The translations under genes and the position numbers were made by a program. A stretch of DNA of 64,000 nucleotides. Source: an uncultured Clostridium sp. (GTDB taxonomy: Bacteria; Bacillota; Clostridia; Lachnospirales; Lachnospiraceae). Below are positions 1 through 64,000 of this stretch, in pieces. The stretch covers positions 1 to 64,000 of the forward strand of contig CAMNRM010000013.1 of the NCBI GenBank assembly GCA_946553025.1. The letters are read 5' to 3'. Each line of letters begins with the position of its first letter. Positions within the stretch are counted from its first letter, which is position 1. The notes under the pieces were generated by a model. That model was not told where the DNA came from. It did not search any database and saw nothing but the letters and a program-made list of their open reading frames with translations.

Positions 1-64
1 CAGCGATGCTCTGCTGGCTGAGACCGAGATTTGATAATCTCAGAATCTCTCGATACTTGGTCAT
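1..64 (-). CDS. istA: IS21-family transposase IstA, N-terminal fragment cut by window edge
   Basis: The minus strand encodes a peptide starting MTKYREILRLSNLGLSQ, typical of the N-terminal helix-turn-helix of IS21-family IstA transposases. The start codon (62-64) has an AAGGAGG ribosome binding site at 74-80. The gene runs off the left edge, so only about 21 residues are visible. IstA and its helper IstB catalyse cut-and-paste or circle-mediated transposition. Family assignment rests on this short N-terminus. Confidence 0.75.
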   Translation of the reverse strand, partial: MTKYREILRLSNLGLSQQSIA

Positions 65-207
65 GATAATGACCCTCCTTAGAATGTATTTACACCTTAT
101 GGTGCATGCTTACATTCTAAGGAATATATGTTAATGGTTTCCATATCCGGAATGACGGTTTCCTTAAAAACGGATTTGCGGTTTCCTATCACCGGACAGC
201 AGGGACA
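65..207. mobile_element. Terminal region of the IS21-family element
   Basis: The stretch between istA and the next gene has two perfect 12-bp inverted arms, CCTTAGAATGTA at 77-88 and TACATTCTAAGG at 111-122, just upstream of the istA start. Beyond them GGTTTCC occurs three times (about 134, 158 and 180), fitting the multiple terminal repeats of IS21 elements. The outer end is probably near 198-207, where the sequence reads CCGGACAGCAGGGACA and ends in CA. The exact boundary and target duplication cannot be fixed because the other end is outside the window. Confidence 0.55.
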
Positions 208-251
208 CGAAAGCTGGAATATTCAAATTTAATAGCGAAAGGAAGATGATT

Positions 252-1553
252 ATGAGAAAAAAGTTGAGTTTATTGCTAATCGGTATGCTCTTATTATCAG
301 GCTGCACCAAGGAGGAGCCAGTGACAGCGGAGGCACTCCTGGGTAATCCATATGGAGCCGCAGTAGAGTCAGGTGACTTTGATGTGACAGCTAAGATAGG
401 GGACAAAACTATCAATGGTAGCTTGCAGTATGACAGAGACGGCCTGCACTACAAAGATAATGACTCAGAGTATTACATTATCCGCAGTGATTCCTATGTA
501 AAGCGATATGATTTGGTGCAGGAAACCGGAAGGTGGGTAGTGAATGATGAGTCATCTCTGGATACTTCGTCTTTGTCATCGTTGGGTATCATCACAAGCC
601 CCGTGCTGGAGGACTGGGTATTAGAAGGCGACAGCACTTATGACAAGGCAGGCCGTTTTGGTATGCAATTTGAGGGTATTCCAGGAGAAGCTCCCTTGAA
701 AGTCAGGTTATCTTTTGACAAAGACACAAAACGTCTATTGCGAGCCGAGTATACTTTGGCAGAAGAGCAGCCAGGGTTAAAGGAGTATTCCCTATCCGTA
801 GCAATAAAAGGGGTAAATAATACCAAGGTACAGTTACCAAGTGACATCAGGAATAACGCTATATCAGGTACAGGTGGTACATCATCAGTTACGAATTATA
901 CTTTACCAGACGAGCTGATCGGGACAGTTGAGATAACCAGAGGGGACGCCACCTACTCTGAATATATCGATGTAATGGACGAGTTGGGTATCACTGGCAC
1001 AGATTACGAGGGTAAAGTTTATCTGCCAATAGAGGACTTTAATAAGGTTGCTTTAGAAGTGCAGAGCAGGCGTGGCCTAACACCCATATCCCCAGAAGAG
1101 AGTGGTACACCGGAGGAGACCAGTAACGAGGAGTCATCTACCGCAGAGAAGCCAGTTAATGTAGAGGAGCCAGTGGGTATGGAGGAGCCAGTCACCCCAG
1201 AGCAGCCGAGTAATGCAGAGCAGCCAGCCACCCCAGAAGAGGGTACGCCATTAAGCGTGACTGGAAAATCAGTTGACACCATTTTATCAGAAATGGAATC
1301 CAGGTATCCAGGGTTATTGCAGGAAACCTTTATCGAGGAAGAAGGTACAAGTGGGGTATTGTCATTAGCGGCCATCGCAGCGTCAGATGAAAGTACGGCG
1401 CAGACCTACTGTATGACATGGAGTGACAACCCGGAAGATTTCAACAAGTGCGTTGCAGTATTAGTGGGCTGTGGTATCGTTGGCTTAGAGGACTGTGTTT
1501 CCAATGGGGCCAACAGAGATGAGTTACTATCAATGATAGACAGCTTGAATTAA
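252..1553 (+). CDS. Lipoprotein of the mobile element, unknown function
   Basis: Protein of 433 residues with a type II signal peptide; lipobox LLSGC puts the lipidated cysteine at residue 18. The ATG at 252 is preferred over 246 because the GAAAGGAAG ribosome binding site is then 7 bp away. Residues 20-215 look beta-rich and globular. About 280-335 is a low-complexity Pro/Glu/Thr linker of repeated EEP and PEQP motifs. A C-terminal segment follows with four cysteines around CMTWSD and GLEDC. It lies 13 bp before the large secreted protein and was probably made with it. A surface role in conjugation or host contact is a guess. Confidence 0.7.
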   Translation: MRKKLSLLLIGMLLLSGCTKEEPVTAEALLGNPYGAAVESGDFDVTAKIGDKTINGSLQYDRDGLHYKDNDSEYYIIRSDSYVKRYDLVQETGRWVVNDESSLDTSSLSSLGIITSPVLEDWVLEGDSTYDKAGRFGMQFEGIPGEAPLKVRLSFDKDTKRLLRAEYTLAEEQPGLKEYSLSVAIKGVNNTKVQLPSDIRNNAISGTGGTSSVTNYTLPDELIGTVEITRGDATYSEYIDVMDELGITGTDYEGKVYLPIEDFNKVALEVQSRRGLTPISPEESGTPEETSNEESSTAEKPVNVEEPVGMEEPVTPEQPSNAEQPATPEEGTPLSVTGKSVDTILSEMESRYPGLLQETFIEEEGTSGVLSLAAIAASDESTAQTYCMTWSDNPEDFNKCVAVLVGCGIVGLEDCVSNGANRDELLSMIDSLN

Positions 1554-1566
1554 CGGAGGTGAGGGT

Positions 1567-4500
1567 ATGAAAGTCAAGAAGATATTGTTTTCCTGCCTAT
1601 TGGGGATGCTGTTTTGCTGTCAGCCCCTTGTAGCCCATGCTCATGCGGTAGGTGATGGCGGAGGTGGAGCCAATACTGGGGGTAACATCTCAGGCGGCAC
1701 CACCAGCAAGCCAAACGCCGACTCCAACGAGAAGGATTTCAGGGTTGGGAGTGTAGTATTTTTAGCTGACTTTGGAAAGTTTTTCCCAGTTCCAGAGGCG
1801 GTATCGGTCAATAATGTAGATACCTGGGGCGTACAGAGGTCATACAGTTCTGTGGTGAATGCGCCGAGGATCAGTGAGACCGGGAGGTTTTACCTTGGTA
1901 CACCTTGTGATATACTTTGGTTCAATATGGCAAAAGGCTGTTATGAGTTAATTCCCTATACATCAGGCCGTATCGATACGCCGATCAAGGCGATAGACGG
2001 CCAGGAGATTACATTAAAGACCCAGGCAGGAGCCTTAGCCAACGGAGAGCCTTGGGCCAATGACGCAGTAAAGGTATTTGGTGACGCTGGGGGTAAGTTG
2101 GACGATCTGGTATCGGCTCTGTTATCGTTGCAGCCAGAAATCCAGCAGAAGATTATGACTAAGAGAGAAGGGGTAAACGTTGACGCCAGTGTCACACCGG
2201 AGGAGCAGGTTCCGGTAGCCCTGACTTATGATGAAATCCAGGAGCAGCTAAAGCATTATCTTGAGTGGTGGACAGCGGTTTATAATGACCTGGGTACAGT
2301 TGAGGCTGGCGTGGTCACGCCGGAGGAGCTTATGTCCCAATTTAATCAGGTGATAAGTGAGGCATCTCTGGTGAAAGAGGCGTATGCGGAGGATGGCCCA
2401 GGCTCGGCGGGGTCATCAGTAAATTGGCAGATATTCGCTGACTACCAGTATTTTACTCCCCAGATGGCAAAATATCCGGCGATAGGTATTGACTATATCG
2501 TATACAGAAGATATAGTGATGAGCCTTATTACAGGGCGATGAACTGGGAGGCGTTAAGGGCCGGATGGGGCGAGCGGGAGGCAGGCACGGGTAAGACATT
2601 TGCCCACGGATTTAATATGACTGGAAACAGGCTGTATGAGTCAAAGGGTACTGGTCAGACGTGTATGCGAAGCCCATCATTGATGTATACAAATTCAGTT
2701 ATCTACGGCAAAAACAATTTTGTATTGGGAGGTATGCCAGCAGCACCGAAGAGTGCCTATGCGGGGTATCAGTTCTTCGGGTATTACGGCGCATTGCTCT
2801 TTGGAAATCTTGATATTACCTATGTAGGCGACCCAGAGATACCACCGCCAGAGATAACTGAAAATGAGCCAGAAACCGAGACAGCCGATGATGTGGGTAC
2901 ATTTTACTTAATGGATTATGAGATGAATCATGTATTTGATTCTATTGCAGAGCATTATCAGGACAGCACATCTCACGACCATGCCCGTTTAAATTCAGGG
3001 ATATGGACAACAAATCCCAATGTTTTCAGTGATTGTGGTCATGGCTACAATGATTATGGTACAACGCAGTATTATGACATCAATTATGCGGAGAGTGACG
3101 GTTCAGGTAAATCAGTAGCTATGGATAATTCAGGCCCCACCAAGTTATTTCTCCATAATAATGGGGTAAAAGGTAATACATGGTGGTTGCGTGACCAGAT
3201 AAGGGCAGGCCAGACGGTAAGTTCTCAGGGGGTAAGCGATTATGTGATTGATTATGGCTTCAATCTATTGAGGAGGCACTTCGGTGACGCAAGAGCCTAT
3301 TCCAAGTTGATAGAGCAGGATGTTTCAAAAGAGTATCTTGAGAATACGCTGGGTATGTATGGGGATATCATGACAAAAGACGTCAAGAAGGCTACTCCAT
3401 TCCGTGACAGTATGGCGATAATCGGTGATATCACAGGCATAAAGGATAACCTGGGGTGGTCAGCAAAGTTCCAGGAAACTGGGGATACGACCAGGTATTA
3501 CACGGAGTCAGCATCTCATACTTATTATTGCGGAGATGATGATTGTGATGGCCATAGCTGTAGTTATAATAAGAGTATCAATGATGGAGGTATCAAAGCG
3601 TTTTCAGTACATGGGGGTACGCCATCGACCTACAATGTTCGTTTGATATCCATTGCCCACAAGTACCAGACGGCAGAGCTGCCCACTGGGTATGCGGCAC
3701 CGAAGGATATGGAGCCATTTGACTTCAGGCCAGCGACAGATGGTGAAGGTAGTAATGATGACTCTCAATATAGGGGTACGAACACCATAGATCCTGGCAT
3801 AACAGTCAGTTATGTTCCTGAAGTTCCCATGATAGCAGACGAGGTTCCCGGCCCGGAGCTAGAGCATAATCCAAAGAAAGTCATAACAATGGGTGAGGAG
3901 ACACGTAAGTCCAAACTCATTTTAATGACCTTGTATCGGGTGACCGGGGCTTCTAACCCAGTTAAGGGTGTTGTGTATTCAGATACGGCAGTTGGCGGTG
4001 ATGCTGGCCTTAAGAGCCAGACTGGTAATCGATTGGCGTTGACGGCTGGCGGAGATTTCACTGTTAAGGCAGATACGAATATGCAGGTTAATCTGTATGG
4101 GTACGCCTTAGACCTTATCGAACCAGGTGATGCCGGGTATGACGCAGTTACCTTGGGTAATGATGTGAAGGCAGGCTGGGGTAACAGCGGTTCCCGCAAT
4201 AAACTCATGGAGGCTTATCAGACCTGGGCAGGAGCCATGCTGAATCCTAAGAATTATCAGGCTGACTTTGAAATGACCATCGGCTCCAAGAAATATAACA
4301 GTTTTTCAGCGACAGTAGGCAGCTTCTCATCCAAGGCATCCCAGAGTACGGAGACAGGCCAGTATAATATAGCGTTTAAGCATGGTGACATAGTCCATGA
4401 CGCTGGGTATAATGCGTTTATCGCTCAGTTGGCTTCGGATTATGGCTGTTCTGTAGGTGAGGCGGAAGCCTTATTTGAGGCCAGTGAGATGAAGCAGGCA

Positions 4501-4941
4501 GTTATCAAAGCCATAGAGCATGATAATAGTGCCATCAATAAGTCGGCTCCTGCCAAATATGTAGGCGATACGTTTAACGAGCCGGATTTATCATCCATGC
4601 TGGGTAATTCCAGTCATTGGTATGATGAAGAGGTCAGGGTATTCGTGATCCGGCGCTTTATGACCCCAGCGGCGAGAGTTTTGAATGTCATAGCCCAGGA
4701 TAAAATGGATATTGGTACTTCTATGGAGAGTTTGGGTAGCGATATGGTTGGTAGCTTCAACCTGAATGTATGGTTTGATGGAAATTGCTACACCAGAGCC
4801 GTAGAGGAGTATCGTCCGGGTGCGAGTGGTGACAATAAATTCTCAGCTTTGGCAGCAGGTGACCTGGTAGTATCGGGTATCTATGTAGATGGGGCTGATT
4901 TTAATATCACAAACGCAACAACAGCGACAGGTAAGCATTGA
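1567..4941 (+). CDS. Large secreted protein (1124 aa), unknown function
   Basis: An N-terminal signal peptide (MKVKKILFSCLLGMLF..., cleavage likely after AHA near residue 27) is followed by a Gly-rich stretch and a long soluble ectodomain with no evident second membrane segment. A Cys/His/Asp cluster near residues 652-668 (YCGDDDCDGHSC) could bind metal or form disulfides. Another acidic linker (ENEPETETADD) lies near 435. The ribosome binding site GGAGGTGAGGGT precedes the ATG. With the upstream lipoprotein it forms an exported pair. The size suggests an extracellular component of the element's transfer or attachment apparatus, which is inference. The family was not recognised. Confidence 0.7.
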   Translation: MKVKKILFSCLLGMLFCCQPLVAHAHAVGDGGGGANTGGNISGGTTSKPNADSNEKDFRVGSVVFLADFGKFFPVPEAVSVNNVDTWGVQRSYSSVVNAPRISETGRFYLGTPCDILWFNMAKGCYELIPYTSGRIDTPIKAIDGQEITLKTQAGALANGEPWANDAVKVFGDAGGKLDDLVSALLSLQPEIQQKIMTKREGVNVDASVTPEEQVPVALTYDEIQEQLKHYLEWWTAVYNDLGTVEAGVVTPEELMSQFNQVISEASLVKEAYAEDGPGSAGSSVNWQIFADYQYFTPQMAKYPAIGIDYIVYRRYSDEPYYRAMNWEALRAGWGEREAGTGKTFAHGFNMTGNRLYESKGTGQTCMRSPSLMYTNSVIYGKNNFVLGGMPAAPKSAYAGYQFFGYYGALLFGNLDITYVGDPEIPPPEITENEPETETADDVGTFYLMDYEMNHVFDSIAEHYQDSTSHDHARLNSGIWTTNPNVFSDCGHGYNDYGTTQYYDINYAESDGSGKSVAMDNSGPTKLFLHNNGVKGNTWWLRDQIRAGQTVSSQGVSDYVIDYGFNLLRRHFGDARAYSKLIEQDVSKEYLENTLGMYGDIMTKDVKKATPFRDSMAIIGDITGIKDNLGWSAKFQETGDTTRYYTESASHTYYCGDDDCDGHSCSYNKSINDGGIKAFSVHGGTPSTYNVRLISIAHKYQTAELPTGYAAPKDMEPFDFRPATDGEGSNDDSQYRGTNTIDPGITVSYVPEVPMIADEVPGPELEHNPKKVITMGEETRKSKLILMTLYRVTGASNPVKGVVYSDTAVGGDAGLKSQTGNRLALTAGGDFTVKADTNMQVNLYGYALDLIEPGDAGYDAVTLGNDVKAGWGNSGSRNKLMEAYQTWAGAMLNPKNYQADFEMTIGSKKYNSFSATVGSFSSKASQSTETGQYNIAFKHGDIVHDAGYNAFIAQLASDYGCSVGEAEALFEASEMKQAVIKAIEHDNSAINKSAPAKYVGDTFNEPDLSSMLGNSSHWYDEEVRVFVIRRFMTPAARVLNVIAQDKMDIGTSMESLGSDMVGSFNLNVWFDGNCYTRAVEEYRPGASGDNKFSALAAGDLVVSGIYVDGADFNITNATTATGKH

Positions 4942-4949
4942 GTATATGA

Positions 4950-4981
4950 GGGGTAATCCTTTAGGGGGTTACTCCTTTTTT
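4950..4981 (+). terminator. Rho-independent terminator after the secreted protein gene
   Basis: A 10-bp stem (GGGGTAATCC at 4950-4959 with GGGTTACTCC at 4966-4975, two G-T wobbles) is followed by a run of T. It starts 9 bp after the stop codon. Confidence 0.9.
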
Positions 4982-4985
4982 AAAA

Positions 4986-5026
4986 TTATCAGATAACTTG
5001 AATAATTATCAGATAAATGTTATAAT
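4986..5026 (+). promoter_or_regulatory. Promoter with two identical palindromic operators
   Basis: The -35 TTGAAT (4998-5003) and -10 TATAAT (5021-5026) are 17 bp apart. The perfect palindrome TTATCAGATAA occurs at 4986-4996, abutting the -35, and at 5006-5016, inside the spacer. They are 20 bp (two helical turns) apart. This placement is typical of repressor operators. It drives the gene at 5073. The repressor is not identified; the XRE protein at 9436 is one candidate. Confidence 0.75.
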
Positions 5027-5072
5027 TGTATTATAAAGAAGGTGAGTAATATTTATACATAAGGAGGTTATT

Positions 5073-5372
5073 ATGAAGAAGATGTTATGTAATTCAGAGA
5101 TGATTAGGGCTATTCTTTTAAATTGTGATGTGGTAATTGGCTATTGCAAAAGTAATAACATAGACCTGCAGAAGTTAAGAAATTTCGAGGTAATAAGTTT
5201 ACCAGATATGTTTGTGTTTGTGCGCCCTTCTGATTTCAAACTACCAAAGGGCAGCGTTGGTCTTGAGTATGATATCGCCACTCAGCCTAAGCCCTTGTTA
5301 GGAATTGATGTAGCTGATGATGGGAGTTTAAGTATTGTCACAACAGAGTATACAAAGGAATTAATCAGCTAA
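5073..5372 (+). CDS. Small hypothetical protein (99 aa)
   Basis: Begins at ATG after AAGGAGG, downstream of the operator-flanked promoter. The protein mixes alpha and beta content, with no signal peptide or membrane segment. The middle reads FVRPSDFKLPKG and the C-terminal part GIDVADDGSLSIVTT, suggesting a compact beta domain. No family recognised. It is the first gene of a run ending at the terminator near 7070. Confidence 0.7.
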   Translation: MKKMLCNSEMIRAILLNCDVVIGYCKSNNIDLQKLRNFEVISLPDMFVFVRPSDFKLPKGSVGLEYDIATQPKPLLGIDVADDGSLSIVTTEYTKELIS

Positions 5373-5390
5373 TATGGAAGGAGGTGTGGT

Positions 5391-5532
5391 ATGACATTAA
5401 AAGATTTATGTGGTTATTTCAGGCAGTACAGATGAGGGTTTTGATGATCTTTGTACCCTTATGTTAGATAAGGCAATAGAGCCTTTCAAGAAGAGGGGTA
5501 TCGCAAGGCCAGTTTTTGATGATTCAGTGTAG
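5391..5532 (+). pseudogene. Small gene broken by a frameshift in an A run
   Basis: An ATG at 5391 sits behind a strong GGAAGGAGG site, but its frame stops after 14 codons. The +1 frame, open from just after the TTAAAAG run at 5398-5404 to TAG at 5532, reads naturally (KIYVVISGSTDEGFDDL... ending FDDSV). Removing one A from the run would give one uninterrupted protein of about 46 residues starting MTLKIYVVISG. This is either a mutation, a sequencing slip, or +1 programmed frameshifting. The KIYVVISGS start resembles a Rossmann-like beta strand and loop, too short to assign. Confidence 0.5.
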
Positions 5533-5557
5533 CTTTGATATAGGGGAGGATAAGTTT

Positions 5558-6490
5558 ATGCAAAGGAGTAAGATACCAGATTCATTTGAGGATTGTTATG
5601 GCAGCAGATTTGTCGATGATTGTAGAGCAATTCGGCGGTTGGCGGCAGCTAATAAGATAGACATAAGGTTTGAGAGTGGTATAGGCAGCGACTTTCGTCT
5701 TGTAAAGCTGCTAGAATCTTGTGGGGTAAGCATCAGAGCCTTTTTACAAGGCTATCTGGGTGTGCTTCAGCCATACAGTCTTGAGTTTTTTTGGCAGTCG
5801 GATACTAATACATGGCTGGTAAGTTTAGGTTACAGGACAGAGATGGTGCTGGAGTTATGTGAAAATAGCAATGGGCAGTACTTGTCATTAGTGCTTTCTG
5901 AAAGGAACTTATTGAGAAGTGGCGAGATGTTAACCCGGAGCCTGGATAAAGAAAATTTTTTAGAGAAACCTTGTGCTGTTTTGATTGACCGTAAGGGATT
6001 TCCGAGTGGAGCAGTTGGGAATTTGAGAACTGAAGTTGCATTTATCGTACAAAGGAGTTTTATCCGTTCCAATATCAAGGCCAGGGTAAAGGATATACAG
6101 AATGGTGTGGCGTTGGTTGAGTATAAAACGATAAGAGATGTGTATCAGGACAAGTTGAGTGAGATTTTGAATGATCTGCAGTCAACTTATGAGAATGGGG
6201 ATATTGTACGGGAGATAACTCCGGACTTTAAGGATGTTGCGTTTTTATCTAATGGTTATTCTGCGGTAAACTATATCTGTCTGTTACTGGATTGCTTTGA
6301 AGTTCTATCAAAAGGGCAGAATGTAATTATAGAGCTGGTGAATAATATACTGTCAGAAATGCCGGTAGAGTCAGCTTCAGAATTGATAGCTACCTTAATC
6401 AGGAGATATGGGGTAAATTATAGCAACGCTTTGTACCAGCAAGTAATAAGTATCTGTGATAATGGAGGATTACAATGCACAGTTATATAG
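5558..6490 (+). CDS. Hypothetical protein (310 aa)
   Basis: Start chosen at ATG 5558 (MQRSKIPDS) because AGGGGAGG at 5542-5549 lies at normal spacing; an upstream in-frame start at 5516 has no site and would overlap the broken gene. Soluble, mixed alpha/beta, no signal peptide. The last 100 residues are helical and leucine-rich. The 3' end overlaps the next gene by 16 bp, implying translational coupling. No family recognised. Confidence 0.7.
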   Translation: MQRSKIPDSFEDCYGSRFVDDCRAIRRLAAANKIDIRFESGIGSDFRLVKLLESCGVSIRAFLQGYLGVLQPYSLEFFWQSDTNTWLVSLGYRTEMVLELCENSNGQYLSLVLSERNLLRSGEMLTRSLDKENFLEKPCAVLIDRKGFPSGAVGNLRTEVAFIVQRSFIRSNIKARVKDIQNGVALVEYKTIRDVYQDKLSEILNDLQSTYENGDIVREITPDFKDVAFLSNGYSAVNYICLLLDCFEVLSKGQNVIIELVNNILSEMPVESASELIATLIRRYGVNYSNALYQQVISICDNGGLQCTVI

Positions 6491-7056
6491 ATGTAAATAA
6501 GTTGTACGACTTTTCAGAGCATCTGACCTTTGAAGATGTTTCTGCTGATTTTGATAGATACCATATTCATAACATAGCGGCAGAGGACGGCTCCTATTTT
6601 AATTATGACTATGACGAGTTCCGCTACTATCTGGAGGAGGCTTTATTTTCTGACTATGAGGCAAGGCGTATAAACTATAGGGCCTATATAGAAGACGGCA
6701 TGGACGCACGCCTTATGCTGGAGTTGAGGAAAAGTGCGTTGCTAAGAATGAGTCATCCAAGCCTTATTGGGTTTTATGCGGCGCATAGTCAGTGCGAGAC
6801 AGTAGCCGATATAAAGGAATTGCGTATTAAGTGGCTGCATTTTCTGCATCAGGATTATATGGATTTGGATTGGCAGGTGTATATGCTGATCAACTGGTGT
6901 TGGGAGGTAAAAGGTTCAGATATTGTCATTGATTACGAGGATTGCCTTAATGATGGTGACTATCGTAGACAGAATGGCCCAGAGGGTTATCGGCTTCAGT
7001 GGCTGAAGATCCATTTGCCGCCGGGTCTTAGGCACCATATATGGCCCAGGTTTTAG
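6475..7056 (+). CDS. Hypothetical acidic, Tyr/Trp-rich protein (193 aa)
   Basis: Starts at ATG 6475 after GGAGG, inside the end of the previous gene. The protein is strongly acidic and rich in tyrosine and tryptophan (SYFNYDYDEFRYYLEE; DYMDLDWQVYMLINWCWE). There is no export signal. Acidic aromatic proteins of phages and mobile elements often inhibit host enzymes, but nothing here proves that. Last gene before the terminator at 7070. Confidence 0.7.
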   Translation: MHSYIDVNKLYDFSEHLTFEDVSADFDRYHIHNIAAEDGSYFNYDYDEFRYYLEEALFSDYEARRINYRAYIEDGMDARLMLELRKSALLRMSHPSLIGFYAAHSQCETVADIKELRIKWLHFLHQDYMDLDWQVYMLINWCWEVKGSDIVIDYEDCLNDGDYRRQNGPEGYRLQWLKIHLPPGLRHHIWPRF

Positions 7057-7069
7057 AAGAGTAGTTGAC

Positions 7070-7103
7070 GGGGGTAACCAGTTTCATAGGGTACTCCTTT
7101 TTT
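7070..7103 (+). terminator. Rho-independent terminator
   Basis: Hairpin GGGGGTAACC / GGGTACTCC around an 8-10 nt loop followed by TTTTTT, starting 14 bp after the stop at 7056. It closely resembles the terminator at 4950. Confidence 0.85.
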
Positions 7104-7104
7104 G

Positions 7105-7134
7105 TTGATTTATGCGGTGAGGGTGGTATATAAT
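7105..7134 (+). promoter_or_regulatory. Promoter for the 7172-8429 gene pair
   Basis: -35 TTGATT (7105-7110), an 18-bp spacer and -10 TATAAT (7129-7134), placed between the upstream terminator and the start at 7172. Confidence 0.65.
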
Positions 7135-7171
7135 TGGTTAGAGAATAGCATTAGTCAGAAAGAGGGGTATT

Positions 7172-8224
7172 ATGGAAGAACGAGGCAATTATGAGTTACT
7201 AAATATTTTTGTCACTGACGAGGACAAAAAGGGAGCGGATTTATTGGTTATGTCCAATTTTTTTGATATATTTATCGGAAAAGTTGAGGAGAAGGTAAAG
7301 AACAATACGGCATGGGAAGTTGTCGAGGATGCAAGTAGTTTCTTAGGAATGATTGCTACTGCTATAAAATCTGTAGTTGATATTTCGAATATTGGAACAT
7401 TAGTGGCTGATATGTCACGACTCAGTAAAGAAATTATTGAAGGATTAAAAAATGGTACATATCATATCGGATTGGCCAAGGATGGAAGTTATCGACCAGC
7501 AATTTTGGATAAAAGTGGGAAGATTGTTAAACTTATTAATTTAAAGATGGCAATTAATCCTGCTGAGGTGTTATCTGATATATCATCTATGTCCATGCAG
7601 GCATCCTTAAAAATGATATCTGAACAGCTTGAGGATATAGGGAGAAAGGTTGATGATCTTGTTGACTTTATGAGAAGGGAAAAATTGAGTAATCCATTTA
7701 TAAATGCAAGGGATAGGATTTTGCTGGCAGCAACAGCAGATAGTCAGCAACAGGTGAGTTATCTAAAGGAGGCAGATAAGTATCTTTTAGAAGGACTTAC
7801 AAGTCTTTATGCTGACCTCAACGCTGAAGTGGAGAGTTTGGAGAAATTAAATGATAAAGCCTTTCCGAGTCTTTCAGCAGTAGATGAAATTTTGGCTCAC
7901 ATTAACGATGATATGCTGATGATACCTCGATATGTTGCGCTTCGAGCATATCTTTTTAATTATCAGGAAGATAGCATAAATGCAAACCGGGTATTAGATG
8001 AGTATCGATACCATTTGAGGAATATATCAGAGAAAAAGTTAAAGGAAAAACACACAGCATTAGAGTTAGTTCATATGTACTATAAATATGAAGAGGATAA
8101 TATCGATTTTTGGCTTGAACAGCCCAGGCAGATGTTAAATGCATTAAGTTCATATGAAAGGGTTTTAGAACAAAAGGATAAAAACATATTTTATGTAGAG
8201 GTGGAGGATAATAGAAATGAGTGA
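7172..8224 (+). CDS. Helical protein of unknown function (350 aa)
   Basis: Starts at ATG 7172 after AGAGGGGT. Residues about 45-85 form an amphipathic to hydrophobic stretch (SSFLGMIATAIKSVVDISNIGTLVADMS) that could insert in or lie on a membrane. Residues about 95-130 are a beta-like block (GLAKDGSYRPAILDKSGKIVKLI). The rest is predicted helical and coiled (residues 140-345). It overlaps the next gene by 8 bp. Codon use is more AT-rich than its neighbours, with few GGGTA words, hinting at separate acquisition. Family not recognised; an effector or defence role is possible but unproven. Confidence 0.7.
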   Translation: MEERGNYELLNIFVTDEDKKGADLLVMSNFFDIFIGKVEEKVKNNTAWEVVEDASSFLGMIATAIKSVVDISNIGTLVADMSRLSKEIIEGLKNGTYHIGLAKDGSYRPAILDKSGKIVKLINLKMAINPAEVLSDISSMSMQASLKMISEQLEDIGRKVDDLVDFMRREKLSNPFINARDRILLAATADSQQQVSYLKEADKYLLEGLTSLYADLNAEVESLEKLNDKAFPSLSAVDEILAHINDDMLMIPRYVALRAYLFNYQEDSINANRVLDEYRYHLRNISEKKLKEKHTALELVHMYYKYEEDNIDFWLEQPRQMLNALSSYERVLEQKDKNIFYVEVEDNRNE

Positions 8225-8429
8225 ACATGGTGAGAGACGTTGCTTGGGATGTCATAAGCGATTGATTGATGAAACAGTTCCATATTGTTACCGATGTCGA
8301 TTGGAAACAGCAGGAGTGGCTGCTGCTGTAGCAGGAGGTGCGCTTCTTTTTGGTGCGGTAGGAGTAGCGAAAGTTTCCAGCATCGTATTAGGAGGTGGCT
8401 CAACGGATAGGGATGGTGGTGAATCGTAA
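8217..8429 (+). CDS. Small zinc-ribbon membrane protein (70 aa)
   Basis: The first 30 residues hold a two-pair cysteine ribbon (CLGCHKRL ... CYRCRLE). Residues 33-57 form one membrane segment rich in Ala, Gly and Val (AGVAAAVAGGALLFGAVGVA). GGAGG at 8202-8206 lies inside the upstream gene and the reading frames overlap, so the two are co-translated. The layout suggests a membrane anchor with a cytoplasmic metal knuckle partnering the helical protein at 7172. Confidence 0.7.
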   Translation: MSEHGERRCLGCHKRLIDETVPYCYRCRLETAGVAAAVAGGALLFGAVGVAKVSSIVLGGGSTDRDGGES

Positions 8430-8458
8430 TTTGTTGGTTTCGAGTGGAGTGAGGTATC

Positions 8459-8902
8459 ATGCGAAAGATAACAATAAATTGGTCTTATCCTATGGATATC
8501 GATAATATCCTGAATGATAGTCGTATGAGTGATATTGGTATCTACTATATCACACGCAATTTTGGGGGTAAGATTTCAGACCTTTATATTGGAAAAACCG
8601 TATACAATTACAAGAGTCGGTTAGAGAGTCATTGGTGGTATTGGCTGGATAATTACAGGGGTAAAAAATATGTCAGGCTGGGTACAATAGTTAAGCCTAA
8701 ATCCATATCTGACGAGAACCTTAAGCAACTTATCAATGACGCAGAAGCAACTCTGATATTCTGCTGTAGGAATCAGTTGGTACATAATACTATGTGTATG
8801 AATAGCTGTAATCCATCTCAGAGGCTCCTTATTTTTAATACTGGGAGGAGGGGTAATATTCCCGCCGAGGTCTACATTCCTGACGATGAGTGGATTGAAT
8901 GA
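8459..8902 (+). CDS. GIY-YIG nuclease-domain protein
   Basis: The protein (147 aa) shows the GIY-YIG core: GIYYI at residues 27-31, LYIGKT at 42-47, an arginine at 54 (SRLESH), and a later acidic residue in DAEATLIF near 97 that fits the metal-binding glutamate. These are the usual catalytic elements of a family of homing, repair and restriction nucleases. No extra DNA-binding domain is evident, so it resembles short stand-alone members. Ribosome binding site GGAGTGAGG. Confidence is high in the fold, low in the biological role. Confidence 0.75.
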   Translation: MRKITINWSYPMDIDNILNDSRMSDIGIYYITRNFGGKISDLYIGKTVYNYKSRLESHWWYWLDNYRGKKYVRLGTIVKPKSISDENLKQLINDAEATLIFCCRNQLVHNTMCMNSCNPSQRLLIFNTGRRGNIPAEVYIPDDEWIE

Positions 8903-8913
8903 TAGTTTCTATT

Positions 8914-8944
8914 AAGGGGGTAACCAGAAATGGTCTGCCCCCTT
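8914..8944. terminator. Bidirectional terminator between convergent genes
   Basis: AAGGGGG (8914-8920) pairs with CCCCCTT (8938-8944), with an inner ACCA/TGGT stem. It lies between the + strand nuclease gene and the - strand gene ending at 8965. T-rich sequence follows on the + strand from about 8945. Confidence 0.65.
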
Positions 8945-8964
8945 GAATTATCTTAGATTTTTCC

Positions 8965-9306
8965 TCAGTCGGAGTAAACTTTTTCACCCAGGCAATCACC
9001 ATTCTTCAGTGATTCTCTGCTATCGTAAAGTCTAATCGTGAGATTTTCAGCGTGTCCATTCATCAGGTCATGTTCCTCTTTGACTTTCTCAAACATTTCA
9101 TCAATATCAAAGTCTTTGACGTTTACGACAACCGAGGTGTAGACGTCCTTGCTGTCATCCCCATGCTGAAAGATCATGGATTGGCAGAATTCAAATTCTC
9201 TTACTTCTGTTTCCAGAGCCGATTCTGCCCTTTGTTTTGCCTGCGTAAGCATGATACCCCCCAAACTTAGCACGATAATGCTCAGTCCTACCAATAATTT
9301 CTTCAT
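8965..9306 (-). CDS. Small membrane-anchored or secreted protein (113 aa)
   Basis: Start set at the ATG (9304-9306) after GAGAGGTG, giving MKKLLVGLSIIVLSLGGIMLT, a signal peptide or anchor over residues 3-22. The rest is charged and acidic, with two Cys-containing motifs (EFCQSM and NGDCLGE). The upstream in-frame extension lacks a site. This is the only minus-strand gene seen in the element after the IS end. It is divergent from the XRE gene and may be controlled by it. Confidence 0.65.
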   Translation of the reverse strand: MKKLLVGLSIIVLSLGGIMLTQAKQRAESALETEVREFEFCQSMIFQHGDDSKDVYTSVVVNVKDFDIDEMFEKVKEEHDLMNGHAENLTIRLYDSRESLKNGDCLGEKVYSD

Positions 9307-9328
9307 TTTCACCTCTCTTTGTGGCGGA

Positions 9329-9412
9329 AAAATATGGTTACAAGTTAATTTTAGCCATATTTTCTCTAAAATACAAGTTCTTTCTCGCATACCCTATAAT
9401 GAAATGTACAAG
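9329..9412. promoter_or_regulatory. Divergent regulatory region of the XRE gene and the 8965 gene
   Basis: AAAATATGG (9329-9337) and CCATATTTT (9355-9363) form a 9-bp perfect inverted repeat. TACAAG occurs three times, at 9339, 9372 and 9407, 33 and 35 bp apart. A -10 TATAAT (9395-9400) faces the XRE gene. These are good candidate operators for autoregulation. Confidence 0.55.
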
Positions 9413-9435
9413 CTATGGGAGAGAGTTGGTGTCAT

Positions 9436-9681
9436 ATGAAGGCTAAGAAGCGATATAATTTCGAGCGTATTGAGATGTTGCGTAAGGATAAGCACTTGAA
9501 TCAGACGGAAATCGCAAAGGCTCTTTCAATCTCTCAGAGGAGCTATTCCCATTATGAGATTGGTGATGTGAACATTCCTCTGGATATCCTTTGTGAGTTG
9601 GCCAGGTTTCACGGCACATCCATTGATTACCTGCTGAATCTCACAGATGAGAGCAAGCCTTACCCGCCGAAAAAAGAGTAG
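9436..9681 (+). CDS. XRE-family transcriptional regulator
   Basis: 81-residue protein that is nearly all helix-turn-helix (HTH_3). LNQTEIAKALSISQRSYSHYE is the HTH and is followed by GDVNIPLDILCELARFHGTSIDYLL, the classic family C-terminal half. ATG 9436 is preferred; an in-frame ATG at 9415 would make the region around GGGAGAG coding rather than the ribosome binding site. Likely binds operators in 9329-9412 and possibly the palindromes at 4986-5016. Probably keeps the element quiescent. Confidence 0.85.
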   Translation: MKAKKRYNFERIEMLRKDKHLNQTEIAKALSISQRSYSHYEIGDVNIPLDILCELARFHGTSIDYLLNLTDESKPYPPKKE

Positions 9682-9718
9682 TCAAGTCTGGAAATGATGG
9701 CCTGATTGCTCTTTTTTA
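9670..9718 (+). terminator. Probable terminator of the XRE gene
   Basis: AAAAAAGAG (9670-9678) pairs with CTCTTTTTT (9709-9717), with TCA/TGA pairing inside. The loop is long, so strength is uncertain. Confidence 0.45.
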
Positions 9719-10110
9719 TTATGGCCAGGGGTGACTTTCATGTCATAGTAAATTATTTTCGCAAGTTAAATTTCTTATTCTGAATGTTTCTTCAAAAAGG
9801 TAATATTTTCTGCTGTTTTCAAGCCCCGAATGGGTATGAACTCCCAAGGGCATCTGTTTATTTCCCAATATGGATTTTAAAAACTGCCAATAGAGGCCAT
9901 CTAAACCCTCAATAAATCCGTCATCAGTTGTAGCTGTGGATTTCTGAGGTATCTTGGGCATTGCTTTGCAGTATGTAGTGGCGCGGAGTTGGGGGTATTA
10001 AGTGAGATGAAAGAAAAAGGGGTCAAACCTGGATATTTTTATTGAGAGTTTTCCGATTATCTGTGGTATCTTCGCAGGAGTAAAAGTTGGGAGGTATTGC
10101 TTCAGGAAAC
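9719..10110. other. Non-coding stretch before the repeat arrays
   Basis: I see no convincing gene. A 72-codon minus-strand frame at 9743-9961 lacks a ribosome binding site. The right part grades into the 20-bp repeats that follow. Confidence 0.4.
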
Positions 10111-10743
10111 GGAAAGGCTTTGAGTGGCTCTGCTTTGTGTCCACTCTGGCAGCTTTGATATAAGTATAGCGGCTCGGATAAGAGTCATGTTACTTGCTTC
10201 TAATTTTTGTATCGCAGTCCTGAGTATAGAGGCTTTGAAACCAGTTTATCTGCTTTGCTTTTTCGTTGGTAATCCCGTGTTGATTTTGGCGGCTTAGAAG
10301 GGAGTTGTTCTTCTTGCCGTTTATTTTATTGTTATAGTTTTGAGCAGATCGGCATTGAAATGAGTTGTGTTATTTCGTATTCTTGCAGGCATCGTTGTTA
10401 TGAGTATTGTGGCTTAGTAGGGGGCTTCTCTGCTGACTGCCAACTTTAGAATCGTGGTTTTGAATAGAGTAATCTCATCATGAGTTATTATGTGTTGTAC
10501 ACTCTTAGGTTTGCTTGTAATGAGTCGCTCCATTGACTGCCGATTTTAGAATCGTGGTTTTAAGTAAAACAACTGTGGTACGAGTTATTGTGCTTCGTGT
10601 TCACTTAGGTATGACTGCTGCGATTATTGTGGCTTTCATGGGAGTTGTTCTATCGGCTGCTTAGTTTAGATTTATAGCCTTAAGTGCAGCAGATGCGTGG
10701 GGAGATTTTCTGCTTGTTTCTTACCCAGGTATCGTAAGTTAAG
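10111..10743. repeat. Degenerate 60-bp tandem array built of 20-bp subunits
   Basis: About ten units with period exactly 60 bp. Unit starts are near 10171, 10231, 10291, 10351, 10411, 10471, 10571, 10631 and 10691, typically beginning GGCTTNGAA and followed by GAGTTNTTC. Each unit divides into three 20-bp subunits (GGCTT..., TGCTT..., ATCGT... types). Many carry TGAGT at positions 11-15. Between 10531 and 10570 exactly one 20-bp subunit is missing, showing that 20 bp is the basic unit. No frame stays open throughout, so it is non-coding as it stands. Confidence 0.8.
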
Positions 10744-10809
10744 TTTTTCAATGCCTTATAAAATGGCTCAGTTTAACATACGTTTTTGAGTTGGGTATAT
10801 TTCTTTGGT

Positions 10810-11235
10810 ATTTTCTGCATTTTCTGTTGGCTTCACTGCGGTTACTGTATTTATCACTGCATTTTAAAGCAGTTTCACTGCCGCAATTGTATATTCACCG
10901 CATTTTCTGCTGGCTTCACTTCACGAATTGTAATATCTGCTTCAGTATCAGAAAGATTAACCACAGTATTTGCTATATTAACATTAAGGCAGAGAAGTTT
11001 CCCCTCAAAGGCTGTAGTTTTCACTGACAGTATTCGTAGATTCACTTCATATTCTGGCAGCTTAACCTCATTAGTTATCAGTTTCACTGGCAGAGTTAGT
11101 GATCTCACCTCAAGAGAAGAAAAACTAACCTCATCTACCGGCAGTCTAATTTCATTTATTATAAATCCCACCTTTAATATTTATATCTTAACTTCAGTAG
11201 TATGAAATTTCACTGACTGAATTTGTGTTTTTTCA
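10810..11235. repeat. Degenerate 21-bp tandem array (about 20 units)
   Basis: Units begin close to NTTCACTTCA and tend to end in AG, with period 21 bp and only one 20-bp unit (near 10873). Good examples start at 11019 (TTTCACTGACAG), 11082 (TTTCACTGGCAG) and 11208 (TTTCACTGACTG). On the minus strand, 10875-11171 stays open and reads as 7-residue repeats of the form xxEVxLx (TNEVKLP, EYEVNLR, IREVKPA). The repeat continues upstream past an in-frame TAA, so translation is doubtful. Confidence 0.8.
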
Positions 11236-11315
11236 TGGCTTTGTTTGGGGACTGATCTCGATTATATACATTAGTACGAAAATTGTATATTTCTTTGCAG
11301 AGGAGGTTGTTTTAT

Positions 11316-12341
11316 ATGAGTATTCAGAAGAACAAAGAATTGTGTAATGCGACAGAGTTTGCGGCTAAGTGCGGTGTATCCTTGCATACCATATTGGACT
11401 GGGTAAGCAAGGGTAAGATTACCCCGGAGGTTGCAGCAGGCGGGAGGTCATACTTTGGAGAGAGTTCTTATGCCCAGGTACAGGCTTTACTTTTAAAGAG
11501 AAAGAATCCAGTTGCCTATCTTGCTGTTCTTGTAGCTAATGATGAGGATGAGCTTGCTGAGAAGAGGGCAGCTTGGGAAAAGTTGCAGAAAGAGGTTTTG
11601 CCAAGGGGTGAGCAGATAACAGGTCTTAAAGAGTTCCTGCGTACTTTGGATAATGCACAGCCGGTTGTTGATGACGCAATATCCAAGAAACTCCGTAGTG
11701 ACCTTGCAAGACAAGCGTCTGATGCTTTCCAGAGCAGTGTTTTTGAGCGTATCAAGAATATCTATAATACTTGTGAGAAGGCTATGGAACTGCCGACAAA
11801 GTTCTTTATTTCTATGATATTAGGTGAGGATACCGATGAGGGAGAGTTAAACTTGTACAATAGTTTTTCTTTGGGGTCATCTTTTTCTCCAGCTAGACAG
11901 GCAGAAAGCTGTAAAGAGGAGTTTAGGAAGATTATGACCAGGTATGGCTACTTTAATGCCATAAAGTTAAGAGGCTTGAGCATGGGTGATGTATTTAGGT
12001 CAGGGGTAAGTCTGTTGGCAGCTGAGAATATGCCCATTGATTTTAACCAGCCAGCAGCCAGAAGTTTATACAATACGCAGGCCAGTCAGGTTCGGGGTAA
12101 AGCTAAGAAATCCTTTGTGGCCCAGATAGCCAGCAGGGGTTATTTCACAGTGATTGAGGCAGTTGGTTCTTTAACCAAGGAGCAAGAGGATTTTATCACT
12201 AATGCCATTCTTGACGGCGATTATACGTCCATTTACTTCAGTAGTCGTAATATTGTGAGTAATGAGTCCTTGCGTGATATTGGTTCTGCTGTGAGGGTTG
12301 CTGATATGAAGTTTATCGTAGCAGATGAAGCAAACGAGTAG
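11316..12341 (+). CDS. MerR-like helix-turn-helix protein with long C-terminal domain
   Basis: Start at ATG 11316 (MSIQKNKELC) after AGAGGAGG, giving 341 residues. Residues 8-60 form a MerR/excisionase-type winged helix (NATEFAAKCGVSLHTILDWVSKGKITPE, then GGRSYFGESSYAQVQALL). The remaining 280 residues are mostly helical and unrecognised. It sits between the 21-bp array and three HNH genes. A smaller protein with the same HTH type precedes another HNH gene at 22471. It may bind the arrays or regulate or guide the HNH proteins; that is inference. Confidence 0.7.
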   Translation: MSIQKNKELCNATEFAAKCGVSLHTILDWVSKGKITPEVAAGGRSYFGESSYAQVQALLLKRKNPVAYLAVLVANDEDELAEKRAAWEKLQKEVLPRGEQITGLKEFLRTLDNAQPVVDDAISKKLRSDLARQASDAFQSSVFERIKNIYNTCEKAMELPTKFFISMILGEDTDEGELNLYNSFSLGSSFSPARQAESCKEEFRKIMTRYGYFNAIKLRGLSMGDVFRSGVSLLAAENMPIDFNQPAARSLYNTQASQVRGKAKKSFVAQIASRGYFTVIEAVGSLTKEQEDFITNAILDGDYTSIYFSSRNIVSNESLRDIGSAVRVADMKFIVADEANE

Positions 12342-12390
12342 TGTATACTCCAATATTATCTTGAAGAGAAGGGCAAAGGAGGCTGGTTTT

Positions 12391-13161
12391 ATGGTGAAGA
12401 GTCATGAGGATTATCCCACGGGTATTTCAAAGGTGATTTTGTCACCAACAAGTATGTTCCCGGAGGGTAAGAATTTCTTTTATGTTGATACAGAAGATTT
12501 AGACCTGGTGTACAGGTTAAAGAATTGTAAGTTTTATGGTGATTGGAATACCCATGCTTATCCGGCTGGAGCCAGGTTGTATCGCGCAATTATAGAGAGG
12601 CATACAAGGCTTGTTCCTGATATCGTTGACCATATTAACGGAGTGAGTATTGATAATACTTCAAGAAATCTTAAGTCGGTAACAAAATTACAGAATCGCA
12701 GGAATAGGCCGTGGAGAGGTTATAAGCTCTGTCATGGCAGTGGGTTTGTGTTCTGTAATACGTTATCAGAAGACAGTCTTGAGGCATCATATTGCAAGAC
12801 TTTTGCACGAGAAGATGAAGTAGTCCTCAGCAGGATGGAGTTTGAAAGTAGGTATTGGACTGATTATGGGTACGACTTTTTATCAGATAGAAGAGGAGAG
12901 CTTGATATTATCAGTATGGAATATGAGGGTAAGCTCTCGCATGAAGAAGCTACCCTTATGCACGTAATGCGGAGAGCTAAAAACAATGCCTGGTATGTTT
13001 TGCGATACAATCTTTCTGGGTATTTTAAGGAACACGGTATACCGGAGCCAGGGTACTGCTTGAATGAGTCTAATAGAATGTGTGATCTTGAGAAGGGTAT
13101 TCTATTATGTCCTTTGGCTAAGGAGGGGAATTTTTATGGTGATAGAGTATCATGTCTTTGA
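12391..13161 (+). CDS. HNH endonuclease-like protein, paralog 1
   Basis: Start at ATG 12391 after AAAGGAGG; 256 residues. N-terminal third: ISKVILSPTSMFPEGKNFFYVD. An HNH core follows near residues 85-115 (DHINGVSIDNTSRNLKSV ... NRRNR), with the general-base His in DHINGV and the Asn-rich second half of HNH_3 homing-type nucleases. The C-terminal half (FLSDRRGELDII, HVMRRAKNNAWYVLRYNL) is shared with paralogs 2-4 and is specific to this set. Unlike them it reads past LLCPLA into the next gene, adding about 14 residues, so its original stop appears lost. Overlaps paralog 2 by 26 bp. Confidence 0.75.
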   Translation: MVKSHEDYPTGISKVILSPTSMFPEGKNFFYVDTEDLDLVYRLKNCKFYGDWNTHAYPAGARLYRAIIERHTRLVPDIVDHINGVSIDNTSRNLKSVTKLQNRRNRPWRGYKLCHGSGFVFCNTLSEDSLEASYCKTFAREDEVVLSRMEFESRYWTDYGYDFLSDRRGELDIISMEYEGKLSHEEATLMHVMRRAKNNAWYVLRYNLSGYFKEHGIPEPGYCLNESNRMCDLEKGILLCPLAKEGNFYGDRVSCL

Positions 13162-13873
13162 CACGGGTATCGCAAAAGTCATTTTAAAGCCGACCGAGAA
13201 GTTTCCAGAGGGCAAGAATTACTTTTATGTCGATGCAGATGATTTACCTTTGGTGATGCAGACTGATAATTGCGAGTTGACTGGTAGTTGGGATAAATGT
13301 GCCTACCCCGGTTCACAGTTGTATCGTAAGATAGTTAGAAAACATATAGGGCAAAAGCCAGAGTATGTCGATCATGCTAACGGAGTAGGTATCGATAATA
13401 CCTCAAGAAATCTTAATTCTGTTACAGCATGTGAAAATTCCAGAAACAGAGTGTATAGAGGATATTGGATTTCGGGTGATAATTTTGCTTTTGAGGGGTT
13501 AGTACGTTATTATAGTAAGTTTGGTGCGTATACTCGCAGCCGTGTCATAACCTATCCATATGAGCATGAGGCAGCCTTTCACAGAAAGGAATTTGAGGAT
13601 GATTATTACTCAAGCTATAACTATAATTTTTTCTTGGACAGAAGAGGAGAGTTAGACATTGTCGAGTTGGAGTACAGTGGACAGATTTCACGTGAAGAAG
13701 CCACCTTTATGCATGTAATGCGGAAGGCTAAAGATAATGCTTGGTATGTATGGCGTTACCATTTATTCGAGTATTTCAAGAAGTACGATATCCCGATACC
13801 AGGGTATAAATTAAATGAGAAGAATAGAATGGTTGACGTGGAAACCGGGGCCATTTTGTGTCCCTTTGGGTAA
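13136..13873 (+). CDS. HNH endonuclease-like protein, paralog 2
   Basis: Begins at ATG 13136 after AAGGAGGGG (MVIEYHVFDTGIAKVILKP), 245 residues. Same architecture as its neighbours. The HNH core reads DHANGVGIDNTSRNLNSV, where Ile after the catalytic His is Ala; the His and Asn residues are kept. C-terminal block LDRRGELDIVELEYSGQIS and HVMRKAKDNAWYVWRYHL. Ends LCPFG just before paralog 3. Confidence 0.75.
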   Translation: MVIEYHVFDTGIAKVILKPTEKFPEGKNYFYVDADDLPLVMQTDNCELTGSWDKCAYPGSQLYRKIVRKHIGQKPEYVDHANGVGIDNTSRNLNSVTACENSRNRVYRGYWISGDNFAFEGLVRYYSKFGAYTRSRVITYPYEHEAAFHRKEFEDDYYSSYNYNFFLDRRGELDIVELEYSGQISREEATFMHVMRKAKDNAWYVWRYHLFEYFKKYDIPIPGYKLNEKNRMVDVETGAILCPFG

Positions 13874-13888
13874 AGAGGGGGCGGTTTT

Positions 13889-14644
13889 ATGGTGATAGGT
13901 TATCATCGTTTTGATACTGGAATCGCAAAAGTAATTTTAAAGCCAACAGAAAAGTTTCCAGATGGTAAGAATTACTTTTATGTTGATGCAGACGATTTAC
14001 ATTTGGTCATGGAAAGGGAGTCTTGTAGTTTGTCAGGTAATTGGGACAAGTGTGCTTATGTTGAACCAAGGTTGCATCGTAGGATAGCTGAAAAGCATCA
14101 TATGCTCGATGGGTGCTATCCTATTGACCATATCAATGGTGTGGGTATTGATAATACATCAAGAAATCTCAGACCTGTATCGCCAGTCGATAATGGGAGA
14201 AATACGGTACAAAGGGGGTATCGTGTTAGTGGCAAGGACAGATTTTCTTTTCGGGAACCAGAGCTAGAGCCTTATTTTCTCTATGGGAGAACACGTTATC
14301 GCAAGGTGACGCATCGTTCTTTGTTGTATGAGAGGGAGGATTTGGTGGCATATCACAGAAAGGTTTGGGAGGATAAGTGGTGGAAAATCAGGTATGATTT
14401 CTTGTTAGACAGGCGGGGAGACCTTGATATTATTGAGTTGGAGTACAGTGGACAAATTTCAAATGAAGAAGCTATTTTTAGGCATGTAATGCGAAAGGCT
14501 AAGAATAATGCCTGGTATGTGTTGCGGTATCACTTATATGGGTATTTTGATAAGTATGGTATAGACATACCAGAGTATGATTTAAATGAGGAGCGCAGAA
14601 TGGTTGATGTGAAAACTGGAAACATCTTGTGTCCTTTGGGGTGA
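13889..14644 (+). CDS. HNH endonuclease-like protein, paralog 3
   Basis: 251 residues from ATG 13889 after AGAGGGGGCGG. N-terminus MVIGYHRFDTGIAKVILKP matches paralog 2 closely. HNH core DHINGVGIDNTSRNLRPV ... NGRNT. C-terminal block LDRRGDLDIIELEYSGQIS ... HVMRKAKNNAWYVLRYHL. Paralogs 2 and 3 share more with each other than with 1, implying stepwise tandem duplication. No gene follows for about 1 kb, where the third repeat array lies. Confidence 0.75.
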   Translation: MVIGYHRFDTGIAKVILKPTEKFPDGKNYFYVDADDLHLVMERESCSLSGNWDKCAYVEPRLHRRIAEKHHMLDGCYPIDHINGVGIDNTSRNLRPVSPVDNGRNTVQRGYRVSGKDRFSFREPELEPYFLYGRTRYRKVTHRSLLYEREDLVAYHRKVWEDKWWKIRYDFLLDRRGDLDIIELEYSGQISNEEAIFRHVMRKAKNNAWYVLRYHLYGYFDKYGIDIPEYDLNEERRMVDVKTGNILCPLG

Positions 14645-15041
14645 GCGAGTGGTGAAGTTTTTATCGGTTTTGAATGGGGATATTTTCTTTGAGATGAAAT
14701 TTGCAGATACGGTCAGTTTGATTGAAATATATTTTTTACAAAGATTTTTGATGGTTACGCCTGATTGAAAAATGGGAGCTGGTTTCAGGCAATCTCCGTT
14801 ATGGGGGCTGAAAAGTGCCACTGTAGCGTGGTTTTTGGGCGGTTTTGAAAAAATAGAAAAGGGGTCAGCGATTGAAAACGGGATTTTTTTCGGTATTTCC
14901 CACGAATTGATATGGGGTAATGGTTTGTGCATACATAGGGCCAGTTGAATGTGTTTATCTTCTTTAGTTGTTTCGCTGCATGGAGATACAGACAGTGGTT
15001 GTACGAGGGGGTATGAGCTGCAGGATATGGAAAAGCGTCTT
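14645..15041. other. Non-coding stretch between HNH genes and third array
   Basis: AT-rich with no frame that has a ribosome binding site. I see no clear terminator or repeat here; TTTTTGGGCGG and TTTTTCGG-type words give weak hairpins only. Confidence 0.4.
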
Positions 15042-15480
15042 GATTTAAGCGGCGGTGTTACGAGTGGGGAGGCACTGTTGTGGATTGCTCTTGGGTATGG
15101 TAAGTCTGTTAAAGGAGCATTAGCTGTTTAAAAGTGTCGTGACTTAAGCAGCAGTGTCATGAGTCCTTCTTTTCTACGCTCATTCTGGCAGCTGTGTGAG
15201 GAGTTTCATAGTGTCATGATAGCCATGAGCGTTGTGACTTAAGCAGCAGTGTCATGAGTCCTTCTTTTCCACGCTCATTCTGGTAGCTGTGTAAGGAGTT
15301 TCATGGTGGCATGACAGACGTAAGCGTCATGATTTAAGCAGCGGTGTTGTGAGTCTTTCTCTAGTATGCCCACCGGATCAGGAGTATGGAAAGTTAGGTG
15401 ACGGTAGTACAAGTTTTTCTTTTATGCTTACAGAAAAGCTGTCTGGAATACACCTGGGTATTGGCGGCAGGAGTGTTTCT
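15042..15480. repeat. Third array, 95-99 bp direct repeats related to the 60-bp array
   Basis: Units starting GAYTTAAGC(A/G)GC lie at 15042, 15141, 15236 and 15331, with spacings 99, 95 and 95. The 15141 and 15236 copies are nearly identical for about 75 bp; the others are degenerate. Weaker matches continue near 15392 and 15457. The head (TTAAGCAGCAGTG then TGAGTCCTTCT) resembles the unit at 10681-10710. A 95-bp period is not a multiple of three, which argues against coding. Confidence 0.75.
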
Positions 15481-15636
15481 TCTATGTAAATAGGGTATCG
15501 GGGATACTCTCTAAGGCAGTGCCACTACCAGGTCGATTGCAGCACAACCACCAAATAACAGCTGTCTTTTTGTGCATATGGACACTTTCAATTGTATTGT
15601 TTTAGAGTTATCATCACCAGGATTGGAGGTGATATT

Positions 15637-16017
15637 GTGGCTATCACAAGGTTTAGTCCTTATAAAAGAGAAGAGGAAATTATTGAAAAGCTAGAAAAGG
15701 TGCAGGGCGGTAAATGGGAGCAATTAATAAGCATATCGGGTATCCTGGCTGATATAAAGCGGGAATCAGGCAGGTGGACAGTTGCGTTCCTATTAAAATG
15801 GCTGTATAGGGACAGCATGGATGACCTGAAAAGGGACATGGCTTTGCTCGCTGTGACAGGGGATGAGGCTGTGTGTCCACCCGTGAATAAGTATGCGGTG
15901 CTTTCAGCTCTCTGGCCAGCTATTTCCATGCTTTCTGTCATTGATGACGGCTTTTTCCCGCTGGCGCAGAATATGCAGACAAATGCCGGAGATTTCTACC
16001 AAAACGAAAGAATATAA
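15637..16017 (+). CDS. Hypothetical protein (126 aa) with GTG start
   Basis: GTG at 15637 follows TTGGAGGTGAT; no ATG fits. Soluble, helical (REEEIIEKLEKVQGGKWEQL), no known motif. The C-terminal part contains CPPVNKYAVLSALWPAISMLSVID. It stands alone between the third array and a terminator. Confidence 0.6.
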   Translation: MAITRFSPYKREEEIIEKLEKVQGGKWEQLISISGILADIKRESGRWTVAFLLKWLYRDSMDDLKRDMALLAVTGDEAVCPPVNKYAVLSALWPAISMLSVIDDGFFPLAQNMQTNAGDFYQNERI

Positions 16018-16035
16018 GAAGAAACTATTGATTTG

Positions 16036-16067
16036 CAGCAGTTCCAACAAAGGGGCTGCTGTTTTTT
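16036..16067 (+). terminator. Rho-independent terminator
   Basis: CAGCAGTTCC (16036-16045) pairs with GGGGCTGCTG (16052-16061) around a short loop, then TTTTTT. It follows the gene ending at 16017. Confidence 0.9.
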
Positions 16068-16259
16068 GTTGCAGATTGGACAGTTTACTTTTGCCGGATA
16101 CAGAGCTAACATGGGACACCACCGGGGGTCGGATAACAGCGGTTTTTTGTCGGAACGTTCTGAAAGGCCCACATTTGTGGTTTTTGTGGCCGATGGGGAA
16201 ATGTTCGAGGGACTCCAGAAAAATGCCACACAGGGCATTCTGTGGGGTCATGATTTTCC

Positions 16260-16380
16260 GGTCTGGGAGGTCGTATTTTCTATATTTATCGACCTTTGGC
16301 TTAAAACCGGGCTTTTTGGAAGGTCTTGGTATTTCACGGTATTTAATCCGACCTTTTTGGCGAGATTATACGACTTTTGG
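16260..16380. other. Cluster of short repeats upstream of the tyrosine recombinase
   Basis: AGGTCG (16268-16273) and CGACCT (16290-16295) form an inverted pair. CGACCTTTGGC (16290), CGACCTTTTTGGC (16349) and CGACTTTTGG (16371) are direct copies. This fits possible recombinase sites or an operator, but the words are short and no cross-over site is defined. Confidence 0.35.
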
Positions 16381-16413
16381 TGAAATAGTTCACGGAGGAG
16401 GTGAGTTGGTTTT

Positions 16414-16998
16414 ATGAATAAGAAGTGTGTTGCACTGACGGATGAGCAGTACCGCAGGAGTATTGAACTGCTCCGTCATGGTTTTATGCTGGATGGCAGG
16501 CTGGTAAAACCTAACGAGAGGATAGCGGCGGCTGAGGTGGTGCAGGCATCCCTGGGGTTACGGTTAGGTGATGTGCTAGATCTCAGGATGTCGTCATTTG
16601 TCAGGGATGGTGATCGGTGGCGTCTGGACATTATGGAGCAGAAGACGGGAAAGGAGAGGACGTTTACTGTACCAGTAGAGGTATATACATTCATCCAAGG
16701 GTATGCCTTATCGATGGGTATCCGTCCGGAGGCGAAGTTGTTTGCGGTTTCTGAGAGGCAGGTGGAGCGTCATCTGAACAAGGTTTTTCAGAAAATGGAG
16801 TTACCATTACGACAGTTTGGGAGCCATTCATATCGTAAGCTGTTCGCCACACGGGTCTATGTGGATAATGAATATAACATCGAGTTGGTGAGAGTCCTGC
16901 TCCAGCACTCAAGCGTTCAGGTCACGCAGAGGTATCTCAATATCAGCCAGAAGCTGGTTGAGAGTGCTTTAGCAAAGACAGCCGTTTATGTAGTCTAG
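16414..16998 (+). CDS. Small tyrosine recombinase (catalytic domain only)
   Basis: 194 residues with the full active site: Arg50 (GLRLGDVLDL), a lysine in QKTGKERTF (77-80), His138-x-x-Arg141 (HSYRKLF), His165 (LLQHSSVQ) and nucleophile Tyr174 (QRYLNIS). It lacks the N-terminal SAM-like core-binding domain of phage integrases, so it resembles short invertases of FimB/FimE size. Ribosome binding site GGAGGAGGTG. First gene of a close-packed block running to 22390. It may act on local sites (inversion or dimer resolution), since a large serine recombinase at 24854 looks like the element integrase. Confidence 0.85.
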   Translation: MNKKCVALTDEQYRRSIELLRHGFMLDGRLVKPNERIAAAEVVQASLGLRLGDVLDLRMSSFVRDGDRWRLDIMEQKTGKERTFTVPVEVYTFIQGYALSMGIRPEAKLFAVSERQVERHLNKVFQKMELPLRQFGSHSYRKLFATRVYVDNEYNIELVRVLLQHSSVQVTQRYLNISQKLVESALAKTAVYVV

Positions 16999-17008
16999 GG
17001 GGGTAAAT

Positions 17009-17833
17009 ATGGATACGAGGTTAGAAATTCTTGACTCTTTGAGAAAAGAGTTTGAGGCAGAGAAAGAAGTTAGTTTTGGTGCGTATGTGGCCTATGTGAC
17101 TTCTGTTGACGATCTGGCTTATATGCCGGACGAGGAGGTCAAGAGGCTGATTGACTGGGATATTAAGGTACATGCAGGAAAGCGGTACGGTAGGATTGTG
17201 CCAGGGAGCTGCAATTGGGAGTTCAGTGAGAATCAAAATTATCAGCTCACAAGACAAAAAGAGCAGACTGCTTATGAACGTTACAAGGCTAAGATTAAGG
17301 GTAAGATATTCTTTCAGCTTGAGGAGGTATTATACTACCATGATTTTCTGGAGCGGTTTACCGATGGGTATAACAATCATGGGTATTTAAAATACGAGCA
17401 GGGTGTTATGGCAATCAATCATAATTCTGATTTTTACGATATCATACCGCACCGATATGTCCCTATGTATGTGTGTGCCAGAAAGGGTAATGATTATATC
17501 TTTATTGACACAAATTCCAATAAGATACCAGACGCATATGAGCTTTTTACCTTTGTGTCAAGTGGCGAGTGTTTGTATTGTTCTCGTAAGTGGGGAAAGT
17601 TACCATCTAAACGCATCGAGGCGGATGAGTGGTTTGCACTTGTATTTGATGCAGAGGAAATTTGTCGAGCCAGGTCTTATTACAAATGGGCGCATTTTGG
17701 AATGGCAGTCAGGCCAGATAAAAAAGAGGTTGAGTTTTATGACGCAAACCAGGCCATCGAGATATTTCATGAGTTGTTCGGTAAGTGTAAAACATTTATC
17801 GACCATATGGGAGAGTATGATGGGGAGGGGTAA
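17009..17833 (+). CDS. Hypothetical protein (274 aa), shares C-terminal motif with 18763 and 20171
   Basis: Starts 10 bp after the recombinase with AGGGGGG. Soluble, aromatic-rich. The C-terminus reads KKEVEFYDANQAIEIFHELF, matching the pattern VE-[IL]-[YF]-D...[AI]..[FV] at the ends of the proteins at 18763 and 20171. Two Cys (SGECLYCSRK) near residue 190 may bind metal. No database family recognised. Confidence 0.65.
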   Translation: MDTRLEILDSLRKEFEAEKEVSFGAYVAYVTSVDDLAYMPDEEVKRLIDWDIKVHAGKRYGRIVPGSCNWEFSENQNYQLTRQKEQTAYERYKAKIKGKIFFQLEEVLYYHDFLERFTDGYNNHGYLKYEQGVMAINHNSDFYDIIPHRYVPMYVCARKGNDYIFIDTNSNKIPDAYELFTFVSSGECLYCSRKWGKLPSKRIEADEWFALVFDAEEICRARSYYKWAHFGMAVRPDKKEVEFYDANQAIEIFHELFGKCKTFIDHMGEYDGEG

Positions 17834-17838
17834 TAGCT

Positions 17839-18210
17839 ATGAGTTTTGTAAGCTGTAGCTTTGAATTAAAAGACCATAGTGAGAAGATACCCTTATCTGT
17901 TATGACCGCTTTAGTGGAGGCTGGGTATTTGCTCTTTTCAGTCGGAGATGGTTATGCGTTTAGTTGCCACGAAACTGGGTTTACTTTGACACGTTGGCAG
18001 GAGTGTATGTGGTTAGATGCAGACTTGGATGAACTGTTAGAACAGGGCAAACTTGGGTATCGTCATTTGCGGACGTTCTTCTGGGTTAAACGGCATATGA
18101 GTTATAGAGGGGAATCCCATAATCATAATGATTGGGATTCGCATCCTGATGATTTCTTTGAGTATGTAGAAGAGGTGTTACGAGAGTTTAGAGGAGGGGT
18201 AAAATGTTAA
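17839..18210 (+). CDS. Hypothetical protein (123 aa)
   Basis: ATG 17839 after GGGGAGGGG. Small soluble protein with Trp and His clusters (LTRWQECMWLD; SHNHNDWDSHPDDFFEYVEE). Overlaps the next gene by 7 bp, so is translationally coupled. Function unknown. Confidence 0.65.
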   Translation: MSFVSCSFELKDHSEKIPLSVMTALVEAGYLLFSVGDGYAFSCHETGFTLTRWQECMWLDADLDELLEQGKLGYRHLRTFFWVKRHMSYRGESHNHNDWDSHPDDFFEYVEEVLREFRGGVKC

Positions 18211-18770
18211 ACGAGTTAAAGGAAGTAAAGGCCATCTGGCAGTCTGGCGGCAGGCCATCGGATGGGCAGTTAGAGGCTTTGGTATCTGCACTGACAGAAA
18301 AGGAGTCCAGGGAGCCACTGGAGGATTTGGAGAATGACATTTGGATAGCTCTGAAGGTCGTATCGCTGTTTAAGAATAAAGATTTATGGGAGCTAATTGA
18401 GAGCGCCTTGTCCAGAGAGGGTTATTATAATGAGAAGAAGGTTAAATATTTTCTCTATTTCCAGGCTGGAGATCATCATTTCGAGGGAGATTTTTTTTAC
18501 TGGCTGACCTTTAAACATGAGATAACCAGACGTGAATTTGAAAGAATTTTAGAAGCAGCGGAGAAGCCAAATGACCGTTATGCCAGTTTAAGCGACCCTG
18601 AATTCCAGGAGCAGTATGGTATTTTATCTTTTGAGGAGTTTCGCCCTGATTATCTTGGTGGTTTAGAACCCATATGGGTCACAGTGGATGGAGATGGCAA
18701 TATTATTCCGGAGGAAGAGGTGAAAATGGAGCCAGAAGACTGGGATTGGGAGGAGGAGCCAAATGATTAG
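18204..18770 (+). CDS. Hypothetical acidic protein (188 aa)
   Basis: ATG 18204 is inside the end of the previous gene, with GAGGAGGGG upstream. Helical, strongly acidic C-terminus (PEEEVKMEPEDWDWEEEPND). Overlaps the next gene by 8 bp. No family recognised. Confidence 0.65.
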   Translation: MLNELKEVKAIWQSGGRPSDGQLEALVSALTEKESREPLEDLENDIWIALKVVSLFKNKDLWELIESALSREGYYNEKKVKYFLYFQAGDHHFEGDFFYWLTFKHEITRREFERILEAAEKPNDRYASLSDPEFQEQYGILSFEEFRPDYLGGLEPIWVTVDGDGNIIPEEEVKMEPEDWDWEEEPND

Positions 18771-19953
18771 AATAAAGCTGTTTTATACTAGGCAGGATTA
18801 TTTAAAAGCCCTTTCAGAAAGGGATATCCCTATTTGTGAATACAATAACAAGAGCTTTTATTATTTAGTGCAGGGCTGCCCAGGAGAGGAGAAAACAGGC
18901 CCGCCGTTCAGGGACGCTGATTCAGTAAGGTTTATCCGTGAGATTGACCATGCCAGGTTTGTTGGGGATGACTGGTACAGTGTTGTCACCCCGTTGGGGA
19001 GAACCGATATGACCGCTTTATGCGGCGGGACTCAGTATGCCCTTACAGTTATCGCAAACAGCCGCCGAGGTATCTATACGTCATTTAAGGGGTATGAGGA
19101 CGATATCTGGAGCAGGCTGGCCAGTTTATCTGTGGATGTCCTGATCTATTTCTGCCTGAATATCTACAGTGAGGATCACCGATATCTGCCTTTTAAACCG
19201 GAAACTAGAAAGAAAGTAGTAGTTGAGAATTATCGCTATAATGGTGAGGAGATTGAGGTTCGCTTGACAGACAGGTCAATTTCGGCAGATGATGAAGAAT
19301 TGCATGTAGATGGTTTTTTTGATGAGTTTCGATTAGATTGGCGTAACAACTTGGGTATTTTTATTAAAGAGGCGGAAGCCTTGTTAGAGAGAAGTCGGTT
19401 ATATAAGCACCCACCGACCGTCACAAGTGTAAAGGAATTTGCGGAGACTCTTGGTGAACGTTACGCGAGAATGTTTTATGAGTATTTGGATGAGATACCC
19501 ATATGGGAAGATGATGTGGATTTTTATGCGGGAGAGAAGGCATTTCTTGAGGGTTTATCCATCCATAACTATATGCTCCACGTTCCGACCGAGTCCTTTG
19601 TGAAGTATCCCTCATGCTTTATAATAAAGAAGCGGAAGGGAAGTCTTGACTGTACAATATCAAGGGAAGTCGGCTATAAGTATCCAACCTTTTCATCTCT
19701 GTTTATGGAAAACTTTGTGCGCCTGCCAGACAATGAGCGGGAGGAATTTGAGAAGCTGGTGGTTGTCTTTGATATGGAGTTGTTTGATGACGCAGAGAAG
19801 GTTTTTGAAACAACATTATGGGCTTTCAAGTCTTATGATAATATTGTGGAGCTATACGATGGACTCCATATTGTGAAGGAGTTTGTTGATTTTGTGAAGC
19901 CATCTTATGAGGCGGGTTTGTTAACTGTAGCTGAGGAGGAAGACGATGAGTAA
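18763..19953 (+). CDS. Hypothetical protein (396 aa), paralog of 20171
   Basis: N-terminal 130 residues align by eye with 20171: PPFRDADSVRFI, VGDDWYSVVTPLG, YALTVIANSRRGIYTSFKGYE and SLSVDVLIYF match PPFRDSMSVALL, VDGDWYSVMWKG, FALSAVICSRRGKYMWFSQLGYE and RLPGDILFAV. The C-terminus ends YDNIVELYDGLHIVKEF. The conserved DWYSV and SRRGxY motifs look like a structural core. Soluble, no known catalytic motif seen. Coupled by overlap on both sides. Confidence 0.65.
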   Translation: MIRIKLFYTRQDYLKALSERDIPICEYNNKSFYYLVQGCPGEEKTGPPFRDADSVRFIREIDHARFVGDDWYSVVTPLGRTDMTALCGGTQYALTVIANSRRGIYTSFKGYEDDIWSRLASLSVDVLIYFCLNIYSEDHRYLPFKPETRKKVVVENYRYNGEEIEVRLTDRSISADDEELHVDGFFDEFRLDWRNNLGIFIKEAEALLERSRLYKHPPTVTSVKEFAETLGERYARMFYEYLDEIPIWEDDVDFYAGEKAFLEGLSIHNYMLHVPTESFVKYPSCFIIKKRKGSLDCTISREVGYKYPTFSSLFMENFVRLPDNEREEFEKLVVVFDMELFDDAEKVFETTLWAFKSYDNIVELYDGLHIVKEFVDFVKPSYEAGLLTVAEEEDDE

Positions 19954-20170
19954 AGAACCACGCAGCCCGGAGCGTATTGAACCGATACTGGAAAAAATAA
20001 AAGAAGCCTGGGTACTGTACCCTGATATGCGCCTGGGCCAGTTGTTGGCCACCTGCACGCAGTCAGCCAATCTTTCAGGTATTGAGGATGAGGAGCTGTT
20101 AAGGGGTATTGAGGAATATATTGACAGTATGAAGAAAGCGCTTGGTGAATCTTCAGGAGGTGGGGACTAA
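19946..20170 (+). CDS. Small helical protein (74 aa)
   Basis: ATG 19946 after GAGGAGGAAGACG. The sequence SPERIEPILEKIKEAWVLYPDMRLGQLLATC is typical of a widespread small Firmicute family (KI.EAW...PDLRLGQL, then an acidic EDEELL motif) common in phage and chromosomal small genes; function unknown. It sits between the two paralogs 18763 and 20171, as though duplicated with or between them. Confidence 0.65.
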   Translation: MSKEPRSPERIEPILEKIKEAWVLYPDMRLGQLLATCTQSANLSGIEDEELLRGIEEYIDSMKKALGESSGGGD

Positions 20171-21511
20171 GTGATTTTGGTGAGATTTTATACAGAAGAT
20201 GAGCGCATACAGATCGAAAATGGTGGGAAGGGTTTTCTTTTAGGAACTGGAGATTCTGATCAGGCGGACAGGGAACCGGAGGTACTGGACTGGCAGTCAG
20301 TCTTTTCTGCAGCCTGCAATGACTCCGGGGAGCCGCCATTCAGGGATTCCATGAGTGTTGCTCTCCTGGATGGGCTGGGGATTATTTTTGTGGATGGGGA
20401 CTGGTATTCTGTCATGTGGAAAGGAGAGCGGATACCGCTGTCCGGTATGGATGAGGGAATCAGGTTCGCCCTATCCGCTGTAATCTGCTCCAGGCGGGGT
20501 AAGTATATGTGGTTCAGCCAGCTTGGGTATGAGTTCCTTGACAAGCTGGCCAGACTTCCAGGGGATATTCTGTTTGCAGTATGCCGGAGCGGGATGGAGG
20601 ATGTTGACTGCATCACATCAGGAAGTTACGGCTGCAGATTTGTCAATTTTCCCTACCAGGGCAGTACCATTGAAGTGGTATGCAGGCCATTCCATATGTT
20701 TGATGGGGATCACTACCAAGGGGTTCCCTATGGAAACGGGGGTAAATATTATCTGTATAAAGGGGATGATGGTGTTTATTACTGTGGTGAAGATGTATCC
20801 GATATTCTTCAGTACCGCTGGTGGGAGGACATCGACAATGTGATAAAGCATATTGATTCACGTAATAAAGCCAGGGTGTATCTTGCAAGGCCCAGTCAGG
20901 AATACAGTCTGCTTGAGCTTGGTGAAATGCTGGCCGGGGATGAGAATGCCATCGCCCAGACAGAGTACCTGGGTAGAGTGCAGAAGCTGGAGCAGGATTT
21001 CCATATTGGCCGGATAACAAAAGGAGAGTATGAATCCGTGATAAAAGCTCTCCGTGGCAGTTCCTTATATGACAAGTACCTCTATTTTAGGGATACCTTT
21101 AAAGTGGTGTGCCATATGGCGTTTATACCAGAGGAGCCGGAGGAGAATCTGGTTATTATATCTGTTAATAAGTATCCAGATGGTACTTATCATTTAACTG
21201 GTGATAAAACTTATTTTAAACCGAAGGTATGTGATGCTGTCAGCAGTATGTTTTTTAATGCTGGCAGAGATTATGCGGAGCGGGTATCTTTGGTGGTCAG
21301 GCCGGAGTCTGATAACCTGAGATGTTCCTACATAGGTTCTGCCAGGAGTATTGCTGACCGTGCTGTTTTTGGCTTTAAGGCTATGAAGGATTGTGTCGAA
21401 ATATTTGATACATATGAAGCTGTCCAGGTTTTTGGCGCAGCGTTAAAAAAAACCCAGGATTCGGGGAATTGTACTGGATACAAGTGGGTTGTGCGTGTAG
21501 TGGAGATTTAA
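20171..21511 (+). CDS. Hypothetical protein (446 aa), paralog of 18763
   Basis: GTG start at 20171, directly after the previous stop, with GGAGGTGGGG upstream. Shares the DWYSV, SRRGKY and PPFRD motifs with 18763 over the first 150 residues and the C-terminal MKDCVEIFDTYEAVQVF motif. A middle insert (about residues 150-250) is unique. The reading frame ends where a strong hairpin precedes the ADP-ribose hydrolase gene. Unknown function. Confidence 0.65.
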   Translation: MILVRFYTEDERIQIENGGKGFLLGTGDSDQADREPEVLDWQSVFSAACNDSGEPPFRDSMSVALLDGLGIIFVDGDWYSVMWKGERIPLSGMDEGIRFALSAVICSRRGKYMWFSQLGYEFLDKLARLPGDILFAVCRSGMEDVDCITSGSYGCRFVNFPYQGSTIEVVCRPFHMFDGDHYQGVPYGNGGKYYLYKGDDGVYYCGEDVSDILQYRWWEDIDNVIKHIDSRNKARVYLARPSQEYSLLELGEMLAGDENAIAQTEYLGRVQKLEQDFHIGRITKGEYESVIKALRGSSLYDKYLYFRDTFKVVCHMAFIPEEPEENLVIISVNKYPDGTYHLTGDKTYFKPKVCDAVSSMFFNAGRDYAERVSLVVRPESDNLRCSYIGSARSIADRAVFGFKAMKDCVEIFDTYEAVQVFGAALKKTQDSGNCTGYKWVVRVVEI

Positions 21512-21523
21512 GTGTTTGAAATT

Positions 21524-21566
21524 GGCATCTCGACCGATTATAAGCAGATATTTTGGCCGAGATGCC
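21524..21566 (+). promoter_or_regulatory. Hairpin before the ADP-ribose glycohydrolase gene
   Basis: GGCATCTCG (21524-21532) and CGAGATGCC (21558-21566) form a 9-bp perfect stem with a 25-nt loop. No T run follows, so it is not a standard terminator. It lies about 18 bp before the AAGGAGA site, where it could protect or modulate the downstream message. Confidence 0.5.
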
Positions 21567-21595
21567 ATGATAAGTTCGAGTTGAAGGAGAATGAG

Positions 21596-22390
21596 ATGAG
21601 TAGTTTAGTAGCGGTATTTGAAGATACAGTATCAAAGTGCAGAGGAAATCAGGTATTGGCAGACAGTATCCAGAAATCTTTGAGGGAACAGAAGATCATC
21701 CTTGAGGATGATGTATTGGATTTTACGTCTGATTCTGCCAGTCAAGGTAAGGTGCGGGTAACGAAGAACCGTACAATGGAGGCAGCGAAAGGGTATCCCA
21801 ATAAGAAGGTCTGTGTATTAAATTTTGCGTCAGCGTGTAATCCAGGCGGCGGGGTAACCAAGGGAGCCCATGCCCAGGAGGAGTGTCTGTGCCGCATCAG
21901 TACTTTATATCCGTGTCTAAATGTCAGTAAGAACTGGGACAGGTTTTATAAACCTCACCGGCAGTTAGACTCGCTGTATAATTCAGATATGATTTACACT
22001 CCAGGGGTAACTGTGTTTAAGTCAGATACAGCCAGCCCAGTTATGCTGGATGAGAGGGACTGGTTCCATGTGGATGTGGTGACCTGTGCTGCTCCCAATA
22101 TTTCAAGATGCAAAGGCAGGCCCAAGGGGTCTGATGTCCAGAAGATATTCGAGAAGCGGTTTGAGAGAGTGGTTCTGGCGGCGTTAGGATATTGCTGTGA
22201 GGTATTGGTGTTAGGGGCTTTTGGCTGTGGAGCGTTTGGGAACAGCCCCAGCATAGTCGCCGCCGCAGCTTACAAAGTGATGGAAAAGTACAGGTACTGC
22301 TTTGAAACAGTTGAGTTTGCGGTTTACTGTAAACCTGGCGAGGAGAATAACTATCGGGTATTCAGGGCGGGGCTTGGGCGTATGCTTTAA
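21596..22390 (+). CDS. TIGR02452-type poly(ADP-ribose) glycohydrolase-like macrodomain protein
   Basis: Start at ATG 21596 (MSSLVAVFEDTV) with AAGGAGA 5 bp upstream; an earlier GTG at 21512 would read through the hairpin and has no site. About 264 residues. The signature LNFASACNPGGGVTKGAHAQEECLCR contains the bacterial PARG motif GGG-x(6-8)-QEE with the paired acidic residues that attack the ADP-ribose bond. A late glycine-rich loop (LGAFGCGAFGN) binds the diphosphate. Such proteins reverse ADP-ribosylation and often counter toxins. Last gene of the coupled block. Confidence 0.85.
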   Translation: MSSLVAVFEDTVSKCRGNQVLADSIQKSLREQKIILEDDVLDFTSDSASQGKVRVTKNRTMEAAKGYPNKKVCVLNFASACNPGGGVTKGAHAQEECLCRISTLYPCLNVSKNWDRFYKPHRQLDSLYNSDMIYTPGVTVFKSDTASPVMLDERDWFHVDVVTCAAPNISRCKGRPKGSDVQKIFEKRFERVVLAALGYCCEVLVLGAFGCGAFGNSPSIVAAAAYKVMEKYRYCFETVEFAVYCKPGEENNYRVFRAGLGRML

Positions 22391-22470
22391 TGATATAACT
22401 TATTCAGGAATAATTAAGTATCACTAATATGAAAATATATCTCTTATCAAAAATAGGAGGTATATTTTTT

Positions 22471-22656
22471 ATGCTTAAAAAAGAGTACAATAGTTTTTAT
22501 TCTACACAGGAATTTGCAAATGCTATCGGAGTTCACAAGAATACTGTGATACGGTGGGACAACGAAGGAAGATTGAAACCACATCACAAGGACAGGCATG
22601 GTTACAGGTACTATTCCCAAGAGCAGGTGACTGAGTTTTTGAGAGGAGGTATGTGA
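22471..22656 (+). CDS. MerR-type helix-turn-helix protein (61 aa)
   Basis: ATG 22471 follows AATAGGAGG. The whole protein is one winged HTH: FYSTQEFANAIGVHKNTVIRWDN, then EGRLKP and YRYYSQEQVTEFL. It resembles MerR N-domains and excisionase-like or IS607-type HTHs. The last codons overlap the HNH gene that follows. Compare the HTH at the start of the 11316 protein, also next to HNH genes. Confidence 0.8.
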   Translation: MLKKEYNSFYSTQEFANAIGVHKNTVIRWDNEGRLKPHHKDRHGYRYYSQEQVTEFLRGGM

Positions 22657-22658
22657 CT

Positions 22659-23489
22659 ATGGCGATTGAGAGGATTGAGGAGTATAGACAGCAAAATGGT
22701 GTGGATATTTTGAAAGTGCATTTAACGCCTAATAAAGCAGCACCATTAGGGAAGAATTATTTTTATACTTCGGCTGATGCAAGAGAAGTAGTTTATAAAT
22801 ATAGATGGAGAATTCATAATGCTGGTTCTAAAACTAAATCTTTAAATGTTACAGCAGAGGAGATGCTTTATGAACAAGGTAAATGTATAGGAGCTATTAC
22901 TCACCTTTTTCATCGGGAGATGTATTTCTTTTATAATAGTAAATATACTGATTATATAGATCATATAAACTCAGTTGATATAGATAATGCAGACAGTAAT
23001 TTAAATAGTGTGTCTGGAGCACAGAATATATACAATAAGTTTCACAAAGGTTATAGTACAACAAAAGCTACTAGATCCAAAAGAAATTATGTTTTTATTC
23101 CATGTGCTTTTTATAATAACAAAGCATATACACCTTTTGGGTCTAGTGTTAAAGTTAATGAAGACGAAGTGTGTGTTTTGCAAAATATAGTTGAGCGAGT
23201 CTGGTTAAAAGAAAGACTAAAAAATGATTATTATATGTTTGACTTTAAAAGATATAGGAGAAACTCCGAAGATATTCTTGATTTAGAGCGTACTGGCCAG
23301 ATTTCAGAGGATGAGGCAGTTTATAGACATATATTAAGATATGCATATAACCCCTGGTACATATTAAGGTTTGGTTTAGAAGGGTATTGTAAGGAGAATC
23401 ATATTCCTATTCCAGCGTATTCATTGGATTCGGATGGTTTTATGGTTCATCCCATCACGGGGGTAAGGCTTTGCCCGTTTATAAAATAA
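22659..23489 (+). CDS. HNH endonuclease-like protein, paralog 4 (diverged)
   Basis: ATG 22659 (MAIERIEEYR) lies 8 bp after GAGGAGG; a GTG at 22653 is less likely. 276 residues. HNH core DHINSVDIDNADSNLNSV, NIYNK; the C-terminal block ILDLERTGQISEDEAVYRHILRYAYNPWYILRFGLEGY matches paralogs 1-3. Base composition is clearly AT-richer than neighbours and GGGTA words are few, suggesting separate, more recent arrival. Confidence 0.75.
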   Translation: MAIERIEEYRQQNGVDILKVHLTPNKAAPLGKNYFYTSADAREVVYKYRWRIHNAGSKTKSLNVTAEEMLYEQGKCIGAITHLFHREMYFFYNSKYTDYIDHINSVDIDNADSNLNSVSGAQNIYNKFHKGYSTTKATRSKRNYVFIPCAFYNNKAYTPFGSSVKVNEDEVCVLQNIVERVWLKERLKNDYYMFDFKRYRRNSEDILDLERTGQISEDEAVYRHILRYAYNPWYILRFGLEGYCKENHIPIPAYSLDSDGFMVHPITGVRLCPFIK

Positions 23490-23562
23490 ATGAAAAATGA
23501 CTTGCATTTCCTTGCGTTTAGAGTGAACATAGGAACACTAAATGAAAAGGAGATATAAATAT

Positions 23563-24348
23563 ATGATTTATTTGACGGGAGATTGCCATCGCCGCTTTGA
23601 ACGGTTTGATAAGGAAAATCTTATAAGACTACCACATTTTATACAACCAGAAGATTACATAATTGTTACTGGTGACTTTGGATTATTGTGGGCAAAGGAT
23701 AAGATTTTTGAATACCACCTTAAATGGTTTTCAAAATTACCCTTTACGATTCTCTGGGTTCAGGGTAATCACTCCAATTTTAATATGATTGCCGAGTATC
23801 CGCTGGAATTGTGGAGCGGGGGTAAGGCACGCCATATCGTGAGGGACAAGGTTATCCTTTTGGAGCGTGGTCAGGTATTTAAAATAGAAGGGAAGAGTTT
23901 CTTTGCCTTTGGCGGAGCTTCCAGCCATGATATCCAGGGCGGTGTTCTGGATAAGGACTCCCCTACCTATGACAAGGATAGAAAGAAGGCGATCCGGAGT
24001 GGCTTGCCGTACCGTGTCAGGAATGTATCCTGGTGGGAGCAGGAGCTGCCTACAGAGGAAGAGCTTCAGGAGGGACGCGATAACCTTGAGAAACTTGGGT
24101 ATTCTGTTGACTATGTCATCACCCACTGTATGTCCGGCGGCATGCAGGATCAGTTATTGGATCGCTTTGCGTATGGTCATTATGGCAGCACGTATAAAAA
24201 GGATGTTTTAACCGACTATTTTGACGAGCTGGAAGGGAAACTGCGGTATAAGTGGTGGTTTTGCGGTCATTATCATGTAAATCTTCAGTTGGACGACAGA
24301 CATATGGTTCTCTATGAGGATATTGTACGGCTTGCGGATTTCCAGTAA
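23563..24348 (+). CDS. Calcineurin-like metallophosphoesterase
   Basis: Start at ATG 23563 (MIYLTGDCHRRF) with AAAAGGAG upstream; a 23542 ATG lacks a site. 261 residues with all metallophosphoesterase motifs: GDCH (D-x-H), GDFG, GNHSN, a histidine in ITHCMS and GHYH near the C-terminus. These bind two metal ions and hydrolyse phosphodiesters or phosphomonoesters; substrate unknown. Small cytosolic members are frequent on phages and mobile elements. Confidence 0.85.
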   Translation: MIYLTGDCHRRFERFDKENLIRLPHFIQPEDYIIVTGDFGLLWAKDKIFEYHLKWFSKLPFTILWVQGNHSNFNMIAEYPLELWSGGKARHIVRDKVILLERGQVFKIEGKSFFAFGGASSHDIQGGVLDKDSPTYDKDRKKAIRSGLPYRVRNVSWWEQELPTEEELQEGRDNLEKLGYSVDYVITHCMSGGMQDQLLDRFAYGHYGSTYKKDVLTDYFDELEGKLRYKWWFCGHYHVNLQLDDRHMVLYEDIVRLADFQ

Positions 24349-24464
24349 GGCTGAAGTTGGTATGTGATTAGTTGAGTTGTTGCGGAAAACTACGAGTTCA
24401 GTTTTCTAATCTTAATATTTCATCATACTTGTGTATGTGAGTTTGGTTTTTGTGGGTACTTTCA

Positions 24465-24518
24465 GGCATTAGAGTCAAGGTTCAGTGAGATGAACGTTTT
24501 GGCTCTGATGCCTTTTTT
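24465..24518 (+). terminator. Rho-independent terminator after the phosphoesterase gene
   Basis: GGCATTAGAGTCAA (24465-24478) pairs with TTGGCTCTGATGCC (24499-24512), with an inner GTTCA/TGAAC stem, followed by six T residues. Confidence 0.9.
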
Positions 24519-24627
24519 GTTATCTAAAAGGAGTTCAGAGCTGAGTTGAATTTATAAATTGTATGGGAGTTTCCAGACCGGGAGTTTCTGTATTAGCCCT
24601 ATCAACTTTTGCAGGAGGAGTATGTCT

Positions 24628-24759
24628 ATGGATAGGGATTTTAATACGGAACGTTTTGTTAAGGTGCTAGTTGAGATTTTGCAGAAACATGGGCCTGAGT
24701 TGTTAGAAAAAATTGAGGAGAGGGAACGTCAGGAGGCGGCTAAGGAAGAGGGTAAATAA
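24628..24759 (+). CDS. Small helical acidic protein (43 aa)
   Basis: GCAGGAGGAG precedes ATG 24628 (MDRDFNTERFVKVLVEIL) at good spacing. The peptide is one charged helix ending IEERERQEAAKEEGK. Short ORFs of this kind often precede serine recombinases on Clostridial elements; role unknown. Confidence 0.55.
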   Translation: MDRDFNTERFVKVLVEILQKHGPELLEKIEERERQEAAKEEGK

Positions 24760-24853
24760 CCCTCTTCTGTAGTTGCAATATTTGAGATTAAGAGTTAAGA
24801 TGACAGATAATTTAAAGCGACAATGGTGAAAAAAGAGAAAGGAGTTTCTATCG

Positions 24854-26593
24854 GTGGAAGTTACTTATGGCAATGAGGGTAAGAAATGTTATTTATATCT
24901 GAGAGTGTCAACAGCCATGCAGGTAGATGGGTATAGTCTTGAGGCCCAGGAGGAGTGGCTTAGGAAGCGTGCCGATTATGAGGGTATGATTATTGCTGGC
25001 ATATATTGTGATGGGGGTAAGTCTGGTAAGAATATTGAAGGACGACCGGAATTTATGAGGATGCTTTCAGATATCGAGAGCAAGAAGGATAATGTGAGTT
25101 TTGTTCTAGTGTTCAAGCTGTCGAGGTTTGGCCGTAATGCAGCGGATGTGTTGGTTTCCTTGCGTAAGATGCAGAAGTATGGTGTGAATCTTATCTGTGT
25201 TCATGAGTCCATTGACTCATCAAAGGATTCGGGCAAGCTGATGATCACAATCTTGTCAGCGGTTGCGGAGATTGAGCGTGATAATATTCTGGTGCAGACT
25301 ATGGAAGGTCGAAAGCAGAAAGCCAGAGATGGCCGATGGAATGGGGGCTTTGCACCATATGGTTATAGACTTAATAACGGAAAGCTGGAGGTGGCAGAAG
25401 ACGAAAAAGGTTTAATTCAGGAGATATTCAGGCTGTATGTAGAAGATGGCCTTGGTGTGAATGGTGTTGCCAGAGTATTGAACGAGAAAGGGGTAACGAA
25501 AAAAGTACGCCAGAATGGTACTCAAGAGGCAATCAATATCTCCTTTGTTCGAGGTGTTCTTGAAAATCCAGTATATGATGGTAAGATTGCATATGGCAGG
25601 AGAAAGCATCAGCTTAAAGAAGGATCAGATTACGAATATGAAACAGTAAAGCCAGAAGAGTATATTTTGGTGGATGGAGTACATGAGGCATTGATCGAAC
25701 ATAACGTTTGGATCGAGGCTTGCAGGCTCCGTAAGGAAACAGGTGGCTGTAATAAGCGAAAGTACAATTTTGGCAGGCGGCATTTGCTTTCAGGTATTAT
25801 CAAATGTCCAGTGTGCGGCAACGGTATGTACGGAAATGTAAATCGCAAGAAATACAAGGGTACTGATGAGATTTACAGTGAATATTACTATTATCAATGT
25901 AAGCATAGGAGAAGTGCCCTGGGGGTAAGAAAATGTGAATATAATTTTCAGTGGCGGCAGAATGTAATCAATAAGGCTGTCGAGACCGTCATTTATAGAC
26001 TGATACATGAACAGAAGTTTATTGATACAATAAAGAGTAAAATCGGTACTGAGATAGATACTTCAGAAATTGATAAGGAATTGGATAATTATAGAAAACA
26101 GTTGCAGAAGGCGCAGCACAACAAGGACAGGTATATAGAAAAACAGAATGCTTTAGATTTGGATGATCGCCATTATGATCGCAAAATGCAGGATTATGAA
26201 GAGCAGATTGAGGGTTTTTATGAGAAGATAGAGGGTATTGAAATTGCGATAGCAGAGCTTGAACAGCGTAAAATAAGTATTAGAAGGCAGTCTATTACTG
26301 TCGATAATATTTATAAGTACCTGATATATTTTGACACGGCCTATGCAGACCTTTCAGATGATGAAAAAAGGAGTATTTTGGAAAATTTGATAGAAGCGGT
26401 ACATATCTATCCGGAGCAGCAGCCCAATGGTCAGATATTAAAACGTATTGATTTTAAACTCCCTATATTTTATAATGGAGAAGAGGCTGGGGCTTTGTGT
26501 TGGGACAAAGATGGACACGTGGAAACGGTGTGTCTTTTGAGAAATCGAAAACCTGATACAAAAGTTAATTTAAGGGTTTACAAGCAGGTTTAA
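24854..26593 (+). CDS. Large serine recombinase (element integrase)
   Basis: 579 residues from a GTG start after AAAGGAG. N-terminal resolvase domain (about 10-155) with catalytic Ser19 and Arg17 in LYLRVSTAMQ, and FKLSRFGRN later. Recombinase domain follows at about 170-300 (GGFAPYGYRL ... INISFVRGVLENPVY). A zinc ribbon starts CPVCGNGMYG near 318. Then comes a coiled coil (about 420-500) and a C-terminal tail. This is the architecture of TndX/TnpX-like integrases of mobilizable and conjugative elements in Clostridia. Expected to catalyse att-site integration and excision. As the last element gene, its own 3' end probably abuts the attachment site. Confidence 0.92.
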   Translation: MEVTYGNEGKKCYLYLRVSTAMQVDGYSLEAQEEWLRKRADYEGMIIAGIYCDGGKSGKNIEGRPEFMRMLSDIESKKDNVSFVLVFKLSRFGRNAADVLVSLRKMQKYGVNLICVHESIDSSKDSGKLMITILSAVAEIERDNILVQTMEGRKQKARDGRWNGGFAPYGYRLNNGKLEVAEDEKGLIQEIFRLYVEDGLGVNGVARVLNEKGVTKKVRQNGTQEAINISFVRGVLENPVYDGKIAYGRRKHQLKEGSDYEYETVKPEEYILVDGVHEALIEHNVWIEACRLRKETGGCNKRKYNFGRRHLLSGIIKCPVCGNGMYGNVNRKKYKGTDEIYSEYYYYQCKHRRSALGVRKCEYNFQWRQNVINKAVETVIYRLIHEQKFIDTIKSKIGTEIDTSEIDKELDNYRKQLQKAQHNKDRYIEKQNALDLDDRHYDRKMQDYEEQIEGFYEKIEGIEIAIAELEQRKISIRRQSITVDNIYKYLIYFDTAYADLSDDEKRSILENLIEAVHIYPEQQPNGQILKRIDFKLPIFYNGEEAGALCWDKDGHVETVCLLRNRKPDTKVNLRVYKQV

Positions 26594-26666
26594 AGTGTAA
26601 AATAAGTGTATGCTTCACTTTGGGAGGTTTCCTTCACATTGAAAGAGTTCTGATGGCAATTTGTTA

Positions 26667-26695
26667 GTGACAAAAATGTCACTTTATAGTATAAT
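26667..26695 (+). promoter_or_regulatory. Possible promoter and palindrome at the element-chromosome junction
   Basis: GTGACA (26667-26672) and TATAAT (26690-26695) are 17 bp apart. GTGACAAAAATGTCAC (26667-26682) is an inverted repeat, and TGTCACTTT recurs at 26677, 26698 and 26714. Alternatively the TGTCACT words are a coding relic (Asn-Val-Thr repeats) of the truncated gene at 26705. Confidence 0.4.
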
Positions 26696-26704
26696 GGTGT
26701 CACT

Positions 26705-26905
26705 TTGGATGTCACTTTGAGCGGAACGGAGATGGCAGTCCTTGCTATTTTGAAGCAAAAACCAGATTCATCAAGGGTTGAAATTGCGGATAAGATTTCT
26801 AAAACTGTAAGAACAGTGCAAAGAGCATTGGATTCATTGAGGGATAAAGGCTATATCAGAAGAGTGGGTTCTAAACAAAATTCAATATGGGAAGTATTGA
26901 AGTGA
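26705..26905 (+). pseudogene. C-terminal remnant of an ATP-binding HTH regulator
   Basis: The 66-residue frame (TTG start, no ribosome binding site seen) reads LSGTEMAVLAILKQKPDSSRVE, then ISKTVRTVQRALDSL and VGSKQNSIWEVL. This is the C-terminal winged helix of AlbA_2/DUF4062-like ATP-binding transcriptional regulators. Those proteins often carry an NVTVNVT linker, here represented by the preceding TGTCACT repeats in the same frame, interrupted by a TAG at about 26686. The N-terminal domains are missing and recombinase lies just upstream, so this may be the chromosomal gene cut by integration. Possible short expressed HTH remains open. Confidence 0.6.
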
Positions 26906-26933
26906 AATCATGCCATAAAAGTAAATCAAAATT

Positions 26934-26957
26934 GAATCGGGAAACCGGTTCTTTTTT
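26934..26957 (+). terminator. Rho-independent terminator
   Basis: GAATCGG (26934-26940), GAAA loop, CCGGTTC (26945-26951), then six T residues. Confidence 0.9.
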
Positions 26958-27031
26958 GATGTAGGGAAGGAGGCGGGTATATCACAAGCCAGTGCTGCGG
27001 AAGCACAGTTTCACTACAAGTCGCCAAACGA

Positions 27032-27060
27032 TTGAATAAAACTGCTTTTAATGCTATACT
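27032..27060 (+). promoter_or_regulatory. Promoter of the sensory operon
   Basis: -35 TTGAAT (27032-27037), 17-bp spacer, -10 TATACT (27055-27060), 27 bp before the start at 27088. Confidence 0.75.
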
Positions 27061-27087
27061 AAAAGAAATTTTGTACAGGGGGACGGT

Positions 27088-28089
27088 ATGAAGCTTAATA
27101 TTCAAAGGATTTTTCTTCTGGTCAACCTTCTTTTGTATGTTCCGGTAGCGGTGCTGCTGTGGGCAGGTTTGAGCAGGAAAGATTATTCGGCGAATCAGAA
27201 GGAAAACTGTTATCGGATTGGTGTCAGCTATATGACGATGAATAATGAATTTTATAAAATTGTAAATGAAGAAATCCTCAACCGTGCAGAGATGGAGGGA
27301 GATCAGGTAATCCTGCGCGATCCGGCTCTTAATGCGGATCGGCAGATTGAACAGATTGAGGCAATGCTTGCGATGGACGTGGATGTTCTGGTGGTGACGC
27401 CGGTGGATGGAAAACGCCTGTCTGAGGTTTTAAACAAGGCAAAGGAACAGGGCGTTTATATCGTTGTTGTGGATACGAATCTGGAAGATGAGCGGCTTGC
27501 GGACTGTACGATTACTTCGGATAATTATTCTGCGGGCTGTCTGGTGGGGCAGTATTTTTTAAAAGAAAATCAATTCGAGGAAAATCCATCCGAGGAGAAG
27601 CAGGACGCCAATCTCCTGGTGATGACGCATGATTCGGCAAAATCCGGGCAGGACAGGGTGCAGGGGTTTTTAGATGTTGTGGAAAAAAGCGACAGGGTTC
27701 ATGTTGTACAGCGCATCAATTGTGACGGACAATTAGAGATTGCCATGCCAAAGATCGAGGAGGTTATCCGTAAAGGCACTGCCTTTGACACGGTATTCTG
27801 CCTGAATGATTTGGCAGCCGTCGGGGTGGTTGCTGCCCTGGACGAGCATGAACTTTTAGAACGGGTGAAGGTGTACGGGATTGATGCCTCCCCGGATGCA
27901 AAAGCGCTGATTAAAGAGGGAATGATGTCGGCTTCCTCGGCGCAGTTTCCTTCCCGCATCGGGCAGACTGCCGCAGATGTGATTTACCGTCTTCTGTGTG
28001 GGGAGGATGTTGAAAAGGAGATCCTTCTGCCGGTGGAACTGGTGACCCGGGAAAATGTGGAGGAGTACAGCATTGCCCGGTGGCAGTAG
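27088..28089 (+). CDS. Membrane-anchored sugar-binding protein (ribose-binding type)
   Basis: 333 residues. Residues 8-27 form an uncleaved-looking anchor (FLLVNLLLYVPVAVLLWAGL). The rest is a Peripla_BP_4/LacI-like fold: YRIGVSYMTMNNEFYKIV, VDVLVVTPVDG, VYIVVVDTNL and SDNYSAGCLVGQYF. It lies directly before a sensor kinase, so it likely presents bound sugar to the kinase rather than to a transporter (no permease nearby). This is inference from gene order. Confidence 0.85.
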   Translation: MKLNIQRIFLLVNLLLYVPVAVLLWAGLSRKDYSANQKENCYRIGVSYMTMNNEFYKIVNEEILNRAEMEGDQVILRDPALNADRQIEQIEAMLAMDVDVLVVTPVDGKRLSEVLNKAKEQGVYIVVVDTNLEDERLADCTITSDNYSAGCLVGQYFLKENQFEENPSEEKQDANLLVMTHDSAKSGQDRVQGFLDVVEKSDRVHVVQRINCDGQLEIAMPKIEEVIRKGTAFDTVFCLNDLAAVGVVAALDEHELLERVKVYGIDASPDAKALIKEGMMSASSAQFPSRIGQTAADVIYRLLCGEDVEKEILLPVELVTRENVEEYSIARWQ

Positions 28090-28107
28090 GATGAGGGGGG
28101 ATTTTTG

Positions 28108-29439
28108 ATGGAGATTACCGTTGACAGGAAAGATTATCCCAGGGTTGTTCTGAACACGATGAAAAATTTGAATATGGTCATTATCCTCTATCTGACGATG
28201 GTGACTGTACACAGTCTGTCCGGATATATTGCTGAAAATTCGGCGATGGATTTTCTGCTTCGGGCAAAGCAGGTGCCTGTGGCACCGTGGAAGCTTCCGG
28301 TGATTGCTGTGGGGCTGTATCTGTGCCTGCTTCTTTTGCTGTCCATTCCCTGCAGAAGGAAGCTGTGGTTTCTGCTGAAAACCCTGGTTGAACTGGGGAT
28401 TGTCTTTGCGGTCAGTTCTGTGCTGAGTTTTGGCTACACCGGTACGGTGCTTTTAATTATTGCCGACACGATGAGTTATTTTCCTGACCGAAAACAGAGA
28501 ATCCTGTTTGTGGCGGGGATATTTGCCGCCTATCTTTTGATGGACTATGATCTGCTGTCGGCAAGATATTCCATCATTTCCTTAGAAACCTGCTGGGCTT
28601 ATTACAGCGGCAGGGTGCAGTCTTTGCTTCTGGGGGTACGGAATATCTTAAATTCATTAAATATGATTGTATTTATCAGCTATACCATTGTGCTGATTTT
28701 GGAAGAAGTAAAGGAAAAAGAGAGGATACTGGGGCTGAATGAACGGCTGAGCCTTGCCAACCAGGAATTAAGGCTGGCGAATGAAAAGCTGGAGGAGTAT
28801 GCAAAGGAATCCGAAAAAACCGCGGAAACGCGGGAGAGGAACCGCCTTGCCCGGGAAATTCATGATACGCTGGGCCATTCCCTGACCGGGATTATCACGG
28901 GAATTGATGCCTGTGTTATGCTGGTGGATATTGCCCCGGAAGCGACGAAAGAGCAGCTGAAGGCGATTGCCAATGTAGCCAGGCAGGGAGTTAAGGATGT
29001 GCGGCGCTCGGTCAAGGCGCTTCGTCCGGATGCCCTGGAAACCCTGGATCTTCAATCGGCCATTATCCAGATGATTGAGGAGATCCGGCGTTCTACAGGG
29101 GTGGATATCGATGAACGGATAGATACCAGGCTGAACGGATTCAATAAAGATGAAGAAGATGTGATTTACCGGATTGTCCAGGAATCCATCACCAACGCAA
29201 TCCGCCACGGAAAGGCAGATAAGATCAAGGTAAAGATTGACCGGCAGTACAATATGCTCAATATTCATGTGGAGGATAACGGCGTGGGCTGTGCCAATGT
29301 GCAGAAAGGCTTTGGATTACATCATATGGAGGAACGGCTTGCGATGCTCAAGGGAAGTTTAAGCTATTGCGGGGATCATGGGTTTATCATCGATGCGGGA
29401 ATACCGATTCGATGGGGAACGGAGGATAAGGATGATTAA
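28108..29439 (+). CDS. Sensor histidine kinase of the NarL/DesK (HisKA_3) type
   Basis: Start at ATG 28108 after GAGGGGGG. The first 200 residues carry about five to six membrane segments. A coiled coil follows (about 205-240). The HisKA_3 dimerisation block has phospho-His in LAREIHDTLGHSLTG near residue 250. The ATPase shows ESITNAIRHG (N box) and EDNGVGC with GFGLHHMEERL (G boxes). Its 3' end overlaps the response regulator by 8 bp. No periplasmic sensor domain is large enough to bind sugar itself, so the adjacent binding proteins are likely the sensory input. Confidence 0.9.
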   Translation: MEITVDRKDYPRVVLNTMKNLNMVIILYLTMVTVHSLSGYIAENSAMDFLLRAKQVPVAPWKLPVIAVGLYLCLLLLLSIPCRRKLWFLLKTLVELGIVFAVSSVLSFGYTGTVLLIIADTMSYFPDRKQRILFVAGIFAAYLLMDYDLLSARYSIISLETCWAYYSGRVQSLLLGVRNILNSLNMIVFISYTIVLILEEVKEKERILGLNERLSLANQELRLANEKLEEYAKESEKTAETRERNRLAREIHDTLGHSLTGIITGIDACVMLVDIAPEATKEQLKAIANVARQGVKDVRRSVKALRPDALETLDLQSAIIQMIEEIRRSTGVDIDERIDTRLNGFNKDEEDVIYRIVQESITNAIRHGKADKIKVKIDRQYNMLNIHVEDNGVGCANVQKGFGLHHMEERLAMLKGSLSYCGDHGFIIDAGIPIRWGTEDKDD

Positions 29440-30109
29440 AGTATTGATTGCAGATGACCAGGAACTGATTCGGCAGAGCCTTACCATTATCTTAAACAGC
29501 GAAAAGGATCTTGAGGTAACGGACGCTGTAGCCAACGGGGTGGAAGTGATTCGCTCCATACGAAAAGAACGTCAGGATGTTATCCTGATGGATATTCGTA
29601 TGCCGGAGATGGACGGGGTGGTCTGCACACAGATTATTAAAGAGAACTACCCGGAGATTAAAATTATTATCCTGACGACCTTTGATGATGACGAGTACGT
29701 GTTTAACGCCTTAAAATACGGGGCCAGCGGCTATCTCCTTAAAGGGATTTCCATGAAAGAATTAAACGAAGCTATCCACAAGGTCTACCATGGGACGGCC
29801 ATGATCAATGAGGATATTGCCTCAAAGGTTGTCCGGCTGTTTTCGCGGATGGCACAGTCAAATATGGCGATTCAGGTTGATGAACGGCAGTCGGCAGACT
29901 TAAAGGACAGCGAATGGCAGGTGATTGTGCAGGTGGGAAGCGGGCTGTCGAATAAGGAGATTGCCGCAAAGCTGAACTTGTCGGACGGGACGGTCAGGAA
30001 CTGTATCAGTACGGTTTTAAGCAAACTGAACCTGCGGGATCGGACGCAGCTTGCCATATGGGCGGTGCAGACCGGAGCCGTGAATAAAATATTCGGAGAT
30101 GGAAATTAA
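29432..30109 (+). CDS. LuxR/NarL-family response regulator
   Basis: ATG 29432 (MIKVLIADDQ) after CGGAGG; 225 residues. Receiver domain with Asp8/9, phospho-acceptor Asp54 (ILMDIRMPEMDG), Thr in LTTFDDD and Lys in YLLKGIS. C-terminal LuxR HTH: GLSNKEIAAKLNLSDGTVRNCI. Partner of the kinase at 28108. Targets may include its own operon or the PTS genes downstream, unproven. Confidence 0.93.
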   Translation: MIKVLIADDQELIRQSLTIILNSEKDLEVTDAVANGVEVIRSIRKERQDVILMDIRMPEMDGVVCTQIIKENYPEIKIIILTTFDDDEYVFNALKYGASGYLLKGISMKELNEAIHKVYHGTAMINEDIASKVVRLFSRMAQSNMAIQVDERQSADLKDSEWQVIVQVGSGLSNKEIAAKLNLSDGTVRNCISTVLSKLNLRDRTQLAIWAVQTGAVNKIFGDGN

Positions 30110-31443
30110 TGGAAAAACAAACGGAAAAGAAATACCAGATTCGGGCGGGGATCTGCGCATTTTTTCTGCTGGTTATCGGGCTGATTGCCACGGATAATTA
30201 CAAAAAGCTTCCGGGATTTCATAAAGATGTACTGCAGATTGGCGTGTTCAGCGACAGCTACTGGGAAGTGCCAAATGGCTGGGCCTACCGGATTGCCGAG
30301 GATGCCATAGCCCGCTTTGAAGAGCAGCATCCGGGCGTCAGGGTGGAATACGTGAGCGGCATTATCAAGGAAGATTACTCGGATTGGCTGTCCGGGCAGA
30401 TGATGAAGGGGGAGGCTCCGGATGTCTTTTTTGTGTTGGGCGAGCATTTTAATGATTTTGCCGAAGCGGGCGTATTAAAAAATCTGGACGGTTTGATTAA
30501 AGAGGATGAGGAATTTTTGCCGGAGAGGTATTATTCTTCCGCCTATGCCTACGGAAACTATGAGGGAACGCAGTATGCCCTGCCTTTTACCTGTGCTCCG
30601 AAACTGATGTTTGTCAATAAAACTATTTTGGAAAAGGAAGGCATTGCCCTGCCCGAAAATCACTGGACCTGGGATGATTTTTACCGGATCTGCAGCGAAG
30701 TGACAAAAGATACGGATGGAGATGGGACACCGGACCAGTTTGGCACGGTGGGCTATACCTGGGAGGATGCCTTTGACTCCAACGGGGTAATGCTCTTTGA
30801 CGAGAAGGGAAAGGAGTGCTATCTGACCGATTCCAAGGCCGGTGCCGCCGTTGCTTTTATCGAAAAAATGGAGGAACTAAACGAGGGCTACAGCGTTTCC
30901 AGCAAAGATTTTGCTCTGGGCAATGTGGTTTTTCAGCCCATGCTTTTTTCGGAATACCGCGCCTATAAGTCCTATCCACTGAGTATAAAAAAGTATTCGG
31001 GCTTTGCCTGGGACTGTCTGATGATGCCTGCCGGGCCGGACGGGGAGAATATTTCCCGCTTAGATACCCTGCTGCTTGCCATAAATCCATCGACCGTGCA
31101 CAGCAAAGAGGCGTGGGAGATGGTAAAGCTTCTGACCGGCGATGAAGCCATCCAGTCCGAAATATTTACTTACTCCGAGGGGGTGCCGGTGCTTAGGGAT
31201 GTGGTGGAGGCCGAGGAAAACCAGAAGTTTTTTGCTCTGGAATCCGATTCCTCCCATGTGCTGAACTTTCCTATGTTAAGCCATGCGGTGGAACAGGCTG
31301 TGGTGATTCCGCGCTTCCATAATTACGATAATGCGGTTTCTGAGGTTGACCGGGCGATACAGGCGATTTTACAGAGCAATTCCAATATCAATATGGAAAC
31401 CATTATTCAAAACAGGAAAATTAATCGTTATCTCAACCATTGA
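30109..31443 (+). CDS. Extracellular solute-binding protein, family 1, membrane-anchored
   Basis: Starts at the last base region of the regulator gene (ATG 30109 sharing the A of its TAA stop). Residues 12-28 form the anchor (AGICAFFLLVIGLIATD); no lipobox cysteine. SBP_bac_1 features: IARFEEQHPGVRVEY, GEAPDVFFV, ALPFTCAPKLMFVNK, HWTWDDFYRICSE. 444 residues. Lacks its own permease. Membership in the operon suggests it senses sugar or peptide together with 27088, but it could serve a distant transporter. Confidence 0.85.
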   Translation: MEKQTEKKYQIRAGICAFFLLVIGLIATDNYKKLPGFHKDVLQIGVFSDSYWEVPNGWAYRIAEDAIARFEEQHPGVRVEYVSGIIKEDYSDWLSGQMMKGEAPDVFFVLGEHFNDFAEAGVLKNLDGLIKEDEEFLPERYYSSAYAYGNYEGTQYALPFTCAPKLMFVNKTILEKEGIALPENHWTWDDFYRICSEVTKDTDGDGTPDQFGTVGYTWEDAFDSNGVMLFDEKGKECYLTDSKAGAAVAFIEKMEELNEGYSVSSKDFALGNVVFQPMLFSEYRAYKSYPLSIKKYSGFAWDCLMMPAGPDGENISRLDTLLLAINPSTVHSKEAWEMVKLLTGDEAIQSEIFTYSEGVPVLRDVVEAEENQKFFALESDSSHVLNFPMLSHAVEQAVVIPRFHNYDNAVSEVDRAIQAILQSNSNINMETIIQNRKINRYLNH

Positions 31444-31462
31444 ACCGGAAATACAGATGGGG

Positions 31463-31488
31463 GTTACTGTTTATACGTTCACAGCAAC
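31463..31488. repeat. Intergenic 26-bp quasi-palindrome, copy 1
   Basis: Begins GTTACTGTTTATAC and ends GTTCACAGCAAC, followed by GGGCAAAA. Related copies lie at 41304, 45402, 54517 and 55927, with a poor one at 60488. Confidence 0.8.
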
Positions 31489-31572
31489 GGGCAAAAATCC
31501 ATGAAAAATTCTAAACAACTGCATATGACAAATATCATAAAAAAGAAGTGACAGATGACCGGAAAAAGAAGT

Positions 31573-31607
31573 GACACATGTAAGGTGAACATGTGCCGCT
31601 TTTTTTA
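31573..31607 (+). terminator. Terminator before the PTS operon
   Basis: CACATGT (31575-31581) pairs with ACATGTG (31589-31595), followed by a T run from 31600. Just upstream AAAAAGAAGTGACA is repeated at about 31541 and 31563. Confidence 0.7.
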
Positions 31608-31664
31608 TATACTGAAATCACGATAAAACAAGAACTTCTTAAGGGAAATGGAAGGAGGCAGGAG

Positions 31665-32093
31665 ATGAAATACATCTTATTAGTGAGCCACGGAACGATG
31701 GCACAGGGGGTACACAGTGTACTGGAAATGCTTGTCGGAGAGGGACGGGAAGATATTTTATCCACAAGCTTAAAAAACGGCATGGGTGCCGATGAATTTG
31801 CCGAAAACGTGCGCCAGTGCGTTTCTGTTGTTAAGGAGGATGATGAACTCCTTGTATTTGCAGATTTAATCGGCGGTTCTCCGCTGACGACGACGGCCAA
31901 TGTGCTGGCAGAAGAAGGGCTTTTAGGCCGCACGACCATGGTCGGAGGGATGAACCTTCCGCTGGTGGTCAGTGCTGTGGTTGCCAAGGACAGCATGGAA
32001 AGCGGAGCGCTTGTCGATGGGCTGATTCCTGAAGCACGGGAAGCACTGAAGCGATTTACGGTAGCAGTAAGTGAATCCGAAGATGAGATATAA
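31665..32093 (+). CDS. PTS mannose-family EIIA component
   Basis: Start at ATG 31665 (MKYILLVSHGTMAQG) after GGAAGGAGGCAGGAG; 142 residues. His9 in VSHG is the phosphorylation site, and GGSPLTTTANVL is typical. EIIA-Man accepts phosphate from HPr and passes it to EIIB. The 3' end carries a short duplication: GAAGATGAGATAT occurs inside the last codons and again just after the stop. Confidence 0.92.
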   Translation: MKYILLVSHGTMAQGVHSVLEMLVGEGREDILSTSLKNGMGADEFAENVRQCVSVVKEDDELLVFADLIGGSPLTTTANVLAEEGLLGRTTMVGGMNLPLVVSAVVAKDSMESGALVDGLIPEAREALKRFTVAVSESEDEI

Positions 32094-32180
32094 ATAAATC
32101 GGAAGATGAGATATCGATAAAACACAGAAAAAGGCAAAATAATTAAAAAAAATAAAAACAAAATCAGGAGGATAATTATT

Positions 32181-32675
32181 ATGGCAATTTCATTTATTCG
32201 CGTAGATGACCGGATGATTCATGGACAGACCTGCACAAGATGGGCATTGGAATATCCCTGTGACGGATTGATTGCGGTGAATAATGCAGCGGCAAAAAAT
32301 TCCGTGTTAAAGGCTGCTTACAAGAGCGCAAGCGGCAAGAAGACCTTTGTATGGTCGGTGGAGGAGTTTAAAGAAAAAAGTGAGAAGGTGTTAAACAGCA
32401 AGGATAATTATTTCCTGATCACTAAAAATCCGCTGGATATGGAAACGATTCTGGTGAAACAGGGCTTAAAGCCGGGAATCAAAACGGTCATTATCGGGCC
32501 TTGCAATGATCGTCCGGGGACGACCAAGCTGGGAAATAACCAGTCCATCACCCAGGAAGAGGCGCAGGCGCTGGAAAATATCATGAATGCCGGATATGAA
32601 GTAGAGTTTGCTCTTTTAAAGGATGAAGCCATCGGAAACTGGAAAAAGTTCAGAGGACAGTTTGGATTCCACTAA
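32181..32675 (+). CDS. PTS mannose/fructose/sorbose-family EIIB component
   Basis: 164 residues, ATG after AGGAGG. The family motif IRVDDRMIHGQTCTRW contains phospho-His14. Usual length. It receives phosphate from EIIA and phosphorylates the sugar at the IIC/IID channel. The substrate within mannose, fructose, sorbose and amino-sugar types cannot be read from sequence alone. Confidence 0.93.
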   Translation: MAISFIRVDDRMIHGQTCTRWALEYPCDGLIAVNNAAAKNSVLKAAYKSASGKKTFVWSVEEFKEKSEKVLNSKDNYFLITKNPLDMETILVKQGLKPGIKTVIIGPCNDRPGTTKLGNNQSITQEEAQALENIMNAGYEVEFALLKDEAIGNWKKFRGQFGFH

Positions 32676-32687
32676 GGAGGTAGGATT

Positions 32688-33527
32688 ATGACGATCAGTT
32701 GGTTGCAGGCGGCTTTGCTCGGCCTGTTTGCATGTCTGTCAAGTATGCCCGGTATGGGCGGTTCATCGATTGGCAACTATACATTGGGAAGGCCCTTAAT
32801 CGGCGGTTTTATCTGCGGTCTGATTCTGGGAGATATGACAACCGGAATTTTAGTGGGATGCGCCATGCAGGTGGTTTATATTGCGCTGGTTACTCCCGGA
32901 GGTACGGTATCTGCAGATGTCCGTGCCGTCAGCTACATAGGAATTCCTCTGGCCATGGTTGCTTTAAAGAGTTATGGACTGGAAGCAACATCCACAGAGG
33001 GTGCGGCACTTGCCACTTCTTTTGGTGCCATGGTCGGCACACTGGGAACGGTATTATTTTACGGAACAGCAACCATAAACCTGGCATGGCAGCACATTGG
33101 CTGGCAGGCTGTAGAAAAAAGGGATTATCACAAGTTATACGTTGTAGATATGGTTCTTCCGTGGATTTCCCATTTTATCTGTTCGTTTATCCCGACACTG
33201 ATTATGTGTAAGATGGGAACCAGCGTTGTAGAACTGATTAAGACAACCCTTCCCATGGACGGAATTGCCATGAAGACTTTATTTACGGTTGGCTCTCTCC
33301 TTCCCTGCGTAGGTATTGCCATTCTTTTAAAGCAGATTGTAAAGCAGGTAACGGATTTCATTCCCTATCTGTTTGGATTTACCCTGGCGGCGTCCATGGG
33401 GATCAACCTGGTATCCGCAACCGTTATTGCCGGAATGTTTGCTGTGATTAACTATAAAATTAAGATGCTGTCCGTGAGCAAGGCTGTAGCTGCTGATGGA
33501 TGGGACGATGATGAGGAGGAAATCTGA
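32688..33527 (+). CDS. PTS mannose-family EIIC permease
   Basis: 279 residues, multiple membrane segments. Signature LFACLSSMPGMGGSSIGNYTLGRPLIGGFICGLILGD and MQVVYIALVTPGG near the start. Ends with an acidic tail (WDDDEEEI). Start ATG 32688 after AAGGAGG. Forms the sugar channel with EIID. Confidence 0.93.
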   Translation: MTISWLQAALLGLFACLSSMPGMGGSSIGNYTLGRPLIGGFICGLILGDMTTGILVGCAMQVVYIALVTPGGTVSADVRAVSYIGIPLAMVALKSYGLEATSTEGAALATSFGAMVGTLGTVLFYGTATINLAWQHIGWQAVEKRDYHKLYVVDMVLPWISHFICSFIPTLIMCKMGTSVVELIKTTLPMDGIAMKTLFTVGSLLPCVGIAILLKQIVKQVTDFIPYLFGFTLAASMGINLVSATVIAGMFAVINYKIKMLSVSKAVAADGWDDDEEEI

Positions 33528-33528
33528 C

Positions 33529-34362
33529 ATGGAGAAAAAGATATCAAAAAAAGCCCTATTAAAGTCCTTCCATAACTGGTTTTACGGGCATCTGACCTGT
33601 TTTTCTCAGGAGCACATGCAGACCTTTGGCTATCTGTGTTCCATGCTCCCTCTGGTTGAGGATTTATATGAGGATGAAGAGGATAAGGCAAAAGCCATGA
33701 ATACCTACACGGCATTCTTTAACACGGAGCCGCAGTTAGGAACATTGATTGTCGGTATTACCGCAGGTCTGGAAGAGGCGAGAGCCAGCGGAACCGAGGA
33801 TGTCGATGATGAAACCATTAACGGCCTCCGTGCAGGTCTGATGGGACCGATTGCCGGAATCGGCGACTCACTGGTTGTAGGAACGGTGATTCCTATTCTT
33901 CTGGGCATTGCTATGGGAATGTCCACCGGCGGTTCACCGCTTGGCGCAATCTTTTATATTCTTGTCTGGAATTTATTTGCTTACTTTGGTATGAAGTTTC
34001 TGTATTTTAAAGGGTACAGTCTTGGTACAAAGGCCGTGGAATTCTTAATCGGCGCACAGGGCGACGCCATCCGTGAATCCGTGTCCATCCTTGGCGGAAT
34101 GGTTATCGGTGCGGTATCTGCGACCTGGGTCAGCGTCACAACTTCGCTGAAGCTTTTAAATGAAGCGGGAGAACCTTATCTGGTATTGCAGGATAAGTTA
34201 AATGAAGTATTTCCCGGACTATTAACCGCAGTATTCGTTATTGCCTGCTGGTTTTTGATGGCAAAGAAGCAGATGTCGCCGATTAAAGTTATGCTGCTCT
34301 TAGTGGTTGTGGCGTTTGTGGGCGTGCTGGTTGGATTCTTTAATCCGGGACTTGTTTACTAG
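33529..34362 (+). CDS. PTS mannose-family EIID component
   Basis: ATG 33529 follows GAGGAGGAAATCTGAC; 277 residues. Characteristic opening KKALLKSFHNWFYGHLTCFSQEHMQTFG, then membrane segments with AGLMGPIAGIGDSLVVGTVIP and a conserved hydrophobic end. IIC and IID together form the transmembrane unit. Overlapping 3' end of EIIC gene spacing is only 1 bp. Confidence 0.93.
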   Translation: MEKKISKKALLKSFHNWFYGHLTCFSQEHMQTFGYLCSMLPLVEDLYEDEEDKAKAMNTYTAFFNTEPQLGTLIVGITAGLEEARASGTEDVDDETINGLRAGLMGPIAGIGDSLVVGTVIPILLGIAMGMSTGGSPLGAIFYILVWNLFAYFGMKFLYFKGYSLGTKAVEFLIGAQGDAIRESVSILGGMVIGAVSATWVSVTTSLKLLNEAGEPYLVLQDKLNEVFPGLLTAVFVIACWFLMAKKQMSPIKVMLLLVVVAFVGVLVGFFNPGLVY

Positions 34363-34462
34363 GATTTATCAGGAAACATGGATTTGGCGCAAAGACGGCA
34401 GAGCAATAGGGGAGAATGGTTTTGCCGGTAAAGCAGCCAAGGAGCAGGGGAGAAAACGATAT

Positions 34463-34720
34463 ATGGTAAAATTAGAATTCCAGATGAAGGAATCTGCCGG
34501 TCTTTTGCCGGAAATGGCAGGAAGGCTGGTCAAAGAGGCCATCCAATGTACCAGCAATGTACAGATCAGAAAAGGAGAAAAAAGCGGCGACGCCAAACTG
34601 ATATTCCACGTACTTTCACTTTCGGCAAAGGCTGGTGAAAAGCTGGAACTCTTGGTCGAAGGAGAAAACGAACAGGAGGATGCGAAAAGACTGGAAGCAT
34701 TTCTAACGGAAAATTTTTAA
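34463..34720 (+). CDS. HPr-like protein lacking phosphorylation residues
   Basis: 85 residues from ATG 34463 after GGGGAG, the last gene of the PTS operon. Length and pattern match HPr (VKLEFQMKESAGL ... VLSLSAKAGEKLELLVEGENEQED...). But at the active site, where HPr has GIHARP, it has GLLPEM, so His15 is Leu and Arg17 is Glu. At the regulatory Ser46 position it has Leu (DAKLIFHV). It cannot carry phosphate in the usual way. It could act as a decoy or regulator; otherwise it is decaying. The canonical HPr must be elsewhere. Confidence 0.75.
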   Translation: MVKLEFQMKESAGLLPEMAGRLVKEAIQCTSNVQIRKGEKSGDAKLIFHVLSLSAKAGEKLELLVEGENEQEDAKRLEAFLTENF

Positions 34721-34778
34721 GGAAATTTTTATTTTGGAAATCAGGAATTTTTTTTTAGAAAATTTTTAAAAAAGCCTA

Positions 34779-34807
34779 TTGACATTTCCACAAATATCCG
34801 TTATACT
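34779..34807 (+). promoter_or_regulatory. Strong promoter of the tRNA-Arg gene
   Basis: -35 TTGACA (34779-34784), 17-bp spacer, -10 TATACT (34802-34807), 32 bp before the tRNA. Confidence 0.85.
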
Positions 34808-34838
34808 TATTATCGCTGTTAAGCAAACTAGTTTGTAC

Positions 34839-34912
34839 GTGTGCGTAGCTCAGCTGGATAGAGCACTTGGCTACGGACCAAGGTGTCGGGGGTTCGAATC
34901 CTCTCGCGCACG
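34839..34912 (+). tRNA. tRNA-Arg (anticodon ACG)
   Basis: 74-nt cloverleaf. Acceptor stem GTGTGCG pairs with CGCGCAC (one T-G wobble). D stem GCTC/GAGC. Anticodon stem CTTGG/CCAAG with loop CTACGGA, anticodon ACG at 34873-34875. T loop TTCGAAT. Discriminator G at 34912; CCA is not encoded. tRNA-Arg(ACG) reads CGN codons, its A34 normally edited to inosine. Confidence 0.95.
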
Positions 34913-34925
34913 TTAGAAAATGTAA

Positions 34926-34962
34926 AAAAAGAGTATTGTTTGAAAAATCAATACTCTTTTTT
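34926..34962 (+). terminator. Rho-independent terminator of the tRNA gene
   Basis: AAAAAGAGTATTG pairs with CAATACTCTTTTT, followed by T residues. The hairpin closely follows the tRNA. Confidence 0.9.
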
Positions 34963-35150
34963 GCTATTCAAATAAAATTTTAGATATTTTTGTAAATTGT
35001 GTACAAATTGATTGCCGAAAATAGGTCAGCTACATAAGAAATTAGCCTGTGTGTATTGTCCTGTCACTGCTGCATCACATGTTGGAAAATATTGGGAGAA
35101 GATGTAGTAAAATAGCAAACAAAGAGGGTAAAAGGAAGGAATTTCAGGAG

Positions 35151-36959
35151 ATGAAAAAGAAAACGTTTAATCATTTGATGGCAGGATTGGTGTTGTCCTG
35201 CGTAGTTTTGGGATTGACAGCTTGTAAAAGCGGAGGCAGTTTAACTGGCAGTCTGGCCAAACGAACAATCAATACAATTTCGTCCGTCTTAAAAGACAAT
35301 AAAGATGAAAAATCTGCCGATGATGAAACCGGAGCAGAAGGGGCAGAGGAAGAAGAAACGAGAGAAACAGGAAAAGATATTTCCGGGGAAAGTGCAGATA
35401 AGGATACAGAAGTGCAGGAAAATGCAGACTCTAAAAATACAGTCAGTGAAAGTCCTGCCAAAGAAAAAACAGCACAGGAAAGCCTGATAAATACAGCACA
35501 GGCAGAAGAAATTTCCCGGGAATTAGAGATTTATCTGGAAAAGCCGCCGCTGTATTCGGATGCATATTGGACAAAACCGATGATTATTACGGAATATGAT
35601 ACCATTCGTGCCAATAAAGAAAATTATCCGAAACTGGCACAGGCACTGGAGGCATATAATGCAGAAAGCGCAGCGGCAGCGGCAGCCTGGGAGAATGAAA
35701 ACAGGGCGGCAGCTGCGGCAGAACGTGAAGAATATGGTGAAGATTATCCGCCCTATACTTTCCAAAGGGATTTCTCTGTGATGAGGGCAGACCAATATGG
35801 TGTTGGCATTCTATGCGGAGATTATTGGAAATTTGGCGGGATGACGTCGTCTGTGGAATATACGATTCGTGGAAAGAATATTGATCCGCTGACAGGAAAA
35901 GATTTGGTTCTGGAAGATGTTATTGCCGATATTCCTCAGCTAATACGAGCTTTAATTGATGAATATTATATACAAAGACCGGAAGAAAGCACCTATATGG
36001 GTTATTTGGAGAATGCGGAAGAAATTATTGCCAGTCAGTTTGAGAAAAATCAGCCAGAGGAGAATCAGCCGGTTTGGGTGCTGGGGTGTCAGGGAATTAC
36101 TTTTTGCTATAATCCGGGCATTCTTACCGGAGGCAGAGGTTATGTAGAGATTACTCTGCTCTATGAGAAATATCCGGAATTATTTAAAGCGCCTTTAAAA
36201 AAAGAACCGGAAGAATTTGCGCTGTATGATGAAGGCGGAAGATGGAATGCAGATATTGATAAAGATGGGGTGTTGGAAGAAATCTATATCCAGGATGCTC
36301 CTGCGGAAATCATGAGTAATGAAATCCGATTTTTCCTGGACGGTGAAGAGTGCTTTATTCAAAAAGAGGAATATAATTTACTGGGAGATAAGTATCTGCT
36401 GAAAAATAAAGATGGAAATTACTATATCTATCTGGTAACCTCGGAAGTCGATGAGGTGAGCCGTGTCCTGGTTTTTAAATTGACGGAAAACGGGGTGAAG
36501 TATCAGGGGGATGTTTTTGGTTGGATTACAGGTTCTTTGGTTACTAAGCCCAGCCATTTTAAACTGGGTAATCGTATTGGGGTGCTGAGTAACCGTATAG
36601 CCTATCAGCATTATCATATGGGAAATGACGGTATGCCAAAAGCCGATGAAGAGATTTACTATTTCCCGGGGTGGGATGAGGATATCGATGAGGATTTATG
36701 GACCTGGGCCGTAACAACAAAAAAACCTCTTCCTGCATGGAAAATTTTGGAGGATGGAAGCATAAGCGGCACAACTGAAAATATCCCTGCAGGTGTAAAA
36801 TGTTTGCCGGTGAGAAGCGATGAAAAAACCTTTGTTGATATTCAGGCACAGGATGGAAGGCGCTGGCGCATTGACTATCATATCAATGAGGACTGGACAC
36901 GCACGATTTGGGGTGAAGATGAAAACGAATATTTTTTCGATATCGTTTATGCAGGATAG
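35151..36959 (+). CDS. Large lipoprotein with RsiV/PdaC-like (DUF3298 type) domain
   Basis: Start at ATG 35151 (MKKKTFNHLMAGLVL). Lipobox LTAC puts lipidated Cys at residue 25. Residues 50-125 are an acidic, low-complexity spacer. The segment DQYGVGILCGDYWKFGGMTSSVEYTI ... LTGKDLVLEDVI resembles the DUF4163/DUF3298 pair. The C-terminal half contains NADIDKDGVLEEIYI, an FG-GAP-like metal loop. 602 residues, probably anchored outside the membrane. Stands alone between terminators. Confidence 0.7.
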   Translation: MKKKTFNHLMAGLVLSCVVLGLTACKSGGSLTGSLAKRTINTISSVLKDNKDEKSADDETGAEGAEEEETRETGKDISGESADKDTEVQENADSKNTVSESPAKEKTAQESLINTAQAEEISRELEIYLEKPPLYSDAYWTKPMIITEYDTIRANKENYPKLAQALEAYNAESAAAAAAWENENRAAAAAEREEYGEDYPPYTFQRDFSVMRADQYGVGILCGDYWKFGGMTSSVEYTIRGKNIDPLTGKDLVLEDVIADIPQLIRALIDEYYIQRPEESTYMGYLENAEEIIASQFEKNQPEENQPVWVLGCQGITFCYNPGILTGGRGYVEITLLYEKYPELFKAPLKKEPEEFALYDEGGRWNADIDKDGVLEEIYIQDAPAEIMSNEIRFFLDGEECFIQKEEYNLLGDKYLLKNKDGNYYIYLVTSEVDEVSRVLVFKLTENGVKYQGDVFGWITGSLVTKPSHFKLGNRIGVLSNRIAYQHYHMGNDGMPKADEEIYYFPGWDEDIDEDLWTWAVTTKKPLPAWKILEDGSISGTTENIPAGVKCLPVRSDEKTFVDIQAQDGRRWRIDYHINEDWTRTIWGEDENEYFFDIVYAG

Positions 36960-37079
36960 AAGGTGCTGGCTTTTGCAGGCTACAGTGAACACAGGTGGGT
37001 GGCAAGCATTGCAGCTACCGTGAATCATGTGAATACTTACCCTTTACCTAGTATTTTTATGCAAAAACCATTCGTTGCC

Positions 37080-37108
37080 TTGATTTCTTTCTGCGGATAT
37101 GCTATAAT
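37080..37108 (+). promoter_or_regulatory. Promoter of the opp operon leader
   Basis: -35 TTGATT (37080-37085), 17-bp spacer, -10 TATAAT (37103-37108). Confidence 0.75.
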
Positions 37109-37171
37109 GCTAAAAGTTTCTGTTGTTTTGTACAGAACATGGATTGCGAAAAATAACATGGATAGTGGAGC

Positions 37172-37210
37172 AAAGGTGCAGTGAATTTTTCGTTTACTGC
37201 GCCTTTTTTA
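37172..37210 (+). terminator. Intrinsic terminator inside the opp leader
   Basis: AAAGGTGCAGTGAA (37172-37185) pairs with TTTACTGCGCCTTT (37193-37206), then T residues. It lies downstream of the promoter at 37080 and 45 bp before oppB, so transcription must read through it. It may be an attenuator, though it could also end transcripts of the preceding lipoprotein gene. Confidence 0.75.
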
Positions 37211-37254
37211 GAGGATATCCGCAAAAGTTTATCATCCATACAAGGGGGAATTTT

Positions 37255-38181
37255 ATGACAAGGTACATAGCAAAGCGGTTGGGTGTTGGCGTGATTTCTT
37301 TATTTATTCTGGTGACGGTCACGTTTTTCCTGCTTCATGCCATCCCGGGAGGGCCGTTCAGCCCGGAGGATAACCGGAATGTTCCGCCCAAGATTCTGGA
37401 AAAGATTTCGGATCAGTACGGTTTAAATGATCCGGTGCCGGAGCAGTACGCCCGTTATCTGTCAAATCTTCTTCATGGAGATTTCGGAACTTCATTTAAA
37501 AAACAGGATACGACGGTGAATGAACTGATCAGCCAGGGCTTTCCGGTTTCGGCGCGTGTGGGTGCCTGGGGGATTTTCATTTCGCTGGCTGCGGGGATTC
37601 TTTTAGGAATTATCGCTGCGGTAAAGCGCGGGAAAGTCCCGGATATGATTGCCATGGTGATTGCAACCATCGGCGTTTCGGTTCCCAGTTTTGTTATCTG
37701 TGTGCTGATGATGTATGTATTCTGTGAAAAGCTGAAGATTCTGCCTTCTTATGGCTTAACTTCCTGGAAACATTATATTCTTCCCGTATTCTGCATGGCA
37801 TTTTCTCAGATTGCCTATATTACCCGGTTAATGCGTTCGAGTATGCTGGAAACTATGCGCCAGGACTATATCCGCACGGAAAGGGCGAAGGGAACCCCGG
37901 AATATCTGGTGATTGGCCGCTATGCCATGAAAAATTCCCTGCTTCCCATTATTACCTATGTCGGTCCGATGGTGGCGGCGCTTTTAACCGGTACGTTTAT
38001 TATCGAAAAGCTGTTTTCCGTGCCGGGGCTGGGCAGGTATTTTGTGACGGCAATCGGCGACAGGGATTACTCGGTGACGCTGGGGCTGACGATTTTTGTG
38101 GGAAGTCTGATTATTTTATGCAATTTAATTGTAGATATTTTGTATGCGGTGATTGACCCGCGGATTAAGATTGATAAGTAA
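37255..38181 (+). CDS. oppB: Oligopeptide ABC transporter permease OppB/DppB
   Basis: 308 residues from ATG 37255 (MTRYIAKRLGVGVIS) after AAGGGGG. Six membrane segments; N-terminal LLHAIPGGPFSPEDN and binding-protein-dependent transport motif (RTERAKGTPEYLV near 210). First gene of a five-gene Opp operon (BCDFA). Carries peptides across the membrane with OppC. Confidence 0.92.
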   Translation: MTRYIAKRLGVGVISLFILVTVTFFLLHAIPGGPFSPEDNRNVPPKILEKISDQYGLNDPVPEQYARYLSNLLHGDFGTSFKKQDTTVNELISQGFPVSARVGAWGIFISLAAGILLGIIAAVKRGKVPDMIAMVIATIGVSVPSFVICVLMMYVFCEKLKILPSYGLTSWKHYILPVFCMAFSQIAYITRLMRSSMLETMRQDYIRTERAKGTPEYLVIGRYAMKNSLLPIITYVGPMVAALLTGTFIIEKLFSVPGLGRYFVTAIGDRDYSVTLGLTIFVGSLIILCNLIVDILYAVIDPRIKIDK

Positions 38182-38206
38182 AGTAAAGAAAAATGAGGAC
38201 GATAGA

Positions 38207-39169
38207 ATGACAGAGATAAGTGCAGGAACCGGGACAGGCCGGTTTCCCGCGGGAACGGATATTCCCATGGAGCTTTTGGAGCCGTTAAGCGAGGCGGAGA
38301 AGGAAAAGGATGTAATTGCCCGAAAAAGCCAGTCCTATGTGAAGATGGTCTGGGGCAGGTTAAAGAAGGATAAGCTTGCGATGTTTGGGCTGGTGGTTTT
38401 GTTTTTCATGATTTTGTTTGCGGTTTTTGCACCGATTTTTTCTCCCTATGATTATGCACAGACGGATTTTTACCATCTTTTGGAATGGCCGAGCAAGGAG
38501 CACTGGTTCGGCACGGATAAGATGGGCCGGGATATTTTTATCCGCACCATGTATGGGGCGAGGATTTCGCTGACGATTGGCTTTACCGCCGCCTTTGTCA
38601 ATATGATTATCGGCGTGCTCTACGGCGGGATTGCCGGGTATTTCGGCGGGACGGCAGATTTGATTATGATGCGGATTGTGGATATTCTTTCTGGGATTCC
38701 CAGTTTGATTTATCTGATTTTAATTATGATGTTTCTGGGCAATACCATGAGCAGCATCCTTCTTGCGATGTGTCTGACCTTCTGGATTACGACGGCGCGT
38801 ATGGTGCGCGGGCAGATTCTTACGCTTCGGGAACAGGATTTTGCCCTGGCGGCGAAGATCTGCGGGCTGAACAAGTGGCAGATTTTAATTCACCATCTCA
38901 TCCCGAACAGTATCGGCACGATTATTGTCACGGTGACTTTTTTAATTCCCAGTGCCATCTTCCAGGAAGCCTTTTTAAGCTTTTTGGGGATTGGGATTCA
39001 GGTGCCGCAGGCAAGCTGGGGGACTCTGGCGAATGATGCGATTGAATATTTATTCACCTGCCCGTATCAGATGTTCTTCCCGGCGGCGGCGATCAGCCTT
39101 ACGATTTTTGCGCTGAATTTTATCGGCGACGGACTCAGGGATGCACTGGACCCGAGATTAAAGAAGTAG
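38207..39169 (+). CDS. oppC: Oligopeptide ABC transporter permease OppC/DppC
   Basis: Start ATG 38207 (MTEISAGTGTGRFPAG) with GAGGACG upstream; 320 residues. Cytosolic N-terminus of about 60 residues, then membrane segments. EAA-like loop (AAKICGLNKWQILIHHLIPNS). Pairs with OppB. Confidence 0.92.
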   Translation: MTEISAGTGTGRFPAGTDIPMELLEPLSEAEKEKDVIARKSQSYVKMVWGRLKKDKLAMFGLVVLFFMILFAVFAPIFSPYDYAQTDFYHLLEWPSKEHWFGTDKMGRDIFIRTMYGARISLTIGFTAAFVNMIIGVLYGGIAGYFGGTADLIMMRIVDILSGIPSLIYLILIMMFLGNTMSSILLAMCLTFWITTARMVRGQILTLREQDFALAAKICGLNKWQILIHHLIPNSIGTIIVTVTFLIPSAIFQEAFLSFLGIGIQVPQASWGTLANDAIEYLFTCPYQMFFPAAAISLTIFALNFIGDGLRDALDPRLKK

Positions 39170-39230
39170 CGGATGTGTGCGAAAGAACAGAAAATATTTC
39201 TTTGACGATAGAAGAGTTAGGAGAGCAAAT

Positions 39231-40301
39231 TTGACTTCGGATAATGTTTTACTTCAAATTAAAAATTTAAAGACAGGGTTTCACACGGGCGACGGTTATG
39301 TGCAGGCGGTCCGGGGCGTGAGCTTTTATGTGGATCGCGGCGAAAGGCTGGGCATCGTGGGCGAGTCCGGGTGCGGAAAGTCGGTGAGTATGCTTTCTAT
39401 TATGCATCTTTTGGAGGATAATGCCGACTTAAACGTGGACGAGATTATGTTCGACGGCGAAGATCTGGCGAAGAAATCCGTAAAAGAGATGCGAAAATAC
39501 CAGGGCAATGAAATTTCCATGATTTTCCAGGACCCCATGACCAGCTTAAACCCTTTGTTTACGATTGGCGAACAGATCTGCGGCCCGTTAAGGCGGCATT
39601 TGAAAATGAGTAAGGACGAGGCCCGAAAGAGGGCGCTTGAGGTGTTAAACCAGGTGGGGATTCCTGCGCCGGAAAAGAGGATTCACCAGTATCCGCACGA
39701 ACTTTCCGGCGGGATGCGCCAGAGGGTGATGATTGCCATTGCCATTGCCTGCAATCCCAAGCTTTTAATTGCCGACGAGCCGACGACGGCGCTGGATGTG
39801 ACGATCCAGGCGCAGATTCTGGAACTGATGCAGAAGATGCGGGAGCAGTATGCCATGTCCCTGATTTTAATTACCCATGATTTAGGGGTGATTGCCAGCA
39901 TGTGCACAAGGGTGATTGTAATGTACGGCGGAATTATCGTGGAAGAGGGGGATGTGCGGGATATCTTTTACCGGACGGCCCATCCCTACACGAAGGGGCT
40001 TTTGGAGTCCATCCCCAAGGCAAACGGGGAGAAGCTGGTGCCGATTTTCGGGACGCCGCCGGATCTGTTAAATCCCCCGGCGGGATGTCCGTTTGCTGCC
40101 CGCTGCCCCTATGCGATGAAGCTCTGCCATGCCTACCAGCCGGAATTAGACGAGGTGGAAGAAGGGCATAAGAGTGCGTGCTGGCTTCACCATCCGCAGG
40201 TAAAGAAGAATATCGAGGTTCCTGATTTGGCAAAACGTGAACAGGCCGGGAAGATAAAGGCACAGGGTAAGGAAAAAGAAGGCGGGGTGAAGCTGTCATG
40301 A
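39231..40301 (+). CDS. oppD: Oligopeptide ABC transporter ATPase OppD
   Basis: TTG start chosen at 39231 because TTAGGAGAG lies just before it; a GTG at 39177 has no site and adds 18 unlike residues. 356 residues. Walker [10 protein letters not shown], signature LSGGMRQRV, Walker [13 protein letters not shown]-terminal oligopeptide-specific part [15 protein letters not shown] resembles an Fe-S or zinc-binding cysteine cluster. Overlaps oppF by ATGA. Confidence 0.93.
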
Positions 40302-41281
40302 GTATTAGCAGTAACCGGGAAACTTGCCTGGAGGTAAAGAACTTAAAGAAGTATTTTGAATTAAAGACCGGGTGGTTTCAGAAGCCGAATATCTTAAAAG
40401 CTGTGGACGATGTATCGTTTTCGATTGCCAAGGGGGAAACGATGGGTCTGGTGGGGGAATCCGGGTGCGGAAAGACTACCATCGGGCGGACGGTGCTTAA
40501 ACTCTATGAACCGACGGACGGGCAGATTCTTTACCAGGGTGCAGAGATTACGCGGCTGAAGGATAAGGAGATGCAGGCATTCCGGAGGAAGATGCAGATG
40601 ATTTTCCAGGACCCCTATACCTCGCTTGACCCGCGCAAAAACGTGATGGACATTATTGCCGAACCGATTCGCTTTATGAAACTAAAGCAGGGAAGGGATA
40701 TCGGGGACAGGGTTCGCGAACTGGTGGAGCTGGTGGGCTTAAAGCCGGACCACATCAATCGCTATCCGCACGAGTTTTCCGGGGGACAGCGGCAGAGAAT
40801 CGGTATTGCCCGTGCCCTGGCGGCGGAACCGGAGTTTATCGTCTGTGACGAGCCGATTTCGGCTTTGGATGTTTCGATTCAGGCACAGATTATCAATATT
40901 TTGGAAGAACTTCAGGAGAGATATAAGTTCACCTATCTGTTTATCTCGCATGATTTGGCGATGGTTCGGCATATTTCCAACCAGATCGGCGTGATGTATC
41001 TGGGAAATCTCTTGGAGTATGCCCAGGCGGATGAATTTTATGAAAATATGCTGCATCCCTACACCAAGGCGCTGATTTCAGCGGAACCGATTGCCGACCC
41101 GGATCTGGCGGCGGCAAGCCAGAGGATTGTGCTGGAAGGGGATGTGCTTTCACCGATTAATCCAAAGGACGAGTGTCCGTTCTGCTCGCGCTGCCCCTAT
41201 GTAAAGGATGTGTGCAGGCAGGCAAAGCCGGAATTAAAGAAGGTGAATGAGAAGCATTATGTGGCATGTCATCTGCTGTAG
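40298..41281 (+). CDS. oppF: Oligopeptide ABC transporter ATPase OppF
   Basis: 327 residues. Walker A GESGCGKTT, signature FSGGQRQRIG, Walker B FIVCDEPISALD, and the C-terminal CPFCSRCPYVKDVC cluster. Translationally coupled to oppD. Works as OppD/OppF heterodimer. Confidence 0.93.
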   Translation: MSISSNRETCLEVKNLKKYFELKTGWFQKPNILKAVDDVSFSIAKGETMGLVGESGCGKTTIGRTVLKLYEPTDGQILYQGAEITRLKDKEMQAFRRKMQMIFQDPYTSLDPRKNVMDIIAEPIRFMKLKQGRDIGDRVRELVELVGLKPDHINRYPHEFSGGQRQRIGIARALAAEPEFIVCDEPISALDVSIQAQIINILEELQERYKFTYLFISHDLAMVRHISNQIGVMYLGNLLEYAQADEFYENMLHPYTKALISAEPIADPDLAAASQRIVLEGDVLSPINPKDECPFCSRCPYVKDVCRQAKPELKKVNEKHYVACHLL

Positions 41282-41303
41282 GCAGGCGGGTTGCTGAAGA
41301 TTC

Positions 41304-41329
41304 GTTGCTGTGAACGTGTGAACCGTAAC
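41304..41329. repeat. Intergenic 26-bp quasi-palindrome, copy 2
   Basis: Begins GTTGCTGTGAACGTG and ends GTGAACCGTAAC, the reverse orientation of copy 1. Lies just after oppF. Confidence 0.8.
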
Positions 41330-41376
41330 GAAAACTCACGCAAACGGCAACCCGGCAGAATAAAAAAGCGCACCAG

Positions 41377-41394
41377 GCGGCATCTGCCGCTTTT
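41377..41394 (+). terminator. Hairpin between oppF and oppA
   Basis: GCGGCA (41377-41382) pairs with TGCCGC (41385-41390), then only four T. It may partly end transcription or stabilise the oppA mRNA, giving more binding protein than permease. Confidence 0.5.
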
Positions 41395-41426
41395 GCGATA
41401 AATGAAAAAAACAGGAGGAAACAATT

Positions 41427-43148
41427 ATGAGAAAAAGATGCTTATCAATGGCTTTGGCTGCTGTGATGACAGCTTCTTTACTTGCCGGCTGCGGCGGCGG
41501 TGGTTCCACAACGGCTACGACGGCAGCAGGGGGAGAAACGACGACGGCTGCCGGTTCTGAGGCAGGCTCCGAGGCAGCAGGCGGTGAGGAAACGCCGGCA
41601 GCAGAGGAAGCAGCGGATCGGGGAAACAGTATCGTTTATGCGATTGATGCAGAACCGGAAACCTTAGATCCGGGGATGTGCAACTATAATAAGTCATCGG
41701 CAGTGCTTTTAAACCTGTTTAACGGCTTATATCGTTTTTCCGATGACGGAAGCAATGTAGAACCGGCGATGGCGGAGAGCCACACGGTTTCCGACGACGG
41801 TCTGGTTTATACCTTTACCTTGAGGGACGGCTTAAAGTGGTCGGACGGTTCTGCCCTGACGGCTGCTGATTTTGAGTATTCCTGGAAGCGTGAACTGGAC
41901 GCTGAACTGGCTTCTCCGGCAGCATGGAATCTGTTTGATATTGTGAATGCAGAAGAGTACAATAACGGCGAGTGCTCTGCCGATGAGGTAGGCGTAAAGG
42001 CCGTGGACGATAAGACACTGGAAGTAACCTTAAAGAATCCAACCGCATACTTTATCAGCCTGACCGCTTCGGCAAACTGGGCACCGGTAAAGAAGGATGC
42101 TGTTGAAGGATCGGATTCCTGGGTAAAGAGCGCGGATACCTATGTGTGCAACGGCCCGTTTATGCTGCAGGAAATTAAGCCGCAGGCAGGCTACACCCTG
42201 GTAAAGAACCCGGAATATTTTGATGCGGAGAATGTAAAGTTAGATAGCGTGGAGATTGCCATTATCGAGCAGGCAGAGGCCGCATTGTCCGCTTATAATG
42301 CAGGCGATATCGATGTTATGATTGGAAATTCTGTGGGAACACAGGCGATGGCGCAGTATCAGGGAAGCGAAGAACTGAGCGCCCATGACTTAATCGGAAC
42401 CTCTTACTTTGACTTTAACTGCTCGAAGGACTATATGACGGCAGAGGTAAGAAAGGCCCTGTCCATGGCAATTGTAAGAAATACCGTCAATGATGTGGCA
42501 GTTCCCTCCAAGCCGAAGTCCGCATTGGCCTTCGTTCCTTACGGAATCCCCTATGGCGATGAAACCACGGAGTTCCGTGATAAGGTCGGCGCAGAACTGA
42601 TTAAAGAGGATGTCGAGGCAGCAAAGCAGCTCCTTGCCGATGCCGGTTATCCGAACGGCGAAGGTCTGCCGGTCTTACAGTTTATTATTACCAATACCCA
42701 GGAAAATAAGGATAAGGCACAGGTGATGCAGGCCATGTGGAAGGACAGCCTGGGCGTAGAGTGCGAGATCGTTACCTTTGAGTCGAAGGTTTACTGGGAC
42801 GAGCACGGTGCCGGAAACTTTGATATTGCCTTTGACGGCTGGACCGGCGATTACTTAGACCCGAACTCCGTATTAAGCATCTTCAACAAGGGACGTATGG
42901 AGAAGGAATGCCGCTGGCAGAGCGATGCTGCTTTAAATTATGATGAACTGTTAAATAAGGCAGCAGCAAGCGCAGATAACAATGAACGTATGGAAATCTT
43001 TACCGAGTGCGAGCAGATCTTAATGGATGAAATGCCGGTACTTCCTCTGTACTACCGGAATACCATGGTATTATCCAAGCCGCATGTCAAGGGCTTTACC
43101 GTAGACTTTGGCGCACATCCATTGTTCAGATGTATTTCTGTGGAATAG
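41427..43148 (+). CDS. oppA: Oligopeptide-binding lipoprotein OppA
   Basis: 573 residues. Signal peptide ends in lipobox LLAGC (Cys near 22). A Thr/Ala/Glu-rich spacer follows (TTATTAAGGETTTAAGSEAGSE). The SBP_bac_5 core begins NSIVYAIDAEPETLDPGMCNYN. Typical family features: YTFTLRDGLKWSDGSALTAADFEYSW and YVCNGPFMLQEI. Anchored outside the membrane; delivers peptides to OppBCDF. Its neighbour is a murein peptidase, so the ligand may be cell-wall peptide. Confidence 0.93.
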   Translation: MRKRCLSMALAAVMTASLLAGCGGGGSTTATTAAGGETTTAAGSEAGSEAAGGEETPAAEEAADRGNSIVYAIDAEPETLDPGMCNYNKSSAVLLNLFNGLYRFSDDGSNVEPAMAESHTVSDDGLVYTFTLRDGLKWSDGSALTAADFEYSWKRELDAELASPAAWNLFDIVNAEEYNNGECSADEVGVKAVDDKTLEVTLKNPTAYFISLTASANWAPVKKDAVEGSDSWVKSADTYVCNGPFMLQEIKPQAGYTLVKNPEYFDAENVKLDSVEIAIIEQAEAALSAYNAGDIDVMIGNSVGTQAMAQYQGSEELSAHDLIGTSYFDFNCSKDYMTAEVRKALSMAIVRNTVNDVAVPSKPKSALAFVPYGIPYGDETTEFRDKVGAELIKEDVEAAKQLLADAGYPNGEGLPVLQFIITNTQENKDKAQVMQAMWKDSLGVECEIVTFESKVYWDEHGAGNFDIAFDGWTGDYLDPNSVLSIFNKGRMEKECRWQSDAALNYDELLNKAAASADNNERMEIFTECEQILMDEMPVLPLYYRNTMVLSKPHVKGFTVDFGAHPLFRCISVE

Positions 43149-43225
43149 TATTGGCAGAAAGACTGCGGCAGTGTGACCGGATTGCGGTAAGGCGGTAAAA
43201 CTGCGGCAGGAAGAGAGGAAAAGTT

Positions 43226-44224
43226 ATGCAGGAAATCATTTACCCCGAACGGTTGAAGCGGGGAGATAAGGTCGGGCTGGTTGCTCCGGCCTTTCCTGTT
43301 TCTAAGGCGCGGACAGAACTCTGCGTAAAGGCCATCGAAGAACTGGGGCTTAAGGTGGAAGTGGGTCCGCGGATGGAGCAGGACGGATGGGTTATGGAGC
43401 ATTTTAAAGAAGGAGATCGCCGGAAATGGGCGGGGGTGAAGGGATATCTGGAAACTTTTTACCTGGCAGGAAGGCCCGAGAGCCGGGCGGAGGATATTCA
43501 CCGGATGTTTGCCGACCCGGAGATTAAGGGAATTATCTGTGCGCGTGGCGGTTATGGAAGCGCACAGGTGATGCCGTTTCTGGATAAGGAAATCATTACA
43601 GGAAATCCAAAGATTTTTCTGGGATTTTCCGATCTCACCAATATCTTAAACTGGATTAACCAGACGTGCGGATTTGTGGCCTACCATGGACCGATGGCCT
43701 CGACCAATATGGTTGATCCGCCGATGGACGCCTATACAAGGTCGGCGCTTGAACAGGCGGTATTTGCAGATTGGGAAGAATTGGAATTTAAAAATCCCGA
43801 GGGCGATGAACTGGAAACGATTGTGCCGGGAAGAGCCGAAGGTCGTCTGGTCGGGGGCAATGTTACCGTCTTTGCCCGGACACTGGGAACCTTTTACCAG
43901 CCGGATGTGCGGGGAAGAATCTTGTTTCTGGAAGATGTGTCCGAGCAGGTCGCTTCCCTGGATATGTATTTTGCTCAGATGGAAAATGCGGGAATCTTTG
44001 ACCAGGTAAGCGGGATTTTATTCGGCGATTTTAATGAATGTGAAAATAAGTATGAGGAAAGCTATAAGGTGGAGGAACTTTTGCGGGATCGGTTTTCTTC
44101 CAAGAAGATTCCTGTACTTGCCGGTCTGCGCTGCGGCCACCGCGCCGTAACCGGAACCCTGCCCATGGGTGCCTGGTGCGCGATGGACGCGGAGGCGGGG
44201 AAGGTGAGGTTTTTACGCAGGTAG
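43226..44224 (+). CDS. ldcA: LD-carboxypeptidase (MccF/LdcA, peptidase S66)
   Basis: 332 residues, ATG after GGAAGAGAGG. Family S66 motifs: VGLVAPAFPV, IKGIICARGGYGSAQVMPFLD, FLGFSDLT (nucleophile Ser) and GHRAVTGTLPMG (catalytic His). Releases the terminal D-Ala from murein tetrapeptides in the cytosol. Its stop overlaps the stop of the convergent alr gene by 12 bp. Together with the Opp genes upstream this suggests recycling of imported wall peptides. Confidence 0.9.
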   Translation: MQEIIYPERLKRGDKVGLVAPAFPVSKARTELCVKAIEELGLKVEVGPRMEQDGWVMEHFKEGDRRKWAGVKGYLETFYLAGRPESRAEDIHRMFADPEIKGIICARGGYGSAQVMPFLDKEIITGNPKIFLGFSDLTNILNWINQTCGFVAYHGPMASTNMVDPPMDAYTRSALEQAVFADWEELEFKNPEGDELETIVPGRAEGRLVGGNVTVFARTLGTFYQPDVRGRILFLEDVSEQVASLDMYFAQMENAGIFDQVSGILFGDFNECENKYEESYKVEELLRDRFSSKKIPVLAGLRCGHRAVTGTLPMGAWCAMDAEAGKVRFLRR

Positions 44225-45373
44225 AAAGCCGTGGCGCACCTTAACGATTTCTCCATTTCGCGTATAAACTCTGGGAGGCCGCCTGGTCAGCCGGGATACG
44301 ATATCATTTTTATTCGTTTCGGCGAGAAGGGCGGCTTCCTGAATACTCATCGTATTTCCGGTTCCGTCCCCGTAGATAATTACCTCATCGCCCACCTGGG
44401 CTTCGGGGACTTCGCTTAAATCGACCATACACTGATCCATGCAGATTACCCCCACAATCGGAACCTGTTTTCCGTGGATGGTGACCCAGCCCTTTCCCCG
44501 AAGGTTTCGCGGATAACCGTCGGCATAGCCGAAGGGGAGGGTGGCAATCCGGGTGTCTTTCTCGGCCCTCCAGGTAAAGTCGTAGCTAACGCCTTCCCCG
44601 GCCTGGACAGGTGAGATATGGTTAATCCGGCTTTTCATGGAAAGGGCCTGGAGGATATCCAGTTCTCCCTTGTGAAAGCCTTTCAGCCCATAGAGAATTG
44701 CCCCGGCCCGAATCCCATCCATCCGGTACTGCGGATAATCCACTCCCGCGATAGAGTCGGCGATGTGCCAGCAGGGGATGTGGACTTTTCTTTTTTCCAG
44801 CGCTTCCTTTACGGAAAGGAAAAGCTGAAACTGTTCTTCATTGGTTTTATCGTCTAAGAGAACCAGATGGGTAAAAATCCCGTCGATGATGATATTGGGA
44901 AGATGAGCGATGGCCTCTATCCGGTCCATACTTTCCTCATTGACCAAAAATCCCAGGCGGTGGAAGCCTGTATCGATTTTTATATGGATGTGGGCCGTCT
45001 GTTTGTGTTTTGCTGCCGCTTGGCTTAAAGCGGATGCCTGTTCAAAAGTATCAATGGTCTGGATAAGGTGATACTGTAAGACATCGTCAAAATACTCGTT
45101 CCGGGTAAGTCCCATCAGCAGAACAGGGTAGTTTGGGAAATGCTGCTTTAACTCTATCCCTTCCGAGAGCGTGGCAACGCAGAGCAGATCGGCACCGTTT
45201 TCCATAAGCACCGGGGCAAGGACAGCAGCGCCGTGACCATAGGCGTCGGCTTTAACTACGGCTCCGATGGTTATGCCAGGCCCGCACATATTGCGGATGG
45301 CGCGGATATTATGTTCTATGCGATCGAGATTAATTTCGATATAGGTTTCTCTCAGTAAACTTTGGTGTTCCAT
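44213..45373 (-). CDS. alr: Alanine racemase
   Basis: 386 residues on the minus strand, GGAGG before ATG (45371-45373). PLP-binding Lys41 in AVVKADAYGHG. Conserved IKIDTGFHRLGF, GVSYDFTWRA (likely the catalytic Tyr) and VICMDQCMVDL. Interconverts L- and D-alanine for the cell wall. Convergent with ldcA, whose product yields D-Ala or its peptide. Confidence 0.95.
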   Translation of the reverse strand: MEHQSLLRETYIEINLDRIEHNIRAIRNMCGPGITIGAVVKADAYGHGAAVLAPVLMENGADLLCVATLSEGIELKQHFPNYPVLLMGLTRNEYFDDVLQYHLIQTIDTFEQASALSQAAAKHKQTAHIHIKIDTGFHRLGFLVNEESMDRIEAIAHLPNIIIDGIFTHLVLLDDKTNEEQFQLFLSVKEALEKRKVHIPCWHIADSIAGVDYPQYRMDGIRAGAILYGLKGFHKGELDILQALSMKSRINHISPVQAGEGVSYDFTWRAEKDTRIATLPFGYADGYPRNLRGKGWVTIHGKQVPIVGVICMDQCMVDLSEVPEAQVGDEVIIYGDGTGNTMSIQEAALLAETNKNDIVSRLTRRPPRVYTRNGEIVKVRHGFLPA

Positions 45374-45401
45374 AAACGATTTCCTCCTGTGCAGATGATA
45401 G

Positions 45402-45427
45402 GTTACGGTTTATACGTTCACAGCAAC
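45402..45427. repeat. Intergenic 26-bp quasi-palindrome, copy 3
   Basis: GTTACGGTTTATACG then TTCACAGCAAC, between alr and the HxlR gene. Confidence 0.8.
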
Positions 45428-45473
45428 GCGATTATTTCATCGGACATTGGCTTTGGGAAGCACAGTGTATAGG

Positions 45474-45809
45474 TTAAGCGTTTTTCTTTTTATATTCGTT
45501 TCCCCACGCAAACATGGCATCTAAAATGGGCTTCAGGCTAAATCCTGTTTCGGTCAGGGTGTATTCAACCCGCGGCGGTACTTCGGGGTAGACTTTTCGG
45601 GTAAGAAGTCCGCTGGCTTCCATTGCACGTAAATTGGCAGTCAGTACTTTTTGTGAAATATTTCCAACAGATTTTTTTAATTCTCCAAAACGTTTTGTGC
45701 CTTCTAAGAGGTCACGGATAATCAGAACCTTCCATCGATCGCTGATCAGCATTAAGGTTGTTTCCACCGGGCAGGCGGGTAAATTTTTTTCTAATAATTT
45801 TTTTTCCAT
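45474..45809 (-). CDS. HxlR-family transcriptional regulator
   Basis: 111 residues. Starts with the family hallmark CPVETTLMLISDRWKVLIIRDLLEG, then SVGNISQKVLTANLRAMEASGLLTRKVYPEVPPRVEYTLTETG. Winged-helix dimer, often with a redox or aldehyde-responsive cysteine near the N-terminus; Cys13 here. Divergent from the NAD(P)-binding gene at 46012. Motifs AAAGTGCTTACTTTAC near 45865-45880 resemble the usual HxlR operators, so it likely controls both genes. Confidence 0.9.
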   Translation of the reverse strand: MEKKLLEKNLPACPVETTLMLISDRWKVLIIRDLLEGTKRFGELKKSVGNISQKVLTANLRAMEASGLLTRKVYPEVPPRVEYTLTETGFSLKPILDAMFAWGNEYKKKNA

Positions 45810-46011
45810 GAAAATCCCCTCATTTCTCCATAATTGTTTCCTTCCGGTAACTACGGCACAATAAAGTGCTTACTTTACGTTTTTGCGCTATGGATTTATT
45901 ATAATCTTGCAGGCGGGAAAAAACAAGCCGTAAACGAAAGCAAAAAGAAAGTGCAAAAAGAAAGAGCAAAATGAAAACAAAATGAAAAAAGAGAATAAGG
46001 AGGATTAAACG

Positions 46012-46641
46012 ATGAAATTGGCAGTTGTTTGTGCAAATGGTAAAGAGGGCAGGCTGATTGTTAAGGAAGCGATGGAAAGAGGTGCTGATGTTACCGCGGT
46101 TGTGCGGGGGGAAAACCAGTCGGCGGCAGAAAAGGTTCTGAAAAAAGATTTGTTTGATTTGACTGCGGCTGATTTGGAGGGATTTGATGTTGTGATTGAT
46201 GCTTTTGGCGCGTGGACGCCGGAAACACTGCCGCAGCACAGTCTTTCGCTGAAGCACCTCTGCGATCTGGTAAGCGGAAAGGAAACAAGGCTTCTTGTTG
46301 TCGGCGGTGCAGGCAGTTTGTATGTGAACCCGGAACATACAAAACAGGTGATGGACGGGGCGGATTTCCCGGAAATCTTTAAGCCGCTTGCTTTTCATAT
46401 GGGTAAGGCACTGGACGAACTCCGCACCAGAACGGATGTAAAATGGACCTATATCAGCCCAGCCGGAGATTTTCAGGCCGACGGGGACAGAACGGGTAAG
46501 TATATCCTGGGCGGCGAGGAACTGACATTAAACTCCAGAGGGGAAAGCGTGATCAGCTATGCCGATTATGCGGTTGCTCTGGTTGATGAAGCGTTAAATG
46601 GAAACCATGTGCAGCAGAGGATTTCTGTGGTAGCAGAATAA
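46012..46641 (+). CDS. NAD(P)-binding Rossmann-fold protein (YwnB-like)
   Basis: 209 residues, ATG after AAGGAGG. Opening MKLAVVCANGKEGRLIVKEAMERG is a Rossmann motif, slightly unusual in the glycine pattern (GKEG). Later VVGGAGSLYVNP and YISPAGDF are typical of SDR-a5 (NmrA/YwnB) proteins. Likely reductase or sensor. Expected to be controlled by the divergent HxlR. Confidence 0.85.
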   Translation: MKLAVVCANGKEGRLIVKEAMERGADVTAVVRGENQSAAEKVLKKDLFDLTAADLEGFDVVIDAFGAWTPETLPQHSLSLKHLCDLVSGKETRLLVVGGAGSLYVNPEHTKQVMDGADFPEIFKPLAFHMGKALDELRTRTDVKWTYISPAGDFQADGDRTGKYILGGEELTLNSRGESVISYADYAVALVDEALNGNHVQQRISVVAE

Positions 46642-46712
46642 AGAGGGAAGGATTTGCGGCTTAAACGCAGGCGGGAGAAAATCAGGACACCGATTGGAGA
46701 AAGGGGAAAGCT

Positions 46713-47501
46713 ATGACACAGAAAGCTATGACACAGACAGAAAGGCTTCTTTATCTGATAAATTATCTGATGGACGAGGAGGATGAATTAAAAACACTGG
46801 CGATTCCGGTTAAAGATAACGAGAGGAAACGCCTGCTGCGCTCACTGATGAATGTTCGTCCGCCGAAGCCTGTGACCAATGATTTTTTAATGGTGCAGGA
46901 CGAATATTTACAGGAAGAACTTCGAGAGAAAGGTATAATCTCTTTAGAGGATATGCTTCCTGCAGAGTCCGGGATTTATTTGTGGCAGGGGGATATCACA
47001 CGATTATCGGCAGATGCCATCGTAAATGCCGCAAATCATACTCTGCTGGGATGTTTTATTCCCTGTCATGGCTGTATTGACAATGCTATCCATTCTGCCG
47101 CCGGTGTAGAACTTCGTCTGGAATGTCATCATCTTATGGAGGGGCAGAAAGAAAAGGAACCGACGGGCAAAGCCAAAATAACAAAGGCTTACCATCTTCC
47201 GTGCCGCTATATTCTTCACACCGTCGGCCCGATTGTCGATGGAGAGGTTACCGAGAGGGATTGTGCACAGTTATCGGACTGCTATCGCTCCTGCCTGGAA
47301 CTTGCCGCAGAATATCAGTTAAAAAGTATTGCCTTTTGCTGTATTTCTACCGGAGAGTTTCATTTCCCCAATGAAACCGCCGCCCAAATAGCGATTCAGA
47401 CCGTAAAGGACTATCAAAAAAAGAATCCAAATGGTATAGAGGTGATTTTTAATGTGTTCAAAGACAAAGACTATGAAATCTACAAACGCTTGCTGGGATA
47501 A
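46713..47501 (+). CDS. Zinc-dependent macrodomain ADP-ribose hydrolase
   Basis: 262 residues. N-terminal helical extension (about 1-85) then the macrodomain: WQGDITRLSADAIVNAANHTLLGCFIPCHGCIDNAIHSAAG. The inserted CHGCIDN is the zinc-binding loop of Zn-Macro proteins. ISTGEFHFPNETAAQIAI completes the fold. Established knowledge: this subfamily pairs with SirTM sirtuins and removes their ADP-ribose marks. The gene just before a SirTM gene fits. Confidence 0.9.
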   Translation: MTQKAMTQTERLLYLINYLMDEEDELKTLAIPVKDNERKRLLRSLMNVRPPKPVTNDFLMVQDEYLQEELREKGIISLEDMLPAESGIYLWQGDITRLSADAIVNAANHTLLGCFIPCHGCIDNAIHSAAGVELRLECHHLMEGQKEKEPTGKAKITKAYHLPCRYILHTVGPIVDGEVTERDCAQLSDCYRSCLELAAEYQLKSIAFCCISTGEFHFPNETAAQIAIQTVKDYQKKNPNGIEVIFNVFKDKDYEIYKRLLG

Positions 47502-47578
47502 CAGGGATACAGGCGTATACGGAGATATAAATACTTGCCGGGATAACAGGGGTATAGGTGCATACCAGGATAACAGGG
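47495..47578 (+). repeat. Three direct copies of GGATAACAGGG at the macro/sirtuin junction
   Basis: GGATAACAGGG (with an extra G in the first two) occurs at 47496-47506, 47541-47551 and 47568-47578. The first two sit in a 45-bp repeat. They resemble the core of the I-SceI site TAGGGATAACAGGGTAAT, which is probably coincidence. Confidence 0.6.
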
Positions 47579-47589
47579 AAAAGGCGAGG

Positions 47590-48399
47590 ATGAAGATTAA
47601 GGAAGCGGATGCCATCCTGATAGGCGCAGGTGCAGGACTTTCTGCATCTGCGGGCTTTACGTATTCCGGGAAGCGCTTTGAAGAGAATTTTCCGGACTTT
47701 ATCGAAAAATACGGCTTTGCGGATATGTATTCTGCGGGCTTTTATCCCTATAAAACCTTAGAGGAATACTGGGCATACTGGAGCCGCTATATTTTGATTA
47801 ACCGTTATCAGGATGCGCCGAAAAACGTGTACCATGATTTATACCGGCTGGTGCAGGATAAGGATTATTTTGTTTTAACCACAAATGTAGATCACTGCTT
47901 TCAAAAGGCGGGCTTTGACAAAAACCGATTGTTTTATACGCAGGGCGATTACGGCTTATGGCAGTGTTCTAAGCCCTGCCATGATAAAACCTATGATAAT
48001 GAAACGGTGGTGAAAAAGATGGCTGCCGAACAAAAAGACCTGCGGATTCCCTCCGCGCTTATTCCTTATTGTCCCGTTTGCGGCGCACCGATGACGATGA
48101 ATTTACGGGCCGATAACACTTTTGTTGAGGATAAGGGCTGGCACAGGGCAGCAAAGAGGTATCGGGCATTTATCGAAGGACACAGGGGATTAAAGCTCTT
48201 ATATCTGGAATTGGGTGTCGGCGGCAATACCCCCGGAATTATTAAGTATCCTTTCTGGCAGATGACGGCGGCAAATCCGAAGGCTGTGTATATCTGTGTG
48301 AATAATGGGGAGGCAGTCTGTCCGGGGGAGATTGCGGGGCAGTCGATATGTTTAAACGAAGATATTGGGAAATTTTTACATCAACTTATCGCATTATAA
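47590..48399 (+). CDS. Class M sirtuin (SirTM), protein ADP-ribosyltransferase
   Basis: Start at ATG 47590 (MKIKEADAILIGAGAGLSASAGF) after AAGGCGAGG; an in-frame ATG at 47452 would add 46 repetitive residues overlapping the macro gene. 269 residues. NAD motif GAGAGLSASAGF, TTNVDHCF, and TQGDYG where deacetylase sirtuins have the catalytic His; Gln here is a class M trait. CPVCGAP forms part of the zinc module. Established SirTM operons ADP-ribosylate a lipoylated GcvH-like carrier; no such carrier or LplA2 gene is in this window. Confidence 0.9.
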   Translation: MKIKEADAILIGAGAGLSASAGFTYSGKRFEENFPDFIEKYGFADMYSAGFYPYKTLEEYWAYWSRYILINRYQDAPKNVYHDLYRLVQDKDYFVLTTNVDHCFQKAGFDKNRLFYTQGDYGLWQCSKPCHDKTYDNETVVKKMAAEQKDLRIPSALIPYCPVCGAPMTMNLRADNTFVEDKGWHRAAKRYRAFIEGHRGLKLLYLELGVGGNTPGIIKYPFWQMTAANPKAVYICVNNGEAVCPGEIAGQSICLNEDIGKFLHQLIAL

Positions 48400-48474
48400 T
48401 TTTGTTACAATTTGGATAAATTTCAACGTATGATATGTAGTGAATAGTAGTGAATATAATATTTTGAGAATCCG

Positions 48475-48504
48475 GCAGCTATCCATGGATGATGAGATAG
48501 CTGC
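48475..48504. terminator. Hairpin between convergent sirtuin and GNAT genes
   Basis: GCAGCTATC (48475-48483) pairs with GATAGCTGC (48496-48504). No T run follows, so termination is doubtful; may be an mRNA end stabiliser. Just after it ATGTGAACAGTAAC is a fragment of the 26-bp repeat. Confidence 0.45.
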
Positions 48505-48547
48505 TGGTCAGCGCAGCAAGTGCGCAGACCTATGTGAACAGTAACAT

Positions 48548-49555
48548 CTAAAGAACCTTTCGCATAAACATTTCCATCGGCTGTTCTAATGGTGTGTTAT
48601 TCAGTAAAAGGGCACCGCATTCGATATAACCTAATTTTCGATACAGATGCTGGGCGTCTTCATTCACCTGTGTGGACAGAAGAACCATGGAATAGCCTTG
48701 TTTTTTCATCTCTTCTTCCCATGCTTTCATTGCTTTTGACGCAATTTTCTTATTTCTGTGGGTTTCTATAACATAAATAAAATTAAGGAAGGGAAGATTA
48801 TCCCATAAGATACAGTAATGCATCAGTCCTACCCGCACACGTCCCTCCAGGAAAATATATCCCGTTTTTGTACAGACGTGGTTTTGATACTGTAATTCAC
48901 TTAGATGGGCATCGATTTCCATGGCAAAGTCCTTGTCCGTTTCCTGCATAAGCTTCATATCGAATTTTTCTTTTGCCTGTCTGGCTTGTTTTTGGCGTTC
49001 CCTTCGTTTTTGTTTCGCTCGTTCTTCTCTCAGATAAAGCTGATGTCTTTCCGCGAGAAATTCATAATAATACCGCTCCAGTACATTTACGGCAATTCCT
49101 CTGGTGTAATAGGTGTGTGCAGCAGATGAAAGCTGTTCGTCGATGACAGCGTAGGAGCCGCTGATGGAGGGTTTTCCTGTTTTTGAGGAAATAGTAAACA
49201 CATTGTCCTGACACACGATCTGCCCGACATGGTAGTCTGGGGGAAGAGGGAGGGCGCTGCTTTCGATTTCGGAAATTCGGCAGCGGTCACCTGGCTTAAC
49301 ATCTGAAGGAATCAGGTACAGCACTTCGATGATCTGTTTTTCTTCATTCATTTCCCAATCCTCTGTAGCCAGGATTCCCGAGGAAGAAATACAGGCCCGG
49401 GCTTTTCCTACAGCAATAATATTTTCATGCTCATCAAGGGCTGCGAGGATTTCTTTTTCGCCAAGAAAGAGAACATTGGAGGATTTCCATTCATTTTTAC
49501 TTTTTAAGAGTGCGCTGATAAAATCCATATCTGCTACCTTACTTTCTTTGTTCAT
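48548..49555 (-). CDS. GNAT-family acetyltransferase with long N-terminal domain
   Basis: 335 residues. C-terminal third is the acetyltransferase: FIYVIETHRNKKIASKAMKAWEEEM (acetyl-CoA loop) and LSTQVNEDAQHLYRKLGYIECGAL. Residues 1-140 are unrecognised, with IAVGKARACISSSG and GDRCRISEIES. Residues 170-200 are a basic coiled stretch (REERAKQKRRERQKQARQAKEK). Such long N-terminal fusions suggest a protein or tRNA substrate; unknown. Confidence 0.8.
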   Translation of the reverse strand: MNKESKVADMDFISALLKSKNEWKSSNVLFLGEKEILAALDEHENIIAVGKARACISSSGILATEDWEMNEEKQIIEVLYLIPSDVKPGDRCRISEIESSALPLPPDYHVGQIVCQDNVFTISSKTGKPSISGSYAVIDEQLSSAAHTYYTRGIAVNVLERYYYEFLAERHQLYLREERAKQKRRERQKQARQAKEKFDMKLMQETDKDFAMEIDAHLSELQYQNHVCTKTGYIFLEGRVRVGLMHYCILWDNLPFLNFIYVIETHRNKKIASKAMKAWEEEMKKQGYSMVLLSTQVNEDAQHLYRKLGYIECGALLLNNTPLEQPMEMFMRKVL

Positions 49556-49656
49556 TGTCTGTGATTGTTGGTTATGATTGTTTTATTATACAGCACCTGT
49601 CTGTAAAATGGAATTGTTTTGGAATGATAATTTTAGAATGACAGCAATAAAAAAGA

Positions 49657-49686
49657 TTGTATGTGAAAGAAAAACTATGGTACAAT
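49657..49686 (+). promoter_or_regulatory. Promoter of the 49711 islet
   Basis: -35 TTGTAT (49657-49662), 18-bp spacer, -10 TACAAT (49681-49686). Confidence 0.65.
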
Positions 49687-49710
49687 ATTAAGCATGATAG
49701 GAGGGGTATT

Positions 49711-50187
49711 ATGGCATTACATGTTTATACAAGTGAGAAATTTATCCCCCAGGAAATGCGACTGGTTTTATGGGGGGATAGCTATTTTGATACACATACT
49801 TATTTATCAACCGATCCCTTAGTAACTGACATACTGTGGACAGTAGACAAAGCGAAGTATAACAATAAGAACTCTTTTATAAGCAGAGTGCCGGAGATAG
49901 GGGCTTTAAATAAGAATTATCTTAGCAGTGGTACAAAAACGCTGTTAAATATTATCAATCACCCGGATATTTGTTTCAGCATTGAAACCTGCGGGGGTAA
50001 TGCTTTAGATTTTATTCCTTATCTGCATTCCGGCAATATATTATGGAGGTTAGCTGTTTTAAATTATGCGGGAGATTCAACGGAATGTGATATCATTTTA
50101 AATGGCAGCAGGCAATACACAAATATTTTCCGGTTTTTGGAAACATTAATGGATGGGGGTAATTTTTATGAGCCTGACCTTGAATAG
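49711..50187 (+). CDS. DUF4869-like protein (158 aa)
   Basis: ATG 49711 after ATAGGAGGGG. MALHVYTSEKF start, then PEIGALNKNYLSSGTKTLLNIINHPDICFSIETCGGNALDFIPYL, similar in layout to DUF4869 proteins of Firmicutes (the LSSGTKTLLL region). Small soluble protein. Overlaps the next gene by 20 bp. Function unknown. Confidence 0.65.
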   Translation: MALHVYTSEKFIPQEMRLVLWGDSYFDTHTYLSTDPLVTDILWTVDKAKYNNKNSFISRVPEIGALNKNYLSSGTKTLLNIINHPDICFSIETCGGNALDFIPYLHSGNILWRLAVLNYAGDSTECDIILNGSRQYTNIFRFLETLMDGGNFYEPDLE

Positions 50188-50590
50188 AGAAATAGGAGGA
50201 GTAAAGTTTGAAGTTGATTTTAAGGATAAAGTTTGTGTTATGATGGGATTTTCCGGAACAGGCAAAACCTATTTGCTGAGAACATTAAAGTCCTGTTTAG
50301 ATGCTCAGGAGATATCTTGTCTGTATATCTCTCCTGGTAATCTCAGCGAATTAGGAGTATCTGTATCTGATTTGAAAGATTTAATTCAGAGGAATCATCC
50401 AAGAGTCGTTTTGTTTGACAATGCCAGCTTATATCTTACAGATACATTATTTCAGGCTGCATTTATGGTATGTGATTATATTGTTGTTGGTACAAATTAT
50501 CTAAATCATACCGAGTTGAAAGATTGCGGTTATTATGCTATTGATTTTACATCCGATGTTTTACGGGTAATGAGGGAGAGTTATGCCTGA
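50168..50590 (+). CDS. Small P-loop ATPase-like protein (140 aa)
   Basis: ATG 50168 (MSLTLNREIGG) after GGGGGT. Walker A GFSGTGKTYLL near residues 29-39 and a possible Walker B VVLFDNASLYL near 80. No helicase or ABC signature; the protein is too short for a full AAA domain. Overlaps both neighbours, so the three are co-translated. Possible DUF4869-associated ATPase. Confidence 0.75.
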   Translation: MSLTLNREIGGVKFEVDFKDKVCVMMGFSGTGKTYLLRTLKSCLDAQEISCLYISPGNLSELGVSVSDLKDLIQRNHPRVVLFDNASLYLTDTLFQAAFMVCDYIVVGTNYLNHTELKDCGYYAIDFTSDVLRVMRESYA

Positions 50591-51041
50591 AATTTATGTT
50601 TTTGAGGATAATGGACCAGAGGATGGCCTTGTGGAGAAGGGGATGCTTATAACGCCCAGCAGCACGCTGCTTTTAAATTCCTGTAATGGTCATACTATGC
50701 GGTTTCTTAATGGCAGTACACATACATTAGATAAGTTAAAGCGGATAATGCAGCGAGATGGAACGGAAACTTACTATATTGTATTTTATGATGTTTCGCC
50801 AAATAATATAAATACCGTAAATGAATATAGGGAAGGCGAATTTTTGTTCACCTATAAGGAAAATTTAAAGAACAAAAAATTACCTGGTGCGATAAAGTCT
50901 TTAGAAAAAAGTTATAAATATATCCTGGAAAAACAACTTTATGTATGTTTGAACAACCATAATAGTGAATCAAGAAATAACTGTGGGTGGTTTTATAAGA
51001 ATGATTGCAATTGTGAGGGATGTTCTTTTAGTCAAAAATAA
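50583..51041 (+). CDS. Hypothetical protein (152 aa) with Cys-rich tail
   Basis: ATG 50583 sits 8 bp before the end of the previous gene. Residues 1-100 are mixed, with a stretch ETYYIVFYDVSPNNIN. The tail CGWFYKNDCNCEGCSFSQK has four Cys in 17 residues, a likely metal site. No family recognised. Last secure gene of the islet. Confidence 0.65.
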   Translation: MPEIYVFEDNGPEDGLVEKGMLITPSSTLLLNSCNGHTMRFLNGSTHTLDKLKRIMQRDGTETYYIVFYDVSPNNINTVNEYREGEFLFTYKENLKNKKLPGAIKSLEKSYKYILEKQLYVCLNNHNSESRNNCGWFYKNDCNCEGCSFSQK

Positions 51042-51068
51042 ACAAAAGCTTATAAGGCCGAGCGATTA

Positions 51069-51269
51069 GTGTCATCACTGCCCATATTTACGATAGTATC
51101 AAGAGAGCACAAAATGCTTTTAAAATGTTATGGTATTGATACAGAACCTGTGTCTTTAGATAAAGCGGTTCATAAGCAGGCTGATTTTTATAAGCAATTA
51201 TCTGAAAATATGGGGTTTACAAATATATTCAGTGCAGATGTAATTGATACACCCGATATAAAATTATAG
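51069..51269 (+). CDS. Doubtful small frame, possibly a gene fragment (66 aa)
   Basis: GTG start without clear site. The peptide has an even composition (SREHKMLLKCYGIDTEPVSLDKAVHKQADFYKQL) and follows the islet on the same strand. May be a decayed gene; it ends 26 bp before recJ. Confidence 0.35.
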   Translation: MSSLPIFTIVSREHKMLLKCYGIDTEPVSLDKAVHKQADFYKQLSENMGFTNIFSADVIDTPDIKL

Positions 51270-51295
51270 AGAATGGATGATACAAAGGAGTCATA

Positions 51296-53017
51296 ATGAA
51301 ACAAACTCAATGGAGAATACAGGCCAAAAAAGCTGATTTTGAGGCCATCGGTGCAGAATTTGGCATCAGTCCGGTGACGGCGCGGCTGATCAGGAACCGG
51401 AACGTGACCGGAAGCGAATCGATTAACCGCTATCTGAACGGGAAAATTGACGCGCTCTATGACCCCATGCTTTTGCCGGATATGGAAAAGGCGCTTTTGC
51501 TTTTAAGGCAGAAAATAGAAGAAGGAAAACCCGTCCGCATTGTCGGCGATTATGATATTGACGGGATCTGTTCGACATATCTGCTCTACCGTGCACTCTG
51601 CCGCGTGGGGGCGAGGGTGGATTATGAAATCCCGGATCGGATTAAAGACGGCTACGGGATTAACGCTTCGATTATCCAGGCGGCGGCAGAGGATGGGATT
51701 GATACGATTTTAACCTGCGATAACGGGATTTCTGCCATCGACCAGGCAAGGCTTGCCAGGGATTTGGGGATGACCATGATTATCACCGATCACCACGATA
51801 TCCGCCAGGACGAATCCGGAAAGGATCTTCTCCCGGCGGCTTCGGCTATTGTCAACCCCAAGCGTCGGGACAGCGCCTACCCTTACCCGGAAATCTGCGG
51901 CGGGATGGTTGCCTATAAGCTGGTGAAAGGCTTATACCGGCTTTTTTCTGTCCCCGAAGCAGAGTGGGAGGATCTTATCGAGTTTGCCGCCCTGGCTACC
52001 GTGGGCGATGTGATGAAGCTGCAGGATGAAAACCGGATTGTGGTTAAAGAAGGGTTAAAGCGCATTGCCGGGACGCAAAATCTTGGTCTTAAAAAGCTGA
52101 TCGAAAAAAATAACTTAAACCCCGCCCGGATAACCGCCTATCATATCGGTTTTGTGATTGGTCCGTGTTTAAATGCCAGCGGTCGTCTGGAAACGGCAAA
52201 GCTGGCGCTTTCCCTGCTGCTTTCCGAAGATGAAGGGGAAGCCGACGAACTGGCCGGAAGGCTAAAGGAATTAAATGACGTCCGCAAGGATATGACTGCA
52301 AAAAATGTGGAACTTGCCGCCGATATCGTAGAGCGGGAGTACGCCGATAACTGGGTGCTGGTGGTCTTTTTGCCGGAATGTCATGAATCGTTAGCGGGGA
52401 TTGTCGCCGGAAGGCTCAGGGAGCGCTTTTATAAGCCGGCGATTGTCTTAACCCGGGGAGAGGAGTCCGTGAAGGGTTCCGGGCGTTCGATTGAAAGCTA
52501 CCATATGTTTGAAGCCCTGGTGGAGGTGCAGGATCTTCTGCTGAAATTCGGAGGCCATCCCATGGCGGCAGGGCTTTCCTTAGCGGAAGAAAATATTGAA
52601 GCCTTCCGCTGCCGCTTAAATGAAGCTGCGCACAAAAAGCTGACCCCGGAGGATTTTATTGAAAAAATCTGGATTGATATTCCTCTGCCGCTAGAGTATA
52701 TCACGGAACCGCTGATTAAGGAAGTCAGCCTGTTAGAGCCTTTTGGTCAGGGCAATGAAAAGCCGCAGTTTGCCCAGCGCAGTTTGTTTATCCGAAATGC
52801 CCGTGTGGCAGGGAAAAATAGAAATGTCGTGATGCTCAGTCTGGTGACGGAATCCGGCTTTCTGATGGAAGCAAGGTGGTTTGGCGAGGGAGATAAGTTT
52901 ATGGAAGAGATGGGTGGCTGCCGCCATATCGATGTAATTTATTACCCGGAAATCAATGAATATAATGGAAGGCGGACGCTTCAGATTATTCTGCGGGAAT
53001 ACCGGTTTTCGCTGTAA
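51296..53017 (+). CDS. recJ: Single-stranded-DNA-specific exonuclease RecJ
   Basis: 573 residues from ATG after AAAGGAG. DHH phosphoesterase motifs: IVGDYDIDGICSTYLL (DxDxDG), TCDNGIS, TDHHDI, and later GGHPMAAGLSL in the DHHA1 domain (about residue 420). 5'-3' ssDNA exonuclease for repair and recombination. Typical length. Confidence 0.93.
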   Translation: MKQTQWRIQAKKADFEAIGAEFGISPVTARLIRNRNVTGSESINRYLNGKIDALYDPMLLPDMEKALLLLRQKIEEGKPVRIVGDYDIDGICSTYLLYRALCRVGARVDYEIPDRIKDGYGINASIIQAAAEDGIDTILTCDNGISAIDQARLARDLGMTMIITDHHDIRQDESGKDLLPAASAIVNPKRRDSAYPYPEICGGMVAYKLVKGLYRLFSVPEAEWEDLIEFAALATVGDVMKLQDENRIVVKEGLKRIAGTQNLGLKKLIEKNNLNPARITAYHIGFVIGPCLNASGRLETAKLALSLLLSEDEGEADELAGRLKELNDVRKDMTAKNVELAADIVEREYADNWVLVVFLPECHESLAGIVAGRLRERFYKPAIVLTRGEESVKGSGRSIESYHMFEALVEVQDLLLKFGGHPMAAGLSLAEENIEAFRCRLNEAAHKKLTPEDFIEKIWIDIPLPLEYITEPLIKEVSLLEPFGQGNEKPQFAQRSLFIRNARVAGKNRNVVMLSLVTESGFLMEARWFGEGDKFMEEMGGCRHIDVIYYPEINEYNGRRTLQIILREYRFSL

Positions 53018-53148
53018 CGGGTTTTTTAAGGCTTTCAGGGAATCCGTGAACCGTAACAAATCCGTTTGCTTTGACCGAATTGCGCTGCAATTATATTTAC
53101 ATTCCCGTGAATCTGTGCTAAACTTAGAAAAATCATAAAACAACCGGT

Positions 53149-53201
53149 CAGGGAAGCTGCAAAAGGCTGCTTTGCTGCATCGGGCATTTTAAAATTCCCT
53201 G
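53149..53201 (+). promoter_or_regulatory. Structured leader upstream of glyA
   Basis: CAGGGAA (53149-53155) pairs with TTCCCTG (53195-53201), enclosing GCAAA/TTTGC hairpins (53159-53163, 53171-53175). It ends about 20 bp before the GGAG site of glyA. Does not match a riboswitch class I can identify. Confidence 0.35.
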
Positions 53202-53233
53202 GATAAAGTGGAAAAGAAGAGGAGCAAAACATT

Positions 53234-54481
53234 ATGGTAAATCAAGTGATGGAGTTTATTTCCCGGTTTGACCCGGAAGTGGGACAGGCGATTGAGGCGG
53301 AGGCGACCAGGCAGAGGAGGAATCTGGAACTGATTGCTTCGGAAAATATCGTGTCCGAGCCGGTGATGATGGCGATGGGTACGGTGCTGACGAATAAATA
53401 TGCAGAAGGCTATTCGGGAAAGCGCTATTACGGCGGCTGCCAGTGCGTGGATGTGGTGGAAACCATTGCCATTGAGCGGGCGAAGAAGCTGTTTGGCTGT
53501 GATTATGCAAATGTACAGCCCCATTCCGGTGCGCAGGCAAATATGGCGGTGTTTATCGCGATGCTGGAGCCGGGCGATACCGTTATGGGCATGAGTTTAG
53601 ATTGCGGGGGACATTTAACCCATGGTTCACCGGTGAACTTTTCTGGAAAATATTTCCATATCGTTCCTTATGGGGTGAATGAAGAGGGATGGATTGATTA
53701 CGATGAAGTGGAGCGTCTGGCGATGGAAGCTAAGCCGAAGCTGATTGTTGCCGGGGCCAGCGCCTATGGAAGGGTTATTGATTTTAAGCGTTTCCGCGAG
53801 ATTGCCGATAAGTGCGGCGCTTATTTAATGGTGGATATGGCGCACATCGCCGGGCTGGTTGCCGCCGGGCTTCATCCAAGTCCAATTCCCTACGCCCATG
53901 TGGTGACGACGACGACCCACAAGACCTTAAGAGGGCCAAGAGGCGGTTTGATTCTGGCCAATCAGGAGGCAGCGGATAAGTTTAACTTTAACAAGGCGAT
54001 TTTCCCGGGAACCCAGGGCGGGCCGTTAGAGCACATTATTGCAGGCAAGGCGGTGTGCTTTGGCGAGGCGTTAAAGCCGGAGTTTAAGACCTACCAGGAG
54101 CAGGTGGTAAAGAATGCAAAGGCATTGGCGGCTGCATTAGAGAAGCAGGGCTTTCATATCTTAACCGGAGGCACGGACAACCACTTAATGCTGGTGGATC
54201 TGCGGGGGATGGATGTATCGGGCAAGGAACTGCAGAACCGCTGCGATGAAGTGTTTATTACCTTAAATAAGAACACGGTTCCCAATGATCCGAGAAGTCC
54301 GTTTGTCACTTCAGGCGTGCGTATCGGAACCCCGGCCGTGACGACCAGAGGATTAAAAGAAGAGGATATGGATAAGATTGCCGAGTGTATCTGGCTGGCC
54401 GCTACGGATTTTGAGGCGAAGGCCGACTACATCCGCGGGGAAGTGGAGAAGATCTGCGGGAAATATCCTTTGTATGCGTAA
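53234..54481 (+). CDS. glyA: Serine hydroxymethyltransferase
   Basis: 415 residues, ATG 53234 after GAGGAGC. Hallmarks: [38 protein letters not shown] and PLP-binding Lys230 in [14 protein letters not shown]. Converts serine and tetrahydrofolate to glycine and methylene-tetrahydrofolate. Monocistronic: structured leader before, terminator after. Confidence 0.97.
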
Positions 54482-54516
54482 GGAAAGCTAAGAACCGATT
54501 CTATAGAAAAATAAAC

Positions 54517-54542
54517 GTTACTGTTTACATGTTCACAGCAAC
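54517..54542. repeat. Intergenic 26-bp quasi-palindrome, copy 4
   Basis: Begins GTTACTGTTTACATG and ends TTCACAGCAAC, followed by GGGCAAAA as in copy 1. Confidence 0.8.
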
Positions 54543-54572
54543 GGGCAAAAGTGCAAGAAAATAAACAATAAT

Positions 54573-54626
54573 AAAATCTGTCTTGTGTGCAGGGGATTTT
54601 TTCCGGGGTTCACAGGGCAGATTTTT
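54573..54626 (+). terminator. Rho-independent terminator of glyA
   Basis: AAAATCTG (54573-54580) pairs with CAGATTTT (from 54618), extended by CTTGTG/CACAGG, then T residues. Confidence 0.85.
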
Positions 54627-54757
54627 TATATGTCTTTGTAAATTATTTCCTTGTAAAAATACAGACTGACAAGCTTTGAAAAATTTGTGGATTATTTATG
54701 AAAATTCGTGGGTGTACAGCCGGAAAATATAAAAATAGATAAAAATATAAAAAAGAC

Positions 54758-54786
54758 TTGACATTTTATTTGTGCAATAGTACAAT
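54758..54786 (+). promoter_or_regulatory. Promoter of the 54922 transport operon
   Basis: Consensus -35 TTGACA (54758-54763), 17-bp spacer, -10 TACAAT (54781-54786). Downstream CTGATATAA occurs twice (54789 and 54803). Confidence 0.8.
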
Positions 54787-54921
54787 ATCTGATATAATCA
54801 CTGATATAACTAGAAAGAAACCTAAGAAACGGACAGAAGAAATTTAGCATTGCGCGTAAGAAACAAAAGAAGAGGGTAAAGAAGAAAGAAAAAACGAAAA
54901 CAAGAAGAAAGGCTAAGAGGG

Positions 54922-55881
54922 ATGAAAAAGAAGGAGAGGGTATTTGCAGCAATCAGAAAGGAAGCTGTGGATCATGTGCCTACAGGTTTTTCCCTGCATT
55001 TTCCTGGGGAGAGTCAGCGGGGGGAAGAGGCTGTTAAGGCGCATCTGCAGTTTTTCCGGGAAACGGACACGGATATTATTAAGATTATGAATGAAAATCT
55101 GGTGCCGGATGTGGGAGATATTCTGCGGCCGAAGGACTGGGATAAGATTCCGTCCTATTCCTTAAAGGATGGTTTTATGCAGGCACAGGTAGAGATGGTG
55201 AAGCGGATTATGGATCAGGCGGACGGCGATGCATTTTCCCTGGGAACACTCCATGGAATCTGTGCTTCGGCGATTCATCCGATAGAAGCGCGTTACGGCT
55301 ATGAAAAGGTGCGGGAGATGTTCTGCGTGCACCTGCGGGAGGATAAGCAGCCGGTAGTTGAGGCGTGGAAGCGGATCTGCGACGGGATGTGCCAGCTGGC
55401 GACTGCCTACAGGGAGCTTGGACTTGACGGAATGTACTATGCGGGTCTGGGGGCAGAGAAGCGGTATTTTACCGATGAAGAGTTTGAAGCCTTTATTGCC
55501 CCGTTTGATAAAGAGATCTTAAAGGCTTCCAAAGAAGCGGGGAATATTAACTTTCTGCACATGTGCAAGGACGGGCTGAACATGGAGCGCTATGCTTCCT
55601 ATGCCGACCTGGCCGACGTGGTCAACTGGGGCGTATACGAAACGGATTTCAGTCTGGAGGAAGGGAGAAAGCTTTTCCCTAAAGCGACGATTATGGGCGG
55701 TCTTGCAAACCGTAAGGGCGTTATGGTTGACGGAACGATAGAGGAATTAAAGGAAGCAGCGAAGGCAGTGATCCGCGATTTTGGAAAGGAAGGATTTATC
55801 CTGGGTGCGGACTGTACCCTGCCTACCGAGATTCCTTATGCGCGGATTCGGGCAATTGCAGAGGCAGCCAGAGAGATTTAG
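54922..55881 (+). CDS. Uroporphyrinogen decarboxylase-family protein (MtaA/CmuA-like)
   Basis: 319 residues, ATG after AAGAGGG. URO-D fold: KERVFAAIRKEAVDHVPTGFSLHFPG, HMCKDGLNMERYASYADLADVVNWG, LGADCTLPTEIPYARIRAI. The late HxC pattern (LHMCKD) and GADC resemble zinc-dependent methyltransferases of the MtaA type more than HemE. Linked to a sugar-type ABC transporter here, a common pairing in Lachnospiraceae; substrate unknown. Confidence 0.85.
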   Translation: MKKKERVFAAIRKEAVDHVPTGFSLHFPGESQRGEEAVKAHLQFFRETDTDIIKIMNENLVPDVGDILRPKDWDKIPSYSLKDGFMQAQVEMVKRIMDQADGDAFSLGTLHGICASAIHPIEARYGYEKVREMFCVHLREDKQPVVEAWKRICDGMCQLATAYRELGLDGMYYAGLGAEKRYFTDEEFEAFIAPFDKEILKASKEAGNINFLHMCKDGLNMERYASYADLADVVNWGVYETDFSLEEGRKLFPKATIMGGLANRKGVMVDGTIEELKEAAKAVIRDFGKEGFILGADCTLPTEIPYARIRAIAEAAREI

Positions 55882-55898
55882 GCAGTTGATGAAGATGA

Positions 55899-55952
55899 GT
55901 TACGGTTTATGCAGGTTAGCGCACTTGTTGCGGTGAACGTGTGAACCGTAAC
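55899..55952. repeat. Intergenic 26-bp quasi-palindrome, copy 5, within a larger hairpin
   Basis: Repeat occupies 55927-55952 (GTTGCGGTGAACGTG to GAACCGTAAC). Upstream GTTACGGTT at 55899-55907 pairs with AACCGTAAC at 55944-55952, so half a second copy makes a longer stem. Confidence 0.75.
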
Positions 55953-55974
55953 GAAGATGAAGGAGGAAAAGAGA

Positions 55975-57426
55975 ATGAGGAAAAGAACATTGGCAGCAGT
56001 ATTAACCGCAGCAGTATTGGCTGGTGTAATGACCGGATGCGGCGGTGGTTCGGGAACGGAAACCACGACGGCAGCCCCGGCAGGCGGCGACAGCGCACAG
56101 AAGACCGAGGCTGCACCGGCAGGAGGGGAAGGCCAGGAAGATGCAGGAGCACAGGGAGAGCGCAAGGCATTTCCGGCAGGAACGATCACCATGTACGGTA
56201 CAGGACAGCCGCAGTACCTTCTGGAGTATTTTAACGCATGGCTGGAGAGAAATCAGGATATCGCCGCGGGAATTACCTTAGAGATGGTGCAGACCGAGGG
56301 TACGGCGCAGAGCCGGGAGAGAATCACGATGACCGCACTGGCAGGGGCGGACGATGATTTGCCGGATGCCGTTTACCTTGACCCGGTAAATATTATGGAT
56401 CTTTCGCAGGCAGGGCTGCTTCGGGACGAAACGGAATATTTACAGCCTTATCTGTCCGAGTTTGTTGACGGTGCAGCGAATGACGCAACCATTAACGGCA
56501 AGATTTACGGTCTTCCGGATGCGGTACGGCCGAATGTATTATTCTATAATGAAGAAATCTTTAAAAAGTACGATGTTGACCCGGCGATGATGGATACCTT
56601 CGAGGGTTATATCGAGGCGGGACGGCAGCTTAAAGAAAAGAGTGACGGAAGTGTTTATCTGTCCTATGTCAGCCCAAGCAGCAAGACCTGGAGATACTGG
56701 GGAAGAAGAGGTCTTATGCCGCAGGCGAATGCAAAGATCTGGGACGACGCGGGAAATGTGGTTATCGGCGAAGATCCGGGAACCAAGCTTGCCATGACCA
56801 CCTTAGATACCATGATGCAGGAAGGTCTGCTCTTAAAGTCGGAGATTATGGAACCGGCTCTCTACGATGCAATTAATAACCAGCAGGTGGCAACCTTCTA
56901 CATCGGTGCTTTCTGGGATGAATTCCTGCGCAAGAACTGTCAGGCGGTTTCCGGTCAGTGGCGGGTGATGACAAGTCCTGTTTTTGAAGAAGTCGGAACA
57001 ACCGGCGCTCCTGTATCGACCTATTTCTGTATCGTGAACAAGGGAGATAATACCTATGCCGAACTGCTGGAGATGATGTGGCACGATTTCCATTTTGATA
57101 TTGAATCCAGAAATGCTTGGGTTGCCAAGATGGAAGCCGATAATGCACCTTACTCCAATCCGATTACCAAGTCCATGCTGGAAGATGAATTCTGGAAAGA
57201 GCCTTCCGAGTATTACGGCGGAATGTCCTTCAGGGAGATGGAAGGCAAGTGCCTGGCCAACGGTTCAAAGAACCTGATCGTTACCCCGCAGGATGCACAG
57301 GCCGATGAGATTATCTCGGCAGAATTAGAAACCTATATTGCAGGAAATCAGAGTATTGAGGATGCCATTGCAAATATGGATAAGAATTTAAAGGCAAAGA
57401 TTGGGCAGGCAGAGATTATCCAGTAA
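55975..57426 (+). CDS. Sugar ABC transporter substrate-binding lipoprotein
   Basis: ATG 55975 (MRKRTLAAVLTAAVL) 8 bp after GGAGG; the ATG at 55957 contains the site itself and is less likely. 483 residues. Lipobox VMTGC; Gly/Thr/Ala linker; SBP_bac_1 core with ITMYGTGQPQYLLEYFNAW, YGLPDAVRPNVLFYNEEIF and RYWGRRGLMPQ. Binding protein for the permeases at 57593 and 58479. Confidence 0.9.
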   Translation: MRKRTLAAVLTAAVLAGVMTGCGGGSGTETTTAAPAGGDSAQKTEAAPAGGEGQEDAGAQGERKAFPAGTITMYGTGQPQYLLEYFNAWLERNQDIAAGITLEMVQTEGTAQSRERITMTALAGADDDLPDAVYLDPVNIMDLSQAGLLRDETEYLQPYLSEFVDGAANDATINGKIYGLPDAVRPNVLFYNEEIFKKYDVDPAMMDTFEGYIEAGRQLKEKSDGSVYLSYVSPSSKTWRYWGRRGLMPQANAKIWDDAGNVVIGEDPGTKLAMTTLDTMMQEGLLLKSEIMEPALYDAINNQQVATFYIGAFWDEFLRKNCQAVSGQWRVMTSPVFEEVGTTGAPVSTYFCIVNKGDNTYAELLEMMWHDFHFDIESRNAWVAKMEADNAPYSNPITKSMLEDEFWKEPSEYYGGMSFREMEGKCLANGSKNLIVTPQDAQADEIISAELETYIAGNQSIEDAIANMDKNLKAKIGQAEIIQ

Positions 57427-57477
57427 ACCATTGTGCGCCCACAGGTGAGCGTACCACGATAAATGAAAGTCTGTGGG

Positions 57478-57514
57478 AAAGGGCTGCTGCAAGAGGGTGC
57501 GGCAGCCCTTTGTT
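57478..57514 (+). terminator. Terminator between binding protein and permease genes
   Basis: AAAGGGCTGCTGC (57478-57490) pairs with GCGGCAGCCCTTT (57499-57511), then TGTTT. It probably reduces transcription of the permeases relative to the binding protein. Confidence 0.8.
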
Positions 57515-57592
57515 TATGCACAGCCCCATGCAGAGGAAACTTATAAATTTATTTAGAGTGTAAACATTGTTTTGGTGACGGGAGGGTTTTTT

Positions 57593-58462
57593 ATGCTGAA
57601 AACGTTGAAAAAATATCGCGCCCCTTATTTGTTCATCCTTCCATTTTTCATCCTGTTTCTGGTTTTTCAGCTGATTCCTACGGTCTGGACGTTTTATATC
57701 AGTCTGACCAACTGGAGGGGGATTGGGGACCCCGAGTTTTGCGGGTTTGAGAATTACAGGAAGCTGATGCTGGACAATATGTTCTGGGATGCGCTGAAAA
57801 ATACGGTGGTTTACTGGCTGACCGGACTGGTGTTGATTCTGGTGTTTGCGGTTTTAATTGCCAATCTGCTGAATTCGGAGCTTCTGCGCGGAAGGGTGTT
57901 TTTTAAGACCGTAACCTTTCTGCCCAATATCTGTGCGGCGATTGCCATGGGTTTGATTTTCCGTATGCTCTTTGACGAGAACACCGGCTTAATCAATGAA
58001 GCCTTGCAGAGCATTGGCGGGAAAAGAATTCCCTGGATGACAAGCACGGAGTATTCAAAGCTTCCGGTAATTATCCTGAATGTGTGGAGAAATACGCCGT
58101 GGTTTACCATGATTATCTTATCCGGGCTTTTAAATATTTCCAGGGATTACTATGAAGCAGCTACCGTGGACGGGGCAGGACGATGGAAGCAGTTCTGGTA
58201 TATTACCATGCCTTCTTTAAAGAATATTTTATTCTTCTGTTCCATTACCCTGACGGTGGACAGCTGGAAAATCTTTAACGAGTCCTATATTCTGCCGGGA
58301 CCGGGAACCTCGAATACTTCTCTTTTCCAGTACATGTATGAGTCCGGCTTTAATATTTTCAATATGGGATTTGCTTCGGCGATTGGTGTAATTTTAATCA
58401 TTATCCTTGCTGTATTGTCCATGGTGCAGATGGCAGCCAGGCGGCAGCAGGGGGAAATTTAG
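57593..58462 (+). CDS. Sugar ABC transporter permease, MalF-like
   Basis: 289 residues, ATG after GGGAGGG. Six membrane segments. APYLFILPFFILFLVFQLIPTVWTFYISLTNWRG is the usual N-terminus; EAA motif YYEAATVDGAGRWKQFWYITMPSLK. Pairs with the MalG-like permease 58479. No ATPase in the operon, so a shared MsmK-type ATPase is expected. Confidence 0.92.
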   Translation: MLKTLKKYRAPYLFILPFFILFLVFQLIPTVWTFYISLTNWRGIGDPEFCGFENYRKLMLDNMFWDALKNTVVYWLTGLVLILVFAVLIANLLNSELLRGRVFFKTVTFLPNICAAIAMGLIFRMLFDENTGLINEALQSIGGKRIPWMTSTEYSKLPVIILNVWRNTPWFTMIILSGLLNISRDYYEAATVDGAGRWKQFWYITMPSLKNILFFCSITLTVDSWKIFNESYILPGPGTSNTSLFQYMYESGFNIFNMGFASAIGVILIIILAVLSMVQMAARRQQGEI

Positions 58463-58478
58463 GCAAGGAGGGATGAGA

Positions 58479-59318
58479 GTGAACCGAAAAGGAAAACGTC
58501 GTCTGGTGACATGGACGGTACATTTGCTTCTGATTTTTATTTCGCTGATCTGTATTCTGCCGATTTTATGGATGTGCCTGATTTCCATTAAACCGACATC
58601 CGAAACCATGAGCGGTTTTCAGTCGATTTGGGTTTATCACCCTACGCTTGCAAATTTTAAGCGGCTGTTTGCGATGATTCCCATTGCACAGAATGCGTGG
58701 AACAGTGTGTTTACAACCCTGATGGGTACAGTGACTTCCCTGTTTTTCTGTGCGCTGGCGGGATTTGCTTTTGCAAAGTACCAGTTCCCGGGAAGGAACT
58801 TTCTGTTTTACTTTGTGATTGCCACGATGCTTGTTCCTCCGGAGGTGGGGGCAGTTCCGCTCTTTATTATTATGAAAAAGCTGAACCTGGTGAACAGCCT
58901 GTGGTCGTTAGTTATCCCCAGGATTGCCACGGCGGTTGGCATTTTCTACATGCATTCCTATATCAGCGATGTGCCGGATGAACTGATTCAGGCCGCAAAG
59001 ATTGACGGATGCCGGGATTTTGGAATTTTTATACGGATTATTCTTCCGGTAATCAAGCCTGCGCTCTCTTCCTGGGCGGCAGTTACTCTGATTGCGCGGT
59101 GGAATGATTTCTTCTGGCCTCTTTTGTATCTGCGCAAGCAGGCGAAGTATACGCTGATGGTGACGATCTCCATGCTTCCGGTCAGCGAGGGGCTTTCTAC
59201 ACCCTGGCCGGTAATTCTTGCAGGAACAACGCTTGTCATTATTCCGATTATTATGCTATACTTGGTATTGCAGACCTTCCAGAAGGCAGGGATGATGATG
59301 GGGGCTGTTAAGGGCTAG
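58479..59318 (+). CDS. Sugar ABC transporter permease, MalG-like
   Basis: Start at GTG 58479 preferred because AAGGAGG (58465-58471) is then 7 bp away; ATG 58473 is too close. 279 residues. Six membrane segments and the EAA loop PDELIQAAKIDGCRDFGIFIRIILPVIKPAL. Partner of 57593. Confidence 0.9.
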   Translation: MNRKGKRRLVTWTVHLLLIFISLICILPILWMCLISIKPTSETMSGFQSIWVYHPTLANFKRLFAMIPIAQNAWNSVFTTLMGTVTSLFFCALAGFAFAKYQFPGRNFLFYFVIATMLVPPEVGAVPLFIIMKKLNLVNSLWSLVIPRIATAVGIFYMHSYISDVPDELIQAAKIDGCRDFGIFIRIILPVIKPALSSWAAVTLIARWNDFFWPLLYLRKQAKYTLMVTISMLPVSEGLSTPWPVILAGTTLVIIPIIMLYLVLQTFQKAGMMMGAVKG

Positions 59319-59395
59319 TACGGTATCGTTTTTGCTGGTGAATGTTTGGCCGTGATTTAAGGTGTATGATAAAAAACAAAGATAAGGGGGCCGCC

Positions 59396-60028
59396 ATGGG
59401 GAATCCGTCGATTAAAGAAACAATCTATGCGTCAGTATTAAAGGATATCCTGGACGGAGCATATCCGCAGGATGCAGTGATTAATGAAAAAACCTTGATG
59501 GAAAAGTTCGGCGTCAGCAAAGCGCCGGTAAGAGAGGCCCTGGTGCAGCTTTGCAGCGAAGGTTTTATTAAAAATATTCCCCGCTTTGGCTACCAGCTTG
59601 TTTCCATTACCCCCAGTGAAATCGTGGAGATGGTGGAATACCGCAAGGTTATTGAACTGGGGGCGTTAGAGAGGGCAGCAGCGCGGATAACGAAGGAAGA
59701 TCTTGAGGAACTAAAGGCATTAAACCGGCAGGTGGAACTGGTGGATAAAAAGCACGAGGTAAAGCTTCACTGGGAGATGAATCAAAATTTTCACAAGAAA
59801 CTGTGCAGCTTCTGCGGCAACCGCTATCTGGACAAGGCGCTGGATGCCTCACTTAAGGTCTGTGCCCGGATTTCCAACCAGTACTATGTAAAGGTCTGGG
59901 AACATAAGCATGAGGGAGCTTATAAGCACCGGCTGATTGTCCAGGCCATGGAAGAGGGAGATATCGAGCGGGCAAAGGTGATTCTGGCGGAAGATATCGA
60001 AGAACTTTTAAAAAACAGGGTATGGTAA
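59396..60028 (+). CDS. GntR-family transcriptional regulator (FCD type)
   Basis: 210 residues from ATG 59396 after AAGGGGG; an ATG at 59366 lacks a site. Winged helix: EKTLMEKFGVSKAPVREALVQLCSEGFIKNIPRFGYQL. C-terminal FCD: VVEYRKVIELGALERAA, HWEMNQNFHKKLCSF, HRLIVQAMEEGD, with the metal-binding His residues. Likely regulates the adjacent transport operon in response to its substrate. Confidence 0.9.
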   Translation: MGNPSIKETIYASVLKDILDGAYPQDAVINEKTLMEKFGVSKAPVREALVQLCSEGFIKNIPRFGYQLVSITPSEIVEMVEYRKVIELGALERAAARITKEDLEELKALNRQVELVDKKHEVKLHWEMNQNFHKKLCSFCGNRYLDKALDASLKVCARISNQYYVKVWEHKHEGAYKHRLIVQAMEEGDIERAKVILAEDIEELLKNRVW

Positions 60029-60051
60029 AGCATTAAGAAGGATGGGACAAA

Positions 60052-60477
60052 GTGAAAAAAATCGTAGTGATTGACGGCCAGGGCGGCCGGATGGGAAAGT
60101 CGATTATCGAGCAGCTGAAAAAAAACTGTCCGGAAGAACTGGATTTTCGGATTTATGCTTTGGGGACGAACAGTGCAGCAACCCAGGCGATGATCAAGGG
60201 CGGGGCAGATTTTGGCGCTACCGGAGAAAACCCGATGATAGTCAACTGTAAGGATGCCGATATGATTATCGGACCGATTGGGATACTGATTGCAGATTCC
60301 CTTCTGGGTGAGATAACACCGGCGATGGCTGTTGCTGTCGGTTCCAGTTCTGCCTATAAGATTTTAATTCCGGTAAACCGCTGCAATCATCATATCGTCG
60401 GATGTCAGGAAGCCCCTTTAGGCGAATACCTCCAGCAGGTGTGCCAGGAAGCCGTAAAACAGATGAAAAATAGATAG
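60052..60477 (+). CDS. DUF3842 family protein
   Basis: 141 residues, GTG start. Pattern KIVVIDGQGGRMGKSIIEQLKK then ALGTNSAATQAMIKGGAD and VNRCNHHIVG. A Rossmann-like small protein conserved in Firmicutes, function unknown. Transcribed after the GntR gene, with a degenerate 26-bp repeat just after its end. Confidence 0.85.
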   Translation: MKKIVVIDGQGGRMGKSIIEQLKKNCPEELDFRIYALGTNSAATQAMIKGGADFGATGENPMIVNCKDADMIIGPIGILIADSLLGEITPAMAVAVGSSSAYKILIPVNRCNHHIVGCQEAPLGEYLQQVCQEAVKQMKNR

Positions 60478-60487
60478 TTGTTATCCG

Positions 60488-60513
60488 GCTGCTGTGAATA
60501 TGTGAACAGCAAT
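60488..60513. repeat. Degenerate copy of the 26-bp quasi-palindrome
   Basis: GCTGCTGTGAATATG ... GTGAACAGCAAT matches the family at lower identity. Confidence 0.5.
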
Positions 60514-60610
60514 CATTATCCGTATTCCCGGAACCTTAAATTCTGTGCATTTTGCATAGTGTTAAGGGTTTCGGGATTTTTTGCTTCTTTTTTTGATTCT
60601 TTTGTTTTAC

Positions 60611-60639
60611 TGGACAGTTGGGAAAAAAAACGTTATAAT
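60611..60639 (+). promoter_or_regulatory. Promoter of the FIST operon
   Basis: -35 TGGACA (60611-60616), 17-bp spacer, -10 TATAAT (60634-60639). Confidence 0.7.
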
Positions 60640-60750
60640 GTAGCTGATATGGAAAGTCATGGTTATTGTTTAGGCAAACAGTAACAATCGTACCATAAAA
60701 AGTACACACCACAAGCATCAACGATTATAAAGAAAGCAGAGGGCAAAATA

Positions 60751-61806
60751 ATGAAACAGTTTTTTGGGATGAGCCGAAGCGGAGATTTAAGGGAAGCAAC
60801 CCGCGGTTTATCTAACCCGCAGTTGATTTTACTTATGTCCAACAGCCAGCAATTTGAAACCCATGTTCATGAGTTGGAAAAACTTTACCCCCATGTGCCG
60901 AGTATTGGTTGTATTGGTATGAGTTATGATACGAATATTGTCGAAAATGGAGTCGGTGTTGCGGCTTTTTCGGATGGAGTGAATGCCGCGGCAAATGTTT
61001 TGGAGCATGTTTCTACGGTTCCGGTAAAATATATCCGGCGCATGGAAGAGGATCTTACCCGGGTTAATGCATCGCAGAAGGATACGGTGTGCATTGATTT
61101 CTGTGCGGGAAATGATGCCTGTGTACTGACGACGATACATAGCGCACTGCGCCGCAGGGGAATTTCTCTGGTTGGCGGAACCGGGGACGGAGGAAAGATT
61201 TCTGCAAACGGCAGGATCTATGAAGATTCTGTGGCTTACGCCCTGGTGAAAAACCTGCATGGGCGTGTTAAGGCTTATAAAGAAAATATCTATCATCCTA
61301 TGGGTAATTATCGTTTTATTGCTTCCAATACAGATAAGGCAAAGTATATGATTGGTTCGCTGAACGGTCAGCCGGCAAAACAGGTGTACCAGAGCATCTT
61401 AAAAGTAACCGAACAGGAGATTTTAACGCAGACCTTTAAGAATCCTTTTGGAAAACTGAACGGGAATGAAACCTGCATTATTTCGATAAAAGAAGTCAAC
61501 GGTAATTCCCTGGCCTGCTTCCGCCAGGTAAATGACTCCGATGTTCTTCTTCTTCTGGAACTTGGAGATTATCAGGAAACCGTGCGCCAGACCATCCAGA
61601 AAATTCAGCATGATTTTCAGCACCGCTCGGCTGTATTTTCGGTCAACTGCCTGTTCCGGTATAAATTATTCAGCAAGGACGGCTATATGCAGAAGTATCT
61701 GCAGGATATGAGCGCCCTGGGCAGCCATGCCGGTTTAGTGGGCTACGGAGAACATTACAATAATCAGTTTATTAACCAGTCAATGAGCTGCGTTGTATTT
61801 GAATAG
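60751..61806 (+). CDS. FIST-domain sensory protein
   Basis: 351 residues. FIST_N: LREATRGLSNPQLILLMSNS, VPSIGCIGMSY, VGVAAFSDGVNAAANVLEHVST, GISLVGGTGDGGK. FIST_C follows (RFIASNTDKAKYMIGSLNGQPAKQVYQSIL, ending VGYGEHYNNQFINQSMSCVVFE). FIST proteins sense small ligands, probably amino acids, in signalling pathways. Just upstream of a cytoplasmic chemotaxis-like protein, a known arrangement. Confidence 0.9.
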   Translation: MKQFFGMSRSGDLREATRGLSNPQLILLMSNSQQFETHVHELEKLYPHVPSIGCIGMSYDTNIVENGVGVAAFSDGVNAAANVLEHVSTVPVKYIRRMEEDLTRVNASQKDTVCIDFCAGNDACVLTTIHSALRRRGISLVGGTGDGGKISANGRIYEDSVAYALVKNLHGRVKAYKENIYHPMGNYRFIASNTDKAKYMIGSLNGQPAKQVYQSILKVTEQEILTQTFKNPFGKLNGNETCIISIKEVNGNSLACFRQVNDSDVLLLLELGDYQETVRQTIQKIQHDFQHRSAVFSVNCLFRYKLFSKDGYMQKYLQDMSALGSHAGLVGYGEHYNNQFINQSMSCVVFE

Positions 61807-61817
61807 GGAGGGACAGC

Positions 61818-62762
61818 ATGTTTTTTCATAAAAACGGAAAGAATGAAGCAGGACATCCGGAGGAGGGCGACGGACTTTATCCTGTCTTGTTTGTTATGAA
61901 CAGTTTAAAGGATTATCACACGGCATTAGTCAATAAAGAAGTAGACTCTTTAAAAGAACTGGGGATGATCAGCAGCAGTTTTGACAGTGTACTTTCGGAA
62001 GCCGGGAGTTTCCAGAACAAATTGCAGGAGTTTGGACAGAATTTTTCCAGTATCGGGCAGGTTTCCGGTGAATTTGGGCAGGTCAGGGGTGAGATTTCCC
62101 AGTCCGTAAAGCAGGCGCAGGAAGGCGTGGAAGAATTAAGGGATGATTCCATGCGTGTACAGCAGTATTTCCAGGAAATGGAATCCACGTTTCAGGAGCT
62201 TCTTGCCGCCATTAAAAGAATTCAGCAGTATATGAGCAAGATTGTTTCCATCGCTGACCAGACGAACATCCTTGCCATTAATGCCTCGATTGAAGCAGCC
62301 AGAGCCGGGGCCGAGGGAAAGGGATTTGCCGTGGTTGCCAGTGAGGTAAAGAAGCTGGCAACGGAAATCAAGGATCTGGCCGGTGAGGTAGATGCCGGAA
62401 TTTTGGATGTGGAAAAAGGGACGGACGAACTGAACTCCCGCATCAGTGTATCCCAGCAGGCACTTGGCGAAAGCATACAGAAGGTTGGGGAAACCAGTGC
62501 GATGTTTGACCAGATTACCGCGGCGTCCGACGGGGCAACCCAGGTACAGTCCGAAATTTCCGGGGTGATCGACGGTTCACAGCAGGAGCTGCACGTGCTC
62601 TGCGGGTATTTTGACAAGATCCGCGATCAGTACCAGGAGGTTGTTCGCCATATCAGCGCCGCCAGCTATCTTGGCACGACAAAGAGTGCGATGTTTGAAG
62701 ATATCGATAATTTAATGTCACAGATTCCGCCGATACTTCGGGAGAACGGTCTAAATCAATAG
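61818..62762 (+). CDS. Cytoplasmic methyl-accepting chemotaxis-like signalling protein
   Basis: 314 residues, ATG after GGGAGGG. No membrane segment. Coiled coil from about 60 to 300 with the conserved signalling tip VSIADQTNILAINASIEAARAGAEGKGFAVVASEVKKLA. Takes input most likely from the FIST protein upstream. The bacterium's motility cannot be judged here, as no che or flagellar genes are present. Confidence 0.9.
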   Translation: MFFHKNGKNEAGHPEEGDGLYPVLFVMNSLKDYHTALVNKEVDSLKELGMISSSFDSVLSEAGSFQNKLQEFGQNFSSIGQVSGEFGQVRGEISQSVKQAQEGVEELRDDSMRVQQYFQEMESTFQELLAAIKRIQQYMSKIVSIADQTNILAINASIEAARAGAEGKGFAVVASEVKKLATEIKDLAGEVDAGILDVEKGTDELNSRISVSQQALGESIQKVGETSAMFDQITAASDGATQVQSEISGVIDGSQQELHVLCGYFDKIRDQYQEVVRHISAASYLGTTKSAMFEDIDNLMSQIPPILRENGLNQ

Positions 62763-62768
62763 CTGGTT

Positions 62769-62804
62769 AAAAAAAGCATCTGTCAGGAGATAGGTGCTTT
62801 TTTG
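62769..62804 (+). terminator. Hairpin with T run before the HSP90-like gene
   Basis: AAAAAAGCATCT pairs imperfectly with AGGTGCTTTTTT. It may partly separate this operon from the HSP90-like gene. Confidence 0.65.
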
Positions 62805-62882
62805 AAAGGCTAATGCCGATGGCGGTAAACGCCTGTGGCAGGAATCGGTCAGACGGTAATCATAGAAAGGAAGCAGAGAAGC

Positions 62883-64000
62883 ATGGACAAAAACAAAGGA
62901 AAGGCAACCGACTACAGTTTCCAGGTGGATTTAAAGGGACTTATCCGTCTTTTAAGTGAAAATCTGTATTCCAGCAGTGATGTATTCCTGCGGGAATTGC
63001 TGCAAAACTGCGTGGATGCCATAGAGGCCAGGCGTATTGCAGAGCCGGAATTTCGTGCCGGAAAGATTCAGATAAGTTATTTGCCGAAAACAGCAAAAGA
63101 GGCCAGGATGGTATTTTCCGACAATGGAATCGGCCTTACGCAGGAGGAAATCCATACATTTTTGTCGGTGATTGGTCAGTCTTCAAAACGGGGGGAGATG
63201 AAGCGGGGCAGTTTTATCGGTCAGTTTGGAATTGGCCTGTTGTCCTGCTTTCTGGTGACGGATGAGATTCTGGTTCGCAGCCGTTCGATCCACGAGGAAC
63301 AGGGTTGGCGGTGGTTAGGGCGAAGTGACGGCACTTATCAGGTAATGCCGGAAACGGAAGCCATGGAGCCGGGATGCGAGGTTACCCTGCTGCTGAAAGG
63401 AAGAAATGCTTCCTGTTACGGCGAAGAGCGGGTGGTGGAACGGTTAAAAGAATATGGTTTCCTTTTGCAGATCCCGGTGGAGTTTTCGGGGCAGGGGGGA
63501 AGGCAGAAAATCAATGATGCCTTCATCCCCTGGAGGCAGACGTTTTGCAGCAACGAAGAGATTCTGGCCTTTGGGGAACTGCTGTTTGAGGAAAAGTTTT
63601 TCGGTGTTGTGCCGATTTCGGGGGAAGGACTTCAGGGTTATGCCTTTATTTCCAGCCGGCAGACCAGTGCAGCAACGACAGGGAAGCACAAGATTTTTTT
63701 AAAAGATATGCTGATTACCGAAGACGGGAAAGATTTGATTCCCAAATGGGCATTCTTTACCCGCTGCATCCTGAATGCCCAAAATCTTACCCCGATAGCT
63801 TCCCGGGAAGGATTTGTGCTGGATCATGCGCTGGCTCGGGCCCGCAATACCATTGAAAAATGTATTTTTGACTATTTTGTCGCCTTGTCCCAGTACGATG
63901 TTGACCGCCTAAAGCAGATTACCATTGTCCATAACGTGGCGGTAAAGTCCCTTGCCGTGGAAAATGAGAAGATATATCATCTGTTTTTCCCGTTCTTAAC
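62883..64000 (+). CDS. HSP90/HtpG-family protein, truncated by window edge
   Basis: The frame is open from ATG 62883 (GGAAGCAGAG upstream) to the last base, 372 residues so far, with no stop. GHKL ATPase motifs: FLRELLQNCVDAIEARR, VFSDNGIGLTQEEI, and GQFGIGLLSCF. The middle domain (about residue 200 on) includes FIPWRQTFCSNEEIL and NLTPIASREGFV, where HtpG has the catalytic-loop arginine. Diverged from typical HtpG and linked to FIST/MCP genes, so it may be a signalling-associated paralog. Confidence 0.85.
   Translation, partial: MDKNKGKATDYSFQVDLKGLIRLLSENLYSSSDVFLRELLQNCVDAIEARRIAEPEFRAGKIQISYLPKTAKEARMVFSDNGIGLTQEEIHTFLSVIGQSSKRGEMKRGSFIGQFGIGLLSCFLVTDEILVRSRSIHEEQGWRWLGRSDGTYQVMPETEAMEPGCEVTLLLKGRNASCYGEERVVERLKEYGFLLQIPVEFSGQGGRQKINDAFIPWRQTFCSNEEILAFGELLFEEKFFGVVPISGEGLQGYAFISSRQTSAATTGKHKIFLKDMLITEDGKDLIPKWAFFTRCILNAQNLTPIASREGFVLDHALARARNTIEKCIFDYFVALSQYDVDRLKQITIVHNVAVKSLAVENEKIYHLFFPFL

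Follow-up and report, generated by a model that had tools for sequence, protein, structure and literature searches.

An HTH-HNH-HNH-HNH operon of a bacterial mobile element between two arms of an array of 20-bp sites

Several proteins with a MerR/Xis-type winged helix-turn-helix (HTH) domain are described as assembling along DNA. Direct repeats are the sites on which BldC builds head-to-tail filaments (PMC5859096), and for a long BldC site the account in PMC11963761 gives one protomer per helical turn. The same account describes cooperative filaments for Xis, and for RdfS, which acts in ICE excision, filaments that bind without an apparent consensus. Regularly spaced repeats are also described for plasmid partition, where ParR of pSK41 binds 20-bp repeats; a parC site usually consists of direct repeats and precedes its operon, and some such sites are complex and imperfect (PMC9426499). 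Free-standing HNH genes of phage T4 are described as located in intergenic regions (PMC2988022).

The locus reported here is an operon of one HTH gene and three HNH genes on a bacterial mobile element, and it lies between two arms of an array of 20-bp sites (Table 1). The window is the whole 64,000-nt stretch that was analysed, from an uncultured Clostridium sp. (contig CAMNRM010000013.1), and the left part of the element falls outside this contig. The locus shares with BldC, Xis and RdfS a MerR/Xis-type winged HTH, contiguous helix-phased direct repeats beside the gene, and a weak consensus. It differs from them in having tens of sites with a period of two helical turns and no one-turn half-period, and in that binding is predicted here; the HTH protein (termed the 11316 protein after its first coordinate) is also far from the small, single-domain, 68-aa BldC described in the source. 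As with ParR-parC of pSK41, 20-bp direct repeats reside beside an operon with a predicted DNA-binding protein, but there are many more units, the operon carries nucleases instead, and neither ParM nor a ribbon-helix-helix protein was found among the 25 products scanned, which are a part of the ORFs in the window. The HNH proteins are like I-HmuI (1u3e) and T4 Mob in their HNH core, and HNH1-3 are encoded by genes that are free-standing, not intron-encoded, as far as seen. Unlike those enzymes, they carry a C-terminal domain of about 90 residues for which no relatives were found, they have no tethered NUMOD-type DNA-binding module (Pfam, HNH1-4), and HNH1-3 are tandem paralogues that share their operon with an HTH gene and have an array on either side. 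The arrays are also unlike CRISPR arrays, as their units are contiguous and degenerate, with no spacers, and are not near-identical repeats. The layout of an operon between phased array arms is unusual, and the functions considered for it below are proposals.

Table 1. Features of the locus and of the other HTH-HNH pair that the element carries (window positions).
Feature	Position	Strand	Description
Left array	10120-10739	+	31 contiguous degenerate 20-bp units; A-B-C 60-bp superunit
Middle array	10822-11219		21-bp units (about 19), shortly before the HTH gene
HTH gene	11316-12341	+	341-aa protein, N-terminal MerR/excisionase-type winged HTH
HNH1	12391-13161	+	HNH_3 18.3 bits, below cut-off 24.8; PHROG HNH endonuclease E 6e-7
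HNH2	13136-13873	+	HNH_3 17.2 bits, below cut-off 24.8; PHROG HNH endonuclease E 3e-7
HNH3	13889-14644	+	HNH_3 14.9 bits, below cut-off 24.8; PHROG HNH endonuclease E 6e-8
Right array	15040-15480	+	95-bp blocks with the A-B-C superunit of the left array
HTH2	22468-22656	+	62 aa, MerR-like
HNH4	22653-23489	+	overlaps the end of HTH2; PHROG HNH endonuclease E 3.7e-5

Three arrays and the kinship of two of them

Arrays were detected by autocorrelation, expressed as z against 200 dinucleotide shuffles whose best z had a 95th percentile of 3.4-3.6. The left array (10111-10790) gave z values of 11.4, 9.1 and 6.7 at lags 120, 60 and 180, the middle array (10800-11235) gave 8.0, 7.6 and 6.4 at lags 21, 42 and 63, and the right array (15000-15480) gave 11.4 at lag 95. 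Peaks in the control stretches 9690-10110 and 14645-15000 reached 2.7 and 2.3, and that in the HNH1 gene 3.7, just over its own 95th percentile of 3.5. The three arrays proposed in an earlier note on this DNA, made from the sequence alone, are thus real. A repeat scan in 300-bp segments (9,154, of which 1,312 mostly non-coding) took in 464,000 bases, namely the window and 20 stretches of 20 kb from the same genome; all of its top 16 ranks belonged either to the three arrays or to a single GC-rich 30-bp repeat at another place, and next came an 18-bp repeat (L036, 9.1) that ranked above weaker parts of the left array.

The 20-bp units of the left array are of three kinds, A, B and C, which make up the 60-bp superunit. 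The 60-bp units are only 51% identical to each other and the 20-bp steps about 34%, and a single 20-bp model gives 7 of the 31 units a negative score, yet the 20-bp register is kept. With models trained on alternate blocks, all 27 units tested, those of nine A-B-C blocks, fit best at offset 0. There is no 10-bp half-period, as lags 10, 30, 50 and 70 are near chance. An extra A-C pair (10520-10559) of 40 bp fits the 20-bp register but would disrupt a reading frame, and stop codons number 10-19 in every frame of this array. Even without any link to the HNH genes, this array is an unusually clear case in which spacing has been kept while sequence drifted.

A position-specific scoring matrix (PSSM) built from the left array only gave seven plus-strand and no minus-strand matches of at least 8 in the right array, whereas 500 Markov sequences gave 0.4 on average and at most 3, and 500 column-shuffled models at most 5. 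The best single score there (13.2) is not above the control maxima of 13.6 and 14.4, and elsewhere in the window the matrix had 13 matches of at least 9, the best at 11.6. A covariance model, likewise trained on the left array only, had five matches beyond it with E no higher than 5, and every one of them lies in the right array (E 0.0012, 0.0032, 0.025, 0.63 and 4.1). Identity between the arms was 44% with A-B-C in phase and 26-35% at 11 other offsets. The left and right arrays are one family of sites in one orientation and are non-coding, coding DNA being excluded by the frames, the 40-bp step and the 95-bp period; the relatedness suggested earlier is thereby borne out. Division of the 95-bp blocks into steps of 20, 20, 20, 20 and 15 bp is our own reading.

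The middle array has a different motif, with a core near TTCACYTCA. A motif common to all three arrays was considered and rejected, as the left model has no match of at least 9 in the middle array on either strand; the middle-array model is itself unspecific, with dozens of matches of at least 9 across the window. Of the 14 units from 10926 on, which were tested with models trained on other units, 13 fit best at offset 0, and no half-period signal was seen at lags 10, 11, 31, 32, 52 and 53. The earlier description of all arrays as non-coding, which holds for the left and right arrays, is less secure here. The middle array contains stop-free runs of 101 and 134 codons, but it has one 20-bp step among its 21-bp units (10864 to 10884), a codon-phase signal is absent (p 0.76 by permutation), and the two ORFs that were run against Pfam had no match. 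It is probably non-coding, with less certainty than the left and right arrays.

The operon, a second HTH-HNH pair and the search for relatives

The operon at 11316-14644 is intact, and its genes for HTH, HNH1, HNH2 and HNH3 are bracketed by the left and right arrays, as had been proposed. The 11316 protein matches Pfam MerR_1 at 23.4 bits, above the cut-off of 21.6, and MerR/excisionase families of PHROG, and is probably a DNA-binding protein. Its C-terminal 280 or so residues gave no convincing match or relatives, only weak matches to Med30 (E 0.19) and in PADLOC (E 0.019), and a structure model was unusable (pLDDT 43). IS607-type transposases combine a MerR HTH with a serine resolvase, and the 11316 protein resembles them at its N-terminus (NCBIfam 15.3 bits, cut-off 110), but a resolvase in its C-terminus was rejected, as there was no match to a profile of five serine recombinases.

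HNH2 and HNH3 are 64% identical, and their dN of 0.29 and dS of 1.37 show purifying selection. Residues D80, H81, N93 and N102 are invariant in all four HNH proteins of the element. The best match of known structure is I-HmuI, which at E 0.027 is weak alone and covers the HNH core; the four residues align to its D74/H75, N87 and N96, which we take to be the HNH catalytic residues. HNH1-3 are probably DNA-cutting enzymes. A structure model of HNH3 was of moderate quality (mean pLDDT 66), with 76-91 over residues 181-250, and weakest in the HNH core (40-48). The sequence AAAGGAGG lies upstream of HNH1, and an in-frame ATG at 12325 is a possible alternative start for HNH1. Promoter-like sites numbered 11, against 16.8 in shuffles, and terminator-like sites 12, against 5.4.

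HTH2 is 30% identical to the HTH of the 11316 protein over 30 aa, and HNH4 is 34-38% identical to HNH1-3 with DH..N..N kept. HNH4 had no Pfam match at E 1, and a NUMOD1 match (20.6 bits, below 22.8) lies in the separate HTH2 gene. No arrays were found near this pair (22468-23489), which speaks against the proposal that arrays and genes form one functional system; the arrays, the operon and the spacing in that interpretation stand.

The search for HNH homologues in other genomes, which the note had called for, was run, and yielded no close homologue in which to look for arrays. An HNH profile matched 1 of 11 genomes of the genus and 1 of 299 of the family (in each case its own), 3 of 392 of the order (its own and two weak HNH-core matches, by eye ordinary phage-type HNH genes) and 5 of 398 of the phylum (its own and four weak HNH-core matches), in draws that overlap. 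Only the source genome matched the 11316 protein (250 family genomes), its C-terminal part (186 order genomes) and the element protein at 1567-4941 (250 genomes). At E 0.05 the array model R1 matched 16 of 200 genomes, its own and 15 with a single weak match (best 0.0054), against a chance expectation of about 10 from rough E-values. Pattern scans of genomes and viral contigs gave no confirmed relative, and there was no match in tblastn of HNH3 and the HTH protein against phages and plasmids, in tblastn of two other element proteins against plasmids, or in megablast of positions 1-25000 against plasmids. No close relatives of the HNH, HTH or array sequences were thus found in the genomes, phages and plasmids searched, and the genomes and contigs searched yielded no relative, either with or without the cassette, and no empty site.

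Possible functions of the arrays and the operon

The fixed 20- and 21-bp spacing is consistent with protein binding and, being near two helical turns, points to duplex DNA rather than RNA. We tentatively favour a reading that, taken whole, is possible but stays short of probable. The left and right arrays would be the arms of a single array whose 20-bp DNA sites are phased to the helix, and a protein would assemble cooperatively along these sites, head to tail. The likeliest binder would be the operon's own MerR/Xis-like winged-HTH protein, acting like BldC, RdfS or Xis, and this protein may regulate the operon by binding, in addition, the separate 21-bp array that precedes its gene. HNH1-3 would be homing nickases of the I-HmuI/Mob type and would introduce nicks or cuts in the occupied array or close to it. 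Through recombinational repair, the locus would then be copied into DNA that has the array but not the locus, or the array would be re-amplified. Against this stand the array-less second HTH-HNH pair, the lack of a 10-bp half-period, unlike the one protomer per turn described for BldC (PMC11963761), the size of the HTH protein and its unexplained C-terminus, and the different motif of the middle array. For a homing insertion it is also odd that the arms on either side are intact, unless the site that is cut occurs only once. Array-guided homing, in which the MerR/Xis-like protein coats the two-armed array (31 sites on the left, perhaps 20 on the right), together with another array at the promoter of its own gene, and brings in diverged HNH nickases that move, copy or re-amplify the locus, is rather unlikely, and our searches found no described counterpart. 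If the winged-HTH protein does bind and the HNH proteins cut the array, filament-forming winged-HTH proteins of excision and development would be linked with homing nucleases, in a testable system for the way in which single-strand nicks stimulate recombination, which PMC2988022 calls an outstanding question.

Almost as likely as the filament and nickase reading is that homing genes have invaded a maintenance or transfer site. The array would then resemble a centromere, iteron or oriT, its binder would be the HTH protein or the product of a gene elsewhere, and the HNH genes would be unrelated free-standing homing genes expanded inside or beside it. Known iterons have far fewer repeats than the arrays here. 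Replication families, like ParM and ribbon-helix-helix proteins, are absent from the 25 gene products scanned with Pfam, an absence that weighs little with the left part of the element off the contig. The array-less second pair favours such a site, as do the comparable ParR/parC repeats, although the known sites described have far fewer units, for example four in pCW3 (PMC9426499), and as does the intergenic location of T4 free-standing HNH genes (PMC2988022). It is improbable that the arrays are old, functionless satellite-like tandem duplications or, for the middle one, a decayed repetitive gene. The low identity of the units, those scoring below 0, and the stop-free runs and 21-bp period of the middle array agree with drift, but drift to such divergence should bring insertions and deletions, and every tested left unit is in register; coding is excluded in the left and right arrays by the 40-bp step and 95-bp blocks and opposed in the middle array by the 20-bp step and the codon-phase and Pfam results. 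That the arrays are transcribed and act as repetitive non-coding RNA is very unlikely. The strands of the left array differ in composition (T 0.39, C 0.15), and one of six middle stretches (11091-11219, plus strand) folds at z -1.9, a value matched by 7 of 200 shuffles, but the other five lie at -1.1 to +1.1, 12 left and right stretches at -1.0 to +1.0 are no better than shuffles, Rfam gave no match at E 1, and the helical spacing points away from RNA. Least probable of all is anti-invader activity, also raised in the earlier note, with HNH proteins cutting foreign DNA and arrays serving as decoy, memory or self-marking site. HTH2 (E 2.8e-15) and the 11316 protein (E 0.0018) match the PADLOC mad1 profile, but with NCBIfam MAD1, which has a cut-off of 80 bits, HTH2 scores only 15.5, and the match thus seems to reflect the generic MerR fold. 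Unlike in MADS defence, no other component was matched among nine proteins scanned with PADLOC, in which HNH1-3 match nothing at E 0.1 and HNH4 matches only a homing-endonuclease profile (E 0.003).

Repeat arrays and their register

Three arrays were confirmed by autocorrelation against 200 dinucleotide shuffles, which bears out the 60/20-bp, 21-bp and 95-bp units described in the earlier note. In a repeat scan of 464,000 bases (1,312 mostly non-coding windows), only one other repeat, GC-rich and of 30 bp, scored as high; the next-ranked was an 18-bp repeat in L036, a sampled stretch of the source genome (9.1). The GC-rich tandem repeat (contig 10 of the same genome, stretch L040, 12840-13190) is by eye a Gly/Pro-rich coding repeat.

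Arrays, HTH and HNH genes and large recombinase of the window
Feature	Coordinates	Description
Left array	10120-10739	31 contiguous 20-bp units in A-B-C order, 60-bp superunits
Middle array	10822-11219	21-bp units, one 20-bp step
HTH gene	11316-12341	First gene of operon
HNH1 gene	12391-13161	In operon with HTH gene
HNH2 gene	13136-13873	In operon with HTH gene
HNH3 gene	13889-14644	In operon with HTH gene
Right array	15040-15480	95-bp blocks
Second pair	22468-23489	62-aa MerR-like HTH gene (HTH2) overlapping fourth HNH gene (HNH4)
Large serine recombinase	24854-26593	In mobile element

With models trained on alternate blocks, all 27 left-array units tested (those within the nine A-B-C blocks, four of the 31 lying outside them) peak at exactly offset 0 among 20 offsets, and one additional A-C pair leaves the 20-bp register unbroken. 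The 60-bp units have a mean identity of only 51%, a divergence alongside which indels would be expected under neutrality. That the units diverged without indels argues for conserved spacing. From 10926 onward, 13 of the 14 middle-array units peak at offset 0 among 21 offsets (leave-one-out). A pooled single 20-bp model scores 7/31 left units below 0, and the pooled consensus is therefore loose. No half-unit (10-bp) period was found.

Relationship and nature of the arrays

The earlier note's proposal that the right array is related to the left is upheld. A matrix built solely from left-array units gives seven plus-strand matches of at least 8 in the right array and none on the minus strand, whereas 500 Markov sequences give 0.4 on average and never more than 3, and 500 column-shuffled matrices never more than 5; the right-array matches are not independent, owing to the array's own 95-bp repetition. 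The top single right-array score (13.2) lies within the controls' maxima (13.6 and 14.4), and the matrix has 13 matches of at least 9 elsewhere in the window. A covariance model built from the left array alone picks out blocks of the right array (rough E-values 0.0012, 0.0032, 0.025, 0.63 and 4.1); apart from these and the left array itself, it has no match at E 5 or below. The A-B-C order is common to both arrays, with in-phase identity of 44% versus 26-35% at 11 other offsets. Judged by sequence, the left and right arrays are one family, and the middle array has a different motif. One lone weak match to the array model lies outside the element (G000:C9:63028-63080, in the source genome; E 0.006, about chance level).

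The earlier note had allowed for the arrays being a decayed unrelated gene. Coding is ruled out for the left and right arrays by stop codons in all six frames (10-19 and 6-12 per frame, respectively) and by steps of 20, 40 and 95 bp, none divisible by three. Long stretches without a stop (134 and 101 codons) do occur on both strands of the middle array; a decayed gene is only unlikely there, because this array has no codon-phase signal (p 0.76) and neither of two ORFs tried matches Pfam. Folding speaks against structured RNA: 12 left and right stretches have z-scores of -1.0 to +1.0 and five of six middle stretches have -1.1 to +1.1, the sixth reaching -1.9 (shuffles as good, 7/200). An Rfam search at E 1 gave zero matches.

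HTH and HNH genes and their possible action on the arrays

The mobile element seems to span about 1-26.6 kb of the window, whose start is the contig start; genes beyond it look, by eye, ordinarily chromosomal. Within it, the HTH gene and three tandem HNH genes of the earlier note form an operon (11316-14644), each gene preceded by a purine-rich, ribosome-binding-site-like stretch, that of HNH3 being the weakest. The HTH protein carries a MerR/excisionase-like winged HTH; no convincing relatives of its C-terminus were found, and when tested this part did not prove resolvase-like. All four HNH proteins match PHROG HNH families and share invariant D80, H81, N93 and N102; against Pfam HNH_3, HNH1-3 fall below cut-off and HNH4 has no score. 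Their best solved relative, a weak one, is I-HmuI (E 0.027). A dN of 0.29 against a dS of 1.37 points to purifying selection on HNH2-HNH3; dS is larger or saturated in the other five pairs. The search with the HNH C-terminal block proposed earlier found no confirmed relative in a scan of genome and viral contigs.

MerR/Xis-fold winged-HTH proteins coat direct repeats head to tail, as in BldC (PMC5859096) and in RdfS and Xis during ICE and phage excision, where the consensus is weak or absent (PMC11963761). For this reason we favour a reading (see also PMC3943268) in which the winged-HTH protein would assemble on the repeats of the phased array, the HNH proteins would nick on or close to it, and repair would copy or re-amplify the locus, the observed part being the anatomy alone. 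Nearly as likely, the arrays are centromere-like and the HNH genes passengers; the ParR sites reported for pSK41 are 20 bp (PMC9426499), as are the units of the left array. The second pair makes HTH plus HNH a recurring unit in the element. That no arrays were found at it makes it less likely that arrays go with the nucleases themselves. HTH2 matches MerR-type HTH profiles, PADLOC mad1 and, just below cut-off, NUMOD1; it looks like the DNA-binding module of a homing enzyme made into a separate gene. Among the papers that searches of open-licence PubMed Central literature returned, no title or abstract opening describes the layout of an HTH and HNH operon with arrays; as the search covered that literature alone, the evidence for novelty is weak.

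Other genes

A 1124-aa protein (1567-4941) with a signal-like N-terminus, by eye, has no Pfam match and was found in its own genome only (1/250). Right of the right array lies a short tyrosine recombinase (194 aa, 16414-16998), in addition to the element's large serine recombinase. In another genome of the order (stretch L018, 3309-6773), a tandem run of three serine recombinase genes lies close to an HNH gene of phage type. The element also encodes a protein with a microbial-type PARG (poly(ADP-ribose) glycohydrolase) domain (21512-22390; Pfam E 1.7e-35).
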